The notes under the pieces were generated by a model. The model was not told where the DNA came from. It ran no database searches and worked only from the letters and a program-made list of their open reading frames with translations. Of a DNA stretch of 64,000 nt, positions 1 to 64,000 are shown piece after piece. The translations under genes were made by a program, and so were the position numbers. This DNA comes from Collimonas sp. OK607 (GTDB lineage: Bacteria; Pseudomonadota; Gammaproteobacteria; Burkholderiales; Burkholderiaceae_D), in the NCBI RefSeq assembly GCF_900111995.1, contig NZ_FOKF01000006.1:62001-126000 (forward strand). The letters run 5' to 3'. Numbering within the stretch: position 1 is the first letter of the stretch; every line of letters starts with the position of its first letter.

Positions 1-1274
1 ATCTGGACAAGAAGGCCTACAAAGAGTTGCGCGAGAGCACCCAAGGCAAATTTGTCGGCCTCGGCATCGAAGTCGGCATGGAAGACGGTTACATCAAGGT
101 GGTATCGCCGATCGAGGATTCTCCGGCCTACCGCGCCGGCATCAAGTCAGGCGATCTGATCACCCGCCTCGACGCCACCCCGGTCAAGGGCCTGACGCTG
201 GATCAGGCAGTCAAGCGCATGCGCGGCGAGCCCAACACCAAGATCACCCTGACCATCTCGCGCAAGGATGAAGACAAGCCATTGATCTTCAGCATCCTGC
301 GCCAGGAAATCCGTGTCCAGAGCGTGAAGGCGAAAGTAGTTGAGCCGGGTTATGCCTGGTTGCGCGTGACCCAGTTCCAGGAACCGACAGTCGACGACAT
401 GGCGAAGAAAATTGCCACCATCTATGCGCAAGAACCGAACCTGAAAGGTCTGGTGCTGGATCTGCGTAACGATCCGGGCGGCGTATTACCGGGCGCGATC
501 GGCGTTTCCGCCGCATTCCTGCCGAAGGATTCGGTAGTGGTCACCACCAACGGCCAGTTGCCAAGCTCGAAAGCCTCGTTCTACGCCAAGCGCGAGTATT
601 ACGCCAATCCAGGCAATGATCCGCTGGCGCGCCTGCCTGAAGCGCTGAAGAAAGTACCGATGGTGGTATTGGTCAACACCGGTTCCGCCTCGGCATCCGA
701 AATCGTGGCCGGCGCCCTGCAAGACTATAAGCGCGCCACCATCATGGGCACGCAAACCTTCGGCAAGGGTTCGGTACAATCGGTAATCGCGTTGCCGCCG
801 GACCGCAATACCGCAGTCAAGCTGACCACCGCCCGTTATTACACGCCGAACGGCCGCTCGATTCAAGCCAGAGGCATCGTGCCGGACGTGATGGTGGATG
901 AATATGCCGATGGTGACGGCTTGAACGGCCTGCGCCTGCGCGAAGCCGACCTGACCAAGCATCTGAGCAACGATACCGACAAGGGTCCTGAAGTCACTAC
1001 GCCTAAGGTCGACGAACTGGAAGAAGCGCAGCGCATTGCTGCCGCTGAAAAGAAACGCAAGCCATTGGAGTTCGGTAGCAAAGACGACTTCCAGCTGGCA
1101 CAGGCGTTGAACCAGTTGAAGGGCCTGCCGGTGCAAGTGTCCAAGGTGAAACCGGAGATCCGCTCGGAAACCGACAAGGACGATAAGAACGGCAGGGCAA
1201 CCAAAGATGACAAGCCAGTGCCAGCCGAGGACGGCGTCATCAAGAAGGACCTGATGAAGAACGAGAAAAAATAA
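1..1274 (+). CDS. ctpA: Carboxyl-terminal processing protease, S41 family (5' end outside window)
   Basis: The reading frame is already open at the left edge, so the start codon and any signal peptide lie upstream. The visible part begins at the end of the N-terminal helical region. It continues through a PDZ domain (about the first 25-100 residues; GIEVG, SPAYRAGIKSGD) and an S41 protease core. Aligned with CtpB-type enzymes, the nucleophile is the second serine of GSASASE and the general base is the lysine of TFGKGSVQ 25 residues later, so the Ser-Lys dyad is intact. The C-terminus is a charged, Lys/Asp-rich tail. The family trims C-termini of periplasmic proteins. A strong terminator follows 20 bases after the stop, which separates it from moeB. 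Family is certain; the substrate is unknown. Confidence 0.93.
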   Translation, partial: LDKKAYKELRESTQGKFVGLGIEVGMEDGYIKVVSPIEDSPAYRAGIKSGDLITRLDATPVKGLTLDQAVKRMRGEPNTKITLTISRKDEDKPLIFSILRQEIRVQSVKAKVVEPGYAWLRVTQFQEPTVDDMAKKIATIYAQEPNLKGLVLDLRNDPGGVLPGAIGVSAAFLPKDSVVVTTNGQLPSSKASFYAKREYYANPGNDPLARLPEALKKVPMVVLVNTGSASASEIVAGALQDYKRATIMGTQTFGKGSVQSVIALPPDRNTAVKLTTARYYTPNGRSIQARGIVPDVMVDEYADGDGLNGLRLREADLTKHLSNDTDKGPEVTTPKVDELEEAQRIAAAEKKRKPLEFGSKDDFQLAQALNQLKGLPVQVSKVKPEIRSETDKDDKNGRATKDDKPVPAEDGVIKKDLMKNEKK

Positions 1275-1293
1275 TCGTTTTTCACGCTACACT

Positions 1294-1319
1294 AAGGCCG
1301 CAGCGATGCGGCCTTTTTT
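1294..1319 (+). terminator. Rho-independent terminator after the S41 protease gene
   Basis: A perfect 9-bp stem (aaggccgca / tgcggcctt) with a gcga loop is followed directly by a T run. It lies 20 bases after the stop codon. Confidence 0.9.
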
Positions 1320-1404
1320 ATGGTCCCGAGCGATGGCCCCGGGCGCTTGCCTGACGTCGCGGTGAAATTTTCGGAAACCAGTTTTATCTATTTGACAGCG
1401 TCCT

Positions 1405-2163
1405 ATGAACGACCAGCAATTACTCCGCTATTCGCGCCACATCCTGCTTGATGAGATCGATATAGACGGCCAGGAAAAAATCCTGGCGGCGCATGCGCTG
1501 ATCATCGGCGCCGGCGGTCTCGGCTCGCCGGTGGCGATGTATCTGGCTTCGGCCGGGGTCGGCCGCATCACACTGGTGGATAACGACAGCGTCGACCTCA
1601 CCAATCTGCAGCGGCAAATCCTGCATACCAGCGAGCGCGTCGGCCAAGCCAAGGTCAGTTCCGGCAAGACTGCCATGACGCAAATCAATCCTGATATCCA
1701 GGTCATCGCATTAGCCGAACGCGCTGACGAAGCGCGTCTCTCTCAGTTGATCAGCGATGCCGATGTAGTCATCGACTGCAGCGACAACTTCGCAACGCGG
1801 CAGGCCATCAACCACGCCTGTGTCGCGCATCAGGTGCCGTTGGTCTCCGGTGCAGCAATCCGGTTCGACGGCCAGATCAGCGTATTCGACTCCCGCGACG
1901 CCAGCTCGCCCTGCTACGCCTGCCTGTTCCCGCCAGACCGGGAGTTCGAAGAAATAGCCTGCTCCACCATGGGTGTGTTCGCGCCGTTGGTGGGTATCAT
2001 TGGCAGCATGCAGGCCGCGGAGGCGCTCAAGCTGATTGCCGGTATCGGCACTTCATTGTCCGGATTCCTGCTGATGCTGGATGCCCGCAGCATGGAATGG
2101 ACCCGCATCGGCGTCGCCCGCGATGCGAGCTGCACGGTATGCGGCAAACGCCATCATCCCTGA
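1405..2163 (+). CDS. moeB: Molybdopterin-synthase adenylyltransferase MoeB (ThiF/HesA family)
   Basis: E1-like enzyme that adenylates the C-terminal glycine of the small molybdopterin synthase subunit MoaD, in molybdenum cofactor synthesis in the cytoplasm. At 252 residues it has the length of MoeB and lacks the C-terminal rhodanese domain of MoeBR-type fusions. The nucleotide-binding loop GAGGLGSP is at about residues 35-42 and LVDNDSVDLTNLQRQ follows at 57-71. The zinc site is two CxxC pairs (C170/C173 and C243/C246), and C186 sits in the usual conserved-cysteine loop. ThiF is the alternative, but the zinc pairs and length fit MoeB better. It is a single-gene unit: a terminator lies upstream and a 198-bp gap downstream. 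ATG start. Confidence 0.88.
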   Translation: MNDQQLLRYSRHILLDEIDIDGQEKILAAHALIIGAGGLGSPVAMYLASAGVGRITLVDNDSVDLTNLQRQILHTSERVGQAKVSSGKTAMTQINPDIQVIALAERADEARLSQLISDADVVIDCSDNFATRQAINHACVAHQVPLVSGAAIRFDGQISVFDSRDASSPCYACLFPPDREFEEIACSTMGVFAPLVGIIGSMQAAEALKLIAGIGTSLSGFLLMLDARSMEWTRIGVARDASCTVCGKRHHP

Positions 2164-2361
2164 ATCAAAAATCCACTTCCGGCGCGCGGCATTGTTGATG
2201 CCGTAACGGGTGAATTATAGTGCGCGTGCATTTTAGTGTATTTCTTCTGATTAACAGATTTTCCTTCCCGCAATGACCGCCCGTACCTTAGATTACGGTT
2301 TGTTGTCGCGTCACCAAGTGTCGCGATAGCCATCGAATAACCATAATCGGGGGACAAGAAG

Positions 2362-4164
2362 ATGAAGCGCAGGCAGTTTCTGAAAGGCTCGGCATTTTTT
2401 ACGGTGGTTGCAGCAACGTCTGGAATATTGGGTGCTTGCGGTGGCAGTACCAGTGATGGCGGCGTGGGGGATTTTTCTTTTCCTCAAGGAATTGCCTCCG
2501 GCGATCCGAAAGATAGCAGCGTGGTGTTCTGGGGCCGCGTGGTGCGGACCAACGGCGCCGCCGCTGCCAACCCGATCGCCGTGCGCCTTGAAGTGTCGGC
2601 CGCCTCGGATTTTTCCTCTCTGGCTGCACAAGTCAACCTGAGCGCCATCGCCGACTACGATTTCACGGTGCGCGCCAAAGTAACGCAACTCAAGCCGGAC
2701 ACCGTCTATTACTACCGCTTTACCGCCGGCAGCGACGTCAGCGTAATCGCCCAGACCAAAACCGCGCCGCTCGCGACAGCCAGCAACAGCCAGGTGCGCT
2801 TCGCCTGGTTCACTTGCCAGGACTGGTCGGTTAACCACTGGCAAGCCATGTCGTTGCTGGCGCAGGAAAATTTGGATTTCGTAGTGCATGTCGGCGACTA
2901 CATCTATGAAACCGTGGGCGCCGCATTCCAGGCCGGCGGCGTGGAGCCGGCACACAAGCCGATCACCATACCGGATGGCCTGGCGCACCCCGGCGGCGGC
3001 GTGTATGCCAACACAGTCAACGACTATCGCACGCTGTATCGCACCTATAAGACCGATGCCCGCCTGCAAAGCATTCATCATAAATTCCCGGTGATTGCGA
3101 TCTGGGACGATCATGAATTTTCCGATGACTGCTGGCAGGATCATCAGGTCTACACCAATCAAAACAAACAGGAAACGGCGCGCCGGCGCAGCGCCACCCA
3201 GGCTTGGGCCGAGTACACGCCTATCGATTTCGGCGACCTGTCGTTCGATCTGAACAACACCAGTTACCAGAACATCCGCATCTATCGCGATTTCCGTTTC
3301 GGCCAGCTGATGCATCTGGTGATGACCGACGAACGCCTGTACCGGGACGACCATATCGTCAGCGAGCAATCCGTGGCACTCCAGGCGGGGCACGATCCGG
3401 TCAACGGCGACGATTCGATTGGCTCGCGCTACTTCGTACCGCAACCGGTCCTGCAGCAAATGGAAGCCCAGGAAACCGCCAAATTGGGACGGTCACCGTC
3501 GATACTCGGCCCCACGCAAACGCAATGGTGGAAAGATACGTTGAAAAATTCGGATGCGACCTGGAAAGTGTGGGGCAACGAAATCATGTTGAGCCGCATG
3601 TGGGCCGACCTGACCCCACCGGCCTTGGGCATTCCGCCGCCATACAACCAGTTGTATGTGATCAATTGCGATTCATGGGACGGTTACCCCAGCCACAAGG
3701 CAGAACTGCTGTCTTATCTGAATACGCAAAACATCAAGAATGTGGTGGCCATCACCGGCGATCTGCATGCATTCCAGTGCGGCGTAGTGCGCACCAATCC
3801 AGCCGATCTGAGCAGCACCCCGGTGTTGGTGGATTTTTTGACGGCCGGCATCAGCAGCCAGTCGTTCTACAACTACATCAAATCGGGCGCTGCGGTAGTC
3901 AATCCCCTGCTCGGCGCCCTGGTCCAGACGCCGCAGATTTTCGACAGCCTGCTGAAGGGTTTCAATCCCGACTTCGCCTACGTCGACCACGATGCCCAAG
4001 GCTATGCCTCAGCCACCGTAACCAACGACAGCATTGTGGTGGTGTTCAATAAAGTGAAACCGCTCGCCGCGGATGGCAGTGCGCCGCCGCAGGCTCTGTT
4101 GAAGCGAACCCGTATCACGCTGGCCAAGGGATCGACTACGCCGCAGATTGAAGATAACGTCTGA
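2362..4164 (+). CDS. phoD: PhoD-like alkaline phosphatase/phosphodiesterase, Tat-exported predicted lipoprotein
   Basis: A 600-residue metallophosphoesterase of the PhoD family, which releases phosphate from phosphomono- and diesters outside the cytoplasm. The N-terminus reads KRRQFLKGSA, a twin-arginine signal, followed by a hydrophobic stretch ending in LGAC-G. That is a lipobox, so the protein is probably folded, exported by Tat and lipid-anchored. A fibronectin-like N-terminal domain (about 40-140) precedes the phosphatase domain. Metal-site motifs are VGDYIYE (near 175), IWDDHEFSDD (near 248) and TGDLHAFQ (near 465). GGGGGA-type ribosome binding bases lie just upstream of the ATG. I see no convincing Pho box in the 198-bp upstream gap. 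It converges on ribH. Confidence 0.9.
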   Translation: MKRRQFLKGSAFFTVVAATSGILGACGGSTSDGGVGDFSFPQGIASGDPKDSSVVFWGRVVRTNGAAAANPIAVRLEVSAASDFSSLAAQVNLSAIADYDFTVRAKVTQLKPDTVYYYRFTAGSDVSVIAQTKTAPLATASNSQVRFAWFTCQDWSVNHWQAMSLLAQENLDFVVHVGDYIYETVGAAFQAGGVEPAHKPITIPDGLAHPGGGVYANTVNDYRTLYRTYKTDARLQSIHHKFPVIAIWDDHEFSDDCWQDHQVYTNQNKQETARRRSATQAWAEYTPIDFGDLSFDLNNTSYQNIRIYRDFRFGQLMHLVMTDERLYRDDHIVSEQSVALQAGHDPVNGDDSIGSRYFVPQPVLQQMEAQETAKLGRSPSILGPTQTQWWKDTLKNSDATWKVWGNEIMLSRMWADLTPPALGIPPPYNQLYVINCDSWDGYPSHKAELLSYLNTQNIKNVVAITGDLHAFQCGVVRTNPADLSSTPVLVDFLTAGISSQSFYNYIKSGAAVVNPLLGALVQTPQIFDSLLKGFNPDFAYVDHDAQGYASATVTNDSIVVVFNKVKPLAADGSAPPQALLKRTRITLAKGSTTPQIEDNV

Positions 4165-4179
4165 TCAGGTTTCAACTTC

Positions 4180-4214
4180 GCTATTGCCCGCCATGGTTTG
4201 CTGTGGGCGATAGC
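4180..4214. terminator. Hairpin between convergent phoD and ribH
   Basis: A 10-bp stem (gctattgccc / gggcgatagc, one G-T pair) with a 15-base loop sits between the two converging stop codons. It has no strong T run on either side, so it may act as a weak bidirectional terminator or an mRNA 3'-end stabiliser. Confidence 0.4.
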
Positions 4215-4225
4215 AAGTTACTTCA

Positions 4226-5077
<852 letters not shown>

Positions 5078-5151
5078 TTACTGAGCGAGAGGAGAATTTA
5101 TCACAGAAGTGGCGGCCTTGCAGAAGCCGCCCAAATCCCGCCAGCGCAGTG

Positions 5152-5916
5152 TCAGCCGGCTTTCTTCGCCAGTCCGAGATAGGTATCGATCACTTTAGGA
5201 TCGTGCGCCAACTCTGCAGCTGGTCCCTGCAATACCATATCGCCGGTTTCCAGCACGTAGGCATAGTCGGCAGCCTGCAATGCAGCACGCGCGTTTTGTT
5301 CGACCAGCAAAATGGCTACACCAGTCTGTTTCAAGCGCACGATGATGTGGAATATCTCTTTCACGATCAGCGGCGCCAGGCCGAGACTAGGTTCATCCAG
5401 CATCAGCAATTGCGGTTTGGCCATCAACGCCCGTCCAAGCGCCAGCATTTGCCGTTCGCCGCCGGACAGGCTGCCAGCCTGCTGCTTGCGCCGTTCCTGC
5501 AAGCGCGGGAACAAGTCGTAGACCACCGTCATCTGGTCGGCATAAGCACGGTCACCGGCCTTGTAGCGGCGGTAGCTGCCCAGCAGCAGATTATCCTGCA
5601 CCGTCATGCTGGCAAACAGCTCGCGCGTTTCCGGCACCAGGCACATGCCGCGCGCGACCCGTGTTTCGATCGCCACGCCGTCGAGATCCTGGCCGAGCAG
5701 GCGAACCTTGCCGCGCATGCTGCCGTTGTTCGGCATAGCGCCGGCGATCGCGTTCAGCATGGTCGATTTTCCGGCGCCGTTGGGGCCGATCACCGTCACT
5801 ATCTGACCGGCCCCAACCTGCAAGCTAGCACCATGCAAAGCCTCGACCTTGCCGTAAGCGACATGCAGGTCAACTACATCGAGCACTAGTGTTGGATTGG
5901 CGGCAGCATTATTCAT
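5152..5916 (-). CDS. livF: Branched-chain amino acid/amide ABC transporter ATP-binding protein LivF
   Basis: Second ATPase of a HAAT-type importer. The 254 residues carry Walker A (GPNGAGKST, near 43), the signature [15 protein letters not shown] (near 150), Walker B ([11 protein letters not shown]) and the H-loop region; the sequence is LivF-like, lacking the longer LivG insert. Its ATG overlaps the 3' end of the livM-livG fusion by 8 bases, so the two are translationally coupled. It is the last gene of livK-livH-livMG-livF. The transported solute cannot be read from the sequence; leucine/isoleucine/valine, other amino acids, urea and amides are all known for the family. Confidence 0.92.
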
Positions 5917-7720
5917 CGATGCCTCCCAGATAGGCTTCCAGTACTGCCGGGTCCTGTTGAATCTCAGCCGGCAAACCTTGTGCGATCTTGCTGCCGAATT
6001 CCATCACCACCAGATGATCCGTCAGGTTCATGACAAAATCCATATCGTGCTCTACCAGCAAAATACTCATCCCTTCCGCCTTCAGCTTGCGCAGCAAATC
6101 TGCCAGCGCCAGCTTCTCTTGATAACGCAAACCCGCCGCCGGTTCGTCCAGCAACAACAGGGTCGGGTCGCAACATAGTGCGCGGGCAATTTCCAGAATT
6201 CGCTGCTGACCGAGCGCCAGGCTGCCAGCTTCTTCATACAGCAAGTGCCCGAGGCCGACGCGCTCAAGTTGTTTTTTCGCTTCAAACAGCAAGGTCTGTT
6301 CTTCGCCGCGATTGAGCCGCAACAGGCTGCGCGCAATGCCGATCACATCGTTGCGATGATTCCGCAGGTGCGCGCCGATGGCGACGTTTTCAAGCACCGT
6401 CATGCTGCTCATCAGCCGCACATGCTGGAAGGTGCGGGCAATGCCACGTGCGACGATCTGGCGTGACGGCAATCCGGAGATGCGCTGCAATTCGCTCTGG
6501 GCACGGAACTTGATCGAGCCGCTGGTCAAAGGCAGGACGCCCGTCACCAGGTTGAACATGGTCGATTTACCGGCTCCGTTGGGACCGATCAAGCCGACGA
6601 TTTCTCCCGCTTTGACACTAAAACTCATGTCGTTGACCGCCACCAGGCCACCGAATTCCTTACGCGCTTTCTCGATTTCCAGCACCACGTCGGCATCCGC
6701 ATGCTTGGCTCGGACAGGCAATGCTGCAGCCGTTTGCGGCGCCAGCGCTGTCGGTTTGCCTGGCATCCATCTGCGCAGATACGGCCACAAACCGTCGCGT
6801 GCGCGCTGCAGCAACAGCAACATCAGGATACCGAACACAATGGTTTCGAAATTGCCGTTGGCGCCCAGCAGTTTCGGCAGCAGCGATTGCAGCTGATCTT
6901 TCAGCAAGGTCAGTAGAGCCGATCCGAGAATCGCGCCCCACACATAACCGGCGCCGCCCACCACCGCCATGAACAAGTATTCAATGCCGGCGTTGAGGCC
7001 GAACGGGGTCGGACTTACCGACCGTTGCAGATGCGCATACAACCAGCCGGAGACGCTTGCCAGCAATGCCGCCAGCACAAAGATCAGTACCTTTATCCAG
7101 GTCGTGTTGACGCCCATTGCTTCGGCCATCACGGCGCCGCCATTGAGCGCGCGGATAGCGCGGCCGGAGCGTGAGTTCAACAAGTTCTGCAAGCCGATCA
7201 GCGCCACCAGCAGGATCGCCCAAATCAGGTAAAACATCTTCCGGCCGTTGTCGAGATCGATGCCAAACAGATTAAGCGCAGGGATACCATTCAAGCCATC
7301 GTATTTACCGAGGAACTCCAGGTTGCCGAACAAGAAATACAGCGACAGCGCCCAGGCGATTGTGCCGAGCGGCAGATAGTGACCGGACAAACGCATGGTG
7401 ATCGCGCCGATCGCCAGCGCCGCCAGTGTCGTCACGCACAAGCCGGCCAGCAAGCCGAGCCACGGCGACAGTCCGAACTGAGTACTCAGATAAGCCGTGG
7501 AATACGCACCCAGGCCGACAAAAGCAGCCTGGCCGAAAGAAGTCAGTCCACCCACTCCGGTCAGCAGCACCAGGCCCAACGCCACAATCGCATACAGCCC
7601 GATGTAGTTGGCCAGGGTGATCCAGAATTCCGGCGTCGGCAAGATCGGCAGCAAGGCCAGGATCGCCACGAAACCAATCAAGGCCACATTACTAAAGGAG
7701 AAAGGGAAAGATTTATGCAT
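5909..7720 (-). CDS. LivM-LivG fusion: ABC permease joined to ATP-binding protein
   Basis: One 603-residue frame joins a LivM-type inner-membrane permease (about residues 1-325, many hydrophobic helices, with the [17 protein letters not shown] signature) to a complete LivG-type ATPase (about 350-603). The ATPase half has Walker [10 protein letters not shown], signature [15 protein letters not shown] and Walker [13 protein letters not shown] linker of charged and alanine-rich residues connects them. The start is ATG at 7720, one base overlapping the livH stop; a GTG immediately upstream at 7723 is the alternative. Such fusions are known in Burkholderiales. It couples one permease subunit to its own ATPase, with LivH and LivF as the other halves. 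Confidence 0.93.
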
Positions 7721-8775
7721 CACTGATCCTCCTCATCCACATGCTTGCTGGTCAGCGAACGCCATAACAGCACCGGGATGATCAGCGTAAACACGATGAC
7801 TTCCTTGAACGCACTGGCCCAGAACGAGGAGTACGATTCCAGCAAACCCACCAGCAATGCACCGGCAGCGGCAATCGGATAACTGCCGAGGCCGCCGATG
7901 ATGGCGCCGACAAAACCTTTCAGGCCGATCAGGAAACCACTGTCGTAATACACGGTGGTCAAGGGTGCGATCAGGATGCCGCACAATGCTCCTAACGCGG
8001 CAGCCAGCGTGAATGCCAGGCGCCCTGCCTGCGTGGTGCCGATGCCAACCAGGCGCGCACCGAGCCGGTTGACGGCCGTGGCGCGCAGAGCCTTGCCGGA
8101 CAAGGTGCGTTCAAAATAAAGGTAGAGCGCAATAATCAATAACAGCGAGACGACAATGATCACGCAGCTCTGTCCGGAAATGGTCAAGCCACCGATCTCG
8201 AAACGTGCATCGGAAAACGGCGTGGTGCGCGAACCTTCGGCGCCGAACATCAGCAGGCCGATGCCGATCAAAGCGTAATGCACCGCCACCGACACTATCA
8301 GCAAGACCAGTGTGCTGGCTTCCGCCAGAGGCTGGAATGCCAGCCGGTAAATCATCGGCCCCATCGGCACAACGATCAACAGAGTCAGCAGGACTTGCAA
8401 TGGCATCGCCAGGGCAGCATGGCCGTACCAGCGAGTGACAGCATAGATCGCCACAGGCAACAGCACGAACTTCAGCAGCGCCACGCCGATCTGCCGGATT
8501 TTTCGGTTTTCGCCGCTGCGGCCGAACGCCACGGTCGCAGCTTCCTGGATAAAACTGAGTATGCCAAGCACTACCAGCAGTGTCGCCGACAAGGGAAATT
8601 TATCGGCCTGAATTGCCGCCAGCGTCAAGGCGCCGAAGGCAACGAATTCACCCTGTGGGATAAAGATGACGCGGGTTACCGAAAATACCAGCACCAGCGC
8701 CAATGCCAGCAGTGCGTATACAGCACCGCTGGTGATGCCATCCTGAGCCAGGATGGCGGCAATTGAAAGATCCAT
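7720..8775 (-). CDS. livH: Branched-chain amino acid/amide ABC transporter permease LivH
   Basis: Inner-membrane permease of the liv operon, with the typical start [18 protein letters not shown] and the C-terminal [27 protein letters not shown] block. At 351 residues it is about 50-60 longer than the usual LivH. The extra length lies around residues 60-125, a mixed charged and hydrophobic stretch ([18 protein letters not shown]) that interrupts the normal helix pattern. ATG start without a clear ribosome-binding site; the stop overlaps the next gene. It follows livK after a 22-base gap, so it shares that transcript. Confidence 0.9.
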
Positions 8776-8797
8776 AGATTTATTTTACTGCGTTACT

Positions 8798-9970
8798 TTA
8801 CTGCGCAGCGCCTATCAGTTTCCACTTGCCGTTAACAATCTCTACCATCACGCGCGAACGCTGATCGAAACCGACGTGATCGGTCGGGCTCATGTTGACG
8901 ATGCCTTGCGATACCGGCAGATTCTTGATGGCTTCGATAGCGTCACGCAACGCAGCGCGGAATTCCGGGGTACCCGGATGTCCCTTCTTCAGCGCTGACG
9001 GTGCGGCGGCACCGAGCAACATGCCCGCATCCCAGGCGTGTCCGCCGAAGGTCGAAATACTACCAACGCCGTAAGCCTTTTCGTAGGCGCTACGATAAGC
9101 CATGGCGGATTTCTTGACGGGATTGCTGTCCGGCAGCTGCTCGGCTACCAGCAATGGTCCGGCCGGCAGGAAGGTGCCTTCGCAATCCTTGCCGCAGACG
9201 CGCAGGAAGTCGTTATTGGCGACACCGTGGGTCTGATAAATCTTGCCTTTGTAACCGCGCTCCTTCAATGTCTTTTGCGGCAGTGCTGCCGGGGTGCCGG
9301 CGCCGGCGATCAGGATCGCGTCAGGATTGGCGCTGACCATCTTCAGCACTTGCCCGGTGACCGAAGTGTCGTTACGGGCGAAGCGCTCGTTGGCGACAAT
9401 CTTGATCTTGCGCAGCTCGGCCAGCTTGGAAAATTCACGATACCAGCCTTCTCCGTAAGCATCCGAGAAGCCGATAAAGGCCACGCTCTTGATACCGGCA
9501 TCGGCCATGTGCGCGATGATCGCGGTCGCCATGTGCGAATCGTTTTGCGGCGTCTTGAAAATCCAGCGGCGCTTGGCGTCTACCGGCTCGATCAACGAAG
9601 CCGAAGCTGCCATCGAAATCATCGGTGTGCCTGACTCTGCGGCGACGTCGCTCATCGCCAGCGAACCAGGAACCGCGGTCGAACCGATCAGCAGGTCGAC
9701 CTTTTCTTCACTGATCAGTTTGCGTGCATTCTTGACGGCTGTAGTGCTGTCGGTGGCATCGTCGAGCACGATGTATTGCACCTTCTGGCCAGCGATTTCT
9801 TTGGGTAACAAAGCAAAGGTATTTTTTTCCGGGATGCCCAGCGAGGCTGCAGGCCCGGTAGCGGAAACACTCACGCCGACCTTGATCTGCGCGATCGCGC
9901 TGCTGTAGGCGGTCGCCAGCGCTACTGTCATTACTGCGGAAAGGGTGGTCCCCAACCATGCTTTTTTCAT
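8798..9970 (-). CDS. livK: Periplasmic binding protein of the liv-type ABC transporter
   Basis: Type 1 periplasmic binding protein (Leu/Ile/Val-BP family) of 390 residues that delivers solute to LivH and LivMG. A cleavable signal peptide (MKKAWLGTTLSAVMTVALA, cut after SAIA) is followed by IKVGVSVSATGPAASLGIPEKNT, the normal family start. I chose the ATG at 9970 because GGAG lies 8 bases upstream; the longer frame adds 12 unlikely residues. It is first in the operon, as expected for the most abundant component. Family assignment is firm; the ligand is unknown. Confidence 0.92.
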   Translation of the reverse strand: MKKAWLGTTLSAVMTVALATAYSSAIAQIKVGVSVSATGPAASLGIPEKNTFALLPKEIAGQKVQYIVLDDATDSTTAVKNARKLISEEKVDLLIGSTAVPGSLAMSDVAAESGTPMISMAASASLIEPVDAKRRWIFKTPQNDSHMATAIIAHMADAGIKSVAFIGFSDAYGEGWYREFSKLAELRKIKIVANERFARNDTSVTGQVLKMVSANPDAILIAGAGTPAALPQKTLKERGYKGKIYQTHGVANNDFLRVCGKDCEGTFLPAGPLLVAEQLPDSNPVKKSAMAYRSAYEKAYGVGSISTFGGHAWDAGMLLGAAAPSALKKGHPGTPEFRAALRDAIEAIKNLPVSQGIVNMSPTDHVGFDQRSRVMVEIVNGKWKLIGAAQ

Positions 9971-10054
9971 TGAATCTGCTCCATTATTTGTAAAGACATC
10001 GATCAATATCGATTCGGTGTCGGTTAAACCAGTGTTAGTTACTTACCTGGTTCG

Positions 10055-10630
10055 TCAGACCAGCATCAACGCAATCTGCTGCGCGGCGTCGTCGCCCGGT
10101 TTATGGTGGAAACGGCTTTTGGCAAAGCGCTGCCAGCGTCCCAGCACGAAGCTGGTCAGTATGTTGGCGCGCAATGCCGCTTCCGCTTCATTCGCGTCCC
10201 CTTGCGACGCCGCAATCCGCAGCGCCTGCTTCAGCGCCAGCTCGATGCGGTCGACGAATTGATTCATGCGCAATTGCAAACGCTCATCCTCATTGATCAG
10301 CGCATCGCCGATCATGACCCGGGTCATGCCCGGATTGCGTTCGGCAAAATTGAGCAGCATCAGTGCTATCGCCTGCGCCTGATGCAAGCCTTTTTCCTGT
10401 TGTTCGGTAATCTGGTTGACCAGGCCGAAGACGCTGCTCTCGATAAAATCGATCAAGCCTTCGAACATCTGTGCCTTGCTGGCGAAGTGCCGATACAGCG
10501 CCGCCTCCGATACTTCGATCCTGGCCGCCAGCGCGGCGGTAGTAATTTTTTCGCCCTTGGGCTGTTCCAGCATGGTGGCCAAGGTCTGCAGAATCTGGAG
10601 TTTGCGCTCGCCGGGTTTGGTAGTTGCCAT
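10055..10630 (-). CDS. slmA: Nucleoid occlusion factor SlmA (TetR family)
   Basis: TetR-type DNA-binding protein of 191 residues. SlmA binds specific chromosomal sites and blocks FtsZ ring formation over the nucleoid. The N-terminal helix-turn-helix (ITTAALAARIEVSEAALYRHF) is the SlmA version, followed by KAQMFEGLIDFIESSVF. The rest is the dimer/FtsZ-binding region. I chose ATG 10630 (MATTKPGERK), which fits the family start, rather than an ORF start 17 codons upstream. The neighbour on the same strand upstream is a HAD hydrolase, a common arrangement in Burkholderiales. The alternative is an ordinary TetR repressor, but the sequence and context favour SlmA. Confidence 0.88.
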   Translation of the reverse strand: MATTKPGERKLQILQTLATMLEQPKGEKITTAALAARIEVSEAALYRHFASKAQMFEGLIDFIESSVFGLVNQITEQQEKGLHQAQAIALMLLNFAERNPGMTRVMIGDALINEDERLQLRMNQFVDRIELALKQALRIAASQGDANEAEAALRANILTSFVLGRWQRFAKSRFHHKPGDDAAQQIALMLV

Positions 10631-10771
10631 GATTTTTATTTTAGTAATGATGGAAAAAAACTGCGCTTGCTCCCTGCTCAAGCGGCTTCAGTTGCGTCAT
10701 TCAGTTAATACAGCGCGGCTTCCCTGCCGCTTTCCGCTCTACTCCGCTCCGCACTACGTAAGCAAATCGCC

Positions 10772-11470
10772 TCAACGCAAGCGGTGCAGATTCCGGGTTA
10801 GCTGTCGCACCGATTTTACTTTGACATCGACGTATTTGGGGCGCTTTATCACATTTGACTGGTCAGCCAGGTATTGCGTAACCCAGGCCGTACGCATGCC
10901 GACCCATTTGGCCGCTTTGAGCGTAGCAATCGTGTCTTCCACCAAAATGCAGCGTCGCGCCGGGATTTTTTCCCTTGCCAGCAGCTGGCGCAGCATGTGG
11001 CGCGACGGTTTCGGCCGCAGCTGCCGGTGGACATGCATGGATTCGATTGAAATATGTTTACCGAAATGGCGCTGCAGGCGCAGGTGACGCATGACGTCGC
11101 CCGAGTAACGCAGCGGTGCATTGGTCAGCAGGATCTTGCGCCCCGGCAGGCGCTTGAGCAAATTGATCAAGCCGCGTTCGGCCCGGATCATGCTCTGCAG
11201 ATCGTCAAACCGGTGCGCTTCGCGTAGGAAATCCTCGGGCCGCACCTGATGATGCTTGACCAGGCCCAGCAAGGTCGCGCCGTAGCGCCGCCAATAGAAC
11301 TCGCGGGCGGCATTGACCGTGGCAGCATCGGCATCGACGCCGTCGCTGCCCAGCGTGCGCGCCATGAAGGCGTTCATGTTGTCGTGAATCGCCGGAAAAA
11401 TTGCATGCGATGCGTTGTGCAGGGTATTGTCCAGATCGAACAGCCAGAGCGCTGTAGTATTCGTTACCAT
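10772..11470 (-). CDS. HAD-family hydrolase, probable pyrimidine 5'-nucleotidase
   Basis: A 232-residue haloacid-dehalogenase-type phosphatase. Motif I is FDLDNTLHNA (nucleophile and acid Asp at about 11 and 13), motif II is the serine/threonine of LLTNAPLR, motif III a lysine near KPSRHM and motif IV VEDTIATL. The cap is helical and C1-type. The sequence pattern is that of the pyrimidine 5'-nucleotidase (YjjG/Sdt1-like) group often found beside slmA in this order, so it probably dephosphorylates pyrimidine or non-canonical nucleotides. It begins only 38 bases from the divergent TraB/GumN-like gene, so the two promoters must overlap or lie inside each other's coding sequence. Confidence 0.82.
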   Translation of the reverse strand: MVTNTTALWLFDLDNTLHNASHAIFPAIHDNMNAFMARTLGSDGVDADAATVNAAREFYWRRYGATLLGLVKHHQVRPEDFLREAHRFDDLQSMIRAERGLINLLKRLPGRKILLTNAPLRYSGDVMRHLRLQRHFGKHISIESMHVHRQLRPKPSRHMLRQLLAREKIPARRCILVEDTIATLKAAKWVGMRTAWVTQYLADQSNVIKRPKYVDVKVKSVRQLTRNLHRLR

Positions 11471-11508
11471 TGTGCAGGGAATTGCATTTGTTTTACCAAG
11501 GAGAAAGT

Positions 11509-12444
11509 GTGCTTCGTCAGATTATAGTGACATTGTGCTGGTTGCCGCTGAGCTTGCTTGCCCTGACCGGCCAGGCCAACTCTGTCGAGCCCGCTGCAGT
11601 GCAAGCCGGAGCTGTGCCCGAGCGCCAGGGTGGCGCCTTGTTCAAGATACAGCGCGCCGGTCAAAGCGCCTACGTATTCGGCACCATCCATGTCGGCCGC
11701 GCCGACTTTTACCCCTTCGACGACAAAGTCTTGCAAGCGTTGCAACACTCTTCGTCAGTAGCGTTGGAAATCGACCCCGGCAATACGCAGGGACTATCCG
11801 CCCTGATGACTAAATACGGAATCTACGCCGATGGCAAATCACTGGCCAAGGAATTGCCGCAGCCTTTGCAAAAGCAGCTCAATCCGCTGCTGGAAAAATA
11901 TGACCTGACCCCAGCCGCATTGGCAAACATGAAACCGTGGCTGCTGGCGACCGTGCTGGGTATCAGCGAATACACCTATCAAGGCTACCTGCCGCAATAT
12001 GGCGTCGACAGTACATTGGCGGCTTTTGCGAAAAGCCACGACAAACCCCTGGTTGAACTGGAAACCGCTGAACAGCAATTGTCCTTGCTGGGCAAGCTGA
12101 CTTCAACTGAACAGATCCAGTTCCTGCAAGACAGCATCGATGAAATACAAGATCCGGAAAAAGCGCGACGTTCAATGCAATTGATCACGCTGTGGCGCAA
12201 TGGCGATGTCGAGGGCTTGACCACCATGCTGGCGGAAATGACCAGCGACGATACTTTCACCGGCAAATTCGTGCAGCGCGCTTTGCTGGTTGAGCGTAAT
12301 CCCGGCCTGGCCGGCGGCATCGAGAAACTGGCTGGCACGACGCCGCATGCTTTCGTCGGCATCGGTATGCTGCACCTGGTGGGTAAAGACAGCGTGCTGG
12401 CGATATTGCAACAGCGCGGCTATACGGTAACCCGCATTTATTAA
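11509..12444 (+). CDS. TraB/GumN family protein (TIKI-like), exported
   Basis: A 311-residue protein of the TraB/PrgY/GumN family, related to TIKI metalloproteases. The two characteristic GxxH sites are visible: FGTIHVG near residue 60 and GIGMLHLVG near 287, with a conserved acidic residue in VALEID. The start is GTG at 11509: AAGGAG lies 5 bases upstream and the reading then gives a signal peptide (LRQIIVTLCWLPLSLLALTG). A longer frame from 11470 lacks these. A periplasmic or surface protease or pheromone-binding role is known only for distant relatives, so function here is unassigned. mnmC starts 9 bases after its stop. Confidence 0.82.
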   Translation: MLRQIIVTLCWLPLSLLALTGQANSVEPAAVQAGAVPERQGGALFKIQRAGQSAYVFGTIHVGRADFYPFDDKVLQALQHSSSVALEIDPGNTQGLSALMTKYGIYADGKSLAKELPQPLQKQLNPLLEKYDLTPAALANMKPWLLATVLGISEYTYQGYLPQYGVDSTLAAFAKSHDKPLVELETAEQQLSLLGKLTSTEQIQFLQDSIDEIQDPEKARRSMQLITLWRNGDVEGLTTMLAEMTSDDTFTGKFVQRALLVERNPGLAGGIEKLAGTTPHAFVGIGMLHLVGKDSVLAILQQRGYTVTRIY

Positions 12445-12452
12445 CCGCCATC

Positions 12453-14294
12453 TTGATCCCGAATCCAGTTACCGTGCCGACCGATACCGATCTTGCACTC
12501 CATTGGCGTGAGCGGGACAGCTTCGTGCTGCTCGATAGCGAATTCGGCAGCGGCGAACATTTTTTCGCCGCCTGGCAAGCATGGCGTGACGATCCGCAAC
12601 GTCCCCGGCAATTGCATTATCTGGCGCTGCTGCCGCAACTTGCTGCACTCCACGACCTGCAGCAAGCCGCGGAAAGATTTCCGGAATGGCAGGCCATGTA
12701 CGCCGAACTGTGCAGCGCGTGGCCACCCGCGGTGCCGGGGTTTCATCGGATTTTCCTGCAACATGAGCAACTGGTCCTGACGCTGATGATCGGCGATGGC
12801 GCGGCGTGTTTGCGTCAGATAGTCGCTAAAGTGGACGCCTTCCAAATGCTCGGGCGTAGCTGGAAAGCCTGGCCAGTCGCTGCGCTAGGCACCCTTGGAA
12901 AATTAGCTGCTCAGCATGCCACCCTGGATATCTGCGGATTGGAAGCTGCGGCGCGCAAGCAATTGCAGCAAGCCGGATTCGTGTTTGAAAATGACGTCGA
13001 TAACAGGTCTGAATCAGACACCCATTCAATCATTTCATGCGCCCGTTTTGCGCCACGTTTTACCGCGCGGTCGGCAGCAGCAATTATCCATGGCGACCGC
13101 CGCGCGATCATCATCGGCGCCGGCCTGGCCGGTAGCGCCGCTTGCCAACGCCTGGTGCAACGCGGCTGGAGTGTCGACCTGATCGAAAGCCATGCGGTGC
13201 CGGCACAGCAAGCCTCCGGCAATATCGCTGGCATTTTCATGCCTGTGCTGTCGCGCGACGACAATCCCGGTTCGCGCCTCAGCCGCAGCGCCTATCTGTT
13301 TGCCCTGCAGGCCTGGCGCCGGCTGGGCGGCATAGGCACAACCTTTACCGGCGCTGCCTGCGGTGTCCTGCAAATCGCGCGCGATGCCGAACATGCTAAC
13401 GGTCAGCAGCAACTGGCAGCTTTTTGGCGCTACCCCGCCGACTATGCGCAGTGGCTGGATCAGGCCGCAGCGAGCCACCTCGCCGGCTGCCCGGTCAGCG
13501 ACGGTGGCTGGTACTTTCCCGCCGCCGGCTGGGTACAGCCGCGCAGTCTGTGCCAGGCGATGCTGGATGACTGCATAAGTCGTCAGCAAACCCAACGCCT
13601 GCAAACCCATTTTGGACGGCACGCGGCGCTACTCGAACGCAAGCAGGACAGCTGGCTCATACGCGATCAACACGGAACCGAGATAGCCAGCGCACCGGTG
13701 GTGATTCTGGCAAATGCCTGTGACGCCCTGCAGTTTCCCCAGGCAGAAGATCTGCCCTTGACGGCCATCCGTGGCCAGATCACCTACATTAAAGCCGGGC
13801 AAGTTCCAGCCATCGCACCGGTGATATGCGGCGAAGCCTACCTGACGCCGGCTTATGAAGGGTTGTGCAGCGCCGGTGCTTCGTATGACAAGGATATGCA
13901 GCAGACGCTGCGCCAGGACAGCCAGGACGACAATCTGACGCGCCTGGCCAACATCTTGCCGGGCTGGCAGGCGGGGGCATTGCCGCTAGCCGGACGTGTC
14001 GGCTTTCGCTGTGTCGCCAGCGATCGCCTGCCTTTGGTTGGCGCCTTACCGGATAAAACCGGTGCATGTGCCGTGCGCGAAGCGAAATTGAAAGACCTGG
14101 CCCGTTTTCCTGGCTTATACAGCCTGCTTGGCTACGCCTCGCGCGGTTTGATATGGGCACCGCTGGCGGCTGAATTGCTGGTGTCGCAACTTAATGGAGA
14201 GCCGTTGCCGATTGAAGCCGATCTGGCGGCAGCACTCGATCCGGCGCGATTTTTATTGAAAAAACAACGTCGAAGTGAGCCGCCAGGTCGATAA
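12453..14294 (+). CDS. mnmC: MnmC-type tRNA 5-methylaminomethyl-2-thiouridine biosynthesis protein with degenerate methyltransferase half
   Basis: MnmC modifies U34 of tRNAs in two steps. The C-terminal FAD oxidoreductase removes the carboxymethyl group and the N-terminal SAM-dependent methyltransferase adds a methyl. The oxidoreductase half here (about 205-600) is intact: FAD loop AIIIGAGLAGSAACQRL, then SGNIAGIFMP, the typical cap and GLYSLLGYASRGLIWAPL at the end. The N-terminal half is recognisable by order (FGSGEHFF, AAWQAW, WPPAVPGFHR, LTLMIGD) but is shorter. It lacks the DGFAPAKNPDMW catalytic/SAM block, having DAFQMLGRSWKAW instead. The start is uncertain: TTG at 12453 or GTG at 12474, neither with a good ribosome-binding site. 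It shares an operon with the TraB/GumN gene. Confidence 0.85.
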   Translation: MIPNPVTVPTDTDLALHWRERDSFVLLDSEFGSGEHFFAAWQAWRDDPQRPRQLHYLALLPQLAALHDLQQAAERFPEWQAMYAELCSAWPPAVPGFHRIFLQHEQLVLTLMIGDGAACLRQIVAKVDAFQMLGRSWKAWPVAALGTLGKLAAQHATLDICGLEAAARKQLQQAGFVFENDVDNRSESDTHSIISCARFAPRFTARSAAAIIHGDRRAIIIGAGLAGSAACQRLVQRGWSVDLIESHAVPAQQASGNIAGIFMPVLSRDDNPGSRLSRSAYLFALQAWRRLGGIGTTFTGAACGVLQIARDAEHANGQQQLAAFWRYPADYAQWLDQAAASHLAGCPVSDGGWYFPAAGWVQPRSLCQAMLDDCISRQQTQRLQTHFGRHAALLERKQDSWLIRDQHGTEIASAPVVILANACDALQFPQAEDLPLTAIRGQITYIKAGQVPAIAPVICGEAYLTPAYEGLCSAGASYDKDMQQTLRQDSQDDNLTRLANILPGWQAGALPLAGRVGFRCVASDRLPLVGALPDKTGACAVREAKLKDLARFPGLYSLLGYASRGLIWAPLAAELLVSQLNGEPLPIEADLAAALDPARFLLKKQRRSEPPGR

Positions 14295-14300
14295 CGGGAA

Positions 14301-14389
14301 GTAGGGTGGGCAAGCTTTTTTGCCCACGCGTTGCCGCAAAAACTTATGGTGAATTTGAGGTCACGCGTGGGCACAGGTGCCCACCCTAC
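14301..14389. repeat. Palindromic repeat element, copy 1 (REP/BIME-like)
   Basis: Outer arms gtagggtgggca (14301-14312) and tgcccaccctac (14378-14389) are perfect inverted repeats. Inner arms tgcccacgcg (14321-14330) and cgcgtgggca (14364-14373) are also perfect. The sequence can form one long cruciform or two short hairpins. A second copy with the same four arms lies at 40562-40644. It sits between two convergent genes and supplies the stop codon of the YXWGXW gene. Confidence 0.88.
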
Positions 14390-14703
14390 CGATCCCACCG
14401 GTATGGCCGCATCCGCCAGTCGCCGCGCGGGCCTTGTTCCCAGCGTGGCGGTACATAGCGGTAACCTGGCCGCGCTCTCATCCATGCACCGCCCACCCAC
14501 ACGTGGCGATGGCCGGTCCAGCGCCAGTATCCTGGCGCCCAGACGTAGCCGTAGCGTGGTGGCGGCACCACTTCATAACGTGGCGGTGGCGGCCGCCCGA
14601 TCTGGACCCCGACATAGGTTGCCGCCTGGACCTGAGTCAGCGGCGTCATCATGCCGGCGCCTAGCGTCAGCAAACTGATGCATAAAATCGATTTGATCTT
14701 CAT
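14386..14703 (-). CDS. Small exported YXWGXW repeat-type protein
   Basis: A 105-residue protein with a clear signal peptide ([19 protein letters not shown], cleaved around VQAA). The mature part is rich in Pro, Arg, Tyr and Trp. It contains tandem aromatic units of the YXWGXW repeat family ([41 protein letters not shown]). Such proteins are secreted or periplasmic and of unknown function. GGAGG lies 5-6 bases before the ATG. The TAG stop and the last bases fall inside the palindromic repeat, so the repeat insertion may have set the present C-terminus. Confidence 0.82.
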
Positions 14704-14972
14704 TAGATACCTCCTTCATTCATTTAGGAACATCTGGTGACGATTAAAATATAGGCTACAAAAATACCGGCACTTGTAATTTTGTGTTTCCAAAAGATAC
14801 AGGGCAGGCCAGAGCCTGGCTGGCTTGCAGGGGCGCCCGGACTGCCATTCCGCTCCCGCTAAGGTAAAATGGCGGCCTGCCACACGGCATTGTCGTTTTA
14901 TAAAAATAATTGCGGGATAGTGCAGCCGCAATGCGACCACACACTGTCCCCACCTGATTTCCCGGAATACCC

Positions 14973-16592
14973 ATGTTGCGATTGAATGAAATACAGCTTC
15001 CCCTCGACCATCCTGAAGACGCGCTGCAGGCAGCGATTCTGGCGCGGCTGGGAATTTCCGCTGAAGAAATGCTTGGTTACACAATTTTCCGCCGCAGTTA
15101 CGATGCCCGCAAAAAAACCGCGGTGATCCTGACTTACAGCGTAGATGTCGATCTCAAGGACGAGAGCGCTGTCCTCAAGCGGATGAAGGGTGATCGCAGC
15201 GTAGTGCCGACACCTGACTCCAACTACCATTTTGTAGCGCAGGCGCCCGGCCAGCTGAAATCACGGCCGGTGGTTATCGGCACCGGGCCATGCGGCCTGT
15301 TTGCCGGCTTGATCCTGGCGCAGATGGGATTCAATCCGATCATCCTGGAACGCGGCAAGGCGGTGCGCGAACGCACCAAGGATACCTGGGGACTGTGGCG
15401 CAAACGCGAGCTGCAGCCGGAGTCCAACGTCCAGTTCGGTGAAGGCGGTGCCGGAACGTTTTCCGACGGCAAGCTGTGGACCCAGATCAAGGATCCCAAG
15501 CATTACGGCCGCAAGGTACTGACCGAATTCGTCAAGGCCGATGCGCCGGACGAGATCATGTACGTCAGCAAGCCGCATATCGGCACTTTCCGGCTGGTCA
15601 AGATGGTGGAGCAAATGCGCGCCAGCATCGAAGCGCTGGGCGGCGAATTCCGCTTCCAGCAAAAAGTCGAAGACATCGACATCAAATGGGAAAACGACCA
15701 GGGCCAGGTGCGCGCGATCGTGCTCGCCAGCGGTGAAACGATCATGACCGACCATGTGGTCTTGGCGATCGGCCACAGCGCCCGCGATACCTTCCAGATG
15801 CTGTACGACCGTGGCGTGTATATCGAAGCCAAACCGTTCTCCCTCGGCTTCCGCATTGAACACCCGCAATCCTTGATCGACCGCTGCCGCTTCGGCCCCA
15901 GCGCCGGCAATCCGATACTGGGCGCGGCTGATTACAAGCTGGTCCATCACAGTACAAATGGTCGTGCGGTCTACAGCTTCTGCATGTGCCCGGGCGGTAC
16001 CGTGGTGGCCGCCACCTCGGAACCGGGGCGCGTGGTAACCAACGGCATGAGCCAATATTCACGCAACGAACGCAATGCCAACAGCGGCATCGTGGTCGGC
16101 ATCACGCCGGACGATTATCCGGGCCATCCGCTGGCCGGGATCGCTTTCCAGCGTCAGTGGGAATCGCGCGCATTCGAACTGGGCGGCGGCACCTATGATG
16201 CCCCCGGCCAGCTGGTAGGCGACTTTATCGCCGGCCGGCCATCGACCACGCTCGGTTCTGTGATCCCTTCCTACAAACCCGGTGTCCATCTGGGCGACCT
16301 GAGCACAGCCCTGCCTGATTACGCAATTGCCGCCATCCGTGAAGCGTTGCCGGTATTCGACAAGCAGATTCGTGGCTTCGCCATGAACGACGCGGTGCTG
16401 ACCGGCGTCGAAACCCGCACTTCATCGCCGGTGCGCATCAAACGCCACGACGACAACCTGCAAAGCTTGAATACGACTGGTTTGTTTCCGGCCGGAGAAG
16501 GCGCCGGGTACGCGGGCGGTATCATGTCGGCGGCGATTGACGGGATCCGGGTAGCGGAAGCGGTGGCGTTGAGCATGCTGAACAAACAGTAA
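14973..16592 (+). CDS. FAD-dependent dehydrogenase of unknown substrate (COG2509-like)
   Basis: A 539-residue flavoprotein. After about 90 N-terminal residues typical of this group (GYTIFRRSYDARKK), it has a dinucleotide-binding site VVIGTGPCGLFAGLILAQMG and an acidic strand end (ILERG). These are followed by VQFGEGGAGTFSDGKLWTQIKD, a hallmark of the uncharacterised FAD-dependent dehydrogenase family. The end GLFPAGEGAGYAGGIMSAAIDG is the FAD-contact motif. No physiological substrate is known for the family. It stands alone; a toxin-antitoxin pair faces it. Confidence 0.88.
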   Translation: MLRLNEIQLPLDHPEDALQAAILARLGISAEEMLGYTIFRRSYDARKKTAVILTYSVDVDLKDESAVLKRMKGDRSVVPTPDSNYHFVAQAPGQLKSRPVVIGTGPCGLFAGLILAQMGFNPIILERGKAVRERTKDTWGLWRKRELQPESNVQFGEGGAGTFSDGKLWTQIKDPKHYGRKVLTEFVKADAPDEIMYVSKPHIGTFRLVKMVEQMRASIEALGGEFRFQQKVEDIDIKWENDQGQVRAIVLASGETIMTDHVVLAIGHSARDTFQMLYDRGVYIEAKPFSLGFRIEHPQSLIDRCRFGPSAGNPILGAADYKLVHHSTNGRAVYSFCMCPGGTVVAATSEPGRVVTNGMSQYSRNERNANSGIVVGITPDDYPGHPLAGIAFQRQWESRAFELGGGTYDAPGQLVGDFIAGRPSTTLGSVIPSYKPGVHLGDLSTALPDYAIAAIREALPVFDKQIRGFAMNDAVLTGVETRTSSPVRIKRHDDNLQSLNTTGLFPAGEGAGYAGGIMSAAIDGIRVAEAVALSMLNKQ

Positions 16593-16617
16593 ACATGCTC
16601 GATGGGGAATTGTGGGC

Positions 16618-16899
16618 TTAACGTTTTTCTGCTGTCTTGTACACGGCGTTCCGCTCGCGCTTACCCACGGCTATGACTAGTACGACCAACTCTTTGTCGC
16701 GCACTTCGTAGACTAGCCGGTAGCCCGCGTGGCGCAACTTGATTTTATATCGATTTCCGGAGCCGGACAGCTGCGCTGACGGCACTTGGGGACTGAGCAA
16801 CCGTTCTGCCAGTTTCTTTTTGAACTGCTCCCGCATGTCCTGATCCAGCTTGCGCCATTCCTTCAATGCTTCCTCCAGGAAGGCTAGCTCAAAGCTCAT
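16618..16899 (-). CDS. RelE/StbE-type toxin
   Basis: A 93-residue RelE/ParE superfamily toxin, closest in pattern to StbE/RelE mRNA interferases. It reads MSFELAFLEEALKEWRKLD, then LSGSGNRYKIKLRHAGYRLVYEVRD and VLVIAVGKRERNAVY. The basic and tyrosine residues of the RelE active site are present (R/K in the YRLVYEV strand and the KRERNAVY tail). ATG 16899 gives the family length; a longer frame reaches 16950. It overlaps the 3' end of the upstream antitoxin gene by 11 bases, the classic toxin-antitoxin coupling. Confidence 0.88.
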   Translation of the reverse strand: MSFELAFLEEALKEWRKLDQDMREQFKKKLAERLLSPQVPSAQLSGSGNRYKIKLRHAGYRLVYEVRDKELVVLVIAVGKRERNAVYKTAEKR

Positions 16900-17203
16900 C
16901 CAGCCTGACCTGGACCACAGCTTGACCTTTCCGGGAGTCTGCGACGGCATTCAACTCCATGTCTTCCAGCTTGTTCATCAGTACTTCATAGGCTTTTGCC
17001 GGAACGCAATAAAAAACCGGTTGGTTCCGGTTTAATATCGCCACAGGAAATCCTTCGCCGGCAGAAACGGTTCCCATCGGATCTTTTTTTAACTCGGAAA
17101 CGCTCGCTGTCGTTTCGGCAAGAATCATGTGCACCATAGAAATACGTTTAAAGGCATTGTTAACAGCACCAATAATAGCATCATTCATAGTACTTTCATG
17201 CAT
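16889..17203 (-). CDS. StbD-type antitoxin (Phd/YefM-like)
   Basis: A 104-residue antitoxin. The core ILAETTASVSELKKDPMG and the following FPVAILNRNQPVFYCVPAKAYE are those of StbD/Phd-type antitoxins; the DNA-binding N-terminal fold precedes the toxin-binding C-terminal helix. AGAGGTGG lies 5 bases before the ATG at 17203. This start gives about 20 residues (MNDAIIGAVNNAF) ahead of the usual family start, and an internal ATG could be used instead. The product normally neutralises the toxin and represses its own operon. Confidence 0.85.
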   Translation of the reverse strand: MHESTMNDAIIGAVNNAFKRISMVHMILAETTASVSELKKDPMGTVSAGEGFPVAILNRNQPVFYCVPAKAYEVLMNKLEDMELNAVADSRKGQAVVQVRLDEL

Positions 17204-17352
17204 ATCGTCCACCTCTTGAAAGATCCCAGTATGGCCCAACTTTCACAGCCAATTTGAACGCATGCGGTAAGTTTTGGCTGAATTTCTATCTCGTGCTGAC
17301 GACGTACAGTACAGATGCAAAACCGAGGGCGTGCCAGGTGTAGGTGGACAAA

Positions 17353-17378
17353 AAAAATACGCGAGAACGCGTATTTTT
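17353..17378. terminator. Bidirectional terminator between the winged-helix gene and the antitoxin operon
   Basis: A perfect 11-bp stem (aaaaatacgcg / cgcgtattttt) with an agaa loop and A/T runs on both sides. On the minus strand it lies 39 bases after the stop of the winged-helix gene and insulates the toxin-antitoxin operon. Confidence 0.85.
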
Positions 17379-17416
17379 ATGACAGAGCCCTATGCATCGA
17401 TCGACAGCCGGAATAG

Positions 17417-17779
17417 CTATTTACTGGCATCCCGCGTCGCCTGCAGCAAGCACTTCGACAACTTATCGAAATGCAGCCACGCCGCCTGGCTCAACTCCAC
17501 CTGCTTGCGGCGCGTATCGTCGGTATCCGTCAATACGATCCAGCCTTTTTCCCGCATCGACTTCAGGCGTGCGTGCAGCATGGCAGGCGAACCGAGTTCG
17601 CTTTGCGCCATCATGTCGCGTACCGACAAGCGCTCCTTGGCTTGTCCCGCGCGCGCAACAAATGCCAAAATACGATCTTCCAATGGGTCTAGCGATGGCA
17701 GCGACGGCAGGCCGCGCAGCGCATTCGCCAGTTGCAAAAAGCGCACATAGATATCTGCAGGTCGATTATTTTTTTCCAT
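17417..17779 (-). CDS. Small winged-helix (MarR-like) transcriptional regulator
   Basis: A 120-residue protein with a predicted winged helix-turn-helix. A helical lead (DIYVRFLQLANALRG) is followed by LDPLEDRILAFVARAG, LSVRDMMAQSELGSPAMLHARLKSMREKGWI as helix-turn-helix, and VLTDTDDTRRKQVELS as the wing. No sensor domain is visible. Target genes and ligand are unknown; the divergent MASE1-like gene is the nearest candidate, 175 bases away. ATG 17779 was chosen over an upstream in-frame start because the fold begins just after it. Confidence 0.72.
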   Translation of the reverse strand: MEKNNRPADIYVRFLQLANALRGLPSLPSLDPLEDRILAFVARAGQAKERLSVRDMMAQSELGSPAMLHARLKSMREKGWIVLTDTDDTRRKQVELSQAAWLHFDKLSKCLLQATRDASK

Positions 17780-17954
17780 AACTCTATTGTAAGCTGTTGC
17801 CAGAAACATCAGAAATAATCTGCAAACGCTGTTGCATCGTTATTAATTCGCTGCTGAATCGCTGTTAATTTTATATCGATAATACCCGTCATTTCACCGC
17901 AATCGCAAGTATCTTCCAACGCCCGCGCAGATACTTCGGTAATATACGCGCGTC

Positions 17955-18524
17955 ATGATCACTATCCCGTCCACTGTCGAGAAACTGCGGCTTAACCTGC
18001 TGACCGTCACCGCTACAGTGATGGTCTATATGCTGGTGTACATGGCCAACGACTGGCTATTCAAGCACATCGAATTTACCCAGGGAATTGCCTGGATCTA
18101 TCTGCCGGCGGGGATACGGCTTATCTGTACTTTGCTATTTGCCGAGGCGGGCGTGCTCGGCATCCTGATCGGCTCAGTGCTGACTTCCAGCCTCTACGCC
18201 CTCTTTCCCGGTGATCCGGTCACCACCATCGGTTACAGCATCATCTCAGCGCTGGCGCCTTATCTTGCCTACAGATTCACATTGCAAGAGATGCGTCTGC
18301 AACGGTCGCTGAGCAATCTGACCACGATGCGCCTGCTGGCCTGCATCCTGTTATACGGGCTCGCCAATCCGCTGTTGCAGCTGGTGTGGTTTGTATTGCG
18401 CGGCGTCTCCTATCATTTCTGGTCGGGCCTGGTCGTGATGTCGATCGGCGACCTGACCGGCTCTCTGATCGTGGTCTATGCAATCAAGCTCCTGCTGTCT
18501 TTCGTTCCGTTGCCGCGCCTTTAA
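17955..18524 (+). CDS. Integral membrane protein resembling a standalone MASE1 domain
   Basis: A 189-residue hydrophobic protein with about five or six membrane segments. The stretch IAWIYLPAGIRLICTLLF followed by GVLGILIGSVLTSSLYALF is typical of MASE1 sensory membrane domains, which normally precede a histidine kinase, GGDEF or other output domain. No output domain follows here: the frame ends at PLPRL and the next gene is 215 bases away. Function unknown. It is divergent from a winged-helix regulator. Confidence 0.65.
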   Translation: MITIPSTVEKLRLNLLTVTATVMVYMLVYMANDWLFKHIEFTQGIAWIYLPAGIRLICTLLFAEAGVLGILIGSVLTSSLYALFPGDPVTTIGYSIISALAPYLAYRFTLQEMRLQRSLSNLTTMRLLACILLYGLANPLLQLVWFVLRGVSYHFWSGLVVMSIGDLTGSLIVVYAIKLLLSFVPLPRL

Positions 18525-18739
18525 GCAAGCCCGGCACACGTAACACGCGACGCGCACAGCGCCCTTTCTCCAAAATTCTCTCGCCGATCTTCTGCTTAAC
18601 TTTTCGTAGCGTCATCACCACATCGCCGCCGATTGTAATACTGCCGAAATAATTCATCGCTATTCTGCCGACAGTTATAGAAATTATAGCGGTTAGCGAA
18701 TTCACGCTATCACCGCGCATCTTTCATCGGGGTAGTGCA

Positions 18740-19147
18740 ATGCGTAGTTGGGACGAACCAAAAAAGCGGAAAGCTCGCGTCGAAATCATTCCTATGATCG
18801 ACGTCATGATGTTTCTACTGGTGTTTTTTGTGCTGATCAGCCTCAACGTCATTCCTGCGCTCGGCATGAAAACGCATTTGCCGACGGCCAGCAGTTCACA
18901 GGATCTGAAACCGCAAAACAAGGCGGTCGTCACACTCGGTCTCAACGACGCATTGCAAGTCGACGGCGTCGACACCAAAATCGGCGAGCTGCCGACGCGC
19001 TTGAATCTGGCAAAGAAGAACGGTGAAAAACTCAACGTCATCGTCAACAGCGATCGTGGAGTCGAAGTGCAGCGGCTGGTGGAAGTGATGGACACGCTGA
19101 AACAGAACGGCTTCGAATCGATCTCCATTGCTACCCGCAAGCCGTGA
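18740..19147 (+). CDS. exbD: ExbD-type biopolymer transport protein
   Basis: A 135-residue ExbD: short basic cytoplasmic start, one membrane helix with the essential aspartate (IIPMIDVMMFLLVFFVLI, Asp at about 21), and a periplasmic domain ending in a RLVEVMDTLKQNGF block. With ExbB it forms the proton channel that energises TonB. It is first of a run of co-directional genes and overlaps tonB by one base (TGATG). The 215-bp gap upstream must hold the promoter; I find no convincing Fur or Pho box in it. Confidence 0.93.
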   Translation: MRSWDEPKKRKARVEIIPMIDVMMFLLVFFVLISLNVIPALGMKTHLPTASSSQDLKPQNKAVVTLGLNDALQVDGVDTKIGELPTRLNLAKKNGEKLNVIVNSDRGVEVQRLVEVMDTLKQNGFESISIATRKP

Positions 19148-19848
19148 TGCAAGCGATGACGACCATGCCGTTCTTCTATCGATTTCGAGATGCGCTGGCA
19201 ACGCTGCCATCGATACTCATACTCGCCATCCTGATCTTTGCCGGCATCCAGAAAGCGACGAAGATTGAAGCGCATACCGAGGATTCGCTGGTGCAGATTG
19301 CGTTGATGGAACCGGAACCTCCGGCGCCGCCCATAACCATACCCACGCCGCCGCCGGCACCGCCGACGTCGCAAGTGGTCAAACCACTGCCGGTACCACT
19401 GATGCAGCCGGTCCGGCAACCGACGCCACCGCAGGCAGTGAGCGCCACACCGGTCAGCAACGCACCTGGCGCAGAGGCAGCGGCCCCGCCAACGCCACCA
19501 AAAGCCATCGCGGCGCCGGTCGCGGCCAAACCGAACAGCGCCAGTGTCGAGGCCGGGTATGTCTCCAAAGTGCGGGCACATCTGAACAGCATCAAGCGCT
19601 ATCCGACCGGCCGCGAGGCCAGCCAGCAGCGTCCGCAAGGCAAGGTCAAGGTCTGGTTCGTGCTGAATCGCGACGGCACCTTGGTGGAGCAAGGGATCGA
19701 TGAATCATCAAACTCGATGCTGCTCGACGAAGTTGCCCGCAAGACCATCAATCGCGCTACTTTTTCCGCCTTTCCCGAATCTAGCTGGACCGGGGAAGCG
19801 ACACATCGATTCAGCGCCGAGCTGGAGTTCATCCCCGGAGCGGGGTAG
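19147..19848 (+). CDS. tonB: TonB energy-transducing protein
   Basis: A 233-residue TonB. One N-terminal membrane helix (LPSILILAILIFAG) is followed by a long Pro/Ala-rich periplasmic spacer (about 55-130) and a C-terminal TonB domain (YVSKVRAHLNSIKRYP, KVKVWFVLNRDGTLVEQGI, ELEFIPG) that contacts receptor TonB boxes. The SxxxH motif of well-studied TonB membrane helices is not visible: the helix has a serine but no histidine. ATG 19147 overlaps the exbD stop; GTG at 19144 is the alternative. It probably serves the receptor encoded immediately downstream. Confidence 0.9.
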   Translation: MQAMTTMPFFYRFRDALATLPSILILAILIFAGIQKATKIEAHTEDSLVQIALMEPEPPAPPITIPTPPPAPPTSQVVKPLPVPLMQPVRQPTPPQAVSATPVSNAPGAEAAAPPTPPKAIAAPVAAKPNSASVEAGYVSKVRAHLNSIKRYPTGREASQQRPQGKVKVWFVLNRDGTLVEQGIDESSNSMLLDEVARKTINRATFSAFPESSWTGEATHRFSAELEFIPGAG

Positions 19849-19933
19849 CGCAACAGCGAGCAGCGGTTTGAATACTTAGCAGCATTAATACTTAATTTTC
19901 ACATCTCATAAAAATCGTACAGGGAGTAATGCT

Positions 19934-22330
19934 ATGCAATTCAAAGTCACCCGGCTGTCACTGCTGATCTCCGGGTTATTTATCGCCGCCAGTCCGCTGG
20001 TTTACGCTGCGGATACATCTGAAGTCGGAAAAGTTACAGTGCAAGGCGATGCCGGCGGCGGCCAGAGCACCGGTTTGATCCAGCAGGAAGAGTCGGCAAA
20101 AGCGCGCAGCTCGGTCAATCGCGACTACATGGACAAGCAAAGCACCACCAGCAATCCGTTCCAGATGATCAACCTGCTGCCAGGCGTAAACAGCTATGAT
20201 AACGACGGCACCGGCCTGTTCGGCGGCAACGTCCGGGTGCGCGGCTTTAACAGCGACCAGCTCGGCTTCACCGTCAATGGCGCGCCAGTCAATGATTCCG
20301 GCAGCTTCGCCGTCTATCCGCAGGAATACACCGATGTGGAAAACCTGTGCGACATCTTCGTCACGCAAGGTTCCACAGATACCGAAGCACCGCACGTTGG
20401 CGCCACCGGCGGCAATATCGGCATGACCATGTGTACGCCGGAAGACCAGCGGCGTTTCCGCACGCAATATACTTTCGGTTCGGACAACCTGTGGAAAGGT
20501 TACGTGCGTCTCGATTCCGGCAAGCTGTTCAACGATCGCTTCAAGTTCTTCATCTCTTATTCCAAAGCTCAGGCAGACAAATTCAAGGGCACCGGCCGCG
20601 CCGACAAGGAACACGTCGATTTCAACAGCAAGCTGGATCTGGGCGGCGGCAGTTTTGTCGATACCGGCTTCATGTACAACTCGACTCTGAACAATAATTA
20701 CCGTTCGCTGACCAAAGCCCAGATCGCTCAATACGGGCCTAACCTGGACTACGGCACTGTGGCGCCGGTACATCAACCGGGCGGCCCTGGCGCACAAAAC
20801 GACTCGACCTACGGCCCAAACGCCGGTATCAATACCGGCAACAAAGACCTGTACTACGGCTACAACCTGAACCCGTTCAAGAACTGGCTTGCCACCATGA
20901 ACGCACACTTCCAGCTGGCGCCGCAATCCAGCGTGGATGTCAATCCATACATGTGGTACGGATTCGGCACTGGCGGCAATCAGTTGCAGACCGTCAGCGA
21001 AGGTAACTCCGGCACGCTGCTGGGCGGCGGCGCTCGCGACGTCAATCACGACGGCGACACCAAGGATACCGTGTTTGCCTATGAAGGCAGCCGCACGCGC
21101 ACCTACCGTCCTGGCGTCACGATCAAGTACAACCAGCAGATCGACAACCACAAACTGATGGTCGGCTATTGGTACGAACGTGCACGTCATCAGCAAACCG
21201 GTCCTTATTCGCCGATCGATAACAACGGCAACGCTGCCGATGTCTGGCTAAACAATCCCGATGCCTGGCTCAAGAACCAAGACGGTTCTTACGTTCAATA
21301 CCGCGACACACTTACCATCAGTACCGGCAAATCAGCTTTCGTGCAAGACAACATCAGCCTGATGCAAGACAAGCTGAACCTGCAGCTCGGCGCGCGTTAT
21401 TCGAGCATAGACCGTGACGTCACCAACAACCCAAGCCAGAGCTCGCCCGGCTTTTATACTGTGCAGAAATCGTATTCCGACCTGCTGCCTAGCCTCGGCA
21501 TTCGTTATCAGCTCGATCAGGCGCAATCGGTATTCTTCAATGCTGCGAAGAACTTCAAGGCGCCGGGCAATTTTTCATTTTTCAATCTGATCTCGGGCGG
21601 CAATTTTGTCAACGGCGTATATACCGGCGGCACTGTGCGCAATGTGCCGGTGGATAAAGAAACTTCCTGGAACTACGATCTCGGCTACCGCTACGCGGCT
21701 GACAAATGGACGTTTTCCGGATCGCTCTACTATGTCGATTACAAAAATCGCATAGCCAGTTCGTTCAACCCCGATACCGGCAACCGCACCGACTACAACG
21801 TCGGCGACTCGACCTCCAAGGGCCTGGAACTGGAATCCGGCTACTCGCTCACCAAGAACCTGAGCCTGTACGGTTCGCTGTCCTATATCAAGAGCAAGAT
21901 GGATAAGGACATGCCTTGGGCAGCCAACTTCAATCTGCCAACCGGTGGCAAAGAGTTTCCGGATACGCCGAACTGGTTGAGCGGCTTGAGCCTGCAGTAC
22001 GCACAAGATAACTGGTATGTATTCGGCCAAGGCAAATACACCGGCAAGCGTTACACCACTTTGGTCAACGACGACAGCCTGGGCGGCTACACGGTGTTCA
22101 ATGCCGGCGCCGGTTATACCTTCCCGTCCACTACCTGGCTGAAGAAACCAACAGTGCGCTTCAACGTCAACAACATCTTTGACAAGCAATACCTGAATCT
22201 GAATGCCGGCAGCGGTAGCCAGTTCACCAGTAATGCGGTCGCGATTAACAGCAGCGCGCCGGCAGTTCCGCCGACTTTCTACGTCAGTGCGCCGCGTACT
22301 TTTAGCGTCACTCTGATCGCGGATTTCTAA
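19934..22330 (+). CDS. TonB-dependent outer-membrane receptor
   Basis: A 798-residue receptor with signal peptide (cut after VYAA), a TonB-box-like segment near the mature N-terminus (EVGKVTVQG), a plug domain and a 22-strand barrel ending in Phe (TLIADF). Plug landmarks are MINLLPGVNSYDND, VRVRGFNSDQLGFTVNGAPVNDSG and GATGGNIGM. Two plug cysteines (ENLCDIF, GMTMCTPED) flank the apical loop and could form a disulfide. No FecA-type N-terminal signalling domain is present. The ligand cannot be read from sequence; siderophore, heme, B12 or another ligand are all possible, and the co-encoded nucleotidase and PLD enzyme hint at a phosphate- or nucleotide-linked one. Confidence 0.92.
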   Translation: MQFKVTRLSLLISGLFIAASPLVYAADTSEVGKVTVQGDAGGGQSTGLIQQEESAKARSSVNRDYMDKQSTTSNPFQMINLLPGVNSYDNDGTGLFGGNVRVRGFNSDQLGFTVNGAPVNDSGSFAVYPQEYTDVENLCDIFVTQGSTDTEAPHVGATGGNIGMTMCTPEDQRRFRTQYTFGSDNLWKGYVRLDSGKLFNDRFKFFISYSKAQADKFKGTGRADKEHVDFNSKLDLGGGSFVDTGFMYNSTLNNNYRSLTKAQIAQYGPNLDYGTVAPVHQPGGPGAQNDSTYGPNAGINTGNKDLYYGYNLNPFKNWLATMNAHFQLAPQSSVDVNPYMWYGFGTGGNQLQTVSEGNSGTLLGGGARDVNHDGDTKDTVFAYEGSRTRTYRPGVTIKYNQQIDNHKLMVGYWYERARHQQTGPYSPIDNNGNAADVWLNNPDAWLKNQDGSYVQYRDTLTISTGKSAFVQDNISLMQDKLNLQLGARYSSIDRDVTNNPSQSSPGFYTVQKSYSDLLPSLGIRYQLDQAQSVFFNAAKNFKAPGNFSFFNLISGGNFVNGVYTGGTVRNVPVDKETSWNYDLGYRYAADKWTFSGSLYYVDYKNRIASSFNPDTGNRTDYNVGDSTSKGLELESGYSLTKNLSLYGSLSYIKSKMDKDMPWAANFNLPTGGKEFPDTPNWLSGLSLQYAQDNWYVFGQGKYTGKRYTTLVNDDSLGGYTVFNAGAGYTFPSTTWLKKPTVRFNVNNIFDKQYLNLNAGSGSQFTSNAVAINSSAPAVPPTFYVSAPRTFSVTLIADF

Positions 22331-22364
22331 TCCGGCAGTAGTAATTCTCAGACTGCAATCCATG

Positions 22365-22393
22365 GCGGCGGATCTAGTACCAGGATCCGCCGC
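22365..22393 (+). terminator. Intercistronic hairpin between receptor gene and exbB
   Basis: Perfect 10-bp stem gcggcggatc (22365-22374) / gatccgccgc (22384-22393) with a 9-base loop, no T run. It may protect the receptor mRNA or reduce downstream transcription rather than stop it completely. Confidence 0.5.
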
Positions 22394-22429
22394 TGCAACA
22401 AACGCGCATTCGTGCGCAGAGAGGTCACC

Positions 22430-23074
22430 ATGAACATGCAATTATTCCACGAACTCGCTTTCTATCTGATGTACGCCTGTGCCGCCCTGGCGATATTCGT
22501 GATTGTCGAACGCGGACTGTTTTTCAACTACACTTTGCGCCAGGCAATCGGCCTGGAAAAAGCCATGACGCACGCTGTGCAGCATGTGCAAGAGCTGCCG
22601 ACGGCGCTGACAGCCCGCTCCAGCTTGCCGCTGACGCTGGTGTCCGACATCCTCGCGGAAAAACATCAGCTGACCAGTGAAAAAGACCTGGAAGATTTCA
22701 GTGAATCGGTGTACATCGCCAACCGCGGCGAAGTGCAGCACCGGTTGTGGATTCTTGACACCATCGTCACCGCCGCCCCCCTGCTCGGCCTGCTCGGCAC
22801 GATTTTGGGTATCATCGATACTTTCAAAGCACTGGCGGTATCCGGCGTATCCGATCCGGGCCAGGTGTCGCAGGGCATAGGCACCGCTTTGTACGCGACC
22901 GCCCTGGGCATCGGCATCGCGGTGGTCGGCATGTTTTTCTTTAATATGTTCCAGGAACGGATCGAGCGCATCAACGATCATTTGAAAGTATTGATGTTGC
23001 GTGCCTGCGTCGGCCGTGTGGTTGGCAATGATGTGAAAGCGCCGGTGGAACCCGGTAAATTGCATCTCGCCTGA
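22430..23074 (+). CDS. exbB: ExbB/TolQ/MotA-type proton channel protein
   Basis: A 214-residue three-helix proton-channel protein. Helix 1 is in the first 35 residues. After a long cytoplasmic loop (to about 110) come helices 2 and 3 (IVTAAPLLGLLGTILGIIDTF; GIGTALYATALGIGIAVVGMFF) with the conserved Pro, Thr and small-residue patterns of ExbB. It pairs with ExbD and TonB encoded upstream, but is separated from them by the receptor gene. AGAGAGGT lies 4-5 bases before the ATG at 22430. Confidence 0.9.
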   Translation: MNMQLFHELAFYLMYACAALAIFVIVERGLFFNYTLRQAIGLEKAMTHAVQHVQELPTALTARSSLPLTLVSDILAEKHQLTSEKDLEDFSESVYIANRGEVQHRLWILDTIVTAAPLLGLLGTILGIIDTFKALAVSGVSDPGQVSQGIGTALYATALGIGIAVVGMFFFNMFQERIERINDHLKVLMLRACVGRVVGNDVKAPVEPGKLHLA

Positions 23075-23096
23075 CCAGGATTGAATCGAGGACGGC

Positions 23097-24827
23097 TTGA
23101 AACATATACGTGCAAAATCTGTAATCGGGACCGGGCTGCTGTGCGGGTTGGCGCTTGCATTCCTGAGTTCGTGTACCAGCTTGGAAAACGCAACGCCAGG
23201 TGCGCCGATTGAAATCAATCTGGTTGCGATTAACGACTTGCACGGTCACCTGGAAGCGGAAACCAGGAGTTATGCCAGCATCACCGACGCCGCGCCGCAC
23301 AAGTTCAAGGTCGGCGGTATAGATACCATAGGCGGTGCGCTCAAAACATGGCGCGCCGAGGATCCGCAGCTGCTGCTGGTCGGTGCCGGCGATTTGATTG
23401 GCGCCAGCCCTGCCCTGTCATCAATCTGGGCCGATGAACCGACCATCGACGCACTCAACCAGCTAGGCATGCGTGTCAGCTCGGTCGGCAATCATGAATT
23501 CGACCAAGGTAGTACCGAACTGCTGCGTTATCAGCATGGCGGCTGCAATTCAAACCGCCCCGACAAGGCGTGTCAATTTGAAGATCATTTCGCTGGCGCT
23601 AAATTTCCCTACCTGGCTGCCAACGTCATCAACAAGAGCAGTGGCCGGCCATTGCTGGCGCCCTATCGTATTGAACAGGTGCGCGGTATCAAGATTGCTT
23701 TCATCGGCGCGGTGGTGCGCGGCACGGAAAAAATGGTATCTGCCGACGGCATAAGCAATGTCAGCTTCATCGACGAGGCCGACGCCATCAACCGCTGGGT
23801 CCCTGAGATCAAGGCGCAAGGCGTCAGCGCCATCGTGGTTTTGATCCATCAAGGTGGCGAAACCCCCGAACCTTTCGACATGGCGGCATGCACTCAGTTG
23901 CGCGGCCCTATCGTCGATATCGTCAAGCGTCTCGCCCCTGCGATCAGGCTGGTCATCAGCGCGCATACCCATAACGGCTATACCTGCCAGGTCGACGGCC
24001 GCACTGTGACGCAGGGTGAATCGTTCGGTCACATGCTGACGCGGATCAAGCTCACCATCGATCCGCGCATCGCCGATCTGCCGCAAAAAATTACGGCGAT
24101 CCAGGCCCGGAACGTATTGATGGACAACCAGCGCTTCGCGCCCGATCCTTCCTTGTCGACGTTCCTGCAAGCGTTAAAGGCGCGTAGCGACGAAGTGCTG
24201 GCACAACCGATTGCCCGCATCGCAGTTGCTCGCATCGATAACAAGATCAACGACGCCGGCGAATCGCCTCTGGGCGACGTCGTCGCCGATTCGCAACTGG
24301 CGGCGACGCGCAAGCTCGGCGCCCAAATTGCCATGACCAATCACAAGAGCATTCGCGAGAGTCTGGACAGCGGTGCGGGCGGCGCCAACTATGCTCAGGT
24401 CGCCGCCACCACACCCTACAGCAATACGCTGATCCTGTTGACGCTCACCGGCAGCCAGTTGCTTGCCTTGCTGGAGCAGCAAAGCTGGCTGGATCAGGAC
24501 CGCCCCGGCGGCCGTATCATGCTGCAAGTTTCGCGCGGCCTGAGTTATCGCTGGGATGCCAGGCGGCCGCTGGGACAGCGGGTGCTGCCCGGCAGCGTCA
24601 AGCTGAACGGCGTCGCTGTGAATCCACATGGACAGTACAGGCTTAGCGTCAACAGCTTTATCTCTCAGGGCGGCGACGGCTTCAGCCTGTTGACGCAAGG
24701 CGCCGACCGCGTCGATACCGGCATTAACGACCTGGATGCGTTAAGCCACTACCTGATCGCCAGCGAACGTGACGGCCACCCGGCCGGCAGTACACAAGCA
24801 GCCGGACGCATCGTCCGCGTGCATTGA
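23097..24827 (+). CDS. Lipoprotein 5'-nucleotidase / 2',3'-cyclic phosphodiesterase family enzyme
   Basis: A 576-residue member of the UshA/CpdB/YfkN metallophosphatase family, which removes phosphate from nucleotides outside the cytoplasm. The signal sequence ends in LSSC, a lipobox. Metal ligands are visible in order: NDLHGHLE (near 44), GAGDLIGASP, GNHEFDQG and VISAHTHNG. The C-terminal nucleotide-binding domain has the LTLTGSQLLALLEQQ and NSFISQGGDGF motifs. The insert between 145 and 165 contains two cysteines (GGCN, KACQF). Start is TTG 23097 with GAGG 5 bases upstream. Members can act on 5'-NMP, 3'-NMP or cyclic nucleotides, and the specificity is not evident. It follows exbB by 22 bases, so it is probably in the same operon. 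Confidence 0.9.
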   Translation: MKHIRAKSVIGTGLLCGLALAFLSSCTSLENATPGAPIEINLVAINDLHGHLEAETRSYASITDAAPHKFKVGGIDTIGGALKTWRAEDPQLLLVGAGDLIGASPALSSIWADEPTIDALNQLGMRVSSVGNHEFDQGSTELLRYQHGGCNSNRPDKACQFEDHFAGAKFPYLAANVINKSSGRPLLAPYRIEQVRGIKIAFIGAVVRGTEKMVSADGISNVSFIDEADAINRWVPEIKAQGVSAIVVLIHQGGETPEPFDMAACTQLRGPIVDIVKRLAPAIRLVISAHTHNGYTCQVDGRTVTQGESFGHMLTRIKLTIDPRIADLPQKITAIQARNVLMDNQRFAPDPSLSTFLQALKARSDEVLAQPIARIAVARIDNKINDAGESPLGDVVADSQLAATRKLGAQIAMTNHKSIRESLDSGAGGANYAQVAATTPYSNTLILLTLTGSQLLALLEQQSWLDQDRPGGRIMLQVSRGLSYRWDARRPLGQRVLPGSVKLNGVAVNPHGQYRLSVNSFISQGGDGFSLLTQGADRVDTGINDLDALSHYLIASERDGHPAGSTQAAGRIVRVH

Positions 24828-24855
24828 CCTCAACTGAAAATTTTTCGGAAGCACC

Positions 24856-26073
24856 ATGCGCAAATTGATCGCTCTGATAGCAATGCTGCTCGGCTGCACC
24901 GGCAGCGTCCATGCCGAATTCAGCATCCCCGGTTATGAACTGGTGCACACCGCTCCGGTGGAAACAACCTTGGCAACACCCGATTTGCGGGAACCGCTGC
25001 AAGTCTGGAGCGAGATGTTCGACGCCGCCAGACAGCAGATCGTGCTGGGCCAGTTTTATGTGGCGAGCCAGCCTGGCGCGGCGTTCGAGCAGGTGATAGC
25101 GCGACTCGCCGCCGCCGGCTCGCGCGGCGTCAAGATCCGTTTTCTGATGGAGGAAAAAGGAAAATTCGCCTCCGACATGCCAACCATCGAACGGCTCAGG
25201 CAGATTCCCAATCTGGAATTCCGTTATCTCGATTATTCCAGGTTGACGGGCAACGGCATCATCCACGCAAAATATATGGTGGTCGATGGCAGCACCGCCT
25301 ACGTTGGCAGCCAGAATTTCGACTGGCGCTCGTTTGCCCACATCCATGAGACTGGCCTGCGCATCACTGACGCCGTGGTTGTCAGCCAGCTGCAGAATAT
25401 TTTCGAACACGACTGGCATGCGCAGGAGCTGATTGCACAGGGCAAGGAAGTGCCAAAACTCAATCAGAGCGTGGTTGCCGCCAATGACCGGCAAGCGACA
25501 TTCCTGGTGGCTAGCCCGAACGCTTTTAACCCGCCCGGCGTCGGCGATTCGGAGACTGAATTACCGAAGCTGTTGGCGGCGGCCAAATCCGAAGTCCGGA
25601 TCCAGTTGCTTGACTACGCGCCCTTGAGCTACGGTCTGAATCGCACACGCCCTTATTATGCGGTGATTGATAATGCGATCCGCGCGGCATTGGCGCGCGG
25701 CGTCAAGGTCAAGCTGATGGTATCGAACTGGAATACCGAAAAACCGGCGATCGCTTATTTGAAAAGCCTGGCGCTGCTGCCTGGCATGGAAATCAGGATC
25801 GTCACGTTGCCGCAGGCCAGCACCGGCTTCATTCCTTTCGCCCGCGTAATCCACAGCAAGACCATGGCTATCGACGGCCAGCTGGCATGGATCGGCACCA
25901 GTAACTGGAGCGGCGGCTATCTGGATAATTCGCGCAATCTGGAAATCGTGCTGCGCAATGAGAAGATGGCGCAACGGATCGCCGAGTTACACCAGCAAAC
26001 CTGGGACTCCGCATATGCGCAGCCGATCGATGTGATGAAGGATTACCCCAAGCCGGTGAAGGGCAAGGAATAA
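24856..26073 (+). CDS. Secreted phospholipase-D superfamily protein, PLD3/PLD4/K4-like
   Basis: A 405-residue protein with a signal peptide (MRKLIALIAMLLGCTGSVHA) and two HKD motifs. The first is HAKYMVVDGSTAYVGSQNFD, followed by WRSF (about 137-160). The second is HSKTMAIDGQLAWIGTSNWS (about 336-355). Around them the pattern YYAVIDNAIRAALARGVKVK, then SNW, then P and the ARVIHSK lead-in matches the PLD3/PLD4 and poxvirus K4 branch more than classical phospholipase D or cardiolipin synthase. Mammalian PLD3/PLD4 are 5'-to-3' exonucleases, so a secreted nuclease is a reasonable guess. It lies 28 bases after the nucleotidase gene. Alternatives are phospholipase or transphosphatidylase. Confidence 0.87.
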   Translation: MRKLIALIAMLLGCTGSVHAEFSIPGYELVHTAPVETTLATPDLREPLQVWSEMFDAARQQIVLGQFYVASQPGAAFEQVIARLAAAGSRGVKIRFLMEEKGKFASDMPTIERLRQIPNLEFRYLDYSRLTGNGIIHAKYMVVDGSTAYVGSQNFDWRSFAHIHETGLRITDAVVVSQLQNIFEHDWHAQELIAQGKEVPKLNQSVVAANDRQATFLVASPNAFNPPGVGDSETELPKLLAAAKSEVRIQLLDYAPLSYGLNRTRPYYAVIDNAIRAALARGVKVKLMVSNWNTEKPAIAYLKSLALLPGMEIRIVTLPQASTGFIPFARVIHSKTMAIDGQLAWIGTSNWSGGYLDNSRNLEIVLRNEKMAQRIAELHQQTWDSAYAQPIDVMKDYPKPVKGKE

Positions 26074-26101
26074 TCCTGCTTGCGCCTGAGCTCAGCTAGC
26101 G

Positions 26102-26899
26102 TCAGACTGCGCCGACCACGGCGGTCAGCATGCTGATAGAGCCGATATCGATGCCATCCACTGCAATCGAAATCGTTTCGTCATCCTGCTTGGCGCCGGC
26201 GACGTACAGCAAAGGCAGATAATGCTCTGGCGTCGGCACTGACAATTGCGCATCCTGCCCCTGGTCGGCATAGTCGATGACCGATTGTATATCGCCGCTC
26301 ACCAGGCTCTCGCGGATATGATCGTTGAAGCGTTGCGCCCAGCCAGGCACCGGCACGTCCTGGCCGCGGCTCATCAAGCGCAGGTTATGCACCACATCGC
26401 CACTGCCGATGATGAGCACCCCCTGTTCGCGCAATACCGCAAGTTTGCGCCCCAGGTCAAAATGGAACTGCGCCGGCTGGGTCGCATCGATACTTAGTTG
26501 TATCACCGGGACATCGGCCTTGGGAAAGGCTTTGACCAGCACCGACCAGGTACCGTGATCAAGTCCCCAGGATTGATCCATGGCGACCGCTACCGGCGCC
26601 AGCAGATCGCGCACTTGCGCCGCCAGTTGCGGATCGCCCGGCGCCGGATAACGAACATCGAACAACGCTTGCGGAAAGCCGCCGAAATCGTGGATGGTCT
26701 TCGGCTGCGTCATCGCGGTGACGCCAGTGCCGCGCGTGTACCAATGCGCGGACACCGACAGGATCGCCTTCGGCTGCAGCCGCGCCACGCTGGCGCCCAG
26801 TTGAGCCCATGCGTCGGTGTAGCGATTGTCTTCAAGTGCATTCATCGGGCTGCCGTGGCCGAAAAAAATCGCCGGCATGCGGGTGGCATTAGTGCTCAT
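26102..26899 (-). CDS. ygiD: 4,5-DOPA-extradiol-type dioxygenase family protein (YgiD-like)
   Basis: A 265-residue class III extradiol ring-cleavage dioxygenase (DODA type). Non-haem metal ligands are visible: FFGHGSPMNAL (His near 14), VSAHWYTRG (His near 50) and SWGLDHGTWSVL, and a further histidine in GSGDVVHNLRL. YgiD opens DOPA to betalamic-acid precursors in vitro; the natural substrate in bacteria is unclear. ATG 26899 has an AAGAGAT site upstream and gives the family start. It follows doxX on the same strand by 43 bases; both are divergent from a LysR regulator that may control them. Confidence 0.9.
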   Translation of the reverse strand: MSTNATRMPAIFFGHGSPMNALEDNRYTDAWAQLGASVARLQPKAILSVSAHWYTRGTGVTAMTQPKTIHDFGGFPQALFDVRYPAPGDPQLAAQVRDLLAPVAVAMDQSWGLDHGTWSVLVKAFPKADVPVIQLSIDATQPAQFHFDLGRKLAVLREQGVLIIGSGDVVHNLRLMSRGQDVPVPGWAQRFNDHIRESLVSGDIQSVIDYADQGQDAQLSVPTPEHYLPLLYVAGAKQDDETISIAVDGIDIGSISMLTAVVGAV

Positions 26900-26942
26900 C
26901 TTGATCTCTTTCAATCAGCTTGTTGTCAGGTTGCTTGTCAGA

Positions 26943-27347
26943 TCACTTCTCGACCTTGGCCGAGCCTAGCGCAAACGCGCCGTTGCCCAGCAAGGCAACT
27001 GAAATTGCGGTGACCACCATGAATGCAGGGTATTCCCAACCGCCGTTAGGGCTGGTGAAAACCCAGCCGTTGCCAGCATGTACCGATAATGCACCTAATA
27101 GTACCGGCAACGAAATCACGGCGGCAATCCGCGCCTGCAGGCCAAGCACCATGGCAATCCCGGTCAGCACTTCAACTGCCACCACAGGGTAAACCGACCA
27201 GGCCGGAAAACCCTGGCTGGCAAAGAAACCGGCAGCACCCGGCAAAGTGAAAACGAAAACCTTGAGGTACGCATGCGCCAACAGCGCGATACCTAAAGTG
27301 AGTCTAAGCAAGGTGGCAGCGTAGTTGCCTGAATTGTTGGTGTTCAT
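26943..27347 (-). CDS. DoxX family membrane protein
   Basis: A 134-residue protein with four predicted membrane helices and the DoxX/DoxD pattern: LRLTLGIALLAHAYLKVF, then GFPAWSVYPVVAVEVLTGIAMVLG, and a final VVTAISVALLGNGAFALG. DoxX proteins take part in quinone-linked or redox processes, though most are uncharacterised. It is first of the two-gene unit doxX-ygiD, divergent from the LysR gene by 137 bases. Confidence 0.88.
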   Translation of the reverse strand: MNTNNSGNYAATLLRLTLGIALLAHAYLKVFVFTLPGAAGFFASQGFPAWSVYPVVAVEVLTGIAMVLGLQARIAAVISLPVLLGALSVHAGNGWVFTSPNGGWEYPAFMVVTAISVALLGNGAFALGSAKVEK

Positions 27348-27484
27348 GATAGAGCTTTCGCAAGAAATGGTTAAAAGTCAGAGAATTTTATAGATCCTGC
27401 CTGACTATATATTCTTGCAATGGAAAGAAAAATAGGGTTTTATTGAAATACTATTTCCGAATTCCAGAATAATAAGGCCTTGCG

Positions 27485-28399
27485 ATGAATCTGTTCGAAG
27501 CCATGAAAGTGTTTGTCAAAGTGACGGAAACCGGCAGCCTGTCTGGTGCGGCACGCATCCTGAACCTGTCGAATCCATCGGTGACGCGGCATATCGCCGA
27601 CCTTGAGGAATATCTTGGTGCGCGCCTGTTGAACCGCAGCACGCGCCGCATCAGCCTGACCGATACCGGCAGCGCCTACCTGGAGCGCTGCAAACAGGTA
27701 TTGGCCGATCTCGAACAAGCCACACTTGCAGCCGGCATGCATGCCGCCAATCCGAGCGGAGTGTTGCGCATCAATGCGCCGGTATCCTTTTCCGTCAATC
27801 ATCTGGGCGCGCTGTTACCGCTGTATGCGCAACGCTATCCCAATGTCGAACTGGATGTGACTTTATCGGACCGGATTGTCGATCTGGTAGAGGAAGGTTT
27901 CGATCTGGCGATACGCATTGGCAGATTGCAAAATTCCAGCCTGGTGATGCGCAAACTGGCGCCCGCGCATGTGCTAACCTGTGCCGCGCCGGCCTATCTT
28001 GCGCAGCACGGCACGCCACAGCATCCCGACGACCTGGCCCGGCATACTTGCCTGACCTATGCTTACTTACAAGCAGGCAACGAATGGCGCTTGCAACGCA
28101 ACGGCAAGATCCACACGGTACGCATCAGCGGCGGCTTGCATTGCAATAACGGCGACTTGCTGCTGGCAGCGGCAGTTGCCGGCATGGGCGTGATACGAGA
28201 GCCGACTTTCATCATCGGCGATGCGATCCGCGACGGCCGCCTGGTGCCGATCCTGACGGACTATCGTGGCGATGCGCTGGCGATTCACGCGGTGTATCCG
28301 AGTCGTCAGCACTTGTCGGCAAAGGTCCGGACTTTTGTCGATTTCCTGGCGCAGCAGTTCGGCGAAGCGCCAGCCTGGGACCATGCTTTGCCGATATGA
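27485..28399 (+). CDS. LysR-type transcriptional regulator
   Basis: A 304-residue LysR regulator. The winged helix-turn-helix is in the first 60 residues (MKVFVKVTETGSLSGAARIL, then PSVTRHIADLEEYLGARLLN). A substrate-binding effector domain follows (about 90-295). It belongs to the group that resembles CrgA/DmlR-type activators. The divergent doxX-ygiD operon is the likely target; the effector is unknown. Confidence 0.9.
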   Translation: MNLFEAMKVFVKVTETGSLSGAARILNLSNPSVTRHIADLEEYLGARLLNRSTRRISLTDTGSAYLERCKQVLADLEQATLAAGMHAANPSGVLRINAPVSFSVNHLGALLPLYAQRYPNVELDVTLSDRIVDLVEEGFDLAIRIGRLQNSSLVMRKLAPAHVLTCAAPAYLAQHGTPQHPDDLARHTCLTYAYLQAGNEWRLQRNGKIHTVRISGGLHCNNGDLLLAAAVAGMGVIREPTFIIGDAIRDGRLVPILTDYRGDALAIHAVYPSRQHLSAKVRTFVDFLAQQFGEAPAWDHALPI

Positions 28400-28401
28400 A
28401 A

Positions 28402-28423
28402 AAAGGCCGCATCTGCGGCCTTT
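28402..28423. terminator. Bidirectional terminator between lysR-type gene and phasin gene
   Basis: A perfect 9-bp stem (aaaggccgc / gcggccttt) with an atct loop between two convergent genes. T runs are present, longest on the minus strand, so it mainly serves the phasin transcript. Confidence 0.82.
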
Positions 28424-28476
28424 AGCTTGGATCAAGAATCGGCGTTTGCCTTGCTTCTCTGCCTTGTTTCTTTATC

Positions 28477-29031
28477 CTACTTCTTACTCTTGGGCGCGGT
28501 AGCCTTGGCCACTTGCTCACTGGCGTTGTTCAGGTTGGCTTCCAAAGTCGCAACAGCCTGCTTGGCATTCTTGGTCAGCTGCTCATAACCTGCGTTGGCG
28601 TTGCTGATCACCGATTTCAAGATCGAGATCGCATTTTCCGAACCGGCTGGCGCGGTCTTGCTGACCTCATCTATCAAGGCATTGATCCGGCGGCTGGTTT
28701 CTGCAACTTGCGCTTCTGCCGCACGGGTGTATTCAGCCTGGGTGCCGGAGGCGATACCGGCCAGGTGACGGCCGTAGGTAGCTGCCTTTTCGGCCTGTGG
28801 CTTGGCTTGCGCGGCCGAGATGTTAAGGAATTCCTGTGGATCTTTGGCGCTCAGCAATTGCTTGGTCGCCTCACCGGATTCTCCCATTGAAGCCTTCGCT
28901 GCATTGAGATTGAGTTCGATGACTTTTTCAACGCCCTCGAAGGTTTTTGCGGTCAGGGTATTGAGCAATGCCAGCTGGGCTTCAAAATGTGCTTTGGTTG
29001 CTTCGGCAAACTTTTCATGAAACGAAAACAT
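28477..29031 (-). CDS. phaP: Phasin (polyhydroxyalkanoate granule-associated protein)
   Basis: A 184-residue phasin. It begins FSFHEKFAEATKAHFEAQLALLNTLTAKTFEGVEK, typical of betaproteobacterial PhaP, is almost entirely helical and ends in an Ala/Lys-rich tail (KATAPKSKK). Phasins coat PHA storage granules and control their size. GGAG lies upstream of the ATG at 29031; a longer frame to 29088 is less likely. A single-gene unit with a terminator downstream. Confidence 0.92.
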   Translation of the reverse strand: MFSFHEKFAEATKAHFEAQLALLNTLTAKTFEGVEKVIELNLNAAKASMGESGEATKQLLSAKDPQEFLNISAAQAKPQAEKAATYGRHLAGIASGTQAEYTRAAEAQVAETSRRINALIDEVSKTAPAGSENAISILKSVISNANAGYEQLTKNAKQAVATLEANLNNASEQVAKATAPKSKK

Positions 29032-29133
29032 GGCCTTCTCCTGTGTGAACAAATCATCTGTTGCTATTAATATGGCAATATTGCACATTCACAAACAAAA
29101 TGTACATCTGCCTCCGCTAAATCTGACAATGCC

Positions 29134-29940
29134 CTAACTATCTGCTGCGGCGCAAACCTTCCGGTCTTTCGGCTGGTTGCCATGACCGCTACGACATGCG
29201 CGGTAGGCGACAATCGCACTTTCAAACAACTGGCGCGCCTGCGGCACCGGCATTTTCGCCATCCGCTCCGCCAGTTTGCGGCTGACCTGGAAATGCTGGT
29301 AATCGACAGGCTTTTTCCAGTCGCCTCCCCAAATCAGAAAGCCATGTTGCGCAATTAGTTCCACAATTTGTTCACTACTTCCAGGCCGGCCAGCAACCCG
29401 CTTGCCGTATGCCTGGCCCGCCGGCGGACTGTAAGCCAGCCGACCTTGTGCATCGCGCAGCACAAACGGATTTTGCAAGGGATTAATATCGATCGCTAAA
29501 CCGTAGGCATGCAGGGACACTGCGCCACCGCCGGTAATCGGCCGGTCGTTAAAGGCCGAGGTATTATTTTCCGCCATCGATGCGTCGTCGTTGCCTTGAT
29601 AATGCTCCATCAAGCGGGCCTGCGCAAGCGGGAAACGGCGCTTGAGAAGTTCGTCGAACAACGCCTTCACCTGTGGAGCAACCGCGGCCATGACCATGAT
29701 CTCGCCGTTATCGTGCCGTACCTGGTCAAAGTCGACATACGAGAAACGCACTATTTGCAGTTGCGGGCAATCGACCGGCGCCCCAGGCTGCAGCACGCGC
29801 TGCTTCAGGAGCGCGCACTGTTCGACATCAAGCCCGGAAGCGCCGGATTGTGCATGCGCCTGCTGCAGGCCGGCCAGCAAGGGCAACACCACGAGTAGAC
29901 GCAGCACAGAGGCCGGTATGGAGAAAAGCGCCATCGGCAT
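29134..29940 (-). CDS. Exported M15-family peptidase (VanY-like D-Ala-D-Ala carboxypeptidase fold)
   Basis: A 268-residue protein with a signal peptide (cut near QQAHA). The M15/VanY zinc site is visible: SLHAYGLAIDINPLQNPF (His and Asp ligands, about 143-160), and a third ligand in WGGDWKKPVDYQHFQ. The family cuts D-Ala-containing peptides in peptidoglycan. Two cysteines near 42 and 58 and two near the C-terminus may form disulfides. Its ATG overlaps the patatin gene's stop by one base, so the two genes are coupled. Confidence 0.86.
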   Translation of the reverse strand: MPMALFSIPASVLRLLVVLPLLAGLQQAHAQSGASGLDVEQCALLKQRVLQPGAPVDCPQLQIVRFSYVDFDQVRHDNGEIMVMAAVAPQVKALFDELLKRRFPLAQARLMEHYQGNDDASMAENNTSAFNDRPITGGGAVSLHAYGLAIDINPLQNPFVLRDAQGRLAYSPPAGQAYGKRVAGRPGSSEQIVELIAQHGFLIWGGDWKKPVDYQHFQVSRKLAERMAKMPVPQARQLFESAIVAYRACRSGHGNQPKDRKVCAAADS

Positions 29941-31124
29941 CAGCTCACCGGCGGCATGACCAGTTCATGCACCACGAGGCCGGCATCGGAATTGCCAAAG
30001 GTCTCGCCGTTGGCCCGGATCCGCTCGCGAGCCTGCATGGCATCTTCGTAGCCTTGTTCCCAACGCCATTCGATCGAGCCGCGCGAAAAATTGATGTCCT
30101 TGGATGGCATGTTCCAGTCGTGGCCGCCGTACCGCAGGCGCACAATGTGAATCGTGCTGTTGTCGTTCAAGCCCGCGAACTCCTTGAGGTCGGACTTGCT
30201 GCGCAACGCCGGCGGCAGTTTGTCATACAACGCTTTCGCGGCGCGCCGCAGTTGATACATGCGCAAATAATTTTCGATGTGGCGCTCTGAACGTGAAGCA
30301 AAGGTCACGTCTTTTTGACGATTGGTGATCTGGTCCAGCGTCGCCGGTTCGGGGCCGCTGGCACTCCACAAATCCACCATGACACATAGCGTATTACCGT
30401 CGACGTCGGTCTTGGATTCATCGTCCAGCACCACCTCCAGCGGCGTATTCGAATACAAGCCGCCATCCCAGTACAGTTCGCCGTCTACCCGTACCGGAGC
30501 AAAACCGGGCGGTAAGGCGCCGCTGGCCATGATGTGCTCAACCCCGATCGGCTGATCCCGGGAATCGAAATTGACCAGGCTGCCGCACGCCACTTTCATC
30601 GCACTCACTGTCAGCCGCATGGCCTCGGGAGAGTTCAGATGCTTGAAGTCGACCAGGCGAGCCAGCGTTTCAGCCAGCGGGGTAGTGTCGTAAAAACTGG
30701 CTTGCTCGGGCGCGACCGGCAAACCCAGTACGAAAGGGTTCGGCGAACGAGGCGAGAAAAATCCCGGCACTCCTCGGGCGGTGACGTCATTCGTGGTCCA
30801 CCAGGTATTGAAATGACGCACGCTGTCGCTGACTTTACTCATATCCATCAGGTCGCCATGACCGACCAGCTCCCAGAACTCCTTGAGCCGCGATAAGCGC
30901 AGATCGCGTTCGTTGCCGGCAATGATGGCGGCGTTGATGGCGCCGATCGAGGTTCCCACCACCCAGTCCGGGGTCAAGCCGTTTTCGTGCATCGCATGAT
31001 AAACCCCCGCTTGATACGCCCCCAGAGCGCCACCGCCCTGCAGCACCAGCGCCACTCGCGGAGTGACGGATTCGGCTTTGGTTTTAGTGCGGATGTTTGC
31101 TTTGGAAGTGGTTTTATTGCTCAT
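29940..31124 (-). CDS. Patatin-like phospholipase
   Basis: About 394 residues. The patatin fold is clear: glycine-rich oxyanion loop ALVLQGGGALGAYQAG, nucleophile serine in GTSIG (about residue 60), catalytic aspartate in DGGLYSNTP (about 205). The C-terminal part (KDVTFASRSERHIENYLRM and after) matches the DUF3734-type extension of a patatin subgroup common in PHA producers. No signal peptide is seen; the N-terminus is a short Lys/Thr-rich leader. Substrate is probably a phospholipid or acyl ester. ATG 31124 or an upstream start at 31154; neither has a strong ribosome-binding site. Confidence 0.88.
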   Translation of the reverse strand: MSNKTTSKANIRTKTKAESVTPRVALVLQGGGALGAYQAGVYHAMHENGLTPDWVVGTSIGAINAAIIAGNERDLRLSRLKEFWELVGHGDLMDMSKVSDSVRHFNTWWTTNDVTARGVPGFFSPRSPNPFVLGLPVAPEQASFYDTTPLAETLARLVDFKHLNSPEAMRLTVSAMKVACGSLVNFDSRDQPIGVEHIMASGALPPGFAPVRVDGELYWDGGLYSNTPLEVVLDDESKTDVDGNTLCVMVDLWSASGPEPATLDQITNRQKDVTFASRSERHIENYLRMYQLRRAAKALYDKLPPALRSKSDLKEFAGLNDNSTIHIVRLRYGGHDWNMPSKDINFSRGSIEWRWEQGYEDAMQARERIRANGETFGNSDAGLVVHELVMPPVS

Positions 31125-31243
31125 TTGATACCCATCTTGTGTTGGGAGGAACAATCATATTAACCGATCGCGCCGAGAGACAACTACGGCTGCGCATATG
31201 TCATCGAGCTGTCATCAAACCATCATCAAATCACCACAAACAG

Positions 31244-31258
31244 TAACGATTCTCATTT
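31244..31258 (+). promoter_or_regulatory. Fur-box-like site upstream of the iron-binding protein gene
   Basis: Reads taacgattctcattt; the reverse strand gives aaatgagaatcgtta, close to the AATGAGAAT half of known betaproteobacterial Fur boxes. A TATAGT candidate -10 follows at 31263-31268, so Fur binding would overlap the promoter. Judged by eye only. Confidence 0.5.
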
Positions 31259-31340
31259 GTGTTATAGTAAGCCAGCTTTAAATGTAACAATTTGTTACCA
31301 GCAACAAACCACCATTTCCATCATCAAAAGAGGAGTTTCC

Positions 31341-32375
31341 ATGCTTTTGCGCTCTATCATCGCCAGCACCATTCTGGTCGCCAGTTCAGCCACTGCCATC
31401 GCGCAGGATCAAGTGCTGAACCTGTATTCCGCACGCCACTATCAAACCGACGAAGCGCTGTATGGCAACTTCACCAAAACCACTCGCATCAAGATCAATC
31501 GCGTCGACGGTGACGACGCCGGCACCATCGCTCGCCTGAAAAGCGAAGGCGCGGCCAGCCCGGCGGATGTGATTTTGCTGGTGGATGCGGCGCGTCTGTG
31601 GCGGGCAGAAAACGACGGCCTGTTCCAGCCGGTGAAATCGGCCATCCTTGATGAACGTATCCCGGTCAACCTGCGCGGCAAGGATGACGGCAAGGGCTCG
31701 CAATGGTTTGGCTTTTCGACCCGCGCCCGCGTGATCGTCTACAACAAGCAAAACATCAAGCCGCAAGACGTTGAAACCTACGAAGCGCTGGCCGATCCGA
31801 AGAACAAGGGCAAGTTGTGCACCCGTTCCGGTTCGCATCCTTACAATGTGTCGCTGTTCGGTTCCTTGCTGGAGCATCACGGCGAAGCCAAGACCGAAGC
31901 GCTGCTGAAAGGCTATGTCGCCAACCAGGCGCGCTCGCCGGTCGGTGGCGATACCGATCAGATCAAGGCAGTCGCTTCAGGCGAATGCGGCGTGGCGATT
32001 TCGAACTCCTACTACGTTGCACGGCTGATGAAATCGAGCAAGCCCGAAGATATCGAAGTAATGAAGAAAGTCAGCGTGATCTGGCCTAACCAGAAAACCA
32101 CCGGCACCCACGTCAATATCGCCGGCGCCGGCGTCGCCAAGCATGCACCGCATCGTGAAGCGGCAGTCAAGTTCCTGGAGTACCTGTCCAGCGACGATGC
32201 CCAGCGCTATTTTGCCGAAGGCAATAATGAATCGCCGGCAGTCAAAAGTGTCAAGAGCGGCAACCCGGCACTGGACGCGCTCGGCCCTTATAAAGCCGAG
32301 GTGATCGATGTTTCTGCGGTTGGCCGCAACCAGCAGAAAGTGCAGCAATTGCTGGATCGCGCCGGTTACAAATAA
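31341..32375 (+). CDS. fbpA: Ferric iron ABC transporter substrate-binding protein (FbpA/FutA-like)
   Basis: A 344-residue periplasmic iron-binding protein. The signal peptide (LLRSIIASTILVASSATAIA) is followed by QVLNLYSARHYQTDEALYGNF, the usual FbpA/FutA start. The tyrosine-rich iron site includes the SNSYYVARL pair near residue 230. AGAGGAG lies before the ATG at 31341; the longer frame starts 28 codons upstream. It is monocistronic, with its own terminator. The ATPase is encoded on the opposite strand and the permease further on, so the transporter genes are split over three transcripts. Confidence 0.92.
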   Translation: MLLRSIIASTILVASSATAIAQDQVLNLYSARHYQTDEALYGNFTKTTRIKINRVDGDDAGTIARLKSEGAASPADVILLVDAARLWRAENDGLFQPVKSAILDERIPVNLRGKDDGKGSQWFGFSTRARVIVYNKQNIKPQDVETYEALADPKNKGKLCTRSGSHPYNVSLFGSLLEHHGEAKTEALLKGYVANQARSPVGGDTDQIKAVASGECGVAISNSYYVARLMKSSKPEDIEVMKKVSVIWPNQKTTGTHVNIAGAGVAKHAPHREAAVKFLEYLSSDDAQRYFAEGNNESPAVKSVKSGNPALDALGPYKAEVIDVSAVGRNQQKVQQLLDRAGYK

Positions 32376-32406
32376 TGGATCTCGGCTGACAGAAATTCGA
32401 TGTGGT

Positions 32407-32440
32407 AAAAAAGGCTGGAGCACGATGCGCCAGCCTTTTT
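32407..32440 (+). terminator. Terminator after fbpA
   Basis: An 11-bp stem (aaaaaggctgg / ccagccttttt) with an 11-12-base loop, ending in a T run, about 32 bases after the fbpA stop. Confidence 0.85.
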
Positions 32441-32456
32441 AACATCTGCGAATAGT

Positions 32457-32540
32457 CTATTTTTTCTTGATCATATAGATGACGAGCGCCACCATCAGTA
32501 CCACGCAAAATTCCAGGCCGACCACAATATATTGCGTCAT
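32457..32540 (-). CDS. Possible 27-residue single-span membrane protein
   Basis: An ATG-to-TAG frame of 27 codons, 22 bases downstream of fbpC and on the same strand. It encodes a short polar start (MTQYIV), a hydrophobic run (VGLEFCVVLMVALVIYMI) and a basic end (KKK), the usual pattern of a one-helix inner-membrane protein. No clear ribosome-binding site is seen. It lies in the gap between the fbpA terminator and fbpC. It may be an accessory subunit of the iron transporter or a chance ORF; I do not recognise a family. Confidence 0.4.
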   Translation of the reverse strand: MTQYIVVGLEFCVVLMVALVIYMIKKK

Positions 32541-32562
32541 GATGATTATTTATTCAAAAAAG

Positions 32563-33654
32563 TCATGCAATTGATAAAGGAAAGGTCACCACGTGACTCA
32601 CATCCAGTTTGATGCCGATCCACTCGTCGATCGCATGATCGTGATGGGATGGCACCAATGCCAGCAACTCCTGGCCGCTCGCCAGTTGCAGCGTGTATAA
32701 AAATTCAGAACCGCGGAAAGACTTGCGCCTGATCCGCGCCTTGAACGGAGAAGCATCGTCATGCACGATATCATCCGCGCGCAGCAATACGTCAAACGGA
32801 TCGCGCCCGTGAACCTGGAGCGCTTGCAGCACCGTCGCGCTGATATCCTGCAGATCGCCCAATACCGTCGATACCGCCAGCCCGCCGCCGCTGTCGATCA
32901 GACGGCCCGGCAGCAACACTCCGTGGCCGATGAAATCGGCAACAAAGCGTGTCGCCGGACGGTGATACAAATCGTAAGGCGTCGCCCATTGCTGCAGATG
33001 GCCGTGCTGCATCACGCCAACCACATCACCGATGGCGAAGGCTTCCAGTTGATCGTGAGTCACCATCAGTGCCGTAATGCCGGCTTGCTTCAGAATCTGC
33101 CGCACGTCTTGCGCCAGACGCTCGCGCAACTCGATGTCCAGGCTGGAAAAAGGCTCGTCCAGCAGCAGCAAACGCGGCTCGGGCGCCAAGGCGCGCGCCA
33201 ACGCTACCCGTTGTTGCTGGCCGCCCGACAATTGATGCGGATATTTTTCGTGCGCACCTTCCAGCCCGACCAGGGCCAGCATTTCTTCGACCCGCCGCAC
33301 GCGTTGCGAGCGCGGCAGGTTATGCAAACCGAAGCCAACGTTGGCCGCAATACTCAGATGTGGGAACAAGGCAAAATCCTGGAACACCATGCCGATGCGG
33401 CGCTGTTCGGCATCGACCCTGGTTTGCGGCCCGTCCAGCACGACCTGATCCAGAGCGATCTCGCCGCTCTGCGGCTGCTCCAGGCCCGCAATCGAACGCA
33501 GCAAGGTGGTCTTGCCGCTGCCAGAGGGGCCGATCAGCACCCCGAGCTGGCCCGCCGCAAGCTGCAGCGACACGGCCTCCACCGCCGGCGCCGGTGCGCC
33601 TGGATAACTGACACTAATTTGATCGAGAGTGAGGAACATGGGGAAAGAGTGCAT
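32563..33654 (-). CDS. fbpC: Iron(III) ABC transporter ATP-binding protein (FbpC-like)
   Basis: A 363-residue ATPase. Walker A GPSGSGKTTLLRSIAG, Q-loop VFQDFALFPHLS, signature [17 protein letters not shown] and Walker B LLLLDEPFSSLD are all intact. A C-terminal TOBE-like regulatory domain (about 250-363) is as in FbpC. It is encoded divergently from the permease gene fbpB with 126 bases between. ATG at 33654 or at 33639 (MFLTLDQIS); neither has a good ribosome-binding site. Iron is the likely substrate from the neighbours. Confidence 0.9.
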   Translation of the reverse strand: MHSFPMFLTLDQISVSYPGAPAPAVEAVSLQLAAGQLGVLIGPSGSGKTTLLRSIAGLEQPQSGEIALDQVVLDGPQTRVDAEQRRIGMVFQDFALFPHLSIAANVGFGLHNLPRSQRVRRVEEMLALVGLEGAHEKYPHQLSGGQQQRVALARALAPEPRLLLLDEPFSSLDIELRERLAQDVRQILKQAGITALMVTHDQLEAFAIGDVVGVMQHGHLQQWATPYDLYHRPATRFVADFIGHGVLLPGRLIDSGGGLAVSTVLGDLQDISATVLQALQVHGRDPFDVLLRADDIVHDDASPFKARIRRKSFRGSEFLYTLQLASGQELLALVPSHHDHAIDEWIGIKLDVSHVVTFPLSIA

Positions 33655-33780
33655 GAAGCTGGTTACAATTCGGCTGGTTCGGGATGAACGCTTGCCTGCC
33701 GTTCAAGTCGAAATTCTCTACGCATTGTCGTAGTTTACAGCACTCTCATTTAAATCCAGCATTTCCCTTCTTTCGTACAC

Positions 33781-35412
33781 ATGCCACTGATCGCCATAAT
33801 CGCACTGTTGATCGCTCTCCCCATACTCGGTATCGTCGCAGCCTGGCTGCAGCTGGATGCCGCGACGCTTGATCTGCTATCGCAACAGATGCAGACGGTG
33901 TTGCCGGCTTATCTGGGCACATCCGCCTGGCTGGCGCTGGCGGTAACTACCGGCGTCGTGCTTGTCGGCGCCGCTACCGCGGTCACGGTCAGCCTGTTCG
34001 AATTCCGCGGCCGCCGCTTTTTCCAGTGGGCGCTGTTGCTGCCAATGGCGATGCCTGCCTACGTGTCGGCCTATGCCTATACCGATTTCCTGCAATACAG
34101 CGGCTTGCTGCAAAGCAGTTTGCGCGAACTCATCCCGGGTTTACGCCTGCCGGAAATACGCAGCCTGCCAGGTGCCATCTTCCTGTTCATTTTTACGCTC
34201 TATCCCTACACCTACCTGCTGGCGCGCAACGCCTTGAACGAACGCGGAGTGCATCTGATGGAAGCCGCGCGCTTGCTCGGCACGCCGCTAGCTGCGCGCA
34301 TCCGGCGCGTGGCGCTGCCGTTGGCACGACCGGCGCTGATGGCGGGCGCTGCGCTGGCGTTGATGGAAACGCTGGCCGACTATGGCGTTGGCGCTTACTT
34401 CGGCCTGAGTACATTCACCACCGGCATCTACAAGGCCTGGCTGGTCATGGACAGCCACATGGCGGCCGCACAACTGGCATCGGTATTGCTGGCTATCGTC
34501 GCACTGTTGCTGTGGGTCGAACGCAAGGGCCAGCAGCGCCTGCGCTTTTCCAGCGTACGCGGACAACGCAGCGATGCGCAGGAAACCCGGCTCACCCCCT
34601 TGCACGGCGGCCAGCGCCTGCTGGCATGGCTGATCTGCGGCTTGCCGATCATGCTCGGCTTCATCTTGCCGGTACTGATCCTGCTGCGTCTGATGTGGAA
34701 CGAATTCCTGCATCAGAGCGACGATCCTTACCTGAACCAGGGCGTCGATCTGCTGCGCTATGCAGGCTGGGCCTGGAACAGTTTCCGTTTCGGCGCCATC
34801 GCCGCAATACTGGCGGTCGCGGTGGCGCTAGCGCTCAGCTACGTGCAACGGACGCGCAATTTACCGCCGTTCAAACTTTGGCTGCTACGCCTGGTGACGC
34901 GGATGGCGGCGATGGGCTATGCCGTGCCCGGTTCCGTCATTGCGGTAGGTATCCTGCTGCCGTTGGCATGGCTGCAAGCGGTTGCGCCGCAAAACCAGGT
35001 CGGGATTCTGGTGACGGCCACCTCGCTCGGCATTTTGTACGCCTATCTGGTGCGCTTTAGTGCGGTTGCAGTGCAATCGATCGAGGCCGGCTACGCACGC
35101 ATCCCGGCTACCCTGGATGAAGCGGCGCGCACCCTCGGCAGCAGCGGCTGGCGCATCGCCCGCATCTTGCATGCACCTCTGTTGTGGCGCTCGATGGCGA
35201 CTGCGTTCCTGATGGTGTTCGTGGATGTAGTCAAAGAGTTGCCTGCCACCCTGCTGCTGCGGCCGTTCAACACCGATACCCTGGCGGTAATCGCCCACAA
35301 CCTGGCGCGCGACGAGCGGCTTGGTGAAGCGGCACTACCGGCGCTGACCATTGTTGCGGTGGGGTTGATCCCGGTGTTGTTGGTAACTAAAGCACTAACC
35401 AGGCGCGAATAG
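33781..35412 (+). CDS. fbpB: Iron(III) ABC transporter permease (FbpB-like, two fused permease domains)
   Basis: A 543-residue inner-membrane protein with about 12 helices in two homologous halves. Each half has an EAA loop: EAARLLGTPLAARIRRVALP near 160 and EAARTLGSSGWRIARILHAP near 442. This internal duplication is the FbpB/ThiP arrangement. It pairs with FbpC and FbpA nearby. A weak Fur-like stretch (cactctcatttaaat, 33741-33755) lies in the divergent fbpC/fbpB region and I do not call it. Confidence 0.92.
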   Translation: MPLIAIIALLIALPILGIVAAWLQLDAATLDLLSQQMQTVLPAYLGTSAWLALAVTTGVVLVGAATAVTVSLFEFRGRRFFQWALLLPMAMPAYVSAYAYTDFLQYSGLLQSSLRELIPGLRLPEIRSLPGAIFLFIFTLYPYTYLLARNALNERGVHLMEAARLLGTPLAARIRRVALPLARPALMAGAALALMETLADYGVGAYFGLSTFTTGIYKAWLVMDSHMAAAQLASVLLAIVALLLWVERKGQQRLRFSSVRGQRSDAQETRLTPLHGGQRLLAWLICGLPIMLGFILPVLILLRLMWNEFLHQSDDPYLNQGVDLLRYAGWAWNSFRFGAIAAILAVAVALALSYVQRTRNLPPFKLWLLRLVTRMAAMGYAVPGSVIAVGILLPLAWLQAVAPQNQVGILVTATSLGILYAYLVRFSAVAVQSIEAGYARIPATLDEAARTLGSSGWRIARILHAPLLWRSMATAFLMVFVDVVKELPATLLLRPFNTDTLAVIAHNLARDERLGEAALPALTIVAVGLIPVLLVTKALTRRE

Positions 35413-35527
35413 GAAACGTCTCAAAAAACGCCCACGAAATTCCTTGAACTTGTTAAAAAGACCACATCTGATGTATTATTTAAAACTTAATATTATCTTT
35501 TTATTAATTATATCTTTAAGGAAAATA

Positions 35528-36205
35528 ATGCATCGCCGAATTCTGCTTGCCCTGGCCGTAACAGGTCTCTTCGCCTCCACCGCACACGCGAACAATCTCG
35601 ACAACGTCTACGTATCCGTCAAGGCTCTCAGTGCGCAGCAGTCTCTTACGGACATGCAACCGTACAGCGTCCGTGCACAGCAAATGCTCTCCGGCCCTGG
35701 CACCGTTCGCAGCGGTGGCGCCTCTATCGCACTGGGCTATGCGTTGCCAGCCGAGTGGCGTGTCGAAGCGGAATATACAGCACCGCAAAAATCGCAATTC
35801 AACAGCTTCTGGTCGCCTTTCAGCGCCAACGTCCAGCACATGGAAACCAAGTCGCAACGTTTGATGGTCAACGGCTACAAGGATTTCCCATTGAATAACC
35901 AGGTGTCCTTGTACGGCACGGTTGGCGCTGGTCTGGCAATGATCAAGGCCGATGGTTTCCAAGGTAATCCGGGACGTCCGTTCGACCAGAAATCACAAAC
36001 CAACTTCGCCTACGGCCTTGGCTTCGGTGCTGATTATCATGTAAGCAAGAAGGTCACGCTCGGTATCGGTTATCGCTACACCGACATGGGTAAAATCAAG
36101 ACCGGCCTCAATGACTTCGCGAATGTTGCATCCGCCCGCGATGAACAGTTGAATGGCAAATTGAGCCAGCGCGATCTGTTCCTGGAGCTGCGCGCCCGTT
36201 TCTGA
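35528..36205 (+). CDS. Outer-membrane beta-barrel protein (OmpA-like/opacity type)
   Basis: A 225-residue protein with a signal peptide (MHRRILLALAVTGLFASTAHA) and alternating polar/hydrophobic strands, ending with Phe (ELRARF), which marks outer-membrane barrels. The strand GLGFGADYHVSKKVTLGIGYRYTDMG is typical of 8-stranded OmpW/OmpA-like or P44/Msp-type barrels. AAGGAAA lies just upstream of the ATG at 35528. The 115 bases before it are unusually AT-rich, suggesting a strong promoter. Function unknown. Confidence 0.8.
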   Translation: MHRRILLALAVTGLFASTAHANNLDNVYVSVKALSAQQSLTDMQPYSVRAQQMLSGPGTVRSGGASIALGYALPAEWRVEAEYTAPQKSQFNSFWSPFSANVQHMETKSQRLMVNGYKDFPLNNQVSLYGTVGAGLAMIKADGFQGNPGRPFDQKSQTNFAYGLGFGADYHVSKKVTLGIGYRYTDMGKIKTGLNDFANVASARDEQLNGKLSQRDLFLELRARF

Positions 36206-36264
36206 TTTCCTTATCGCTTCACTCATCGGCTAAATTATCCGCTGAACAATCCAATCAGATTTCC

Positions 36265-36286
36265 AATTTCGCTGCAAAGCGAAATT
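36265..36286 (+). terminator. Hairpin after the outer-membrane protein gene
   Basis: A perfect 9-bp stem aatttcgct / agcgaaatt with a gcaa tetraloop, 60 bases after the stop, without a long T run. Confidence 0.45.
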
Positions 36287-36368
36287 GCTGGTTGGGCGGC
36301 CTGCGTAGATTGGGGCGTAAAATGGCGCATTCTGCAGTTTCCGCCGCCAATCTTTCCGCTAGCCAATT

Positions 36369-37883
36369 ATGACAATCTTGCTGTCCACGCTCAACGCGCG
36401 TTACTCCCACGCTTCTCTCGGGCTGCGCTATTTGCAAGCGAACATGGGCGATCTGCGTGACGCCACGCAACTGCATGAATTTGTCATCGGCGCCAAAACC
36501 ACCGATATCGTCGAAAAACTGCTGGCGCACAAGGCCGATACCGGCACCACCATCGTCGGCTTCGGCGTGTATATCTGGAATATCGAAGAAACCACCAAAG
36601 TGGTGGCGATGCTGAAACGCGTGGCGCCGGACATGGTGATCGTCCTCGGCGGACCGGAAGTGTCCTACGAATCTGCAGAACAACAAATCGTCCAGCTCGC
36701 CGATTATCTGGTGACCGGCTGGGGCGACGTTACCTTGCCGCAGCTATGCCAGCAGATCCTGCATGGCCCGAAACCGCTGATGAAAGTCCACGTCGGCGTG
36801 CAGCCGCCGATGGCTGATATCGTATTGCCATATAGCTTGTACAGCGACCATGACATCGCCCATCGCACCTTGTATGTGGAAGCTTCGCGCGGCTGTCCGT
36901 TCAAATGCGAATTCTGTTTGTCGGCGCTGGACAAGACTGCATGGCCTTTTGCGCTCGATAATTTCCTGGCTGAGATGGAATCGCTGTATGCGCGCGGCGC
37001 GCGGCTGTTCAAGTTCGTCGATCGCACGTTCAACCTGAACGTCAAGACCAGCCTCAAGATCCTGCAATTCTTTCTCGACAAATTAGCGGCCGATCCGGGC
37101 GATCCGGTGTTTGCCCACTTCGAGCTGGTACCGGATCATCTGCCCGATGCATTGAAAGAGTCGATCGCGCAATTTCCGCCCGGCGCACTGCAATTCGAAA
37201 TCGGCATCCAGAGCTTCAATCCGGAAGTACAGGCGCTGGTCAGCCGCAAACAAAACAATGAAAAAGCTGCGGAGAACATTCGCTGGCTGATACAGCAATC
37301 GCAGGCGCATCTGCATGTCGACCTGATCGCCGGCCTGCCGGGTGAAGATGTCGCCAGCTTCGCCCGTGGCTTCGATCGCCTGGTGGAACTGCAGCCGCAT
37401 GAAATCCAGTTCGGCATCCTCAAGCGCTTGCGCGGTACGCCCATCATTCGCCATACCGAACCCTACGGCCTGATCTTCGATCCGCATCCGCCCTATACCA
37501 TCCTGGCAACCAACAAGATCGATTTCCCGACCATGCAACGGTTGCAACGTTTCTCGCGTTACTGGGATCTGGTCGCCAATTCAGGGCGCTTCGCCCACAC
37601 ACTGCCGATCTTGCTGGGCGAGACGCCGTTCGATAATTTCATGGCGTTTTCCGACTGGCTATACGGCAAGACCGACGCCACCCACCGGATCGCGCTGGAT
37701 CGGCTGGCGGGGCTGGTCGGCCAGTGGTTACGCTTGCAGGGAATGAGCGAGAGTGCGGTCAACGCGGTGCTCAGTACGGACTACGCGGGTAAAGCGGCGA
37801 AACAAACGGATTTGCCGCAGCCCGTTGTCAAACCTGAGGGACTGGTTGCCCCCAAGCGCCAGGCACGGCATCTAGCCCATTGA
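36369..37883 (+). CDS. B12-binding-domain radical SAM protein (DUF4080-type)
   Basis: A 504-residue radical SAM enzyme. The N-terminal 130 residues form a cobalamin-binding-like domain (TILLSTLNARYSHASLGLRYL, then VGFGVYIWN, VLGGPEVSYE). The iron-sulfur cluster motif is CPFKCEFC near 180. The TIM-barrel core follows with LQFEIGIQSFNPEV and VDLIAGLPGED. The C-terminal third has the DUF4080 pattern (RFSRYWDLVANSGRF). The reaction is unknown for the family. Its 3' end overlaps the convergent DUF3717 gene by 12 bases. Confidence 0.9.
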   Translation: MTILLSTLNARYSHASLGLRYLQANMGDLRDATQLHEFVIGAKTTDIVEKLLAHKADTGTTIVGFGVYIWNIEETTKVVAMLKRVAPDMVIVLGGPEVSYESAEQQIVQLADYLVTGWGDVTLPQLCQQILHGPKPLMKVHVGVQPPMADIVLPYSLYSDHDIAHRTLYVEASRGCPFKCEFCLSALDKTAWPFALDNFLAEMESLYARGARLFKFVDRTFNLNVKTSLKILQFFLDKLAADPGDPVFAHFELVPDHLPDALKESIAQFPPGALQFEIGIQSFNPEVQALVSRKQNNEKAAENIRWLIQQSQAHLHVDLIAGLPGEDVASFARGFDRLVELQPHEIQFGILKRLRGTPIIRHTEPYGLIFDPHPPYTILATNKIDFPTMQRLQRFSRYWDLVANSGRFAHTLPILLGETPFDNFMAFSDWLYGKTDATHRIALDRLAGLVGQWLRLQGMSESAVNAVLSTDYAGKAAKQTDLPQPVVKPEGLVAPKRQARHLAH

Positions 37884-38117
37884 CTGGTTGCCGGTGCTGA
37901 CATCCAGCTTGGTTTGCCGCCATGCGCCGATCAATTGCTGCGCAACGCTGCCCATGGAGGCCAGCGCGACGCTGCTGCTGTGATTGATGATCATCAAGGC
38001 ATACACGTCGGCGAGCGCATTGACCTCGGGTGACAATGCGCACTCTTCCCCTACCGCAGGCCGTTGCAGACGCCAGTAATTAATGGCTTGTTCCAGTTCG
38101 GGCATTGAGATATTCAT
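37872..38117 (-). CDS. DUF3717 domain protein
   Basis: An 81-residue cytoplasmic protein beginning MNISMPELEQAINYWRLQRP, the conserved start of DUF3717, found mainly in Burkholderiales. The rest is helical (EVNALADVYALMIINHSSSV). Function unknown. Convergent, 12-base overlap with the radical SAM gene. Confidence 0.82.
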   Translation of the reverse strand: MNISMPELEQAINYWRLQRPAVGEECALSPEVNALADVYALMIINHSSSVALASMGSVAQQLIGAWRQTKLDVSTGNQSMG

Positions 38118-38170
38118 GGCTTTATTGTACCTGCAGGGACGTTCTTGTCAGGTATTTGAGCAAATTGTTA

Positions 38171-38563
38171 TCAAAACACTACGCCGGCGACCAGGATGAT
38201 GTTTGCATAAGGCGTGAACTCGCCGGTGCGGATAACGGCTTTGGCGCTCTGGGTCATACGCTTGAAATCGGCGTGCGACAAAGTACGTTTGTCGGCCAGG
38301 CCAAGAGCTTCGATCTGTCGCGCCAGCTGCGGGCTGTGTAGCGGCAACTCGTCGGCCAGCACATGATGCTCGACCTGCATTTCAGTCAACACCGTTTGCA
38401 AGGTCACCATGAAGCCGGGCACCCCGCGCGTCAACGCCAGATCGATCAGCGGCACACCGGGCGGCACCGGCAAACCGGCATCGCCAATCACGATACTTTC
38501 ACCGTGGCCCAGCGATGCGATCAGTTGCGACAACGCGATATTCAATAACGGGCTTTTTTTCAT
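38171..38563 (-). CDS. rbsD: D-ribose pyranase RbsD
   Basis: A 130-residue RbsD, which interconverts pyranose and furanose forms of ribose so that ribokinase can use it. It begins [21 protein letters not shown] with the catalytic histidine, then GDAGLPVP, and ends with [12 protein letters not shown]. The ATG at 38563 follows the rbsK stop directly (1-base gap), so a longer frame reaching 38608 is unlikely. Last gene of the ribose operon. Confidence 0.94.
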
Positions 38564-38564
38564 C

Positions 38565-39479
38565 TCAAGCGTCCAGTTCGTGACGATAAGGAATCGAGGT
38601 TTGCGCACCGACTCGCGCCACGCTCAAGGCGGCCGCGCGTTGGCCGAAAGCGATGGCGTCGATTTCGCTGCGCCCTTCGGCCAGCGCGGCGACAAAACCG
38701 CCAATGAAGGTATCGCCGGCGGCGGTGGTATCGACCGCCTTGGTCGGCTGTGCGGCAAAATGGACGGAGCCGGACGACAGTGCGGCATAGACGCCCTTCT
38801 CACCCAGCGTGACCAGCACATTGGCGCTGCCGGCGGCGCGCAATTTGGCGACCGCTGCTTCGATTGCGGTGTCGCTATCAAGACTGGCAGCGCTCAGGCC
38901 GGCCAGCATCGCGGCCTCGATTTCATTCGGAATCAGGTACTCCACCTGCGCCAGCAAATCGGCTGGCAAGGCTTGCGCGGGCGCCGGATTCAACACCACG
39001 ATCTTGCCTAGTTCATGCGCCAGCTTGATCGCATGGCGGACCGTGGCCAGCGGCGTTTCCAGCTGCAACACGACGATGCGCGCCTGTTCGATCAAGCTGC
39101 GTGCAGCGTCGATATGGGCCGGGCTCAGCGCGTCGTTGGCGCCGGCGGCCAGTACGATACTGTTCTGGCCGCCGGCATCAACCAGGATCGAGGCCACGCC
39201 TGAAGCTTCGCCTGCTATCGTGCTGACATGGCTGTCGTCGATGCCGTCGTTGCGCAATGCCGCGCGCAGTTCTAGGCCGAAGGCATCGTCGCCGAGACAG
39301 GCGATCATTGCTACCTTCATGTTGTCGGCGCTGAGGCGCGCGCAAGCGACTGCCTGATTCGCGCCTTTGCCGCCCGAGATGGTCTGGAAGCGGCCACCGG
39401 ACAAGGTTTCACCGGGATGCGGCATGCGCGGTACGCGTAGCACCAGGTCCATGTTGATACTGCCGATGATGACGATCAT
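38565..39479 (-). CDS. rbsK: Ribokinase RbsK
   Basis: A 304-residue PfkB-family kinase that phosphorylates ribose at O5. The substrate motif [14 protein letters not shown] is at about 37-50, and the ATP/anion-hole motif [13 protein letters not shown] with catalytic Asp near 250. The start matches ribokinases ([24 protein letters not shown]). It sits between rbsR and rbsD in the operon. Confidence 0.95.
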
Positions 39480-39533
39480 GTGTGTTCTTAAAAATAAGGG
39501 TTACCCAAACAGGGATTACTAAAGTTCAAGCCG

Positions 39534-40526
39534 TCACGACTTTACAGTCGAGTCGCGGATGTGCAGTTCTGGCGCGATTGAAATCCGTTGCAAGGGACGG
39601 TCTGGCGTTGCAATCCGCTGCAACAGACATTCGGCGGTAATTTGTCCCAGCCTGCGGGTATTCTGCGCCACGCTGGTCAAGGTCGGATGGACAAACTGCG
39701 CAAGGTCGATATCATCGAAGCCCACCACCGCCAGCGCTTCAGGCACCGCGATACCGCGCTCCGCGGCAGCACGCAAAGCACCGATCGCCATCAGATCGTT
39801 ACAGCAGAAAATCGCATCCGGTGCTTGCGGCAAAGCCAGCAGGTTGCGTGCCGCCAGATAACCGCCGGCGCTGGTGAAATCGGCATAGGCCAGCAAGGCT
39901 TCCGGTAATTCGACACCTGCATCCAGCAAAGTCTGGCGTAAGCCGCCAATCCGTTCGCGCGAAATCGCGATGTCTTGCGGGCCACCGATACAAGCGATGC
40001 GACGCCGCCCCAGACCCAGCAAATGGGCGGCTGCCAGCGCGCCGCCGGCGGCATTGTCGACCGCCACCAGATCGATCGCCATGTCTTTCGGCGCACGGTC
40101 CAGCAGCACGGTCGGCACCTTCATCTTGCGCAACAGTTCGCCATCGGTCTGCGCCAGCGTAGCCACGATCAGGCCGTCGCAACGCTTGGTCAGCAGCACA
40201 TTCAGATAGTCGCGCTGCTTGGCCGGGTCGTCGTCCGAGTTGCACAGGATGACGCTGTAGCCTGCGGCATAACAACTGTCTTCGATACCGCGCGCCACTT
40301 CCGAAAAATACGGATTGGTGTTGTTCGGGATAATCAGGCCGATACTGCCGGTAGTCTTGCTTTTCAGGGACCGCGCCAGCGCGCTAGGCACATAGGCCAG
40401 CGATTCCACCGCCGCCAGCACCCGCGCCCGGGCATCGTCGCTGACCGGGCGGGTGTGGTTCAGGACGTGCGAAACCGTGGTGTATGAAACCCCGGCCGTG
40501 CGCGCCACATCCTTGATGGTTGCCAT
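39534..40526 (-). CDS. rbsR: LacI-family ribose operon repressor RbsR
   Basis: A 330-residue LacI regulator. The helix-turn-helix is ATIKDVARTAGVSYTTVSHV, followed by a hinge helix (ARVLAAVESLAYVPSALARS) and the periplasmic-binding-like ribose domain. It is encoded inside the operon between rbsC and rbsK. The perfect palindrome before rbsB (44425-44446) is its probable operator, with ribose as the expected inducer. Confidence 0.92.
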   Translation of the reverse strand: MATIKDVARTAGVSYTTVSHVLNHTRPVSDDARARVLAAVESLAYVPSALARSLKSKTTGSIGLIIPNNTNPYFSEVARGIEDSCYAAGYSVILCNSDDDPAKQRDYLNVLLTKRCDGLIVATLAQTDGELLRKMKVPTVLLDRAPKDMAIDLVAVDNAAGGALAAAHLLGLGRRRIACIGGPQDIAISRERIGGLRQTLLDAGVELPEALLAYADFTSAGGYLAARNLLALPQAPDAIFCCNDLMAIGALRAAAERGIAVPEALAVVGFDDIDLAQFVHPTLTSVAQNTRRLGQITAECLLQRIATPDRPLQRISIAPELHIRDSTVKS

Positions 40527-40561
40527 ATTAGTTACTCAATATTCAAATGCGTATATCAGTC

Positions 40562-40644
40562 GTAGGGTGGGCAGGTCCTTTTGCCCACGCGTTGCCGTAT
40601 TAAACGGAGTGGGAATTCCGCGTGGGCACCAGTGCCCACCCTAC
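40562..40644. repeat. Palindromic repeat element, copy 2 (REP/BIME-like)
   Basis: Same four arms as copy 1 at 14301: gtagggtgggca (40562-40573), tgcccacgcg (40582-40591), cgcgtgggca (40619-40628) and tgcccaccctac (40633-40644), with a different central spacer. It lies between rbsC and rbsR inside the ribose operon, where it could lower or stabilise parts of the transcript. Confidence 0.88.
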
Positions 40645-40659
40645 TCGCTTATGTATGGA

Positions 40660-41625
40660 TTAGTGGGTAGAACGCTCACCGCGGCGGCGATAAGTATCCA
40701 GTACCACTGCCGCAACGATCACCAGTCCGGTGATGATGCGTTTCATCGGCTCGCTGACGCCGACTTGCGCCAGGCCCGCTTCCAGCACCGAGATAATCAA
40801 CACGCCAATGAAAGTGCTGATCACCGAACCGCGCCCACCCATCAGGCTGGTGCCGCCGATCACCACCGCCGCAATCACTTGCAATTCCAAGCCGACGCCG
40901 CCATTCGGATCGGCCGCTTCCAGCCGTGATACCTGGAACAGCGCGCCGACACCAGCCAGCAAACCCATCAGTGCGAACACCAGCACCTTGCTAGGCCGTG
41001 GATTGATGCCGGACAAACGCACCGCTTCTTCATTGGTGCCGATGCCGATCCAGTGGCGCCCCAGCACCGTCTTGGTCAATACCAGATGGCCGACGATGAC
41101 GATCAGGATGGCAGACAGGAAAGCCGGCGACATACCGAACAAGATCGGCGAGCTGATACCGTCCACCGCGCTGCCGATATATTCAGTGCGCGAATTGGTG
41201 ACCTGATAAGCCAGGCCGCGCGCCATTTCCAGCACGCCCAACGAGACGATGAACGAAGGAATCCGCCAGCCGACCGAAATCAAACCGGTCACCATGCCGC
41301 ACAGGCTAGCCACGAACACACCCAGCACCGCGGCCGCAAACAAGGGCCAGCCCCAGCGCACCATCGCCATCGACAGCACCGAGGCCGCCAGCGCCATCAC
41401 CGAGCCGACCGAGAGGTCGATGCCGCCGATGATCAGCACAAACGTCATTCCGACTGCCATCACCACCAATGTCGGAATGTCGTTAGACAAAGTAGTAAAC
41501 GTGGCGGCGGTCAGGAAATTTTCGCTTAAGAAAGAGAACAGCACGCACATGGCAAGCAGCGCACCGACCAGGCCCAGGTAATTCTTCAGGCCAGACATGC
41601 TTCGGGTAAAAGAGAGAGTTGTCAT
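40660..41625 (-). CDS. rbsC: Ribose ABC transporter permease RbsC
   Basis: A 321-residue inner-membrane permease of the BPD_transp_2 family with about 8-10 helices. The segments GIDLSVGSVMALAASVLSMAM and GLELQVIAAVVIGGTSLMGGRGSVIST are the RbsC signatures. It works with the ATPase RbsA and binding protein RbsB. Encoded 39 bases after rbsA. Confidence 0.94.
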   Translation of the reverse strand: MTTLSFTRSMSGLKNYLGLVGALLAMCVLFSFLSENFLTAATFTTLSNDIPTLVVMAVGMTFVLIIGGIDLSVGSVMALAASVLSMAMVRWGWPLFAAAVLGVFVASLCGMVTGLISVGWRIPSFIVSLGVLEMARGLAYQVTNSRTEYIGSAVDGISSPILFGMSPAFLSAILIVIVGHLVLTKTVLGRHWIGIGTNEEAVRLSGINPRPSKVLVFALMGLLAGVGALFQVSRLEAADPNGGVGLELQVIAAVVIGGTSLMGGRGSVISTFIGVLIISVLEAGLAQVGVSEPMKRIITGLVIVAAVVLDTYRRRGERSTH

Positions 41626-41664
41626 GATTTTCGATTATGTTGATTGCAGTGCTTCAGGTGCACT

Positions 41665-43260
41665 TTAGGCGGCTTGCGCAGTTGTCGAGTTTGCAGGATC
41701 ACTGCCGCTGCCATTCACGTAGCCGCTGAACGCTGCCGCCAGGATCTTTTCCTGACTCCATTCGCCGCGCTCGAAGGTGTCGACCAGCTTGCCGGCGCTC
41801 ATCACTGCGATGCGGTCGCAAATCAGCATCAGTTCGCGCAGGTCGCTGGAAACGATCAGCAGTCCCTTGCCTTGCCGCGACAGTTCGGCCAATAGTTTGT
41901 AGATATCGAACTTGGCGCCGATATCGATGCCGCGGGTCGGCTCGTCGAACAGCATGATCGGGCAATCTCGATATAGCCAGCGCGCGATAACCACCTTCTG
42001 CTGATTGCCGCCGGAAAGTTCTCCCGCTGCCTGCAGGCCGTTGCGCGAGCGGATCCGCAAGCGCTTGATGTAATCGTCGGCAACCTCGGCTTCTGCCTGC
42101 TGATCCAGCACTCCGAGCTTGCTGACAGAAGATAGCTTGGCCAGCGTGGTGTTGAGTCCGATCGATTGCGACAGCAGCAGTCCCTGGCTCTTGCGGTCCT
42201 CGGTGATCATGGCGATGCCGGCTGCGATGGCTTCTTTCGGCGATGAAATTTTCGCCGCTTGCGTTTGATCGCCGATGAATACTTCACCTTGATCGGCACG
42301 ATCCGCGCCAAAAATCAGGCGCAGCAATTCGGTACGGCCGGAGCCGATCAAGCCGGCGACGCCTAGAATTTCACCGGCACGTAAATCGAATGAGGTTGGC
42401 GCAACCACTGCGCCGCGGCCAATATCACGCACGCGCAACAAAGGTGCGCCAATGGTGCGATGGCCAAGGTCAAGCTCGGCTTCCGCGGCGCGACCGACCA
42501 TCAGCTGCACCAGCGCGTCTGTGCTGTAGCCGCCGATAGCGTCATCGCATACCAGCTGGCCATCGCGCAATACGGCAATACGGTCGGCAACCCGCTTCAA
42601 CTCTTCCAGCCGATGCGAGATATAGATGATGGCGACGCCTTCCGACTGCAGTCGCGCAATCTGCGTGAACAGTAATTCGACTTCACGATTGGTCAGCATG
42701 GCGGTAGGTTCGTCCAGCACCAGCAAGCGGCAACTGCCGATCAGGTTGCGCGCAATTTCCACCATTTGTTGATGACCCACACCCAGTTCGCCGACGGGCG
42801 TCCAGGGATCGATATCGGCCATGCCCACCGCCGCCATCTGGACTCGCGTAGCCTGCGCCAGTGCAGCCTTGTCGATCCAGCCGAAGCGATGCGGCAGTTG
42901 GTTGAAGTACAGGTTTTCGGCAACGCTCAGGGTTGGAATCAGGTTCAATTCCTGCATCACCATGCGGATGCCGAGATGTTCGGCTTCCTTGCGCGAACCC
43001 GGCTGATAACTCTGGCCGTCAAGCAGCATGCTGCCTGTGGTTGCATCTACCAGGCCGCAGACGATTTTCGACAGCGTGCTTTTACCGGCGCCATTTTCAC
43101 CGGTCAGGGCCAGTATCTGACCCGGGCTGATGCTGATTGAGACGTCGCTCAATACCGGTTCGACGTAGGTTTTGCCAATTCCGGTCAAACTTAATAAGGG
43201 AACTTCAGATGCAGCGGCACGCACCTCAGACTGATGCGCCGCAATGTATTCGTTGGACAT
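41665..43260 (-). CDS. rbsA: Ribose ABC transporter ATP-binding protein RbsA
   Basis: A 531-residue protein with two fused ATPase cassettes. The first has normal Walker A (GENGAGKSTLSK) and Walker B (LLVLDEPTAML). The second has the degenerate Walker A (GLIGSGRTELLRLIFG) usual for RbsA and the signature LSGGNQQKVVIARWL. ATG 43260 (MSNEYIAAHQ) was chosen because GGAGG lies 5 bases upstream; an in-frame ATG at 43275 has none. Confidence 0.94.
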   Translation of the reverse strand: MSNEYIAAHQSEVRAAASEVPLLSLTGIGKTYVEPVLSDVSISISPGQILALTGENGAGKSTLSKIVCGLVDATTGSMLLDGQSYQPGSRKEAEHLGIRMVMQELNLIPTLSVAENLYFNQLPHRFGWIDKAALAQATRVQMAAVGMADIDPWTPVGELGVGHQQMVEIARNLIGSCRLLVLDEPTAMLTNREVELLFTQIARLQSEGVAIIYISHRLEELKRVADRIAVLRDGQLVCDDAIGGYSTDALVQLMVGRAAEAELDLGHRTIGAPLLRVRDIGRGAVVAPTSFDLRAGEILGVAGLIGSGRTELLRLIFGADRADQGEVFIGDQTQAAKISSPKEAIAAGIAMITEDRKSQGLLLSQSIGLNTTLAKLSSVSKLGVLDQQAEAEVADDYIKRLRIRSRNGLQAAGELSGGNQQKVVIARWLYRDCPIMLFDEPTRGIDIGAKFDIYKLLAELSRQGKGLLIVSSDLRELMLICDRIAVMSAGKLVDTFERGEWSQEKILAAAFSGYVNGSGSDPANSTTAQAA

Positions 43261-43297
43261 TCTGTCCTCCACCATGACAGCTGTACTTAAGCTGATT

Positions 43298-43351
43298 GGG
43301 AACAGGGTAAACCGCCACGCGCCTGGCTTGGCGGCTCTTCAACCCTGTCCC
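43298..43351 (-). repeat. Intercistronic hairpin between rbsB and rbsA (second repeat family, copy A)
   Basis: Nested stems: acaggg/ccctgt extended by ggg/ccc with one bulged base, and an inner stem ccgcca/tggcgg. The internal gcgcctggc and the ctctt...tgtcccgc end are shared with a hairpin after def (52501-52549). Its position after the binding-protein gene is where hairpins often protect the abundant rbsB mRNA from degradation. Confidence 0.6.
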
Positions 43352-43378
43352 GCAATTACGTTGCGCAGTTACCGCTAA

Positions 43379-44335
43379 TTACTTGCTGTCTTTGGTCACC
43401 AGCGCGACCTTGGTTTCAACAGTACCGCCGAGCGTGTTTTGGGCTTTCTTGTCGGCGATCGCCTTCAATACCGTTTCGATGCCGAACACCGCTTGTTGCG
43501 AAGCAAACTGATCGGCTGTCGCCAGCACGCGGCCATCTTTCAACATCGGCTTGATGGCGTTGATATTGTCGTAGCCGACCACCAGTACTTTGCCGGTCTT
43601 GCCGGCAGCCTTGACGGCGGCAACAGCGCCCAGGGCCATGTTGTCGTTACCAGCCAACAATGCCTTGATATCCGGATGCGCATTCAGCATGGCGGCAGCA
43701 ATCTGGTTGCCCGGCGCCATTTCCCATTGACCGGATTGCACGCCAACCACGTTCGCGCCAACCGCGCTCATGGCGTCCTGGAAGCCCAGGGTGCGCTGCT
43801 GTGCATTGATGGTGGTGGACACGCCTTCGATGATGCCGACCTTGTCGCCCTTCTTGATTTGCTTGGCCAGGTAGTCGCCGACCAGCTTGGCGCCCTTGCG
43901 GTTATCCGGGCCTACGAACGGTACCGTGATGCCTTTTTCCTTGAGTGCTGCGTCATCCAGCTTGTTGTCGATATTCACCACAATGATGCCGGCGTCGATG
44001 GCTTTCTTGATGACAGGCACCAGCGCTTTCGAATCGGCGGGAGCGATCACCAGGCCGTTGACTTTGGAAACGATCATCTGCTCGACGATCTTGATCTGGT
44101 TCGATGTGTCTTGTTCGTCCTTGATGCCATTGGCAATCAGGTCATATTGCGCGGCGTGGGCTTTCTGGTGCTCCTTGGCGCCGTTTTCCATGGTCAGGAA
44201 AAATTCATTGGCCAGCGATTTCATCACCAGCGCAACCTTAGGTTTGGCAGCGGTCTGCGCCATGGCAGGCAGAGACGGCAAGGCGCAGACCAGAACGGTG
44301 GCGGCAATCAGCTTGAGGCGGATACGGGTATTCAT
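43379..44335 (-). CDS. rbsB: Ribose ABC transporter substrate-binding protein RbsB
   Basis: A 318-residue periplasmic sugar-binding protein (peripla_BP_4 type). The signal peptide ends ALPSLPAMAQ. The mature part begins KPKVALVMKSLANEFFLTMENGA, as in RbsB, with the ligand-site NIDNKLDD and KVGIIEGVSTT stretches. AGGAG lies 7 bases before the ATG. First gene of rbsBACRKD, just downstream of the palindromic operator. Confidence 0.94.
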   Translation of the reverse strand: MNTRIRLKLIAATVLVCALPSLPAMAQTAAKPKVALVMKSLANEFFLTMENGAKEHQKAHAAQYDLIANGIKDEQDTSNQIKIVEQMIVSKVNGLVIAPADSKALVPVIKKAIDAGIIVVNIDNKLDDAALKEKGITVPFVGPDNRKGAKLVGDYLAKQIKKGDKVGIIEGVSTTINAQQRTLGFQDAMSAVGANVVGVQSGQWEMAPGNQIAAAMLNAHPDIKALLAGNDNMALGAVAAVKAAGKTGKVLVVGYDNINAIKPMLKDGRVLATADQFASQQAVFGIETVLKAIADKKAQNTLGGTVETKVALVTKDSK

Positions 44336-44424
44336 CGAAAGTCTCCTGAAAGTTTTTATTAACTGCGGTTATTAAATGCGTCGTTGAACGGCATATCCGT
44401 TCGGATCGGCATGCCACCATTTGC

Positions 44425-44446
44425 AACGCGCAAACGTTTGCGCGTT
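44425..44446. promoter_or_regulatory. Perfect 22-bp palindromic LacI-type operator, probable RbsR site
   Basis: A perfect palindrome centred on cgcgcaaacgtttgcgcg, flanked by aa and tt, about 90 bases before rbsB. The core gcaaacgtttgc with central CG is the LacI/PurR/RbsR-type operator. RbsR is encoded in the same operon. Confidence 0.88.
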
Positions 44447-44563
44447 TTGATGATAGCACCAGATCCGGGGAAAATTCAAGGTCGCCGCATTGCTTGACAA
44501 AACGACAATGAAGCTCCCGGAATGCTAATTTGAAAAGATTTTGATCTTTAAGCCGAGTCCTGA

Positions 44564-45742
44564 TCAGGCCGACAGGTAACGCTCCAGGCGTTGCGCGCCA
44601 TCTTCCAGGCGCTCCAGCGAACTGGCAAAACACCATCGGACATAACCCTCGCCTTCGGGACCAAAAGCGTTGCCCGGCGCCAGGCCCAGTCCGGCATCGC
44701 GCACCAGTTGCTTGCACAATTCCAGGCTATCGTCGACACCGTCGACGCGGAAGAACAGATACATCGCACCCTTCGGCCGCGGCGCAGTAATCCCCGGCAA
44801 GGCATTCAAGCGCTGATACAGGAAATCACGCGCTGCACGATAACGGGCCACCGTGTTGCCGATGATTTCATCGCCGCGCTCGATGGCGACGACGCCGGCG
44901 CGTTGTATGAAGCCCGGCGCGCAAGAAGTGTTGTACTCGATCAGCTTGCCGATATCCGTCATCAGGGTCGGCGGCGCCACCAGCCAACCGAGCCGCCAAC
45001 CAGTCATCAGCCAGGATTTGGAAAAACTGTTGGATGAAATCAGCCTGTCTTCGGCAGTAGCTATGTCCAGGAAGGATGGCGCACACTGCGGTGCATCGGC
45101 GTGCTCGGTGTACACCAGCCGCTCATACACGTCGTCGGCAACAATCCAGATGCCGTGCCGGCGGCAGTGCGCCAGCACGATTTCCTGCTGCTCGCGCGGC
45201 ATGACCCAGCCGGTCGGATTGTTCGGCGAATTCAGCAAGACGGCGCGGGTATCCGGCGTCAAGGCGTCTAGCAACTGCTGCAGATCGAGCTCCCAGGTCT
45301 GGCCGAACTGCAAGGCCACGCGCACTACTTCGGCGCCGAGTATTTTCGGGATTTCGGCGACATTCGGCCACAGCGGCGTTACCGCCACCACCCGGTCGCC
45401 GGGGTTGATGATCAGCTGCGACAACACCATCAATGCCGATACGCCGGAAGACGTGACCGCTATCCTGCTGGCGTCGACCGGTTGGTGCAGAGCGGATAAA
45501 TAACTGGCAATCGCTGCGCGCAAAGGCGGGATGCCATAGTTGTGGGTGTAAAACGTGTCGCCGTCATCCAGCCCGGCCTTGGCCGCATCGCGAATGAAGC
45601 TCGGGGTCACCTGGTCCGGCTCGCCGAACCAGAACGGCAATACGTCGTCACGGCCCATGCCGACGTTGGCGACCTCGCGGATGCGCGAGGCTTCAAGTTG
45701 GCGCACCACGGCGCGGGCGACAGCAGGATGATCCAGAGGCAT
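44564..45742 (-). CDS. PLP-dependent aminotransferase (class I/II)
   Basis: A 392-residue fold-type I aminotransferase. The PLP lysine lies in SNSFSKSWLMTGWRLGW (about 238-254), the pyridine-N aspartate in WIVADDVYERLVY, and LNSPNNPTGWVMP is the usual Asn loop. It is likely an aspartate- or aromatic-type enzyme with unknown substrate. Stand-alone gene between the rbs promoter and the topB terminator. Confidence 0.88.
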   Translation of the reverse strand: MPLDHPAVARAVVRQLEASRIREVANVGMGRDDVLPFWFGEPDQVTPSFIRDAAKAGLDDGDTFYTHNYGIPPLRAAIASYLSALHQPVDASRIAVTSSGVSALMVLSQLIINPGDRVVAVTPLWPNVAEIPKILGAEVVRVALQFGQTWELDLQQLLDALTPDTRAVLLNSPNNPTGWVMPREQQEIVLAHCRRHGIWIVADDVYERLVYTEHADAPQCAPSFLDIATAEDRLISSNSFSKSWLMTGWRLGWLVAPPTLMTDIGKLIEYNTSCAPGFIQRAGVVAIERGDEIIGNTVARYRAARDFLYQRLNALPGITAPRPKGAMYLFFRVDGVDDSLELCKQLVRDAGLGLAPGNAFGPEGEGYVRWCFASSLERLEDGAQRLERYLSA

Positions 45743-45900
45743 GGCAATATCCGGTAAGCGGTAATTGAGCGGAAATCAATGCGGGCGAAAGCTGGTCCGC
45801 GACAACGGTGCATGACAGGAAGTGTAGCCGAAAGCATGCGGAGTTGTGGCACGGCGAAATCACCAAGCCAGTCGTCGAGTGATCGTAGCGGCAATAAAAA

Positions 45901-45922
45901 AAGCCGCTCAATTGAGCGGCTT
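45901..45922 (-). terminator. Terminator after topB
   Basis: A perfect 22-bp palindrome (aagccgctcaa then ttgagcggctt), with a T run on the minus strand, 20 bases after the topB stop. Confidence 0.88.
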
Positions 45923-45942
45923 CTTCAAAAGTAAATCAACGC

Positions 45943-48585
45943 TTATGCAGCTTTACGCTTGGCGACAACTTTCTTGGGTGCTGCCTTTTTAGCCGCCGGT
46001 TTTTTTGCCGCGGGCTTTTTAGCTGCCGGCTTCTTCGCTACCACCGCTGCCTCGCCATCTTCACCTTCGACTACAGCTGCTTTCGCCTTACCCTTGGCTG
46101 GCGCCTTGGCTTTGCGTTCTTCAAACTCGAAGCTGACCTTGCCATCCTTGCCCTTGACCAGGAAGGCCTTGAATGGACGACGCGTACGCTGCGAAATAAA
46201 ACCTGGCAACAGATCGGTCTTGCCATCGTTGAGCAGCTTGACCATTTGCTCCGGCAAGATCTCTTGCTGGAGAATGATGCGGCCGCTACGGAAGTCACAA
46301 GCTTTCGGTTTGGCTACAGTCTTTTCGCAAACATAAGCCAAGCCCATTTCGTAGACGCCGCTGCCACATTTCGGACATGGTCCAAGCGCGGTCTGACCGG
46401 TGAAATCGACACCCTCGCCATCTTCGCCTTCGCCATCGTTCTGGCCGAAATCAAATTCCAGCTTGAAGTTCTTGATCTCTTCGTCGCGACTGATTTTCAG
46501 GATTGCGGCAAACGGCCGGCCCATTTTCGAACGGAACCCTTGCAGCGGACCGATGGTGCGCTTAGTCAGCAATTCCTCGACTTCAGGAATTTCAAACTGA
46601 CGGCTGCCCGGCGTCTTGCTCATCGAGAATTCGCATTTGGTGCAGGCGAAACGACGATAGTTTTCCTTGACCACGCTGCCGCAATTCGGACACGGCGCTA
46701 GCAAGGTTGCGTAGTCGCCAGGGATGGTGTCGTTATCGTATTCCTTGGCGCGCTTGACGATGATCTGGGTCAGCTGCGCGATTTCGCGCATGAACTCTTC
46801 ACGGCTGATGGTGCCGCGCTCGATCTGCGACAGCTTATGTTCCCATTCGCCGGTCAGTTCTGGCTCGGTCAATTCATCCACACCGAGACCGTGCAACAAG
46901 GTCATCAACTGGAATGCCTTGGCGGTCGGTATCATTTCCCGGCCTTCACGCAGCAGGTACTTTTCGTTCAGCAAACCTTCGATGATGGCAGCGCGCGTCG
47001 CTGGCGTACCGAGACCTTTGCCGGCCATGGCTTCCCGCAGATCGCCATCGTCCAGCAATTTCCCCGCGCCTTCCATCGCCGACAGCAAGGTCGCTTCAGT
47101 GTAGCGCGCAGGCGGCTTGGTAACCAGGCCGTTGGCTGTAATCTTGTCGGTCTTGACCTTTTCATCCTTGGCCACGGCAACCAGCGTGCCGCTGTTTTCC
47201 GGATCCTTTTCATCCGCGGCTTCCTTGCCGTAGATCGCCAGCCAGCCCGGATTCGTCATGACCTTGCCTTCAGTCTTGAACTGGTGGCCGGACACTTCGG
47301 TGTAGCGGGTAGTGACCTGGAACTCGGCGGCCGGGAAAAACACTGCCATGAAACGGCGGGTAACCAGGTCGTACAGCTTCTGCTCCGGCTCCGACAGATT
47401 TTTCGGCGCCTGCGTTGTCGGGATGATCGCAAAGTGATCGCTGATCTTGGTGTTGTCAAAGATCCGCTTGTTCGGCTTGACCCAGCCCTTGTTCAGGATC
47501 TGTGCAGCGAACTGTTGATAGTTATTGTTCTCCGACACCGTTTCCAGCGTTTGCTTGACGGTGCTCAGGTAATCTTCCGGCAGGTGACGCGAGTCGGTAC
47601 GCGGATAGGTCAGTACCTTGTGCTTTTCGTACAGCGCTTGCGCCAGGCCAAGCGTGTTCTTGGCTGAGAAGCCAAAGCGCGAGTTGGCTTCGCGCTGCAG
47701 GCTGGTCAGGTCGAACAGCGCCGGCGCCATCGAGGTGGTCGGCTTCGACTCTTCGCGCACGTTGCCCAGTTTGCCGCGGCAGGCGGCAACGATGGACTCG
47801 GCGGCAGCTTTGCTCCACAGGCGCTCGGCGCGTTTTTCCGGATCGGTTTCATCCTTCTTGTGCGCACTGTCGAGCCAGCGGCCTTCGTAAATACCGGCGG
47901 CGCAGACGAACTCTGCGCGCACTTCCCAGAAATCGCGCGACACGAACTTCTTGATCTTCTCTTCACGGTCGACCACGATCGACAAGGTCGGCGTTTGCAC
48001 GCGGCCGACGGTGGTCAGGTAGAAACCGCCTTCCTTCGAATTGAAGGCGGTCATGGCACGCGTACCGTTGATGCCGATCAGCCAGTCGGCTTCGCTGCGA
48101 CAGCGGGCGGCGTCGGCCAGCGGCAACATGTCCTTGTCTTCACGCAAATGGGTGAAACCGTCGCGTATCGCGCCCGGCGTCATCGATTGCAACCAGAGCC
48201 GCTTGACCGGCTGCTTGGCTTTCGTATATTGCGCGATCAGGCGGAAAATCAGCTCGCCTTCACGCCCGGCGTCACAGGCGTTGATCAGTGCGGTGACATC
48301 CTTGCGCTTGATCAGCTTGTTGAGCACCTTGAGGCGCGACTCGGTCTTGGCGATCGGGTTCAGCGCGAAGTGCGGCGGAATCATCGGCAGATGGGTGAAA
48401 GTCCATTTGCCGCGCTTGACGTCGTATTCTTCAGGAACGGCGATTTCCAGCAGATGGCCGACCGCGGAGGACAGAACATATTCGTCGGATTCAAAGTACT
48501 CATCGTGCTTGGTGAAGCCGCCGAGCGTCTTCGCGATGTCGTTCGCGACAGATGGTTTCTCAGCAATGATGAGGGTCTTGCTCAT
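45943..48585 (-). CDS. topB: DNA topoisomerase III
   Basis: An 880-residue type IA topoisomerase. The Toprim domain opens the protein (KTLIIAEKPSVANDIAKTLG; acidic metal site NACDAGREGE near 103). The catalytic tyrosine is in VLTYPRTDSRHLPEDY (about 333). Two C-terminal zinc ribbons are visible (CPNCG with FACTKC; CPKCG with YVCEKT). The protein ends with a histone-H1-like tail of KKPAA repeats. It decatenates DNA during replication and recombination. Preceded by smg and followed by a strong terminator. Confidence 0.94.
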   Translation of the reverse strand: MSKTLIIAEKPSVANDIAKTLGGFTKHDEYFESDEYVLSSAVGHLLEIAVPEEYDVKRGKWTFTHLPMIPPHFALNPIAKTESRLKVLNKLIKRKDVTALINACDAGREGELIFRLIAQYTKAKQPVKRLWLQSMTPGAIRDGFTHLREDKDMLPLADAARCRSEADWLIGINGTRAMTAFNSKEGGFYLTTVGRVQTPTLSIVVDREEKIKKFVSRDFWEVRAEFVCAAGIYEGRWLDSAHKKDETDPEKRAERLWSKAAAESIVAACRGKLGNVREESKPTTSMAPALFDLTSLQREANSRFGFSAKNTLGLAQALYEKHKVLTYPRTDSRHLPEDYLSTVKQTLETVSENNNYQQFAAQILNKGWVKPNKRIFDNTKISDHFAIIPTTQAPKNLSEPEQKLYDLVTRRFMAVFFPAAEFQVTTRYTEVSGHQFKTEGKVMTNPGWLAIYGKEAADEKDPENSGTLVAVAKDEKVKTDKITANGLVTKPPARYTEATLLSAMEGAGKLLDDGDLREAMAGKGLGTPATRAAIIEGLLNEKYLLREGREMIPTAKAFQLMTLLHGLGVDELTEPELTGEWEHKLSQIERGTISREEFMREIAQLTQIIVKRAKEYDNDTIPGDYATLLAPCPNCGSVVKENYRRFACTKCEFSMSKTPGSRQFEIPEVEELLTKRTIGPLQGFRSKMGRPFAAILKISRDEEIKNFKLEFDFGQNDGEGEDGEGVDFTGQTALGPCPKCGSGVYEMGLAYVCEKTVAKPKACDFRSGRIILQQEILPEQMVKLLNDGKTDLLPGFISQRTRRPFKAFLVKGKDGKVSFEFEERKAKAPAKGKAKAAVVEGEDGEAAVVAKKPAAKKPAAKKPAAKKAAPKKVVAKRKAA

Positions 48586-48860
48586 AGTGTTGTCTCGAAA
48601 GTTACGCGCATCAAATTAAGGATAAAGAGCGCATGTTTTTGCTTGTGCACGTAAGTGGCAGCCTGTAAATTTAGTTGCCGACGGGAAATCACCCGTAATA
48701 TATCAGCAAACCCATCAGCAAACTCATTGCAGTAACTTGCAACAAATTTCACAGCCTGCGCCGCATTAATGCGGCCAATGATAAGCGGGTTGTTGGAAAA
48801 ATCGCAAGCGCCGTGACCCGGTTTGCGGTCTGGCCAGCCTGCGGCAGGTGTAAGCAGTGT

Positions 48861-49340
48861 TTAGTGCAGCTGGCGTGGCTCGGGATCGTCGTCTTCGTCG
48901 ATAAACAGTTCGTCGAACATCAAGCCGTCCGGCTCCTTGCCCTGGCTCCATAGCACCATCAACACGATCACCTTGAGTTTATCGAGCGGGACCGGCGTCT
49001 CGCTGACAGACAACGCGCGTTCAATGACAATCTCGCGTTGCACCGGGTTGAGCATCTTGGCCGACTCCAGGAACTGGATGAAACCGATCGCAGGAATGCC
49101 CAGCACGTCGATTTCCTGCTGAGCATAAATGCGGATGCCAAAAGAAAAAGCGGTTTGCTGCGGGTATTTATCGGCGAACTCGTGGTTGGTTTCTGCCAGG
49201 TCGGTCAGCCAGCCGAGCGCCTTGGTGATTTCGTCTTCTTCAAAGCCGATGGCCGACAGCTTCTTGACCAAAGCCTCCGGTTCAGGGCAGGCGTCGGGCC
49301 GATAATAAGTTTCATACAGATAAACAAGGACTTCAAACAT
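48861..49340 (-). CDS. smg: Smg family protein (DUF494)
   Basis: A 159-residue helical protein matching Smg: [20 protein letters not shown], then [23 protein letters not shown] and [20 protein letters not shown] near the end. Smg lies next to dprA in many proteobacteria and has no firm function. Between it and topB are 275 bases in which I see no gene. Confidence 0.92.
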
Positions 49341-49486
49341 GGTTCTACTGTATCGCTAAGGTAAGAATATGACAAGGTAAGACAGGTAAAGTACAACGGT
49401 AACCGTGAAAACAACGACAAACTGGTGCTTCCGACCATCCTGTATACGTATACAAGTATCGCAGGATTTATGCAATGCCGCCCGAA

Positions 49487-50599
49487 TCAGCCGATACGGC
49501 GATAAATTCCACCGGGCAAAACTTCAATCAGCCCAGCCAGTTCCAGCTCAAGCAACTGGCCGCTCAGGTTGGCTACATCGTTGCCGCTGCGCTCCGCCAA
49601 AACGTCGAAACTGACCGGATCATACCCGAGTACGGCAAGTAACCCCTGCAACTCCTGACCGGCGCCACCGACAGCCGCGGCGACCGGTGTCGCAGGAGCG
49701 CTTGCTGCAACAGTGGCCGCCACCCCGTGCAAAGGCCTCAGCTCTTCCAGAATATCCTGCGCCGACTCCACCAGCTTGGCTCCCTGCTTGATCAGTTGAT
49801 GGCAGCCTTTGGATAACGGCGAGTGAATCGAACCGGGAATCGCGAACACATCACGCCCCTGCTCGGCCGCCATCCTGGCAGTGATCAGCGAGCCGGACTG
49901 CGCTGCGGCCTCAACCACGAGCACGCCGCGCGCCAGGCCCGAAATGATGCGGTTGCGGCGCGGGAAATTGGCAGCGATACCGGGCATCCCCAGCGGGTAC
50001 TCGCTGACGATGCAACCGGCCTCGGCAATCTGATGCGCCAGGCCGCGATTGCGCGCCGGGTAAACAATATCGGCGCCGGTACCGATTACCGCCACCGTGC
50101 TGCCGCCGTCAGGATTGCCTGCAGCCCCGCGCAAAGCGCCTTGGTGCGCAGCTGCATCCACTCCCAAAGCCATGCCGGAGATGATGGTCAGGCCACGCTG
50201 ACTGAGGATTTCGGCGAAACGATCGGCGTTGGCGATGCCCTGCGCTGTAGCGTTGCGACTGCCGACCACGGCCATGGCCGGCCGCGTCAGCAATTCTGCA
50301 CGCCCCTTCACGTACAACATGAGCGGTGGGTCGGTAATATCCAGCAAGGCTTGCGGATAGGCGCTGTCGGCCAAGGTGAATACCTGATTGCCGGGTTGCT
50401 CCAACCATTCGAGCGTCCTTGCCGTCAGTGCCAGGACAGCATCCGAAGGCGCCGCCAGCAAGGCGTAGGCAATCCGCTCTGGCACGACTTTGTGCAAGGC
50501 CGAGAAGGAAGAAGAAAAAATGTTTGCGGGTAAACCGAAGGCAACCAGCAGCCGGCGCGCGGTTTCCGCGCCGACACCGGCAGTCTGCTCGAGACGCAA
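49487..50599 (-). CDS. dprA: DNA processing protein DprA (true N-terminus lies further upstream)
   Basis: DprA loads RecA on incoming single-stranded DNA in transformation. The Rossmann core is intact: AVVGSRNATAQG, IISGMALGVDAAAHQGAL, VAVIGTGADIVYPARN, FPRRNRIISGLARGVLVVEAAAQSGSL. A C-terminal winged helix follows (about 300-370). The first legal start is the TTG at 50599, but the conserved N-terminal motif DELAAWLRLEQTAGVG begins 6 codons upstream at 50617. That same frame stays open to a TGA at 50729-50731 without any ATG, GTG or TTG. So the start is non-standard (for example ATT at 50701), or one base is missing in the G-rich run near 50660. An ATG at 50676 is in the neighbouring frame. 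Co-directional with lysM gene and smg. Confidence 0.9.
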   Translation of the reverse strand: MRLEQTAGVGAETARRLLVAFGLPANIFSSSFSALHKVVPERIAYALLAAPSDAVLALTARTLEWLEQPGNQVFTLADSAYPQALLDITDPPLMLYVKGRAELLTRPAMAVVGSRNATAQGIANADRFAEILSQRGLTIISGMALGVDAAAHQGALRGAAGNPDGGSTVAVIGTGADIVYPARNRGLAHQIAEAGCIVSEYPLGMPGIAANFPRRNRIISGLARGVLVVEAAAQSGSLITARMAAEQGRDVFAIPGSIHSPLSKGCHQLIKQGAKLVESAQDILEELRPLHGVAATVAASAPATPVAAAVGGAGQELQGLLAVLGYDPVSFDVLAERSGNDVANLSGQLLELELAGLIEVLPGGIYRRIG

Positions 50600-50706
50600 C
50601 CAGGCTGCCAGTTCGTCTACATCGATTGCATTGGTTGCAGCGGAAGGACAGCAGTTTATCCCGCCGCCGTCGTCATGAAGATTATCTTTATTAACAGCAA
50701 TTACCT

Positions 50707-51780
50707 TTATTCTGGCGATCTGGCGATGTCACCAATATCGACCGCGTTCTGGACTTCCATGATCAGGCCATACGAAATATGGTTGAACACGCGGAAAATG
50801 AACAGGGTACCGTATTGTTCGTCCGGCAGCTTGACCTTGTTGTTATGATCGTCCGGATCCTTAATGGTTTTACCGAAACGGTACAGTTGCAGCACCGTGC
50901 CGATATCGATATTGTCAGCCTTGCCGCGGTTGATGGTCAGGATCTGGTTCTGCGCAGCAGTTGCCACACCACCATAGACCGAGACCACTCGGGCGTTGAC
51001 TTCGCTGGCCGGTGCATGCGGCACATAATTCAGGATCGGTTCGACCGGCCGTGGAATGATGCGATCGCCGACCTGCATTTCTTCCTTGGTGTCGACCACG
51101 CTGAATGTCGCCGCCTCGTCAGGAGTCTTGCCTCTGCGCTCCAGTTTCAGGGTGCCGAGGTACAGCGCTTCATTGGCGATGACCTTGCCGGTATCCGGAT
51201 CCGTGAGCGGATTGCCGGGACGGAAAACCTGGAACGCCGTAGCGTCGCCCAAGTCGCCACGTACATAGGCTTTATCGCTCTTACCCAGATTCAGATGGCC
51301 ATCCTGGACCGCCACGATATGCGGTGCAGTGTGTAAATCATCGCCTTCGATGATCAGCGGTTGCGACAGGAAAGGGCCGATGGCATCGGTCGAAATGGCG
51401 GTGATCGCATCGCGTCCGATACCTTGCACGCGTGTTTGAGGCGACAATTTCACCACGCCAGGTTCACCGCTGGTGGTATTACCAAGGCGCAGGCGGCCGT
51501 TGGCGCGGTCGAAATAAACGATCTGGCCTGGATAAATCCAATGCGGATTACGGATCTGGTCCTTGTTCAAGCCCCATACTTGTGGCCAGCACCACGGATG
51601 TTGCAAGAATTTTCCGGAAATTCCCCACAGCGTATCGCCGCGCACCACTACATGCTGATCCGGAGCGTTGGCTAAAAATTCACAACGCATGGTCTTGGCG
51701 GCTTGGGCGTGAGCCATGCCCGAGAAGCCAAATCCGGTGCTTAAAGCAAGAAGGAGTGCAGCTGTGCTAAACTTTTTCAT
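50707..51780 (-). CDS. LysM-domain exported protein
   Basis: A 357-residue protein with a signal peptide (MKKFSTAALLLALSTGFG, cut after AHAQA). A LysM domain follows (HVVVRGDTLWGISGKFLQHP, then WIYPGQIVYFD; about 45-100). The remaining 250 residues are beta-rich with repeated VQDGHLNLG and VVDTKEEMQVGDRI segments. It is the usual protein encoded before dprA in Burkholderiales. Probably binds peptidoglycan; function unknown. ATG 51780 with GGAAA upstream; a longer frame to 51870 is unlikely. Divergent from def by 173 bases. Confidence 0.88.
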   Translation of the reverse strand: MKKFSTAALLLALSTGFGFSGMAHAQAAKTMRCEFLANAPDQHVVVRGDTLWGISGKFLQHPWCWPQVWGLNKDQIRNPHWIYPGQIVYFDRANGRLRLGNTTSGEPGVVKLSPQTRVQGIGRDAITAISTDAIGPFLSQPLIIEGDDLHTAPHIVAVQDGHLNLGKSDKAYVRGDLGDATAFQVFRPGNPLTDPDTGKVIANEALYLGTLKLERRGKTPDEAATFSVVDTKEEMQVGDRIIPRPVEPILNYVPHAPASEVNARVVSVYGGVATAAQNQILTINRGKADNIDIGTVLQLYRFGKTIKDPDDHNNKVKLPDEQYGTLFIFRVFNHISYGLIMEVQNAVDIGDIARSPE

Positions 51781-51953
51781 ATTGTTTCCGGTGAATACTG
51801 CGTTAAATTGGCGCTTACAAGCTGGTTCGTCGCCACGGCTGTGATCGAGGCAAAGCAAAAAACTTGCCATAGTGAATCAAATTTTGCCCATAATCGATTG
51901 AACTAGCAAGAGAAACCCCCTTCCAAATCGCCTAAATTGTTACGTAACCTTGT

Positions 51954-52484
51954 ATGTCTTTATTAAATATCCTGCGTTACCCTGACGCTCGTTTGCACAA
52001 AATTGCCAAACCAGTGACAGTTTTTGACACTCGGCTCAAAAAATTGATCGCCGACATGGCCGAGACCATGTACGAAGCGCCGGGCGTCGGCCTGGCTGCG
52101 TCGCAAGTCGATGTCCATGAACAATTGATGGTCATCGACACGTCCGATGCCGGCAACGACTTGCGCGTTTTCATCAATCCTCAGATTCTCTGGGCCAGTG
52201 AAGAAAAACAGATTTACGACGAGGGTTGCCTGTCGGTGCCTGGCGTCTACGATGGCGTCGAACGCCCGGCGCGGGTGAAGGTGCGCGCACTGGATGCCGA
52301 CGGCAACCCGTTCGAAGTCGACGCCGATGGCTTGCTGGCGGTGTGCATCCAGCATGAGATGGATCACTTGATGGGCAAGGTATTCGTTGAATACCTGTCG
52401 CCTTTGAAGCGCAACCGGATCAAGGCCAAGATGCTCAAGGAAGAACGCGAGCAGAAGCGCGACAAGCAATACGCTACAAGATAA
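51954..52484 (+). CDS. def: Peptide deformylase
   Basis: A 176-residue deformylase, which removes the formyl group from new proteins. Three family motifs are complete: GVGLAASQ (about 45), EGCLSVPG (zinc cysteine, about 94) and HEMDH (zinc histidines and catalytic Glu, about 136). First of def-fmt, divergent from the LysM gene. Confidence 0.97.
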
Positions 52485-52500
52485 ACAACTTTTCCATGTT

Positions 52501-52549
52501 GCGGGACAAAGTGTGAGAAGCGCCTGGCGACTCTTGCAGTTTGTCCCGC
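52501..52549 (+). repeat. Hairpin between def and fmt (second repeat family, copy B)
   Basis: A perfect 10-bp stem gcgggacaaa / tttgtcccgc with a 29-base loop, followed after a few bases by ttttt. The loop shares gcgcctggc and a following ctctt with the hairpin between rbsB and rbsA (43298-43351). It may act as a partial terminator between def and fmt. Confidence 0.6.
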
Positions 52550-52583
52550 GATCGTTTTTGGCCTGCTGCTGTACCATCGCCCC

Positions 52584-53537
52584 ATGAAAATCATCTTCGC
52601 CGGTACCCCCGAATTCGCCGCCGTGGCGCTCAAAGCCTTGCACGACGCCGGCCATCAGATCCCGCTGGTGCTGACCCAGCCCGATCGCCCGGCCGGCCGC
52701 GGCATGCAACTGCATGCATCGCCAGTCAAGCAATTTGCATTGGAACATCAGATACCGGTAGCGCAACCGGTATCGCTGCGGCAGGATGGCAAGTATCCAG
52801 AGATAGCCAGGGAAGCGCATGAACTGTTGCAGGCAACGCCGCACGACATCATGGTGGTCGCTGCCTACGGCCTGATCCTGCCGCTCAGCGTCTTGAACAT
52901 CCCGCGGCTCGGCTGCCTGAACATCCACGGCTCGCTACTGCCGCGCTGGCGTGGCGCCGCCCCTATCCACAGGGCGATTGAAGCTGGCGACAGCGAGACC
53001 GGCATCACCATCATGCAGATGGATCAGGGGCTGGATACCGGCGCCATGTTGTTGATCGAGAAAATGGCGATCAGCGCCGACGACACCACTGGGACCCTGC
53101 ATGACAAGATGGCAAAACTCGGTGGCGACATGATTGTCGAAGCACTGCGTCGCCTGGAACAGAATGCTCTGCCGGCGACGCCGCAGCCGGAGCAAGGCGT
53201 AACCTATGCCGCCAAGATCAGCAAGGAAGAAGCTGCTCTCGATTTCACACTGCCAGCCGATGTGCTGGAGCGCAAGATACGCGCATTCAATCCGTTCCCC
53301 GCTGCCTCCGCTGTGTTTGCCGGGACCACTTTGAAATTGTGGCACGCAAAAGTAGTTGCCTCAGATGACAAGCACGCACCAGGAACGATCATCAGCGCCG
53401 ATCCGCAAGATGGCGTGATCGTGGCTTGCGGCAGTGGCGCATTGCGCATTACAGAATTACAAAAACCGGGTGGCAAGCGCCTGCCGGTGGCTGAGTTTCT
53501 GAGGGCGTTCCCGATGCAGGGTGGAAAGTTCGACTAG
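52584..53537 (+). CDS. fmt: Methionyl-tRNA formyltransferase
   Basis: A 317-residue Fmt, which formylates initiator Met-tRNA. The start [18 protein letters not shown] is typical. The catalytic loop [20 protein letters not shown] (Asn and His) and the Asp in [11 protein letters not shown] are in place. The C-terminal OB-like tRNA-binding domain runs from about 205. Its stop overlaps the convergent mutarotase gene by 4 bases. Confidence 0.97.
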
Positions 53538-54391
53538 GCGATCAACACGCATTCCAAATTTTGAGCACCGCTCCAGACCGCACGCGGTGTCAACGTGATT
53601 GGATGCTCAACCGTGGCAGCCTCGATGCACACGAAATGCCGATAAGAATCCAACTTCAGATCGGCAATTTGCTCGCAGCCGTTTTCCCACGGATTCCACA
53701 CCACCGCATCGGCAAACCCGGTCTGGGTTGCGATCTTGCTTTGCTTGCGGCCACCTAGGGTAATCGGTTTATCAACCGCAAAATAAACCCGGTCAACCTC
53801 CTTGGTGATATGCAGGACTTCTTCATCCGCAATCTTGATCCGGCGGCTGTCGACGGAGTCACGATAACGATAACCGCTGAGTCCGTACACAGCGGCATCG
53901 GCAATATCTGCATTCAAATAAGTATGCAGGGCACAGGTGAATTCGAAAGGCTGATCGCCATTATTCGTCACCATCAGCTCGGTATTCAACGTCTCGCCGG
54001 AAAATTGCACGCGCAATTCGAGCGAAAACGTGTGCGGAAATACTTGCCTGGTTCGTTCAGAATCGGCCAGGCCGAGGCGAATCAATCCGCTACCGTCTAT
54101 CTGGCGCGAAGACTCCAGCAAGGTCCAGGCGCTGGTGCGTGCAAAACCATGTTTGGGTAACGGCCCTTCGCTGGCGAATTGTGGAAAAATTACCGGAATG
54201 CCACCGCGGATTGCGCTGTCGCTAAGCCATGAATTCAACGGGCTCATGAATAAACGCTCGACGCCATCCGGTGTACGCCAGGAACAAACATGGCCGCCAT
54301 GCAGCGTCACTCCCACCTGCGCGCCGTCGGCGGCAGTTGCAATGATGAAATCGTCAGTCGCTTGCAGATTTTCTGAATTTGGCAAAATCAT
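53534..54391 (-). CDS. yeaD: D-hexose-6-phosphate mutarotase (YeaD-like aldose 1-epimerase)
   Basis: A 285-residue galactose-mutarotase-fold enzyme of the glucose-6-phosphate 1-epimerase group. Catalytic residues are visible: [12 protein letters not shown] (His), [10 protein letters not shown] (His) and FVCIEAATV (Glu near 265). Early residues [13 protein letters not shown] and FPQFASEGP are family hallmarks. ATG 54391 has AGGAG just upstream. Convergent with fmt. Confidence 0.9.
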
Positions 54392-54456
54392 GTCTCCTGT
54401 GGCTAGGGGCATATTATGCTCCCACTTGTGACACCCGCTTGCTGCTCCCGCCGGCG

Positions 54457-54951
54457 TTATACCGATTTGGGAACCGGAACGGCGAGACTGATTCCGTGCT
54501 GCGTAAAACCGAAATTTTCATAGAAACGATGCGCGTCCATACGCTTCAGATTGGACGACAGGGCAATCTTGTAGCAACCGGCCTCGCCGGCAATCCGCAC
54601 GGCATGATCCAGCATCACGCTACCGATACCCTGCCCCCGGCATGCGCGGCTGATGACGACGGCATCCATCACGGCCTGCTGTGTACCTTCATGGGTCAGG
54701 CTGCAAAAAGCCAGGAGACTGAAAGTGCCTACCGCAACGTCGTCGGCATAGACCAGGAATGCCCGGAAATACGGATAGGCAGCCATCCTGGCCATGATCT
54801 GGCGGGCGCCGGCGGCGTCCAGCGTGGCGCGCGTCGGTTCATCGTCCATCTCGGCCAGCAGCGCTACCAGGGTCTCAGCGTCGTCGAGGGTAGCCTGGCG
54901 CACGGTAACAGCAGCGCGTGGCAAAGGATGATCGGAAGCGGTGGCAGTCAT
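54457..54951 (-). CDS. GNAT-family N-acetyltransferase, possibly PhnO-like
   Basis: A 164-residue GNAT. The acetyl-CoA loop RACRGQGIGSVML (about 102-114) and motif B NLKRMDAHRFYENFGF are clear. The latter stretch resembles the end of E. coli PhnO, which acetylates aminoalkylphosphonates, and the gene lies 139 bases downstream of phnE on the same strand. The substrate is otherwise unknown; many GNATs share the general RxDAHRFY pattern. Confidence 0.82.
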   Translation of the reverse strand: MTATASDHPLPRAAVTVRQATLDDAETLVALLAEMDDEPTRATLDAAGARQIMARMAAYPYFRAFLVYADDVAVGTFSLLAFCSLTHEGTQQAVMDAVVISRACRGQGIGSVMLDHAVRIAGEAGCYKIALSSNLKRMDAHRFYENFGFTQHGISLAVPVPKSV

Positions 54952-55090
54952 TGGTCTTTACTCCGTGTCGGATTGATTCGAGAGGATAAAGACTATACCG
55001 AAAATTACGCGGATAGAAAAATGGCGCGACCGGCTTGCGATAAATCGCAGGCAGCGCGCCAATCATGGATACGAAAACAGAAGGAATTAT

Positions 55091-55894
55091 TTAGATGAAG
55101 AGCTTACGCAAACGCGATGACATCAGATCAATCACGCTTACTGCAACCACGATCATGATCAGCACGGCACAAGTCTGGGCATATTCGAAGCTGCGGATCA
55201 CTTCCCACAGAATCACGCCGATGCCACCGGCGCCGACCATGCCGACCACCGTCGCCGAACGGACATTGGCTTCGAAACGATATAGCACGTAAGAAATCCA
55301 CAAAGGCATCACCTGCGGCAGCACGCCGTAGACAATTTCTTCCAGTGCATTGGCGCCGGTAGCGCGTATCCCTTCGACCGGCTGCGGATCGATAGCTTCA
55401 ACCGCTTCCGAGAACAGCTTGGACAAAGTCCCGGTAGTCGCCACAAACAGCGCCAGCACGCCGGCAAACGGGCCCAAGCCAACCGCCACCACGAACAGCA
55501 TCGCAAACACCATTTCGTTGATCGCGCGTGCCGCATCCATCAAACGGCGCACCGGCTGGTTGACCCAGGCCGGAGCGATATTGGAGGATGCCAGTAAGCC
55601 GCATGGCACCGCGCACACCACTGCCAGCGCCGTACCCCAGACCGCGATCTGTATGGTTACCAGCAATTCTTGCAGGTAGGTGCGCCAGTCGTGAAAATCA
55701 GGCGGAAAAAAACTGGCAGCGTAAATACCCATGTTGCCGCCGTCGCGCAACAACTCGAGCGGGCGCATGTCGGCGCCCTTCCACGAGGCGATCAGGACTG
55801 CCAGCAACACGCCCCAGAACAAGGTCCGGCCAATCGGTTGCTTGGGCGGCAAAGGGAGCGTGTTTTGCATTTTCAGAGATACAGGACTTGTCAT
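55091..55894 (-). CDS. phnE: Phosphonate ABC transporter permease PhnE
   Basis: A 267-residue inner-membrane permease with about six helices. The EAA-type loop [32 protein letters not shown] is spread over about residues 162-193, and [23 protein letters not shown] is the typical phosphonate-transporter ending. It starts 3 bases after the phnD stop, so the two are tightly coupled. Confidence 0.93.
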
Positions 55895-55897
55895 TGC

Positions 55898-56878
55898 TTA
55901 GGATTTGGCCAGGTCGGATAATTTACGGTTGATGTCGTCCAGCTTGGCTTTCTTGTCTTCCGCGCTCAGGTTGGCATCCGATTCCAGCTTGCCTTTTTGC
56001 TTGAACAGTTCCAGCTGACGGATAGGGGTCAGCTGAGCATCGCTGGACGCTTCAAAACCGCTGTAATTCAGCTTGGCCAGTTGCGCCTTTTCCTGTGCTG
56101 CGTTAGGACCGGTCTTGCCGTAGGTGACGAAGAAATTCTTGACCTTGGCTTTGACGTCTGCCGGCAAGTCTTTACGCCATACCAACGGATCCGCAGCGAT
56201 CAACGGCGATTTCCAGACAATCCGGACTTCCTTGGCAACCGCTGGCTGACGCTCTTCGATCCGGTCCATGGTGTCCGAGGCGAACACGGCTGCATCGATC
56301 TGCTTGTTGGCGATCGCCAGGATATTGGCTTCGTGGTTGGAAGTGCGGATCACTTTAAACGCTGTCTTCGAATCGACATTGTTTTTGGCGAAAATGTAAT
56401 AGCTAGGCACCAGGAAACCGGAAGTCGAGTTCGGATCGCCAATACCGAAGGTCAAACTCTTCGAATTTTTCAAGATGTCTTCGATACTCTTGTTCGGGCT
56501 GTCTTTTTGCACACCGACCAGGCTGTAATAACCAGCGCTGCCATCCGGATTCAGCACATGTGCGAACACTTCGCCGCTGGCGCGGTCGACCGCTTCCATC
56601 GCCGACTTGTTGCCGAACCAGCCCATCTGCACTTTACCGAAGCGCATGCCTTCGATAATGCCGGCGTAGTCGGAAGCGAAGAAGCCGTTGACCTTGATGC
56701 CTGTGCGCTTGCTTAACTCATCCAGCACCGGCTGCCAGTCTTGCGTCAGGTTTTTCGACGATTCGGTCGAAATAATGCCGAAATTCAGTTCTTTGATGTC
56801 GTCGGCATGGGCCACGGAAGCCGTCGCTGCCAGCATTGCCACTGTCATTGCAGCGCCGGAAAATAATTTTGCCAACAT
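55898..56878 (-). CDS. phnD: Phosphonate/phosphite ABC transporter substrate-binding protein PhnD
   Basis: A 326-residue periplasmic binding protein. The signal peptide ends ATASVAHA. The mature start KELNFGIISTESSKNLTQDWQPVLDELS and the FGDPNSTSGFLVPSYY-like stretch (here FGIGDPNSTSGFLVP) form the phosphonate-binding loop. AGGAG lies before the ATG. Ligand could be phosphonate, phosphite or a related oxyanion. Confidence 0.93.
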   Translation of the reverse strand: MLAKLFSGAAMTVAMLAATASVAHADDIKELNFGIISTESSKNLTQDWQPVLDELSKRTGIKVNGFFASDYAGIIEGMRFGKVQMGWFGNKSAMEAVDRASGEVFAHVLNPDGSAGYYSLVGVQKDSPNKSIEDILKNSKSLTFGIGDPNSTSGFLVPSYYIFAKNNVDSKTAFKVIRTSNHEANILAIANKQIDAAVFASDTMDRIEERQPAVAKEVRIVWKSPLIAADPLVWRKDLPADVKAKVKNFFVTYGKTGPNAAQEKAQLAKLNYSGFEASSDAQLTPIRQLELFKQKGKLESDANLSAEDKKAKLDDINRKLSDLAKS

Positions 56879-56975
56879 GATTTGAAACTCCTGAGTGTTA
56901 GGTATGACTGATAGAGATGACGATCGGGGTGACGATAGGAATAAAGTTCAATTACGGAATGTGCAGAATGTGTCT

Positions 56976-57821
56976 TCAGGCCGCGACTGCCAGCGCCGGT
57001 ACGCTATCGAACGGCGTTGGCACTGCTACTGCCGGCCGGGTCAGGCTATTGGAGCCGCCCAGGATGTCTTCTGCTTCACTGCCGTACAACTCGCGCAGCA
57101 TTGGCTCCGTCAAGGCGCTGGACGGGCCGTCGTACACCACACGGCCTTTGTGCAGCGCCACAGTGCGCGGGCAGAAGCGCAAGGCCACATCGACCTGATG
57201 CAGCGACACGATGACCGTGCTGCCATCACGCTGGTTAACGTCGGCCAGCGTTTGCATGACGCGCCGCGCCGATTCCGGATCCAGCGAAGCGATCGGCTCG
57301 TCGGCCAGCACCACGCGCGCCTTCTGCACGATGGTGCGGGCGATTGCAGCCCGTTGCTGCTGGCCGCCGGAGAGTGCGGAAGCACGTTTGTAGGCGTGAT
57401 CGGAAATGCCAACCCGCGCCAACGCTTCCAGGCCCAGTGCTTTCTCTTCAGCGGTGAATATTTTGAAGCAGCTGCGCCAGAGCGGCATGCGTGACAGGCC
57501 GCCAGTCAATACATTGGTCAACACCGGCAAGCGGCCGACCAAATTGAATTGCTGAAATACGAAGCCGACGTTGGCGCGCACCGCACGGATATTGCGATCG
57601 ACGATGCCATCCTTCTGCACCGCATGACCATCGATAGAGATTGTGCCGCCGCTGTTATCTGCAGCCATCAGTCCGGAAATATGTCGTAAAAGAGTCGATT
57701 TCCCAGAGCCGGATGCGCCGATCAACGCCACCATCTCGCCTTGTGCGAAACGCAGACTGACATTGTCCAGGGCGCGGAAACCGCCGCGGAACGTTTTTGA
57801 CAAACCTTTGATTTCAACCAT
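56976..57821 (-). CDS. phnC: Phosphonate ABC transporter ATP-binding protein PhnC
   Basis: An ABC ATPase of about 281 residues. Walker [18 protein letters not shown]-loop [19 protein letters not shown], signature [15 protein letters not shown] and Walker [16 protein letters not shown] are as in PhnC. ATG 57821 ([11 protein letters not shown]) fits the family start; upstream ATGs at 57836 and 57869 are alternatives. First gene of phnC-phnD-phnE, with a Pho-box-like array 51-90 bases upstream. Confidence 0.92.
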
Positions 57822-57871
57822 GATATTTACCGCCATTGCGCTTTTGAATGGCCGAAGTATTGCGGTCAAAT

Positions 57872-57911
57872 ATGTCAGGCGTATGAAGTTTCTGTGACCA
57901 TTCGGTTACAA
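57872..57911 (-). promoter_or_regulatory. Pho-box-like array upstream of phnCDE
   Basis: On the minus strand four 7-base units spaced exactly 11 bases apart resemble the PhoB half-site CTGTCAT: TTGTAAC, TGGTCAC, ACTTCAT and CTGACAT (5, 5, 4 and 6 matches of 7, allowing C for the last T). The 11-base phase and the phosphonate operon downstream support a phosphate-starvation promoter. Judged by eye. Confidence 0.6.
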
Positions 57912-58084
57912 CAAACCAAGTCGAACATCTTCGGCAAGCGTATTCAAGCCCGCTTTTTTACAAGCGACTACTAATTCTGCAAAGGGATGTGTTTTGAATA
58001 ACTACGGGAGACGATCGGACCGACTGTACCGGGAAACGCACCGCCATCACTGGCATGTGGCTGGATTGATAACGCCCGTGCGAT

Positions 58085-59206
58085 CTAACGCTGGACGATG
58101 ATTGGCGTAGCGCTGGTGCGTTGCCGGATCTGTTGCAGGACGCTGTCGGCGTCGACCCGGCTGGTGTATGGGCCGGCATATAAACGATACAAGCCATTCA
58201 CCGCAATGCTGTCGAGCGAAGTGACCAGCCCCGACAACTCCTGCATCAGGCGGGCGCGGGCGCCGTCGGCATTGGCTTGCTGCGAATATGCCCCGAACTG
58301 CAGGTAAAACCCGGCGGCCAGCGAATTGCTGTTGTCGGTAGCCGAGCTTGCGCTTGGTGTCTGCACTTGCGGCTCTGGACTGATCAGCAGCGGTTGTGCA
58401 GTCGACACCGGCATCTCGACCGCTTCGGTAGTCACTGTGGCGGCGGCCGTGGTGTCCCTGGGCGGCTCGCTCTTGGTCGGTGTCGGTACCGGCGACGTCG
58501 CTGCCTGCGATGCCGGCGCGTTGCCGCGCTGTTTATTAATAGCGGCAATATCCGCCGGCAGCAAACGCTCCACCTCCAGCTGACTGCTGCCGCTGCCGAG
58601 ATAGCCCAGTTTCAGGGCTGCGGTATAAGACAGGTCGATGATACGGCTCGAGTGGAACGGCCCGCGGTCATTGACCCGCACAATCACCTGCGCGCCAGTC
58701 TTCAGATTGGTCACCCGGGCATAGGACGGGATCGGCAACGTTGGATGCGCGGCTGTCATCTTGTACATATCGTACAGTTCGCCGGAAGACGTCTTTTGCT
58801 TATGGAATTTCTTGCCATACCAGCTGCCGACGCCTCGTTGCTTGAACGGCTGGTCGTCTGTCATCGGGGTGTAAGTCTTGCCAAACACGACATACGGCTT
58901 GTTGCCTGTGCGCGAGTAGGGTTCAACTACGGGAATCGCATCCGGCGTATCTAGCAGCCCTTCAGGCGTGGCATCGCCCGGGCCGTCATCCTTGTAGTAA
59001 CCGCCGCGCCCGGAGCCTGCCGGTGGCAGCGCGGGAACGTTACGGCCGGCAGTTTTGCCGGCGGAGCCTGACTGGACCGGCGCCGACGGCGTCGAAGATG
59101 TTTGTGGCGAGGTGCCGCAGCCGGCCAGAATCAGCGACAGCAGCAAGGCACCGGAATATGTAACAACGTTGTAGCAGCGGAGTTTACCGCTTTGCTTGCC
59201 TACCAT
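58085..59206 (-). CDS. rlpA: RlpA-type septal ring lytic transglycosylase, lipoprotein with SPOR domain
   Basis: A 373-residue lipoprotein (lipobox LAGC near 30). The double-psi beta-barrel domain is GVGSWYGKKFHKQKTSSGELYDMYKMTAAHPTLP and following, spanning about 125-210, with the Glu, Asp and His of known RlpA enzymes. A Pro/Thr-rich linker leads to a C-terminal SPOR domain (about 298-373; FYLQFGAYSQQANAD), which binds denuded septal glycan. AGGAG lies before the ATG. Last of the mreC-mreD-mrdA-rodA-rlpA run. Confidence 0.93.
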   Translation of the reverse strand: MVGKQSGKLRCYNVVTYSGALLLSLILAGCGTSPQTSSTPSAPVQSGSAGKTAGRNVPALPPAGSGRGGYYKDDGPGDATPEGLLDTPDAIPVVEPYSRTGNKPYVVFGKTYTPMTDDQPFKQRGVGSWYGKKFHKQKTSSGELYDMYKMTAAHPTLPIPSYARVTNLKTGAQVIVRVNDRGPFHSSRIIDLSYTAALKLGYLGSGSSQLEVERLLPADIAAINKQRGNAPASQAATSPVPTPTKSEPPRDTTAAATVTTEAVEMPVSTAQPLLISPEPQVQTPSASSATDNSNSLAAGFYLQFGAYSQQANADGARARLMQELSGLVTSLDSIAVNGLYRLYAGPYTSRVDADSVLQQIRQRTSATPIIVQR

Positions 59207-59282
59207 GCACTCTCCTGATGGTGTCTGGACAAAAATAATTGCATGGATGGACCCGGCTTTTGCCGTACAAGTTCAACCATGC

Positions 59283-60395
59283 TCAGGTTTGTATCAATTT
59301 GCGATGGCGCTGGATGCTCATCAATATGCCGGCGCCCAACCCCAGGGTGACCAGCGCGGTGCCGCCATAACTCATGAATGGCAAAGGTACGCCAACTACC
59401 GGCAAAATGCCACTGACCATACCCATATTGACAAATGCATAAGTAAAGAAGATCAATGTGATGGACCCGGCGAGCAGGCGCGTGAACATGGTGGGTGCAT
59501 TGACCGCGATCATCATGCCGCGGCCGATCAGCAACATGTACAGGAACAGCAGGACGCCGTTGCCGATCATGCCGAACTCTTCGGAAAATACCGCAAAAAT
59601 AAAGTCGGTAGTGCGTTCCGGAATAAATTCCAGATGCGCTTGCGTGCCCTTCAGCCAGCCTTTGCCAAAAATCCCGCCGGAGCCGACCGCAATGGTCGAC
59701 TGGATGATATGGAAGCCTTTGCCAAGCGGATCCGAAGTGGGATCGATCAGCATCATCACGCGTTGCCGCTGATAGTCGTGCAGCACCGACCACAGCACCG
59801 GCAGGCTGGCTGCAGCGGCGACTGCCAGGCCGATCAGGATGCGCCACGACAAGCCGGCCAGGAAGATCACGTAGAATCCTGCCGCCAGCACCAGGGTGCC
59901 TGTGCCCAGGTCCGGTTGCCTGATGATCAAGCCGACCGGCAATGCCAGCAGCAATGCCGCCACCACGTAATCACGCCAGGTGATCATGCCTTCGCGCTTC
60001 TGGAAATACCAGGCTAGCATCAATGGCATCGCGATTTTCATGATTTCCGAAGGCTGGATGACCATGCCGATATTGATCCAGCGGCGCGAACCTTTTTTTA
60101 CTATCCCGAACACCGCCACCGCAATCAGCAGCGACACGCCCAGTGCATAGGCCGGTATCGCAAACCGCATCAGGGTCTGCGGCGGAATATTGGCGGCAAT
60201 CCACATGATGACGAACGCCACCAGGATATTGCGCAACTGGTCTTCTACTCTTCCCGGGAAATCGATTCCGGCTGAATACAAGGTGACAATGCCTACTGAC
60301 AATATCAGAAACATAATCAGCGACAAGGCGCCGTCAAACACCGCAATATGCGATTTGATATTTTGCCAGACGGTATGTTTATCGGTCAGATTCAT
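59283..60395 (-). CDS. rodA: Rod-shape-determining glycosyltransferase RodA
   Basis: A 370-residue SEDS protein with about ten membrane helices, the peptidoglycan polymerase of the elongasome that works with PBP2. Characteristic runs are PSEIMKIAMPLMLAWYF, LIIRQPDLGTGTLVLAAG, EFIPERTTDFIFAVFSEEFG and PLPFMSYGGTALVTLGLGAG. It begins 8 bases after the mrdA stop, and the 76-base gap to rlpA holds no gene. Confidence 0.95.
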   Translation of the reverse strand: MNLTDKHTVWQNIKSHIAVFDGALSLIMFLILSVGIVTLYSAGIDFPGRVEDQLRNILVAFVIMWIAANIPPQTLMRFAIPAYALGVSLLIAVAVFGIVKKGSRRWINIGMVIQPSEIMKIAMPLMLAWYFQKREGMITWRDYVVAALLLALPVGLIIRQPDLGTGTLVLAAGFYVIFLAGLSWRILIGLAVAAAASLPVLWSVLHDYQRQRVMMLIDPTSDPLGKGFHIIQSTIAVGSGGIFGKGWLKGTQAHLEFIPERTTDFIFAVFSEEFGMIGNGVLLFLYMLLIGRGMMIAVNAPTMFTRLLAGSITLIFFTYAFVNMGMVSGILPVVGVPLPFMSYGGTALVTLGLGAGILMSIQRHRKLIQT

Positions 60396-60403
60396 GGTTC
60401 CAA

Positions 60404-62416
60404 TTACTCGCGATTACCTGGGGTTTCTTCGCCTGGTTTATAGGCGTCTTCAGTACCCTCGGCGGGTTTGGCCTGGTTGTCACGCTGTGCCGGCGCGGTA
60501 TCGTCTTCTACCGACACCGGTGCTGTCGCTGGTGCCGCCGGCGACGCTGCCTTGCCGCTATCCCCCGGACGTTTGCCTAGCAAATAGAAATCCAGTGCCT
60601 TGCGCGCGATCGGCGCCGCCGCCGCCGCGCCGAAGCCGCCGTTTTCAACAATCACTGCAATCGCGATGCGCGGCTTGTCGGCAGGTGCGAACGCGGTATA
60701 CCAGGCATTGTCCGCCAAGCGTGTGTTATTGTGCCTTTTGTCGTATTTCTCGCCTTGTTTGATACCTAAGACCTGGGCTGTTCCGGTCTTGCCGCCCGAT
60801 TCATAACCGGCGCCGGCAAATATTGCTCTCCCGGTACCTTCGTGCGTTACACCCACCATCGCCTTCTTGATGAAATCGATATTTTCCTGCTTCAGCGGAA
60901 TCCGGTAACTTTCCTTCGGCACGGTTTCCGTTCGGGTGCGCGTTGTGCCATCTTCGATGATCTTCACCAGATGCGGTTTCATCACCACCCCATCGTTAAC
61001 CAGGGTCGCTACCGCATGCGCCATCTGCAGCGGCGTGAAAGCATTGAAGCCTTGGCCGATTCCAAGTGAAATCGTATCGCCTCCGACCCACTTCTGCGCT
61101 GCCACCCGTTTGTAGTATTTACGCTTCCAGTCAGTCGACGGCAATATTCCGCGCTGCTCGTGCTCCAGGTCGATGCCGGTCAACTGGCCGAAACCGAACG
61201 GTTTCATGAAATCGTGGATGGTGTCGGGGCCCAGGTCGTTGGCCAGCATGTAGTAATAGGTATCGCAAGATTCAACGATAGACTTGTACATGTCTACCCG
61301 TCCGTGGCCGCCTACCTTGTCGTCGCGGAACTGGTGCCCGCCCAACATGAAATAGCCGATATCGTTGATAGCGAAAGAAGTGGTGCGTTTACCCAGTTCC
61401 AGCGCTGCCAGCGCCATGAACGGCTTGTAGGTCGACCCCGGCGCATAAGTGCCGCTCATCGGGCGATTGATCAACGGGTGATCGGGCGAATTATTCAGCT
61501 CGTCCCAGCTTTGCTGATCGATGCCTTCGACAAACAGATTCGGGTCGAACGACGGCTGCGAGACATACGCCAGCACGTCGCCGGTGGACGGCTCGATCGC
61601 TACCAGGGCGCCGCGGCGATCGCCGAATGCTTCCTCTGCCACCTTCTGCAGTTCGATATCGATCGACAAGATCAGGTTGTTGCCCGGTATCGCAGAAACG
61701 TGCGACATGTTGCGCACTGCGCGCCCGCTGGCGGCGATTTCGATTTCTTCGTAACCGGTGGTGCCGTGCAACTGCTGCTCGTAACTCTTTTCCAGGCCAT
61801 CCTTGCCGATATAGCTGGTGCCTTTATAGTTCGCGGCGTCATCGCTATCCTCGATCCGATCGGCATCCTTCTGGTTGATGCGGCCGATATAGCCGATAAC
61901 ATGGGCCGCCACCTGGCCCAGCGGATATTGACGGAACAAGCGCGCCTGCACATCGATCCCCGGGAAGCGATAACGCTGCGCGGTGAAGCGCGCCACTTCT
62001 TCGTCGCTCAGACGGGTGCGGATCGGCAGGCTGGCAAAACTCTTGGAATCTTCCAGCAACTTCTTGAAGCGACGCCGGTCTTTCGGTGTAATGCTGACGA
62101 TCTGCGCCAGATCGTCAATCACGCTTTCGAGATCGCCCTTGATTTTGGAACGGGTGATTTCCAGTGTGTAGGCGGAATAATTACGCGCCAGGACGACGCC
62201 GTTGCGGTCCATGATCAGGCCGCGGTTCGGCACTACCGGCACCAGCGAAATCCGGTTGTCCTCGGCTTGCGCCGCGTAGGCATCGTGGCGTATTACTTGC
62301 AACCAGACAAAGCGTGCGCCCAGCAGGCCGAAACAGATCAGCACGAAAACCACGGCCGCCGAGATCCGCAACCGGAAATTTCGTAGTTCGCGCTCGGTAT
62401 TTTTAAATTCGGTCAT
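60404..62416 (-). CDS. mrdA: Penicillin-binding protein 2 (MrdA)
   Basis: A 670-residue class B PBP, the transpeptidase of cell elongation. An N-terminal membrane helix (about 20-40) anchors it. The pedestal domain contains RGLIMDRNGVVLARN. The transpeptidase motifs are STYK (in GTYAPGSTYKPFMAL, near 325), SCD (SCDTYYYMLAND) and KTG (GGKTGTAQVLG). The C-terminus is a low-complexity Pro/Ala tail. Operon partner of rodA; 75 bases separate it from mreD. Confidence 0.95.
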   Translation of the reverse strand: MTEFKNTERELRNFRLRISAAVVFVLICFGLLGARFVWLQVIRHDAYAAQAEDNRISLVPVVPNRGLIMDRNGVVLARNYSAYTLEITRSKIKGDLESVIDDLAQIVSITPKDRRRFKKLLEDSKSFASLPIRTRLSDEEVARFTAQRYRFPGIDVQARLFRQYPLGQVAAHVIGYIGRINQKDADRIEDSDDAANYKGTSYIGKDGLEKSYEQQLHGTTGYEEIEIAASGRAVRNMSHVSAIPGNNLILSIDIELQKVAEEAFGDRRGALVAIEPSTGDVLAYVSQPSFDPNLFVEGIDQQSWDELNNSPDHPLINRPMSGTYAPGSTYKPFMALAALELGKRTTSFAINDIGYFMLGGHQFRDDKVGGHGRVDMYKSIVESCDTYYYMLANDLGPDTIHDFMKPFGFGQLTGIDLEHEQRGILPSTDWKRKYYKRVAAQKWVGGDTISLGIGQGFNAFTPLQMAHAVATLVNDGVVMKPHLVKIIEDGTTRTRTETVPKESYRIPLKQENIDFIKKAMVGVTHEGTGRAIFAGAGYESGGKTGTAQVLGIKQGEKYDKRHNNTRLADNAWYTAFAPADKPRIAIAVIVENGGFGAAAAAPIARKALDFYLLGKRPGDSGKAASPAAPATAPVSVEDDTAPAQRDNQAKPAEGTEDAYKPGEETPGNRE

Positions 62417-62491
62417 GGGTAAACTAAGGCTAAAGCTGACATCGGAGTTGCGATTAGCAACACTGGCAACATCGGCCGCCGGCGATGAATA

Positions 62492-63004
62492 TCAAATTGG
62501 GCGATTGTCATCGCGGTCGACCGCACGGCGTTGCGGCGCCAGCAACAGCCACACTACTAACGGCCACAATGCTACGCAGACAAAGCTCTCGGAAAAATAC
62601 AGCCAGCCGGGGAACTTGCCGCTGACGGACATGCGGATGATCAACTGTATCAACTGTGTCAACAACATCAAAGGCAGCACGTGCAAAGCCTGGACGCCCA
62701 CCGAGAACCACAGCACGCGGCGATGGATCATGATCGCAAAGTACGATAACAGAGTATAGGCCAGCGCGTTCTGACCAAGTAAGGTGGCTTCGTGCACATC
62801 CATCAGCAAGCCCATGCAAAAGGCAATGCCGATGCCGATCTTGCGCGGTTGGTGAATGCTCCAGAACACCAGCACCAGCGCGACGAAATCCGGCACGCCC
62901 GGCCACTGCCCCCACGGCAACAAGTTGAGCAGGAACGCCAACAGCAATGTCATCGCAATGAACAATGGATTGGCCGGCAACAGGATGTAATGAGGACGCA
63001 TCAT
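62492..63004 (-). CDS. mreD: Rod shape-determining protein MreD
   Basis: A 170-residue inner-membrane protein with about five helices, part of the elongation complex with MreB and MreC. VLVFWSIHQPRKIGIGIAFCMGLLMDVHEATLLG is split across the typical MreD central region (about 44-78). ATG 63004 overlaps the mreC stop by four bases (ATGA). Confidence 0.93.
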   Translation of the reverse strand: MMRPHYILLPANPLFIAMTLLLAFLLNLLPWGQWPGVPDFVALVLVFWSIHQPRKIGIGIAFCMGLLMDVHEATLLGQNALAYTLLSYFAIMIHRRVLWFSVGVQALHVLPLMLLTQLIQLIIRMSVSGKFPGWLYFSESFVCVALWPLVVWLLLAPQRRAVDRDDNRPI

Positions 63005-64000
63005 CGGACACCTGCTCCTTGCGGATTCTTGCGGGCGCCGTCGGGGTTATTGTCTTTCACTGCTTCTTTCGCCGCTTCTCTGGTTTTGTCACGCGTGCTT
63101 TCGGTCAGACGGCGTTTGCTGAGTATGTCGGCTTTACTGTCAGGGACCGCCGCTTCGTCGTCCGGCCGCGCGATCGGGCTCGGATCGACCAGCAGGATCA
63201 GCAACTGGGTGTGCCTGTCGATGCCGGCGATCGGCTCACAAACGATATGGGCGAATGCATCGGTCGATTTCGATTCGACCTGCACTACCTTGGCTACCGA
63301 CAAGCCGGCCGGATAAACGCCGTCGATACCGGATGTCACCAACACGTCGCCCTTCTTGATATCGGCATTGAACGACACAAAGCGCAAATCCAGGTAACCG
63401 GACTGGCCGCGGCCGTAGGCAACGCTACGCAAACCGTTGCGCAGCACCTGCACCGGGATCGCCTGATCCTTGTCGGTCAGCAGCGTCACCTCGGAGGTAA
63501 ACGGGAAGACGCGCGTCACCTGGCCAACGATGCCGGTATCGTCGATCACCGGCTGGCCGGTGGCGACACCATGCCGTGAACCGCGGTTCAAGATCACCTT
63601 GCGAGCGAACTGATCGCGTGCGTCGTACAGGATTTCGCTCATCAGGGACTTCACCGGCACACGCTGCTCGGCTCCCAGCAAGTTGCGTAGTTGCGCATTT
63701 TCAGCGGCCAGCAGTTGCGCCTGTTGCAATTGCTGGGCGCGCTCGCCTTGCTGGCTACGCAGAGCCTGATTTTCTTTTTCCACCGTCGACAGCGAAGAAA
63801 AATAATCGATCACGCTATTGGCAGCGTTACGCGGCATCAAAGCCACCATCTGCAACGGATAGAGCGCGGTGCCGGCGGTCTGGCGCAGCAACAGCAAAGC
63901 ATGTATGCGTGAATCGGCAATCAGCAGCGCCAGCGCCAACAGCGTGCATATTACCGCCTTGGCGCGAGCTGAAGCACCTTGCTTGAAGAGGGGTGGTGGA
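63001..64000 (-). CDS. mreC: Rod shape-determining protein MreC (N-terminal end outside window)
   Basis: The frame is open to the right edge (PPPLFKQGASARAKAV is visible), so the start lies beyond the window by a few codons. A membrane helix (about 15-35 of the visible part) precedes a coiled coil (ENQALRSQQGERAQQLQQAQ and on), then two beta domains with GSRHGVATGQPVIDDTGIVG and GDVLVTSGIDGVYPAGLSVA. The C-terminus has a long charged extension. It organises the elongasome and contacts PBP2. mreB is expected just upstream, outside the window. Confidence 0.95.
   Translation of the reverse strand, partial: PPPLFKQGASARAKAVICTLLALALLIADSRIHALLLLRQTAGTALYPLQMVALMPRNAANSVIDYFSSLSTVEKENQALRSQQGERAQQLQQAQLLAAENAQLRNLLGAEQRVPVKSLMSEILYDARDQFARKVILNRGSRHGVATGQPVIDDTGIVGQVTRVFPFTSEVTLLTDKDQAIPVQVLRNGLRSVAYGRGQSGYLDLRFVSFNADIKKGDVLVTSGIDGVYPAGLSVAKVVQVESKSTDAFAHIVCEPIAGIDRHTQLLILLVDPSPIARPDDEAAVPDSKADILSKRRLTESTRDKTREAAKEAVKDNNPDGARKNPQGAGVR

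Follow-up and report, generated by a model that had tools for sequence, protein, structure and literature searches.

A TonB-linked gene cluster of Collimonas sp. OK607 with a PLD3/PLD4-like protein and its probable role in scavenging nucleic acid or nucleotides

A cluster of six genes in the soil bacterium Collimonas sp. OK607 combines a TonB-dependent receptor and its own exbD, tonB and exbB genes with genes for a lipoprotein 5'-nucleotidase and a protein of the PLD family. The best reading of this locus is nutrient scavenging of nucleic acid or nucleotides, which we consider probable. This reading is favored because in sister loci the receptor and the PLD protein are joined by an adenosine deaminase and an S1/P1 nuclease. 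All positions refer to the window, the whole stretch of 64,000 nucleotides that was analysed (Table 1). The six genes had been noted to lie on one strand with gaps of at most 100 bases, and the open reading frames and Pfam matches agree with this; successive gaps are -4, 85, 81, 22 and 28 bases.

Table 1. Features in and next to the six-gene cluster, with positions in the window
Feature	Position	Strand	Evidence and remarks
MASE1-like membrane protein, upstream neighbour	17955..18524	+	PF05231 4.5e-6, below the Pfam cut-off
Conserved block upstream of exbD, probable promoter/operator	18633..18693	+	Alignment of 9 loci; contains GTTATAGAAATTATAGC
exbD	18740..19147	+	Pfam ExbD PF02472 2.2e-29; in 37/87 distinct PLD loci
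tonB	19144..19848	+	Pfam TonB_C PF03544 1.3e-8; TIGR01352 6e-9
TonB-dependent receptor	19934..22330	+	TonB_dep_Rec_b-barrel PF00593 1.6e-47; Plug PF07715 1.5e-11
exbB	22412..23074	+	MotA_ExbB PF01618 1.2e-25
Lipoprotein 5'-nucleotidase (UshA/CD73 family), accessory	23097..24827	+	5_nucleotid_C PF02872 2.7e-32; Metallophos PF00149 1.1e-6; TTG start
Two-HKD PLD-family protein, PLD3/PLD4-like, probable nuclease	24856..26073	+	PLDc_2 1.4e-38, two stretches

According to the Pfam matches a full TonB-ExbB-ExbD uptake system is present, including a receptor with both plug and barrel. An in-frame ATG located 18 bases inside the listed exbB frame may be the actual start of that gene. The receptor scored below the cut-off of every NCBIfam model that it matched, and with 141.3 bits it did not reach the curated cut-off (223.5 bits) of the siderophore receptor model TIGR01783. 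Its nearest folds are PqqU/YncD, which ranked first, and FecA, at 16-17% identity, and FhuA is also among the nearest. The nucleotidase carries the lipobox LSSC (Cys26), the motifs DLHG, GNHE and HTH, and the metallophosphatase and 5_nucleotid_C domains and metal motifs of the UshA/CD73 family. Among solved structures it is closest to a nucleotidase (4.4e-40) and a 5'-nucleotidase (2.5e-37), and it scored under every NCBIfam equivalog cut-off.

The N-terminus of the PLD protein, judged by eye, is signal-peptide-like. Its two HKD motifs (H137/K139/D144 and H333/K335/D340) show no variation across the 27 aligned rows, and neither do G151, S152, N154, G347, T348 and N350. The nearest solved protein is bacterial, namely SpPLD of Serratia plymuthica (7e0m, 7.9e-162; 63% identity over 384 residues), and PLD3 (8.7e-33) and PLD4 (1.2e-29) come next. 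These values, together with 31% identity to mouse PLD3 over 314 columns, bear out the resemblance to PLD3/PLD4 that had been noted from the sequence. In a phmmer search the protein reached 117 bits with PLD3 versus 22 bits with Streptomyces PLD. Foldseek comparison of an AlphaFold2 model (mean pLDDT 87) gave TM scores of 0.92 for SpPLD, about 0.8 for PLD3/PLD4, 0.75-0.77 for the poxvirus phospholipase F13 and 0.55-0.59 for Streptomyces PLD. In sequence and fold the protein resembles PLD3/PLD4 more than it does the phospholipases of the Streptomyces type or human PLD1/2, but the fold of F13 is nearly as similar. Equivalents of PLD3 residues N218, D220 and N432 are present, and the active-site residues are kept in all 27 aligned relatives. 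Of the residues that hold the 5'-nucleotide in PLD3, Asp220 corresponds to D156 in 27 of 27 rows, and Tyr411 corresponds to F328 (phenylalanine in 24, tyrosine in three). A tree of the PLD proteins (88 rows, L066 and L159 dropped) is informative only inside the bacterial group because PLD3 forms a very long branch. No activity, nuclease or other, is known for any member of the bacterial clade, which counts against the scavenging reading.

In the class sample of 369 genomes, PLD relatives (E<=1e-40) occurred in two, including the Collimonas genome itself. For the comparison 87 distinct loci with PLD relatives were assembled; the analysis covered one contig scan of genomes (46 loci), 60 of 98 PLD-matching family genomes and three of five plasmid matches, with Serratia outside the sample. 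A TonB-dependent receptor shares a same-strand cluster with the PLD gene in 74 of the 87 loci, indicating that the grouping is not due to chance. A preset test of whether the receptor is conserved together with the PLD protein and the nucleotidase was therefore passed, the nucleotidase being found in 49/87 loci. An S1/P1 nuclease gene (38/87) and an adenosine deaminase gene (37/87) are further frequent partners; one example of each from the sister loci matched Pfam S1-P1_nuclease (1.3e-26) and A_deaminase (1.9e-23). The loci fall into an exb-type in Oxalobacteraceae, Pseudomonas and a Yersiniaceae plasmid (37/87), with the order exbD-tonB-receptor-exbB-PLD in 27 loci and an additional nucleotidase in 10, and an ADA-type (37/87) with the order adenosine deaminase-receptor-nucleotidase-PLD-S1/P1 nuclease, which constitutes a cluster for nucleic-acid and nucleotide degradation. 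Two loci are partial, and 11 PLD genes are without these partners; in Undibacterium and on a Sphingomonas plasmid the PLD gene is surrounded by genes for peptidases and metal homeostasis. The receptor clade also varies, since in 27 of the 37 ADA-type loci the receptor is of the different OMP_b-brl_4 type. Both the partnerless loci and this variation weigh against the scavenging reading. A relative of the MASE1-like gene is kept in 32/37 exb-type loci.

The exact set of six genes was rejected as the conserved unit. The full set occurs in only 10/87 loci, the nucleotidase is missing from 27/37 exb-type loci, and 12 of 22 genomes searched lack a nucleotidase relative (E<=1e-20) altogether. Around 20 sampled receptor relatives, 17 of them from genomes without a detected PLD relative, the adjoining genes included a nucleotidase in 15 cases, an S1/P1 nuclease in six and either of the two in 16; the remaining four, a point against the scavenging reading, had neither, three of these with a complete exbD-tonB-exbB set. 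In Undibacterium-type loci the nucleotidase accompanies the receptor even where the PLD gene is absent. A literature search found no paper describing this gene set.

The receptor, energized by its own ExbB-ExbD-TonB system, would import a molecule derived from nucleic acid whose size or low concentration makes porins inadequate. The most likely cargo would be a nucleotide or a short oligonucleotide. The exported PLD protein would cleave single-stranded nucleic acid via a phosphohistidine, as PLD3 does, and the nucleotidase lipoprotein, where present, would remove phosphate; in the Massilia/Janthinobacterium-type relatives this chain would be extended by the S1/P1 nuclease and the adenosine deaminase. 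A selfish order, with import preceding periplasmic digestion, is somewhat favored over digestion outside the cell because nucleosides would not need TonB. The original prediction of nucleic-acid scavenging is supported as far as the conserved association of receptor, PLD protein and nucleotidase and the enzymes of the sister loci are concerned, but the proposed sequence of PLD protein and then nucleotidase is not. PLD3-type enzymes release 3'-nucleotides, which are not substrates of 5'-nucleotidases, and the Collimonas genome contains no S1/P1 gene; thus, the chain does not fit alone in this genome.

Regulatory sites were compared among the upstream regions. The left half of the conserved block before exbD occurs once in the Collimonas genome when up to three mismatches are allowed. 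The palindrome within the block has its only exact match here and one further site with two mismatches, fewer than a reversed control (8 and 7), and a wider regulon was rejected. The block contains no Pho, Fur or Zur sites, and no RNA element was detected before exbD with Rfam, the sole match being a distant FMN riboswitch. A canonical Pho box as control element of the Collimonas locus was likewise rejected (score 10; p 0.5 and 0.64 versus shuffles), whereas the pstS region of the same genome has a Pho box with a score of 13. Scores of at least 13 were found in one of 37 exb-type loci. Among the ADA-type loci, which are related and hence not independent, Pho-box-like repeats with such scores precede the receptor in 17/37 versus 2/740 random control windows, and 20/37 remain below this score. 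In three of three Pseudomonas loci a PhoD phosphatase gene is divergent from the cluster. Phosphate starvation probably controls the Massilia/Janthinobacterium-type relatives.

Alternatively, the PLD protein could hydrolyse host or fungal phospholipids, with the receptor importing a lyso-lipid product or a head group. Collimonas is a fungal feeder, and a Collimonas genome paper lists PF00614 proteins among the phospholipases, with speculation about fungal membranes (PMC4690342). SpPLD was named and deposited as a phospholipase D, and its authors speculated about a role in plant defence (PMC8004604), and the fold of F13 points in the same direction. However, the first motif reads GSQN and lacks the GG that the same text ascribes to the PLDs of Streptomyces and humans, and its authors noted a nuclease-like positive loop and short gate loop in SpPLD (PMC8004604). 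Moreover, the cardiolipin-synthase-like paralogs of the Collimonas genome are merely 20-23% identical to the PLD protein, and the sister-locus partners act on nucleic acid or nucleotides rather than on lipids. Phospholipid scavenging or attack is an unlikely function of the locus.

S1/P1 nucleases act on single-stranded nucleic acid, and their frequency in the PLD loci also argues against the import of another phosphodiester or nucleotide conjugate (nucleotide sugar, NAD, dinucleotide or nucleoside antibiotic) with the PLD protein opening a small phosphodiester. This is improbable to a similar degree, even though nucleotide sugars are among the substrates of UshA-type 5'-nucleotidases, the nucleotidase of Undibacterium-type loci does without a PLD protein and the exb-type loci are devoid of a canonical DNase. 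It is very unlikely that the locus serves siderophore or metal uptake, with the enzymes being coincidental passengers or metal-shortage replacements. The receptor matches siderophore-receptor models, all below cut-off, and has FecA and FhuA among its nearest folds, though behind PqqU; the Undibacterium PLD gene lies near COG0523-like GTPase genes (named by eye), and that of the Sphingomonas plasmid near genes for annotated GTP-binding proteins and a transcriptional repressor. Against this, the association with nucleotide enzymes recurs, and Fur and Zur sites (0 and 0 of 37 exb-type, 0 and 1 of 27 ADA-type upstream regions) did not exceed shuffled levels, by which iron or zinc control was rejected.

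To our knowledge, porins and nucleoside channels aside, there is little to explain how phosphorus and nitrogen from nucleic acid cross the Gram-negative outer membrane. The comparative data single out one receptor clade and a small set of enzymes that are open to genetics and assay. More tentatively, the scavenging loci may represent a new family of TonB-dependent receptors for oligonucleotides or nucleotides, distributed throughout Oxalobacteraceae and distantly related to receptors in Pseudomonas and Enterobacterales. With a varying complement of PLD3-like exonuclease, 5'-nucleotidase, S1/P1 nuclease and adenosine deaminase they would be to nucleic acid what polysaccharide utilisation loci are to polysaccharides, and the PLD protein would belong to a bacterial PLD3/PLD4 branch.

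Several known systems share parts of this arrangement. The rus locus of Bacteroides thetaiotaomicron, a SusCD-type locus for ribose and nucleoside scavenging, links TonB-type outer-membrane uptake to nucleoside use, but by description it differs in phylum, receptor kind and enzymes. The nucleotidase shares both domains and the metal motifs with the UshA/CD73 5'-nucleotidases, but differs in being a lipoprotein whose gene is linked to the operon of a TonB receptor. The Pus system of Flavobacterium johnsoniae, which is induced by phosphate depletion, likewise clusters TonB-dependent outer-membrane uptake with phosphodiesterases and phosphatases (PMC8115612). It belongs to Bacteroidetes and uses SusCD-type pairs, and the available part of that paper mentions neither a PLD3-like protein nor dedicated exbB-exbD-tonB genes; its substrate is not specifically nucleic acid. 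SpPLD of S. plymuthica AS9 (PDB 7E0M) is closest to the Collimonas PLD protein; both have two HKD motifs with GS/GT, and both are secreted. The text of PMC8004604 accessible to us reports its structure, contains no activity assay and poses nucleic-acid hydrolysis as a question, to which the loci described here provide genomic context and a likely answer. Chimaeribacter, which is related to Serratia, carries exbD-tonB-receptor-exbB-PLD on a plasmid. With the mammalian 5' exonucleases PLD3 and PLD4 the Collimonas protein shares both motifs, an aromatic residue in the place of Tyr411 and an expected metal-free chemistry. It differs from them in having HKD instead of HKE in the second motif and in being predicted as exported, without a membrane anchor. 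If the bacterial PLD proteins are exonucleases, the lysosomal activity of PLD3/PLD4 has a nutritional counterpart in bacteria.

The original prediction placed six genes on one strand in a single run, and this was confirmed by their coordinates, by the gaps between them (-4, 85, 81, 22 and 28 bases) and by Pfam, which identifies the products in order as ExbD, TonB, a TonB-dependent receptor, ExbB, a 5'-nucleotidase and a PLDc_2 protein.

Features of the window in and around the gene cluster
Feature	Position	Strand	Remarks
Exported PhoD-like phosphatase	2362-4164		about 16 kb upstream of cluster; identified by eye
FMN riboswitch	4916-5069	-	Rfam RF00050, 105.6 bits
MASE1-like membrane protein	17955-18524	+	upstream of cluster, same strand; relatives in 32/37 exb-type loci
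Conserved block with palindrome	18633-18693		before exbD
Six-gene cluster	18740-26073	+	exbD to PLD gene

The distribution of this arrangement was analyzed in 109 loci with PLD relatives, taken from 60 of 98 matching family genomes, 46 genome-contig loci and three of five plasmid hits. They represent 87 distinct PLD genes (60 from family genomes, 24 from the genome-contig scan and three from plasmids), whose partners were called by tblastn (1e-8), restricted to the same strand and to set distances. The exact six-gene order did not hold up as the recurring unit, as it occurs in only 10 of the 87 loci; the window is of the same kind and stands outside this set. An exbD-tonB-receptor-exbB-PLD cluster without the nucleotidase is found in 27 loci, including three from Pseudomonas and one on a Chimaeribacter plasmid, and 37 loci are of a deaminase type (adenosine deaminase-receptor-nucleotidase-PLD-S1/P1 nuclease). 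Two partial loci, both short on the 5' side, show nucleotidase-PLD, one of them with S1/P1, and 11 harbor none of these partners. Pfam matches in one example each support the S1/P1 (1.3e-26) and deaminase (1.9e-23) assignments. Taken together, 74 of the 87 loci have the receptor, 49 the nucleotidase, 38 S1/P1 and 37 the deaminase. Thus the predicted conservation with the PLD gene applies broadly to the receptor and in part of the loci to the nucleotidase. A nucleotidase relative (E<=1e-20) was detected in 10 of 22 genomes searched and was absent from 12, four Collimonas among them; the nucleotidase is an accessory component.

Among exb-type loci, the MASE1-like relative is missing from Pseudomonas, Chimaeribacter and one Glaciimonas locus. 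In Pseudomonas, a Pfam-confirmed PhoD gene lies divergent from the cluster. Genes identified by eye as NudK-like and DeoR-like lie downstream of the S1/P1 gene in loci L082 and L087; 12 of the 37 deaminase-type loci have a relative of the former and 16 of the latter. Two PLD relatives lie outside the receptor clusters: in the Undibacterium-type locus L078 the gene is near COG0523-like, dihydroorotase-like and ABC genes (by eye) and has another receptor downstream, and on a Sphingomonas plasmid (L170) its immediate neighbors encode prolyl oligopeptidases, and genes for GTP-binding proteins and a transcriptional repressor are close by. Such surroundings possibly reflect metal shortage, in which a metal-free enzyme would be used.

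The window PLD is 97% identical to that of Collimonas sp. OK307, and its closest solved structure is Serratia plymuthica PLD (SpPLD; 7.9e-162, 63% identity). The predicted resemblance to the mammalian 5' exonucleases PLD3 (8.7e-33) and PLD4 (1.2e-29) was borne out; a poxvirus nicking-joining enzyme ranks between them (5.5e-31), and Streptomyces phospholipase D is close to noise (6.1e-4 to 3.6e-3). An AlphaFold2 model (mean pLDDT 87) matched SpPLD with a TM-score of 0.92, PLD3 and PLD4 with about 0.8, the poxvirus phospholipase F13 with 0.75-0.77 and Streptomyces PLD with 0.55-0.59. According to the available text on a PLD3-ssDNA complex, His201, Lys203, Asn218, His416, Lys418 and Asn432 contact phosphate, Asp220 makes contact via water and Tyr411 stacks on a base (PMC10783504). 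The counterparts of the phosphate-contacting residues and Asp220 (H137, K139, N154, H333, K335, N350 and D156) are invariant in all 27 aligned relatives; the Tyr411 position holds F in 24 and Y in three. The accessible part of the SpPLD structure report contains no activity assay; it describes nuclease-like loops and a GS in the first motif, and its conclusions raise the question of nucleic acid hydrolysis (PMC8004604). A Collimonas genome paper, in the portion available, groups such PLDs under phospholipases (PMC4690342). The PLD3-like sequence, modeled fold and active-site residues, together with the nuclease-like features of SpPLD, favor a putative nuclease over other activities. In locus L066 of a complete Collimonas genome (G002), the PLD relative looks broken, being split into two pieces that overlap and are read in different frames.

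Of the 37 deaminase-type loci, 27 carry a larger receptor of OMP_b-brl_4/carboxypeptidase-regulatory type and 10 a member of the window receptor's clade (~40% identity); the Pseudomonas exb-type receptor is 34% identical to that of the window. The receptor seems to have been exchanged across PLD loci while function was kept. At E<=1e-90, 94 of 294 family genomes carry a relative of the window receptor, and 42 of these 94 lack a PLD relative at E<=1e-40. Twenty receptor loci were fetched: 17 from these PLD-free genomes, two paralogs from PLD-bearing Collimonas and one from an Undibacterium with a PLD elsewhere. A nucleotidase adjoins the receptor in 15 (on the opposite strand in L189), S1/P1 in six and a deaminase in three, so that either of the first two is present in 16. 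This includes 15 of the 17 loci from PLD-free genomes, so the link between this receptor clade and nucleotide enzymes does not depend on PLD. Neither enzyme was found beside the receptor in L185-L188. L185, which lies at the edge of a contig, has tonB and exbB; L186-L188 are paralogous, complete exbD-tonB-receptor-exbB clusters without nucleotide enzymes, their receptors are 44-48% identical, and the same kind of receptor possibly serves another substrate there.

Tandem 11-base TGTCAT repeats precede the receptor in deaminase-type loci, scoring at least 13 of 18 in 17 of 37 and lower in 20. A score of 13 is reached by 2 of 740 windows drawn at random from these loci and, upstream of the deaminase gene, by 1 of 37 regions; because the loci are related, the test overstates independence. 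Among the 20 receptor loci, whose repeats look weaker, seven reach this score (controls, 8 of 400). Before exbD, it was reached in one of 37 exb-type loci (window, 10; pstS region of the same genome, 13). No Fur or Zur sites exceeded shuffled levels. The block before exbD, which contains the palindrome GYTATARAAAYTATAGC, is conserved in Oxalobacteraceae exb-type loci and occurs once in the OK607 genome. In a tree of 88 rows, the deaminase-type rows and two partial rows form one group (support 100/98). The exb-type arrangement is shared by Enterobacterales, Pseudomonas and Oxalobacteraceae, and the nucleotidase has a scattered distribution within it. A mobile origin of this cluster is possible, as one copy sits on a plasmid.

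As judged from sequence, S1/P1, the deaminase and the receptor's own gene company strengthen the nucleic-acid reading well beyond what the window by itself could support. The PLD protein would cut nucleic acid, the nucleotidase would release phosphate and the dedicated TonB system would power uptake of a nucleic-acid-derived molecule. The proposed sequence of PLD and then nucleotidase is weakened at one step: if PLD yields 3'-nucleotides like PLD3, the window 5'-nucleotidase cannot use them directly. Direct observation covers the genes present, their repeated co-occurrence and the active-site residues; the roles and the import step are inferred. S1/P1 enzymes have 3'-nucleotidase activity, and those of deaminase-type loci could use PLD-made 3'-nucleotides; no S1/P1 gene was found in the OK607 genome. 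Since TonB power suggests a cargo larger than a nucleoside, import of an oligonucleotide or nucleotide with periplasmic digestion is somewhat favored.

The locus is composed of ordinary parts in a recurrent and little-described combination. No description of this gene set was found among the openly accessible papers searched, which is not proof of novelty as subscription papers lay mostly outside the search. A Collimonas pratensis multi-omics study, in the passages searched, names exbB/exbD with siderophore transport and contains nothing attributable to the present locus (PMC12542777). The closest published concept, as far as the available text extends, is that of the Pus systems of Flavobacterium (PMC8115612).
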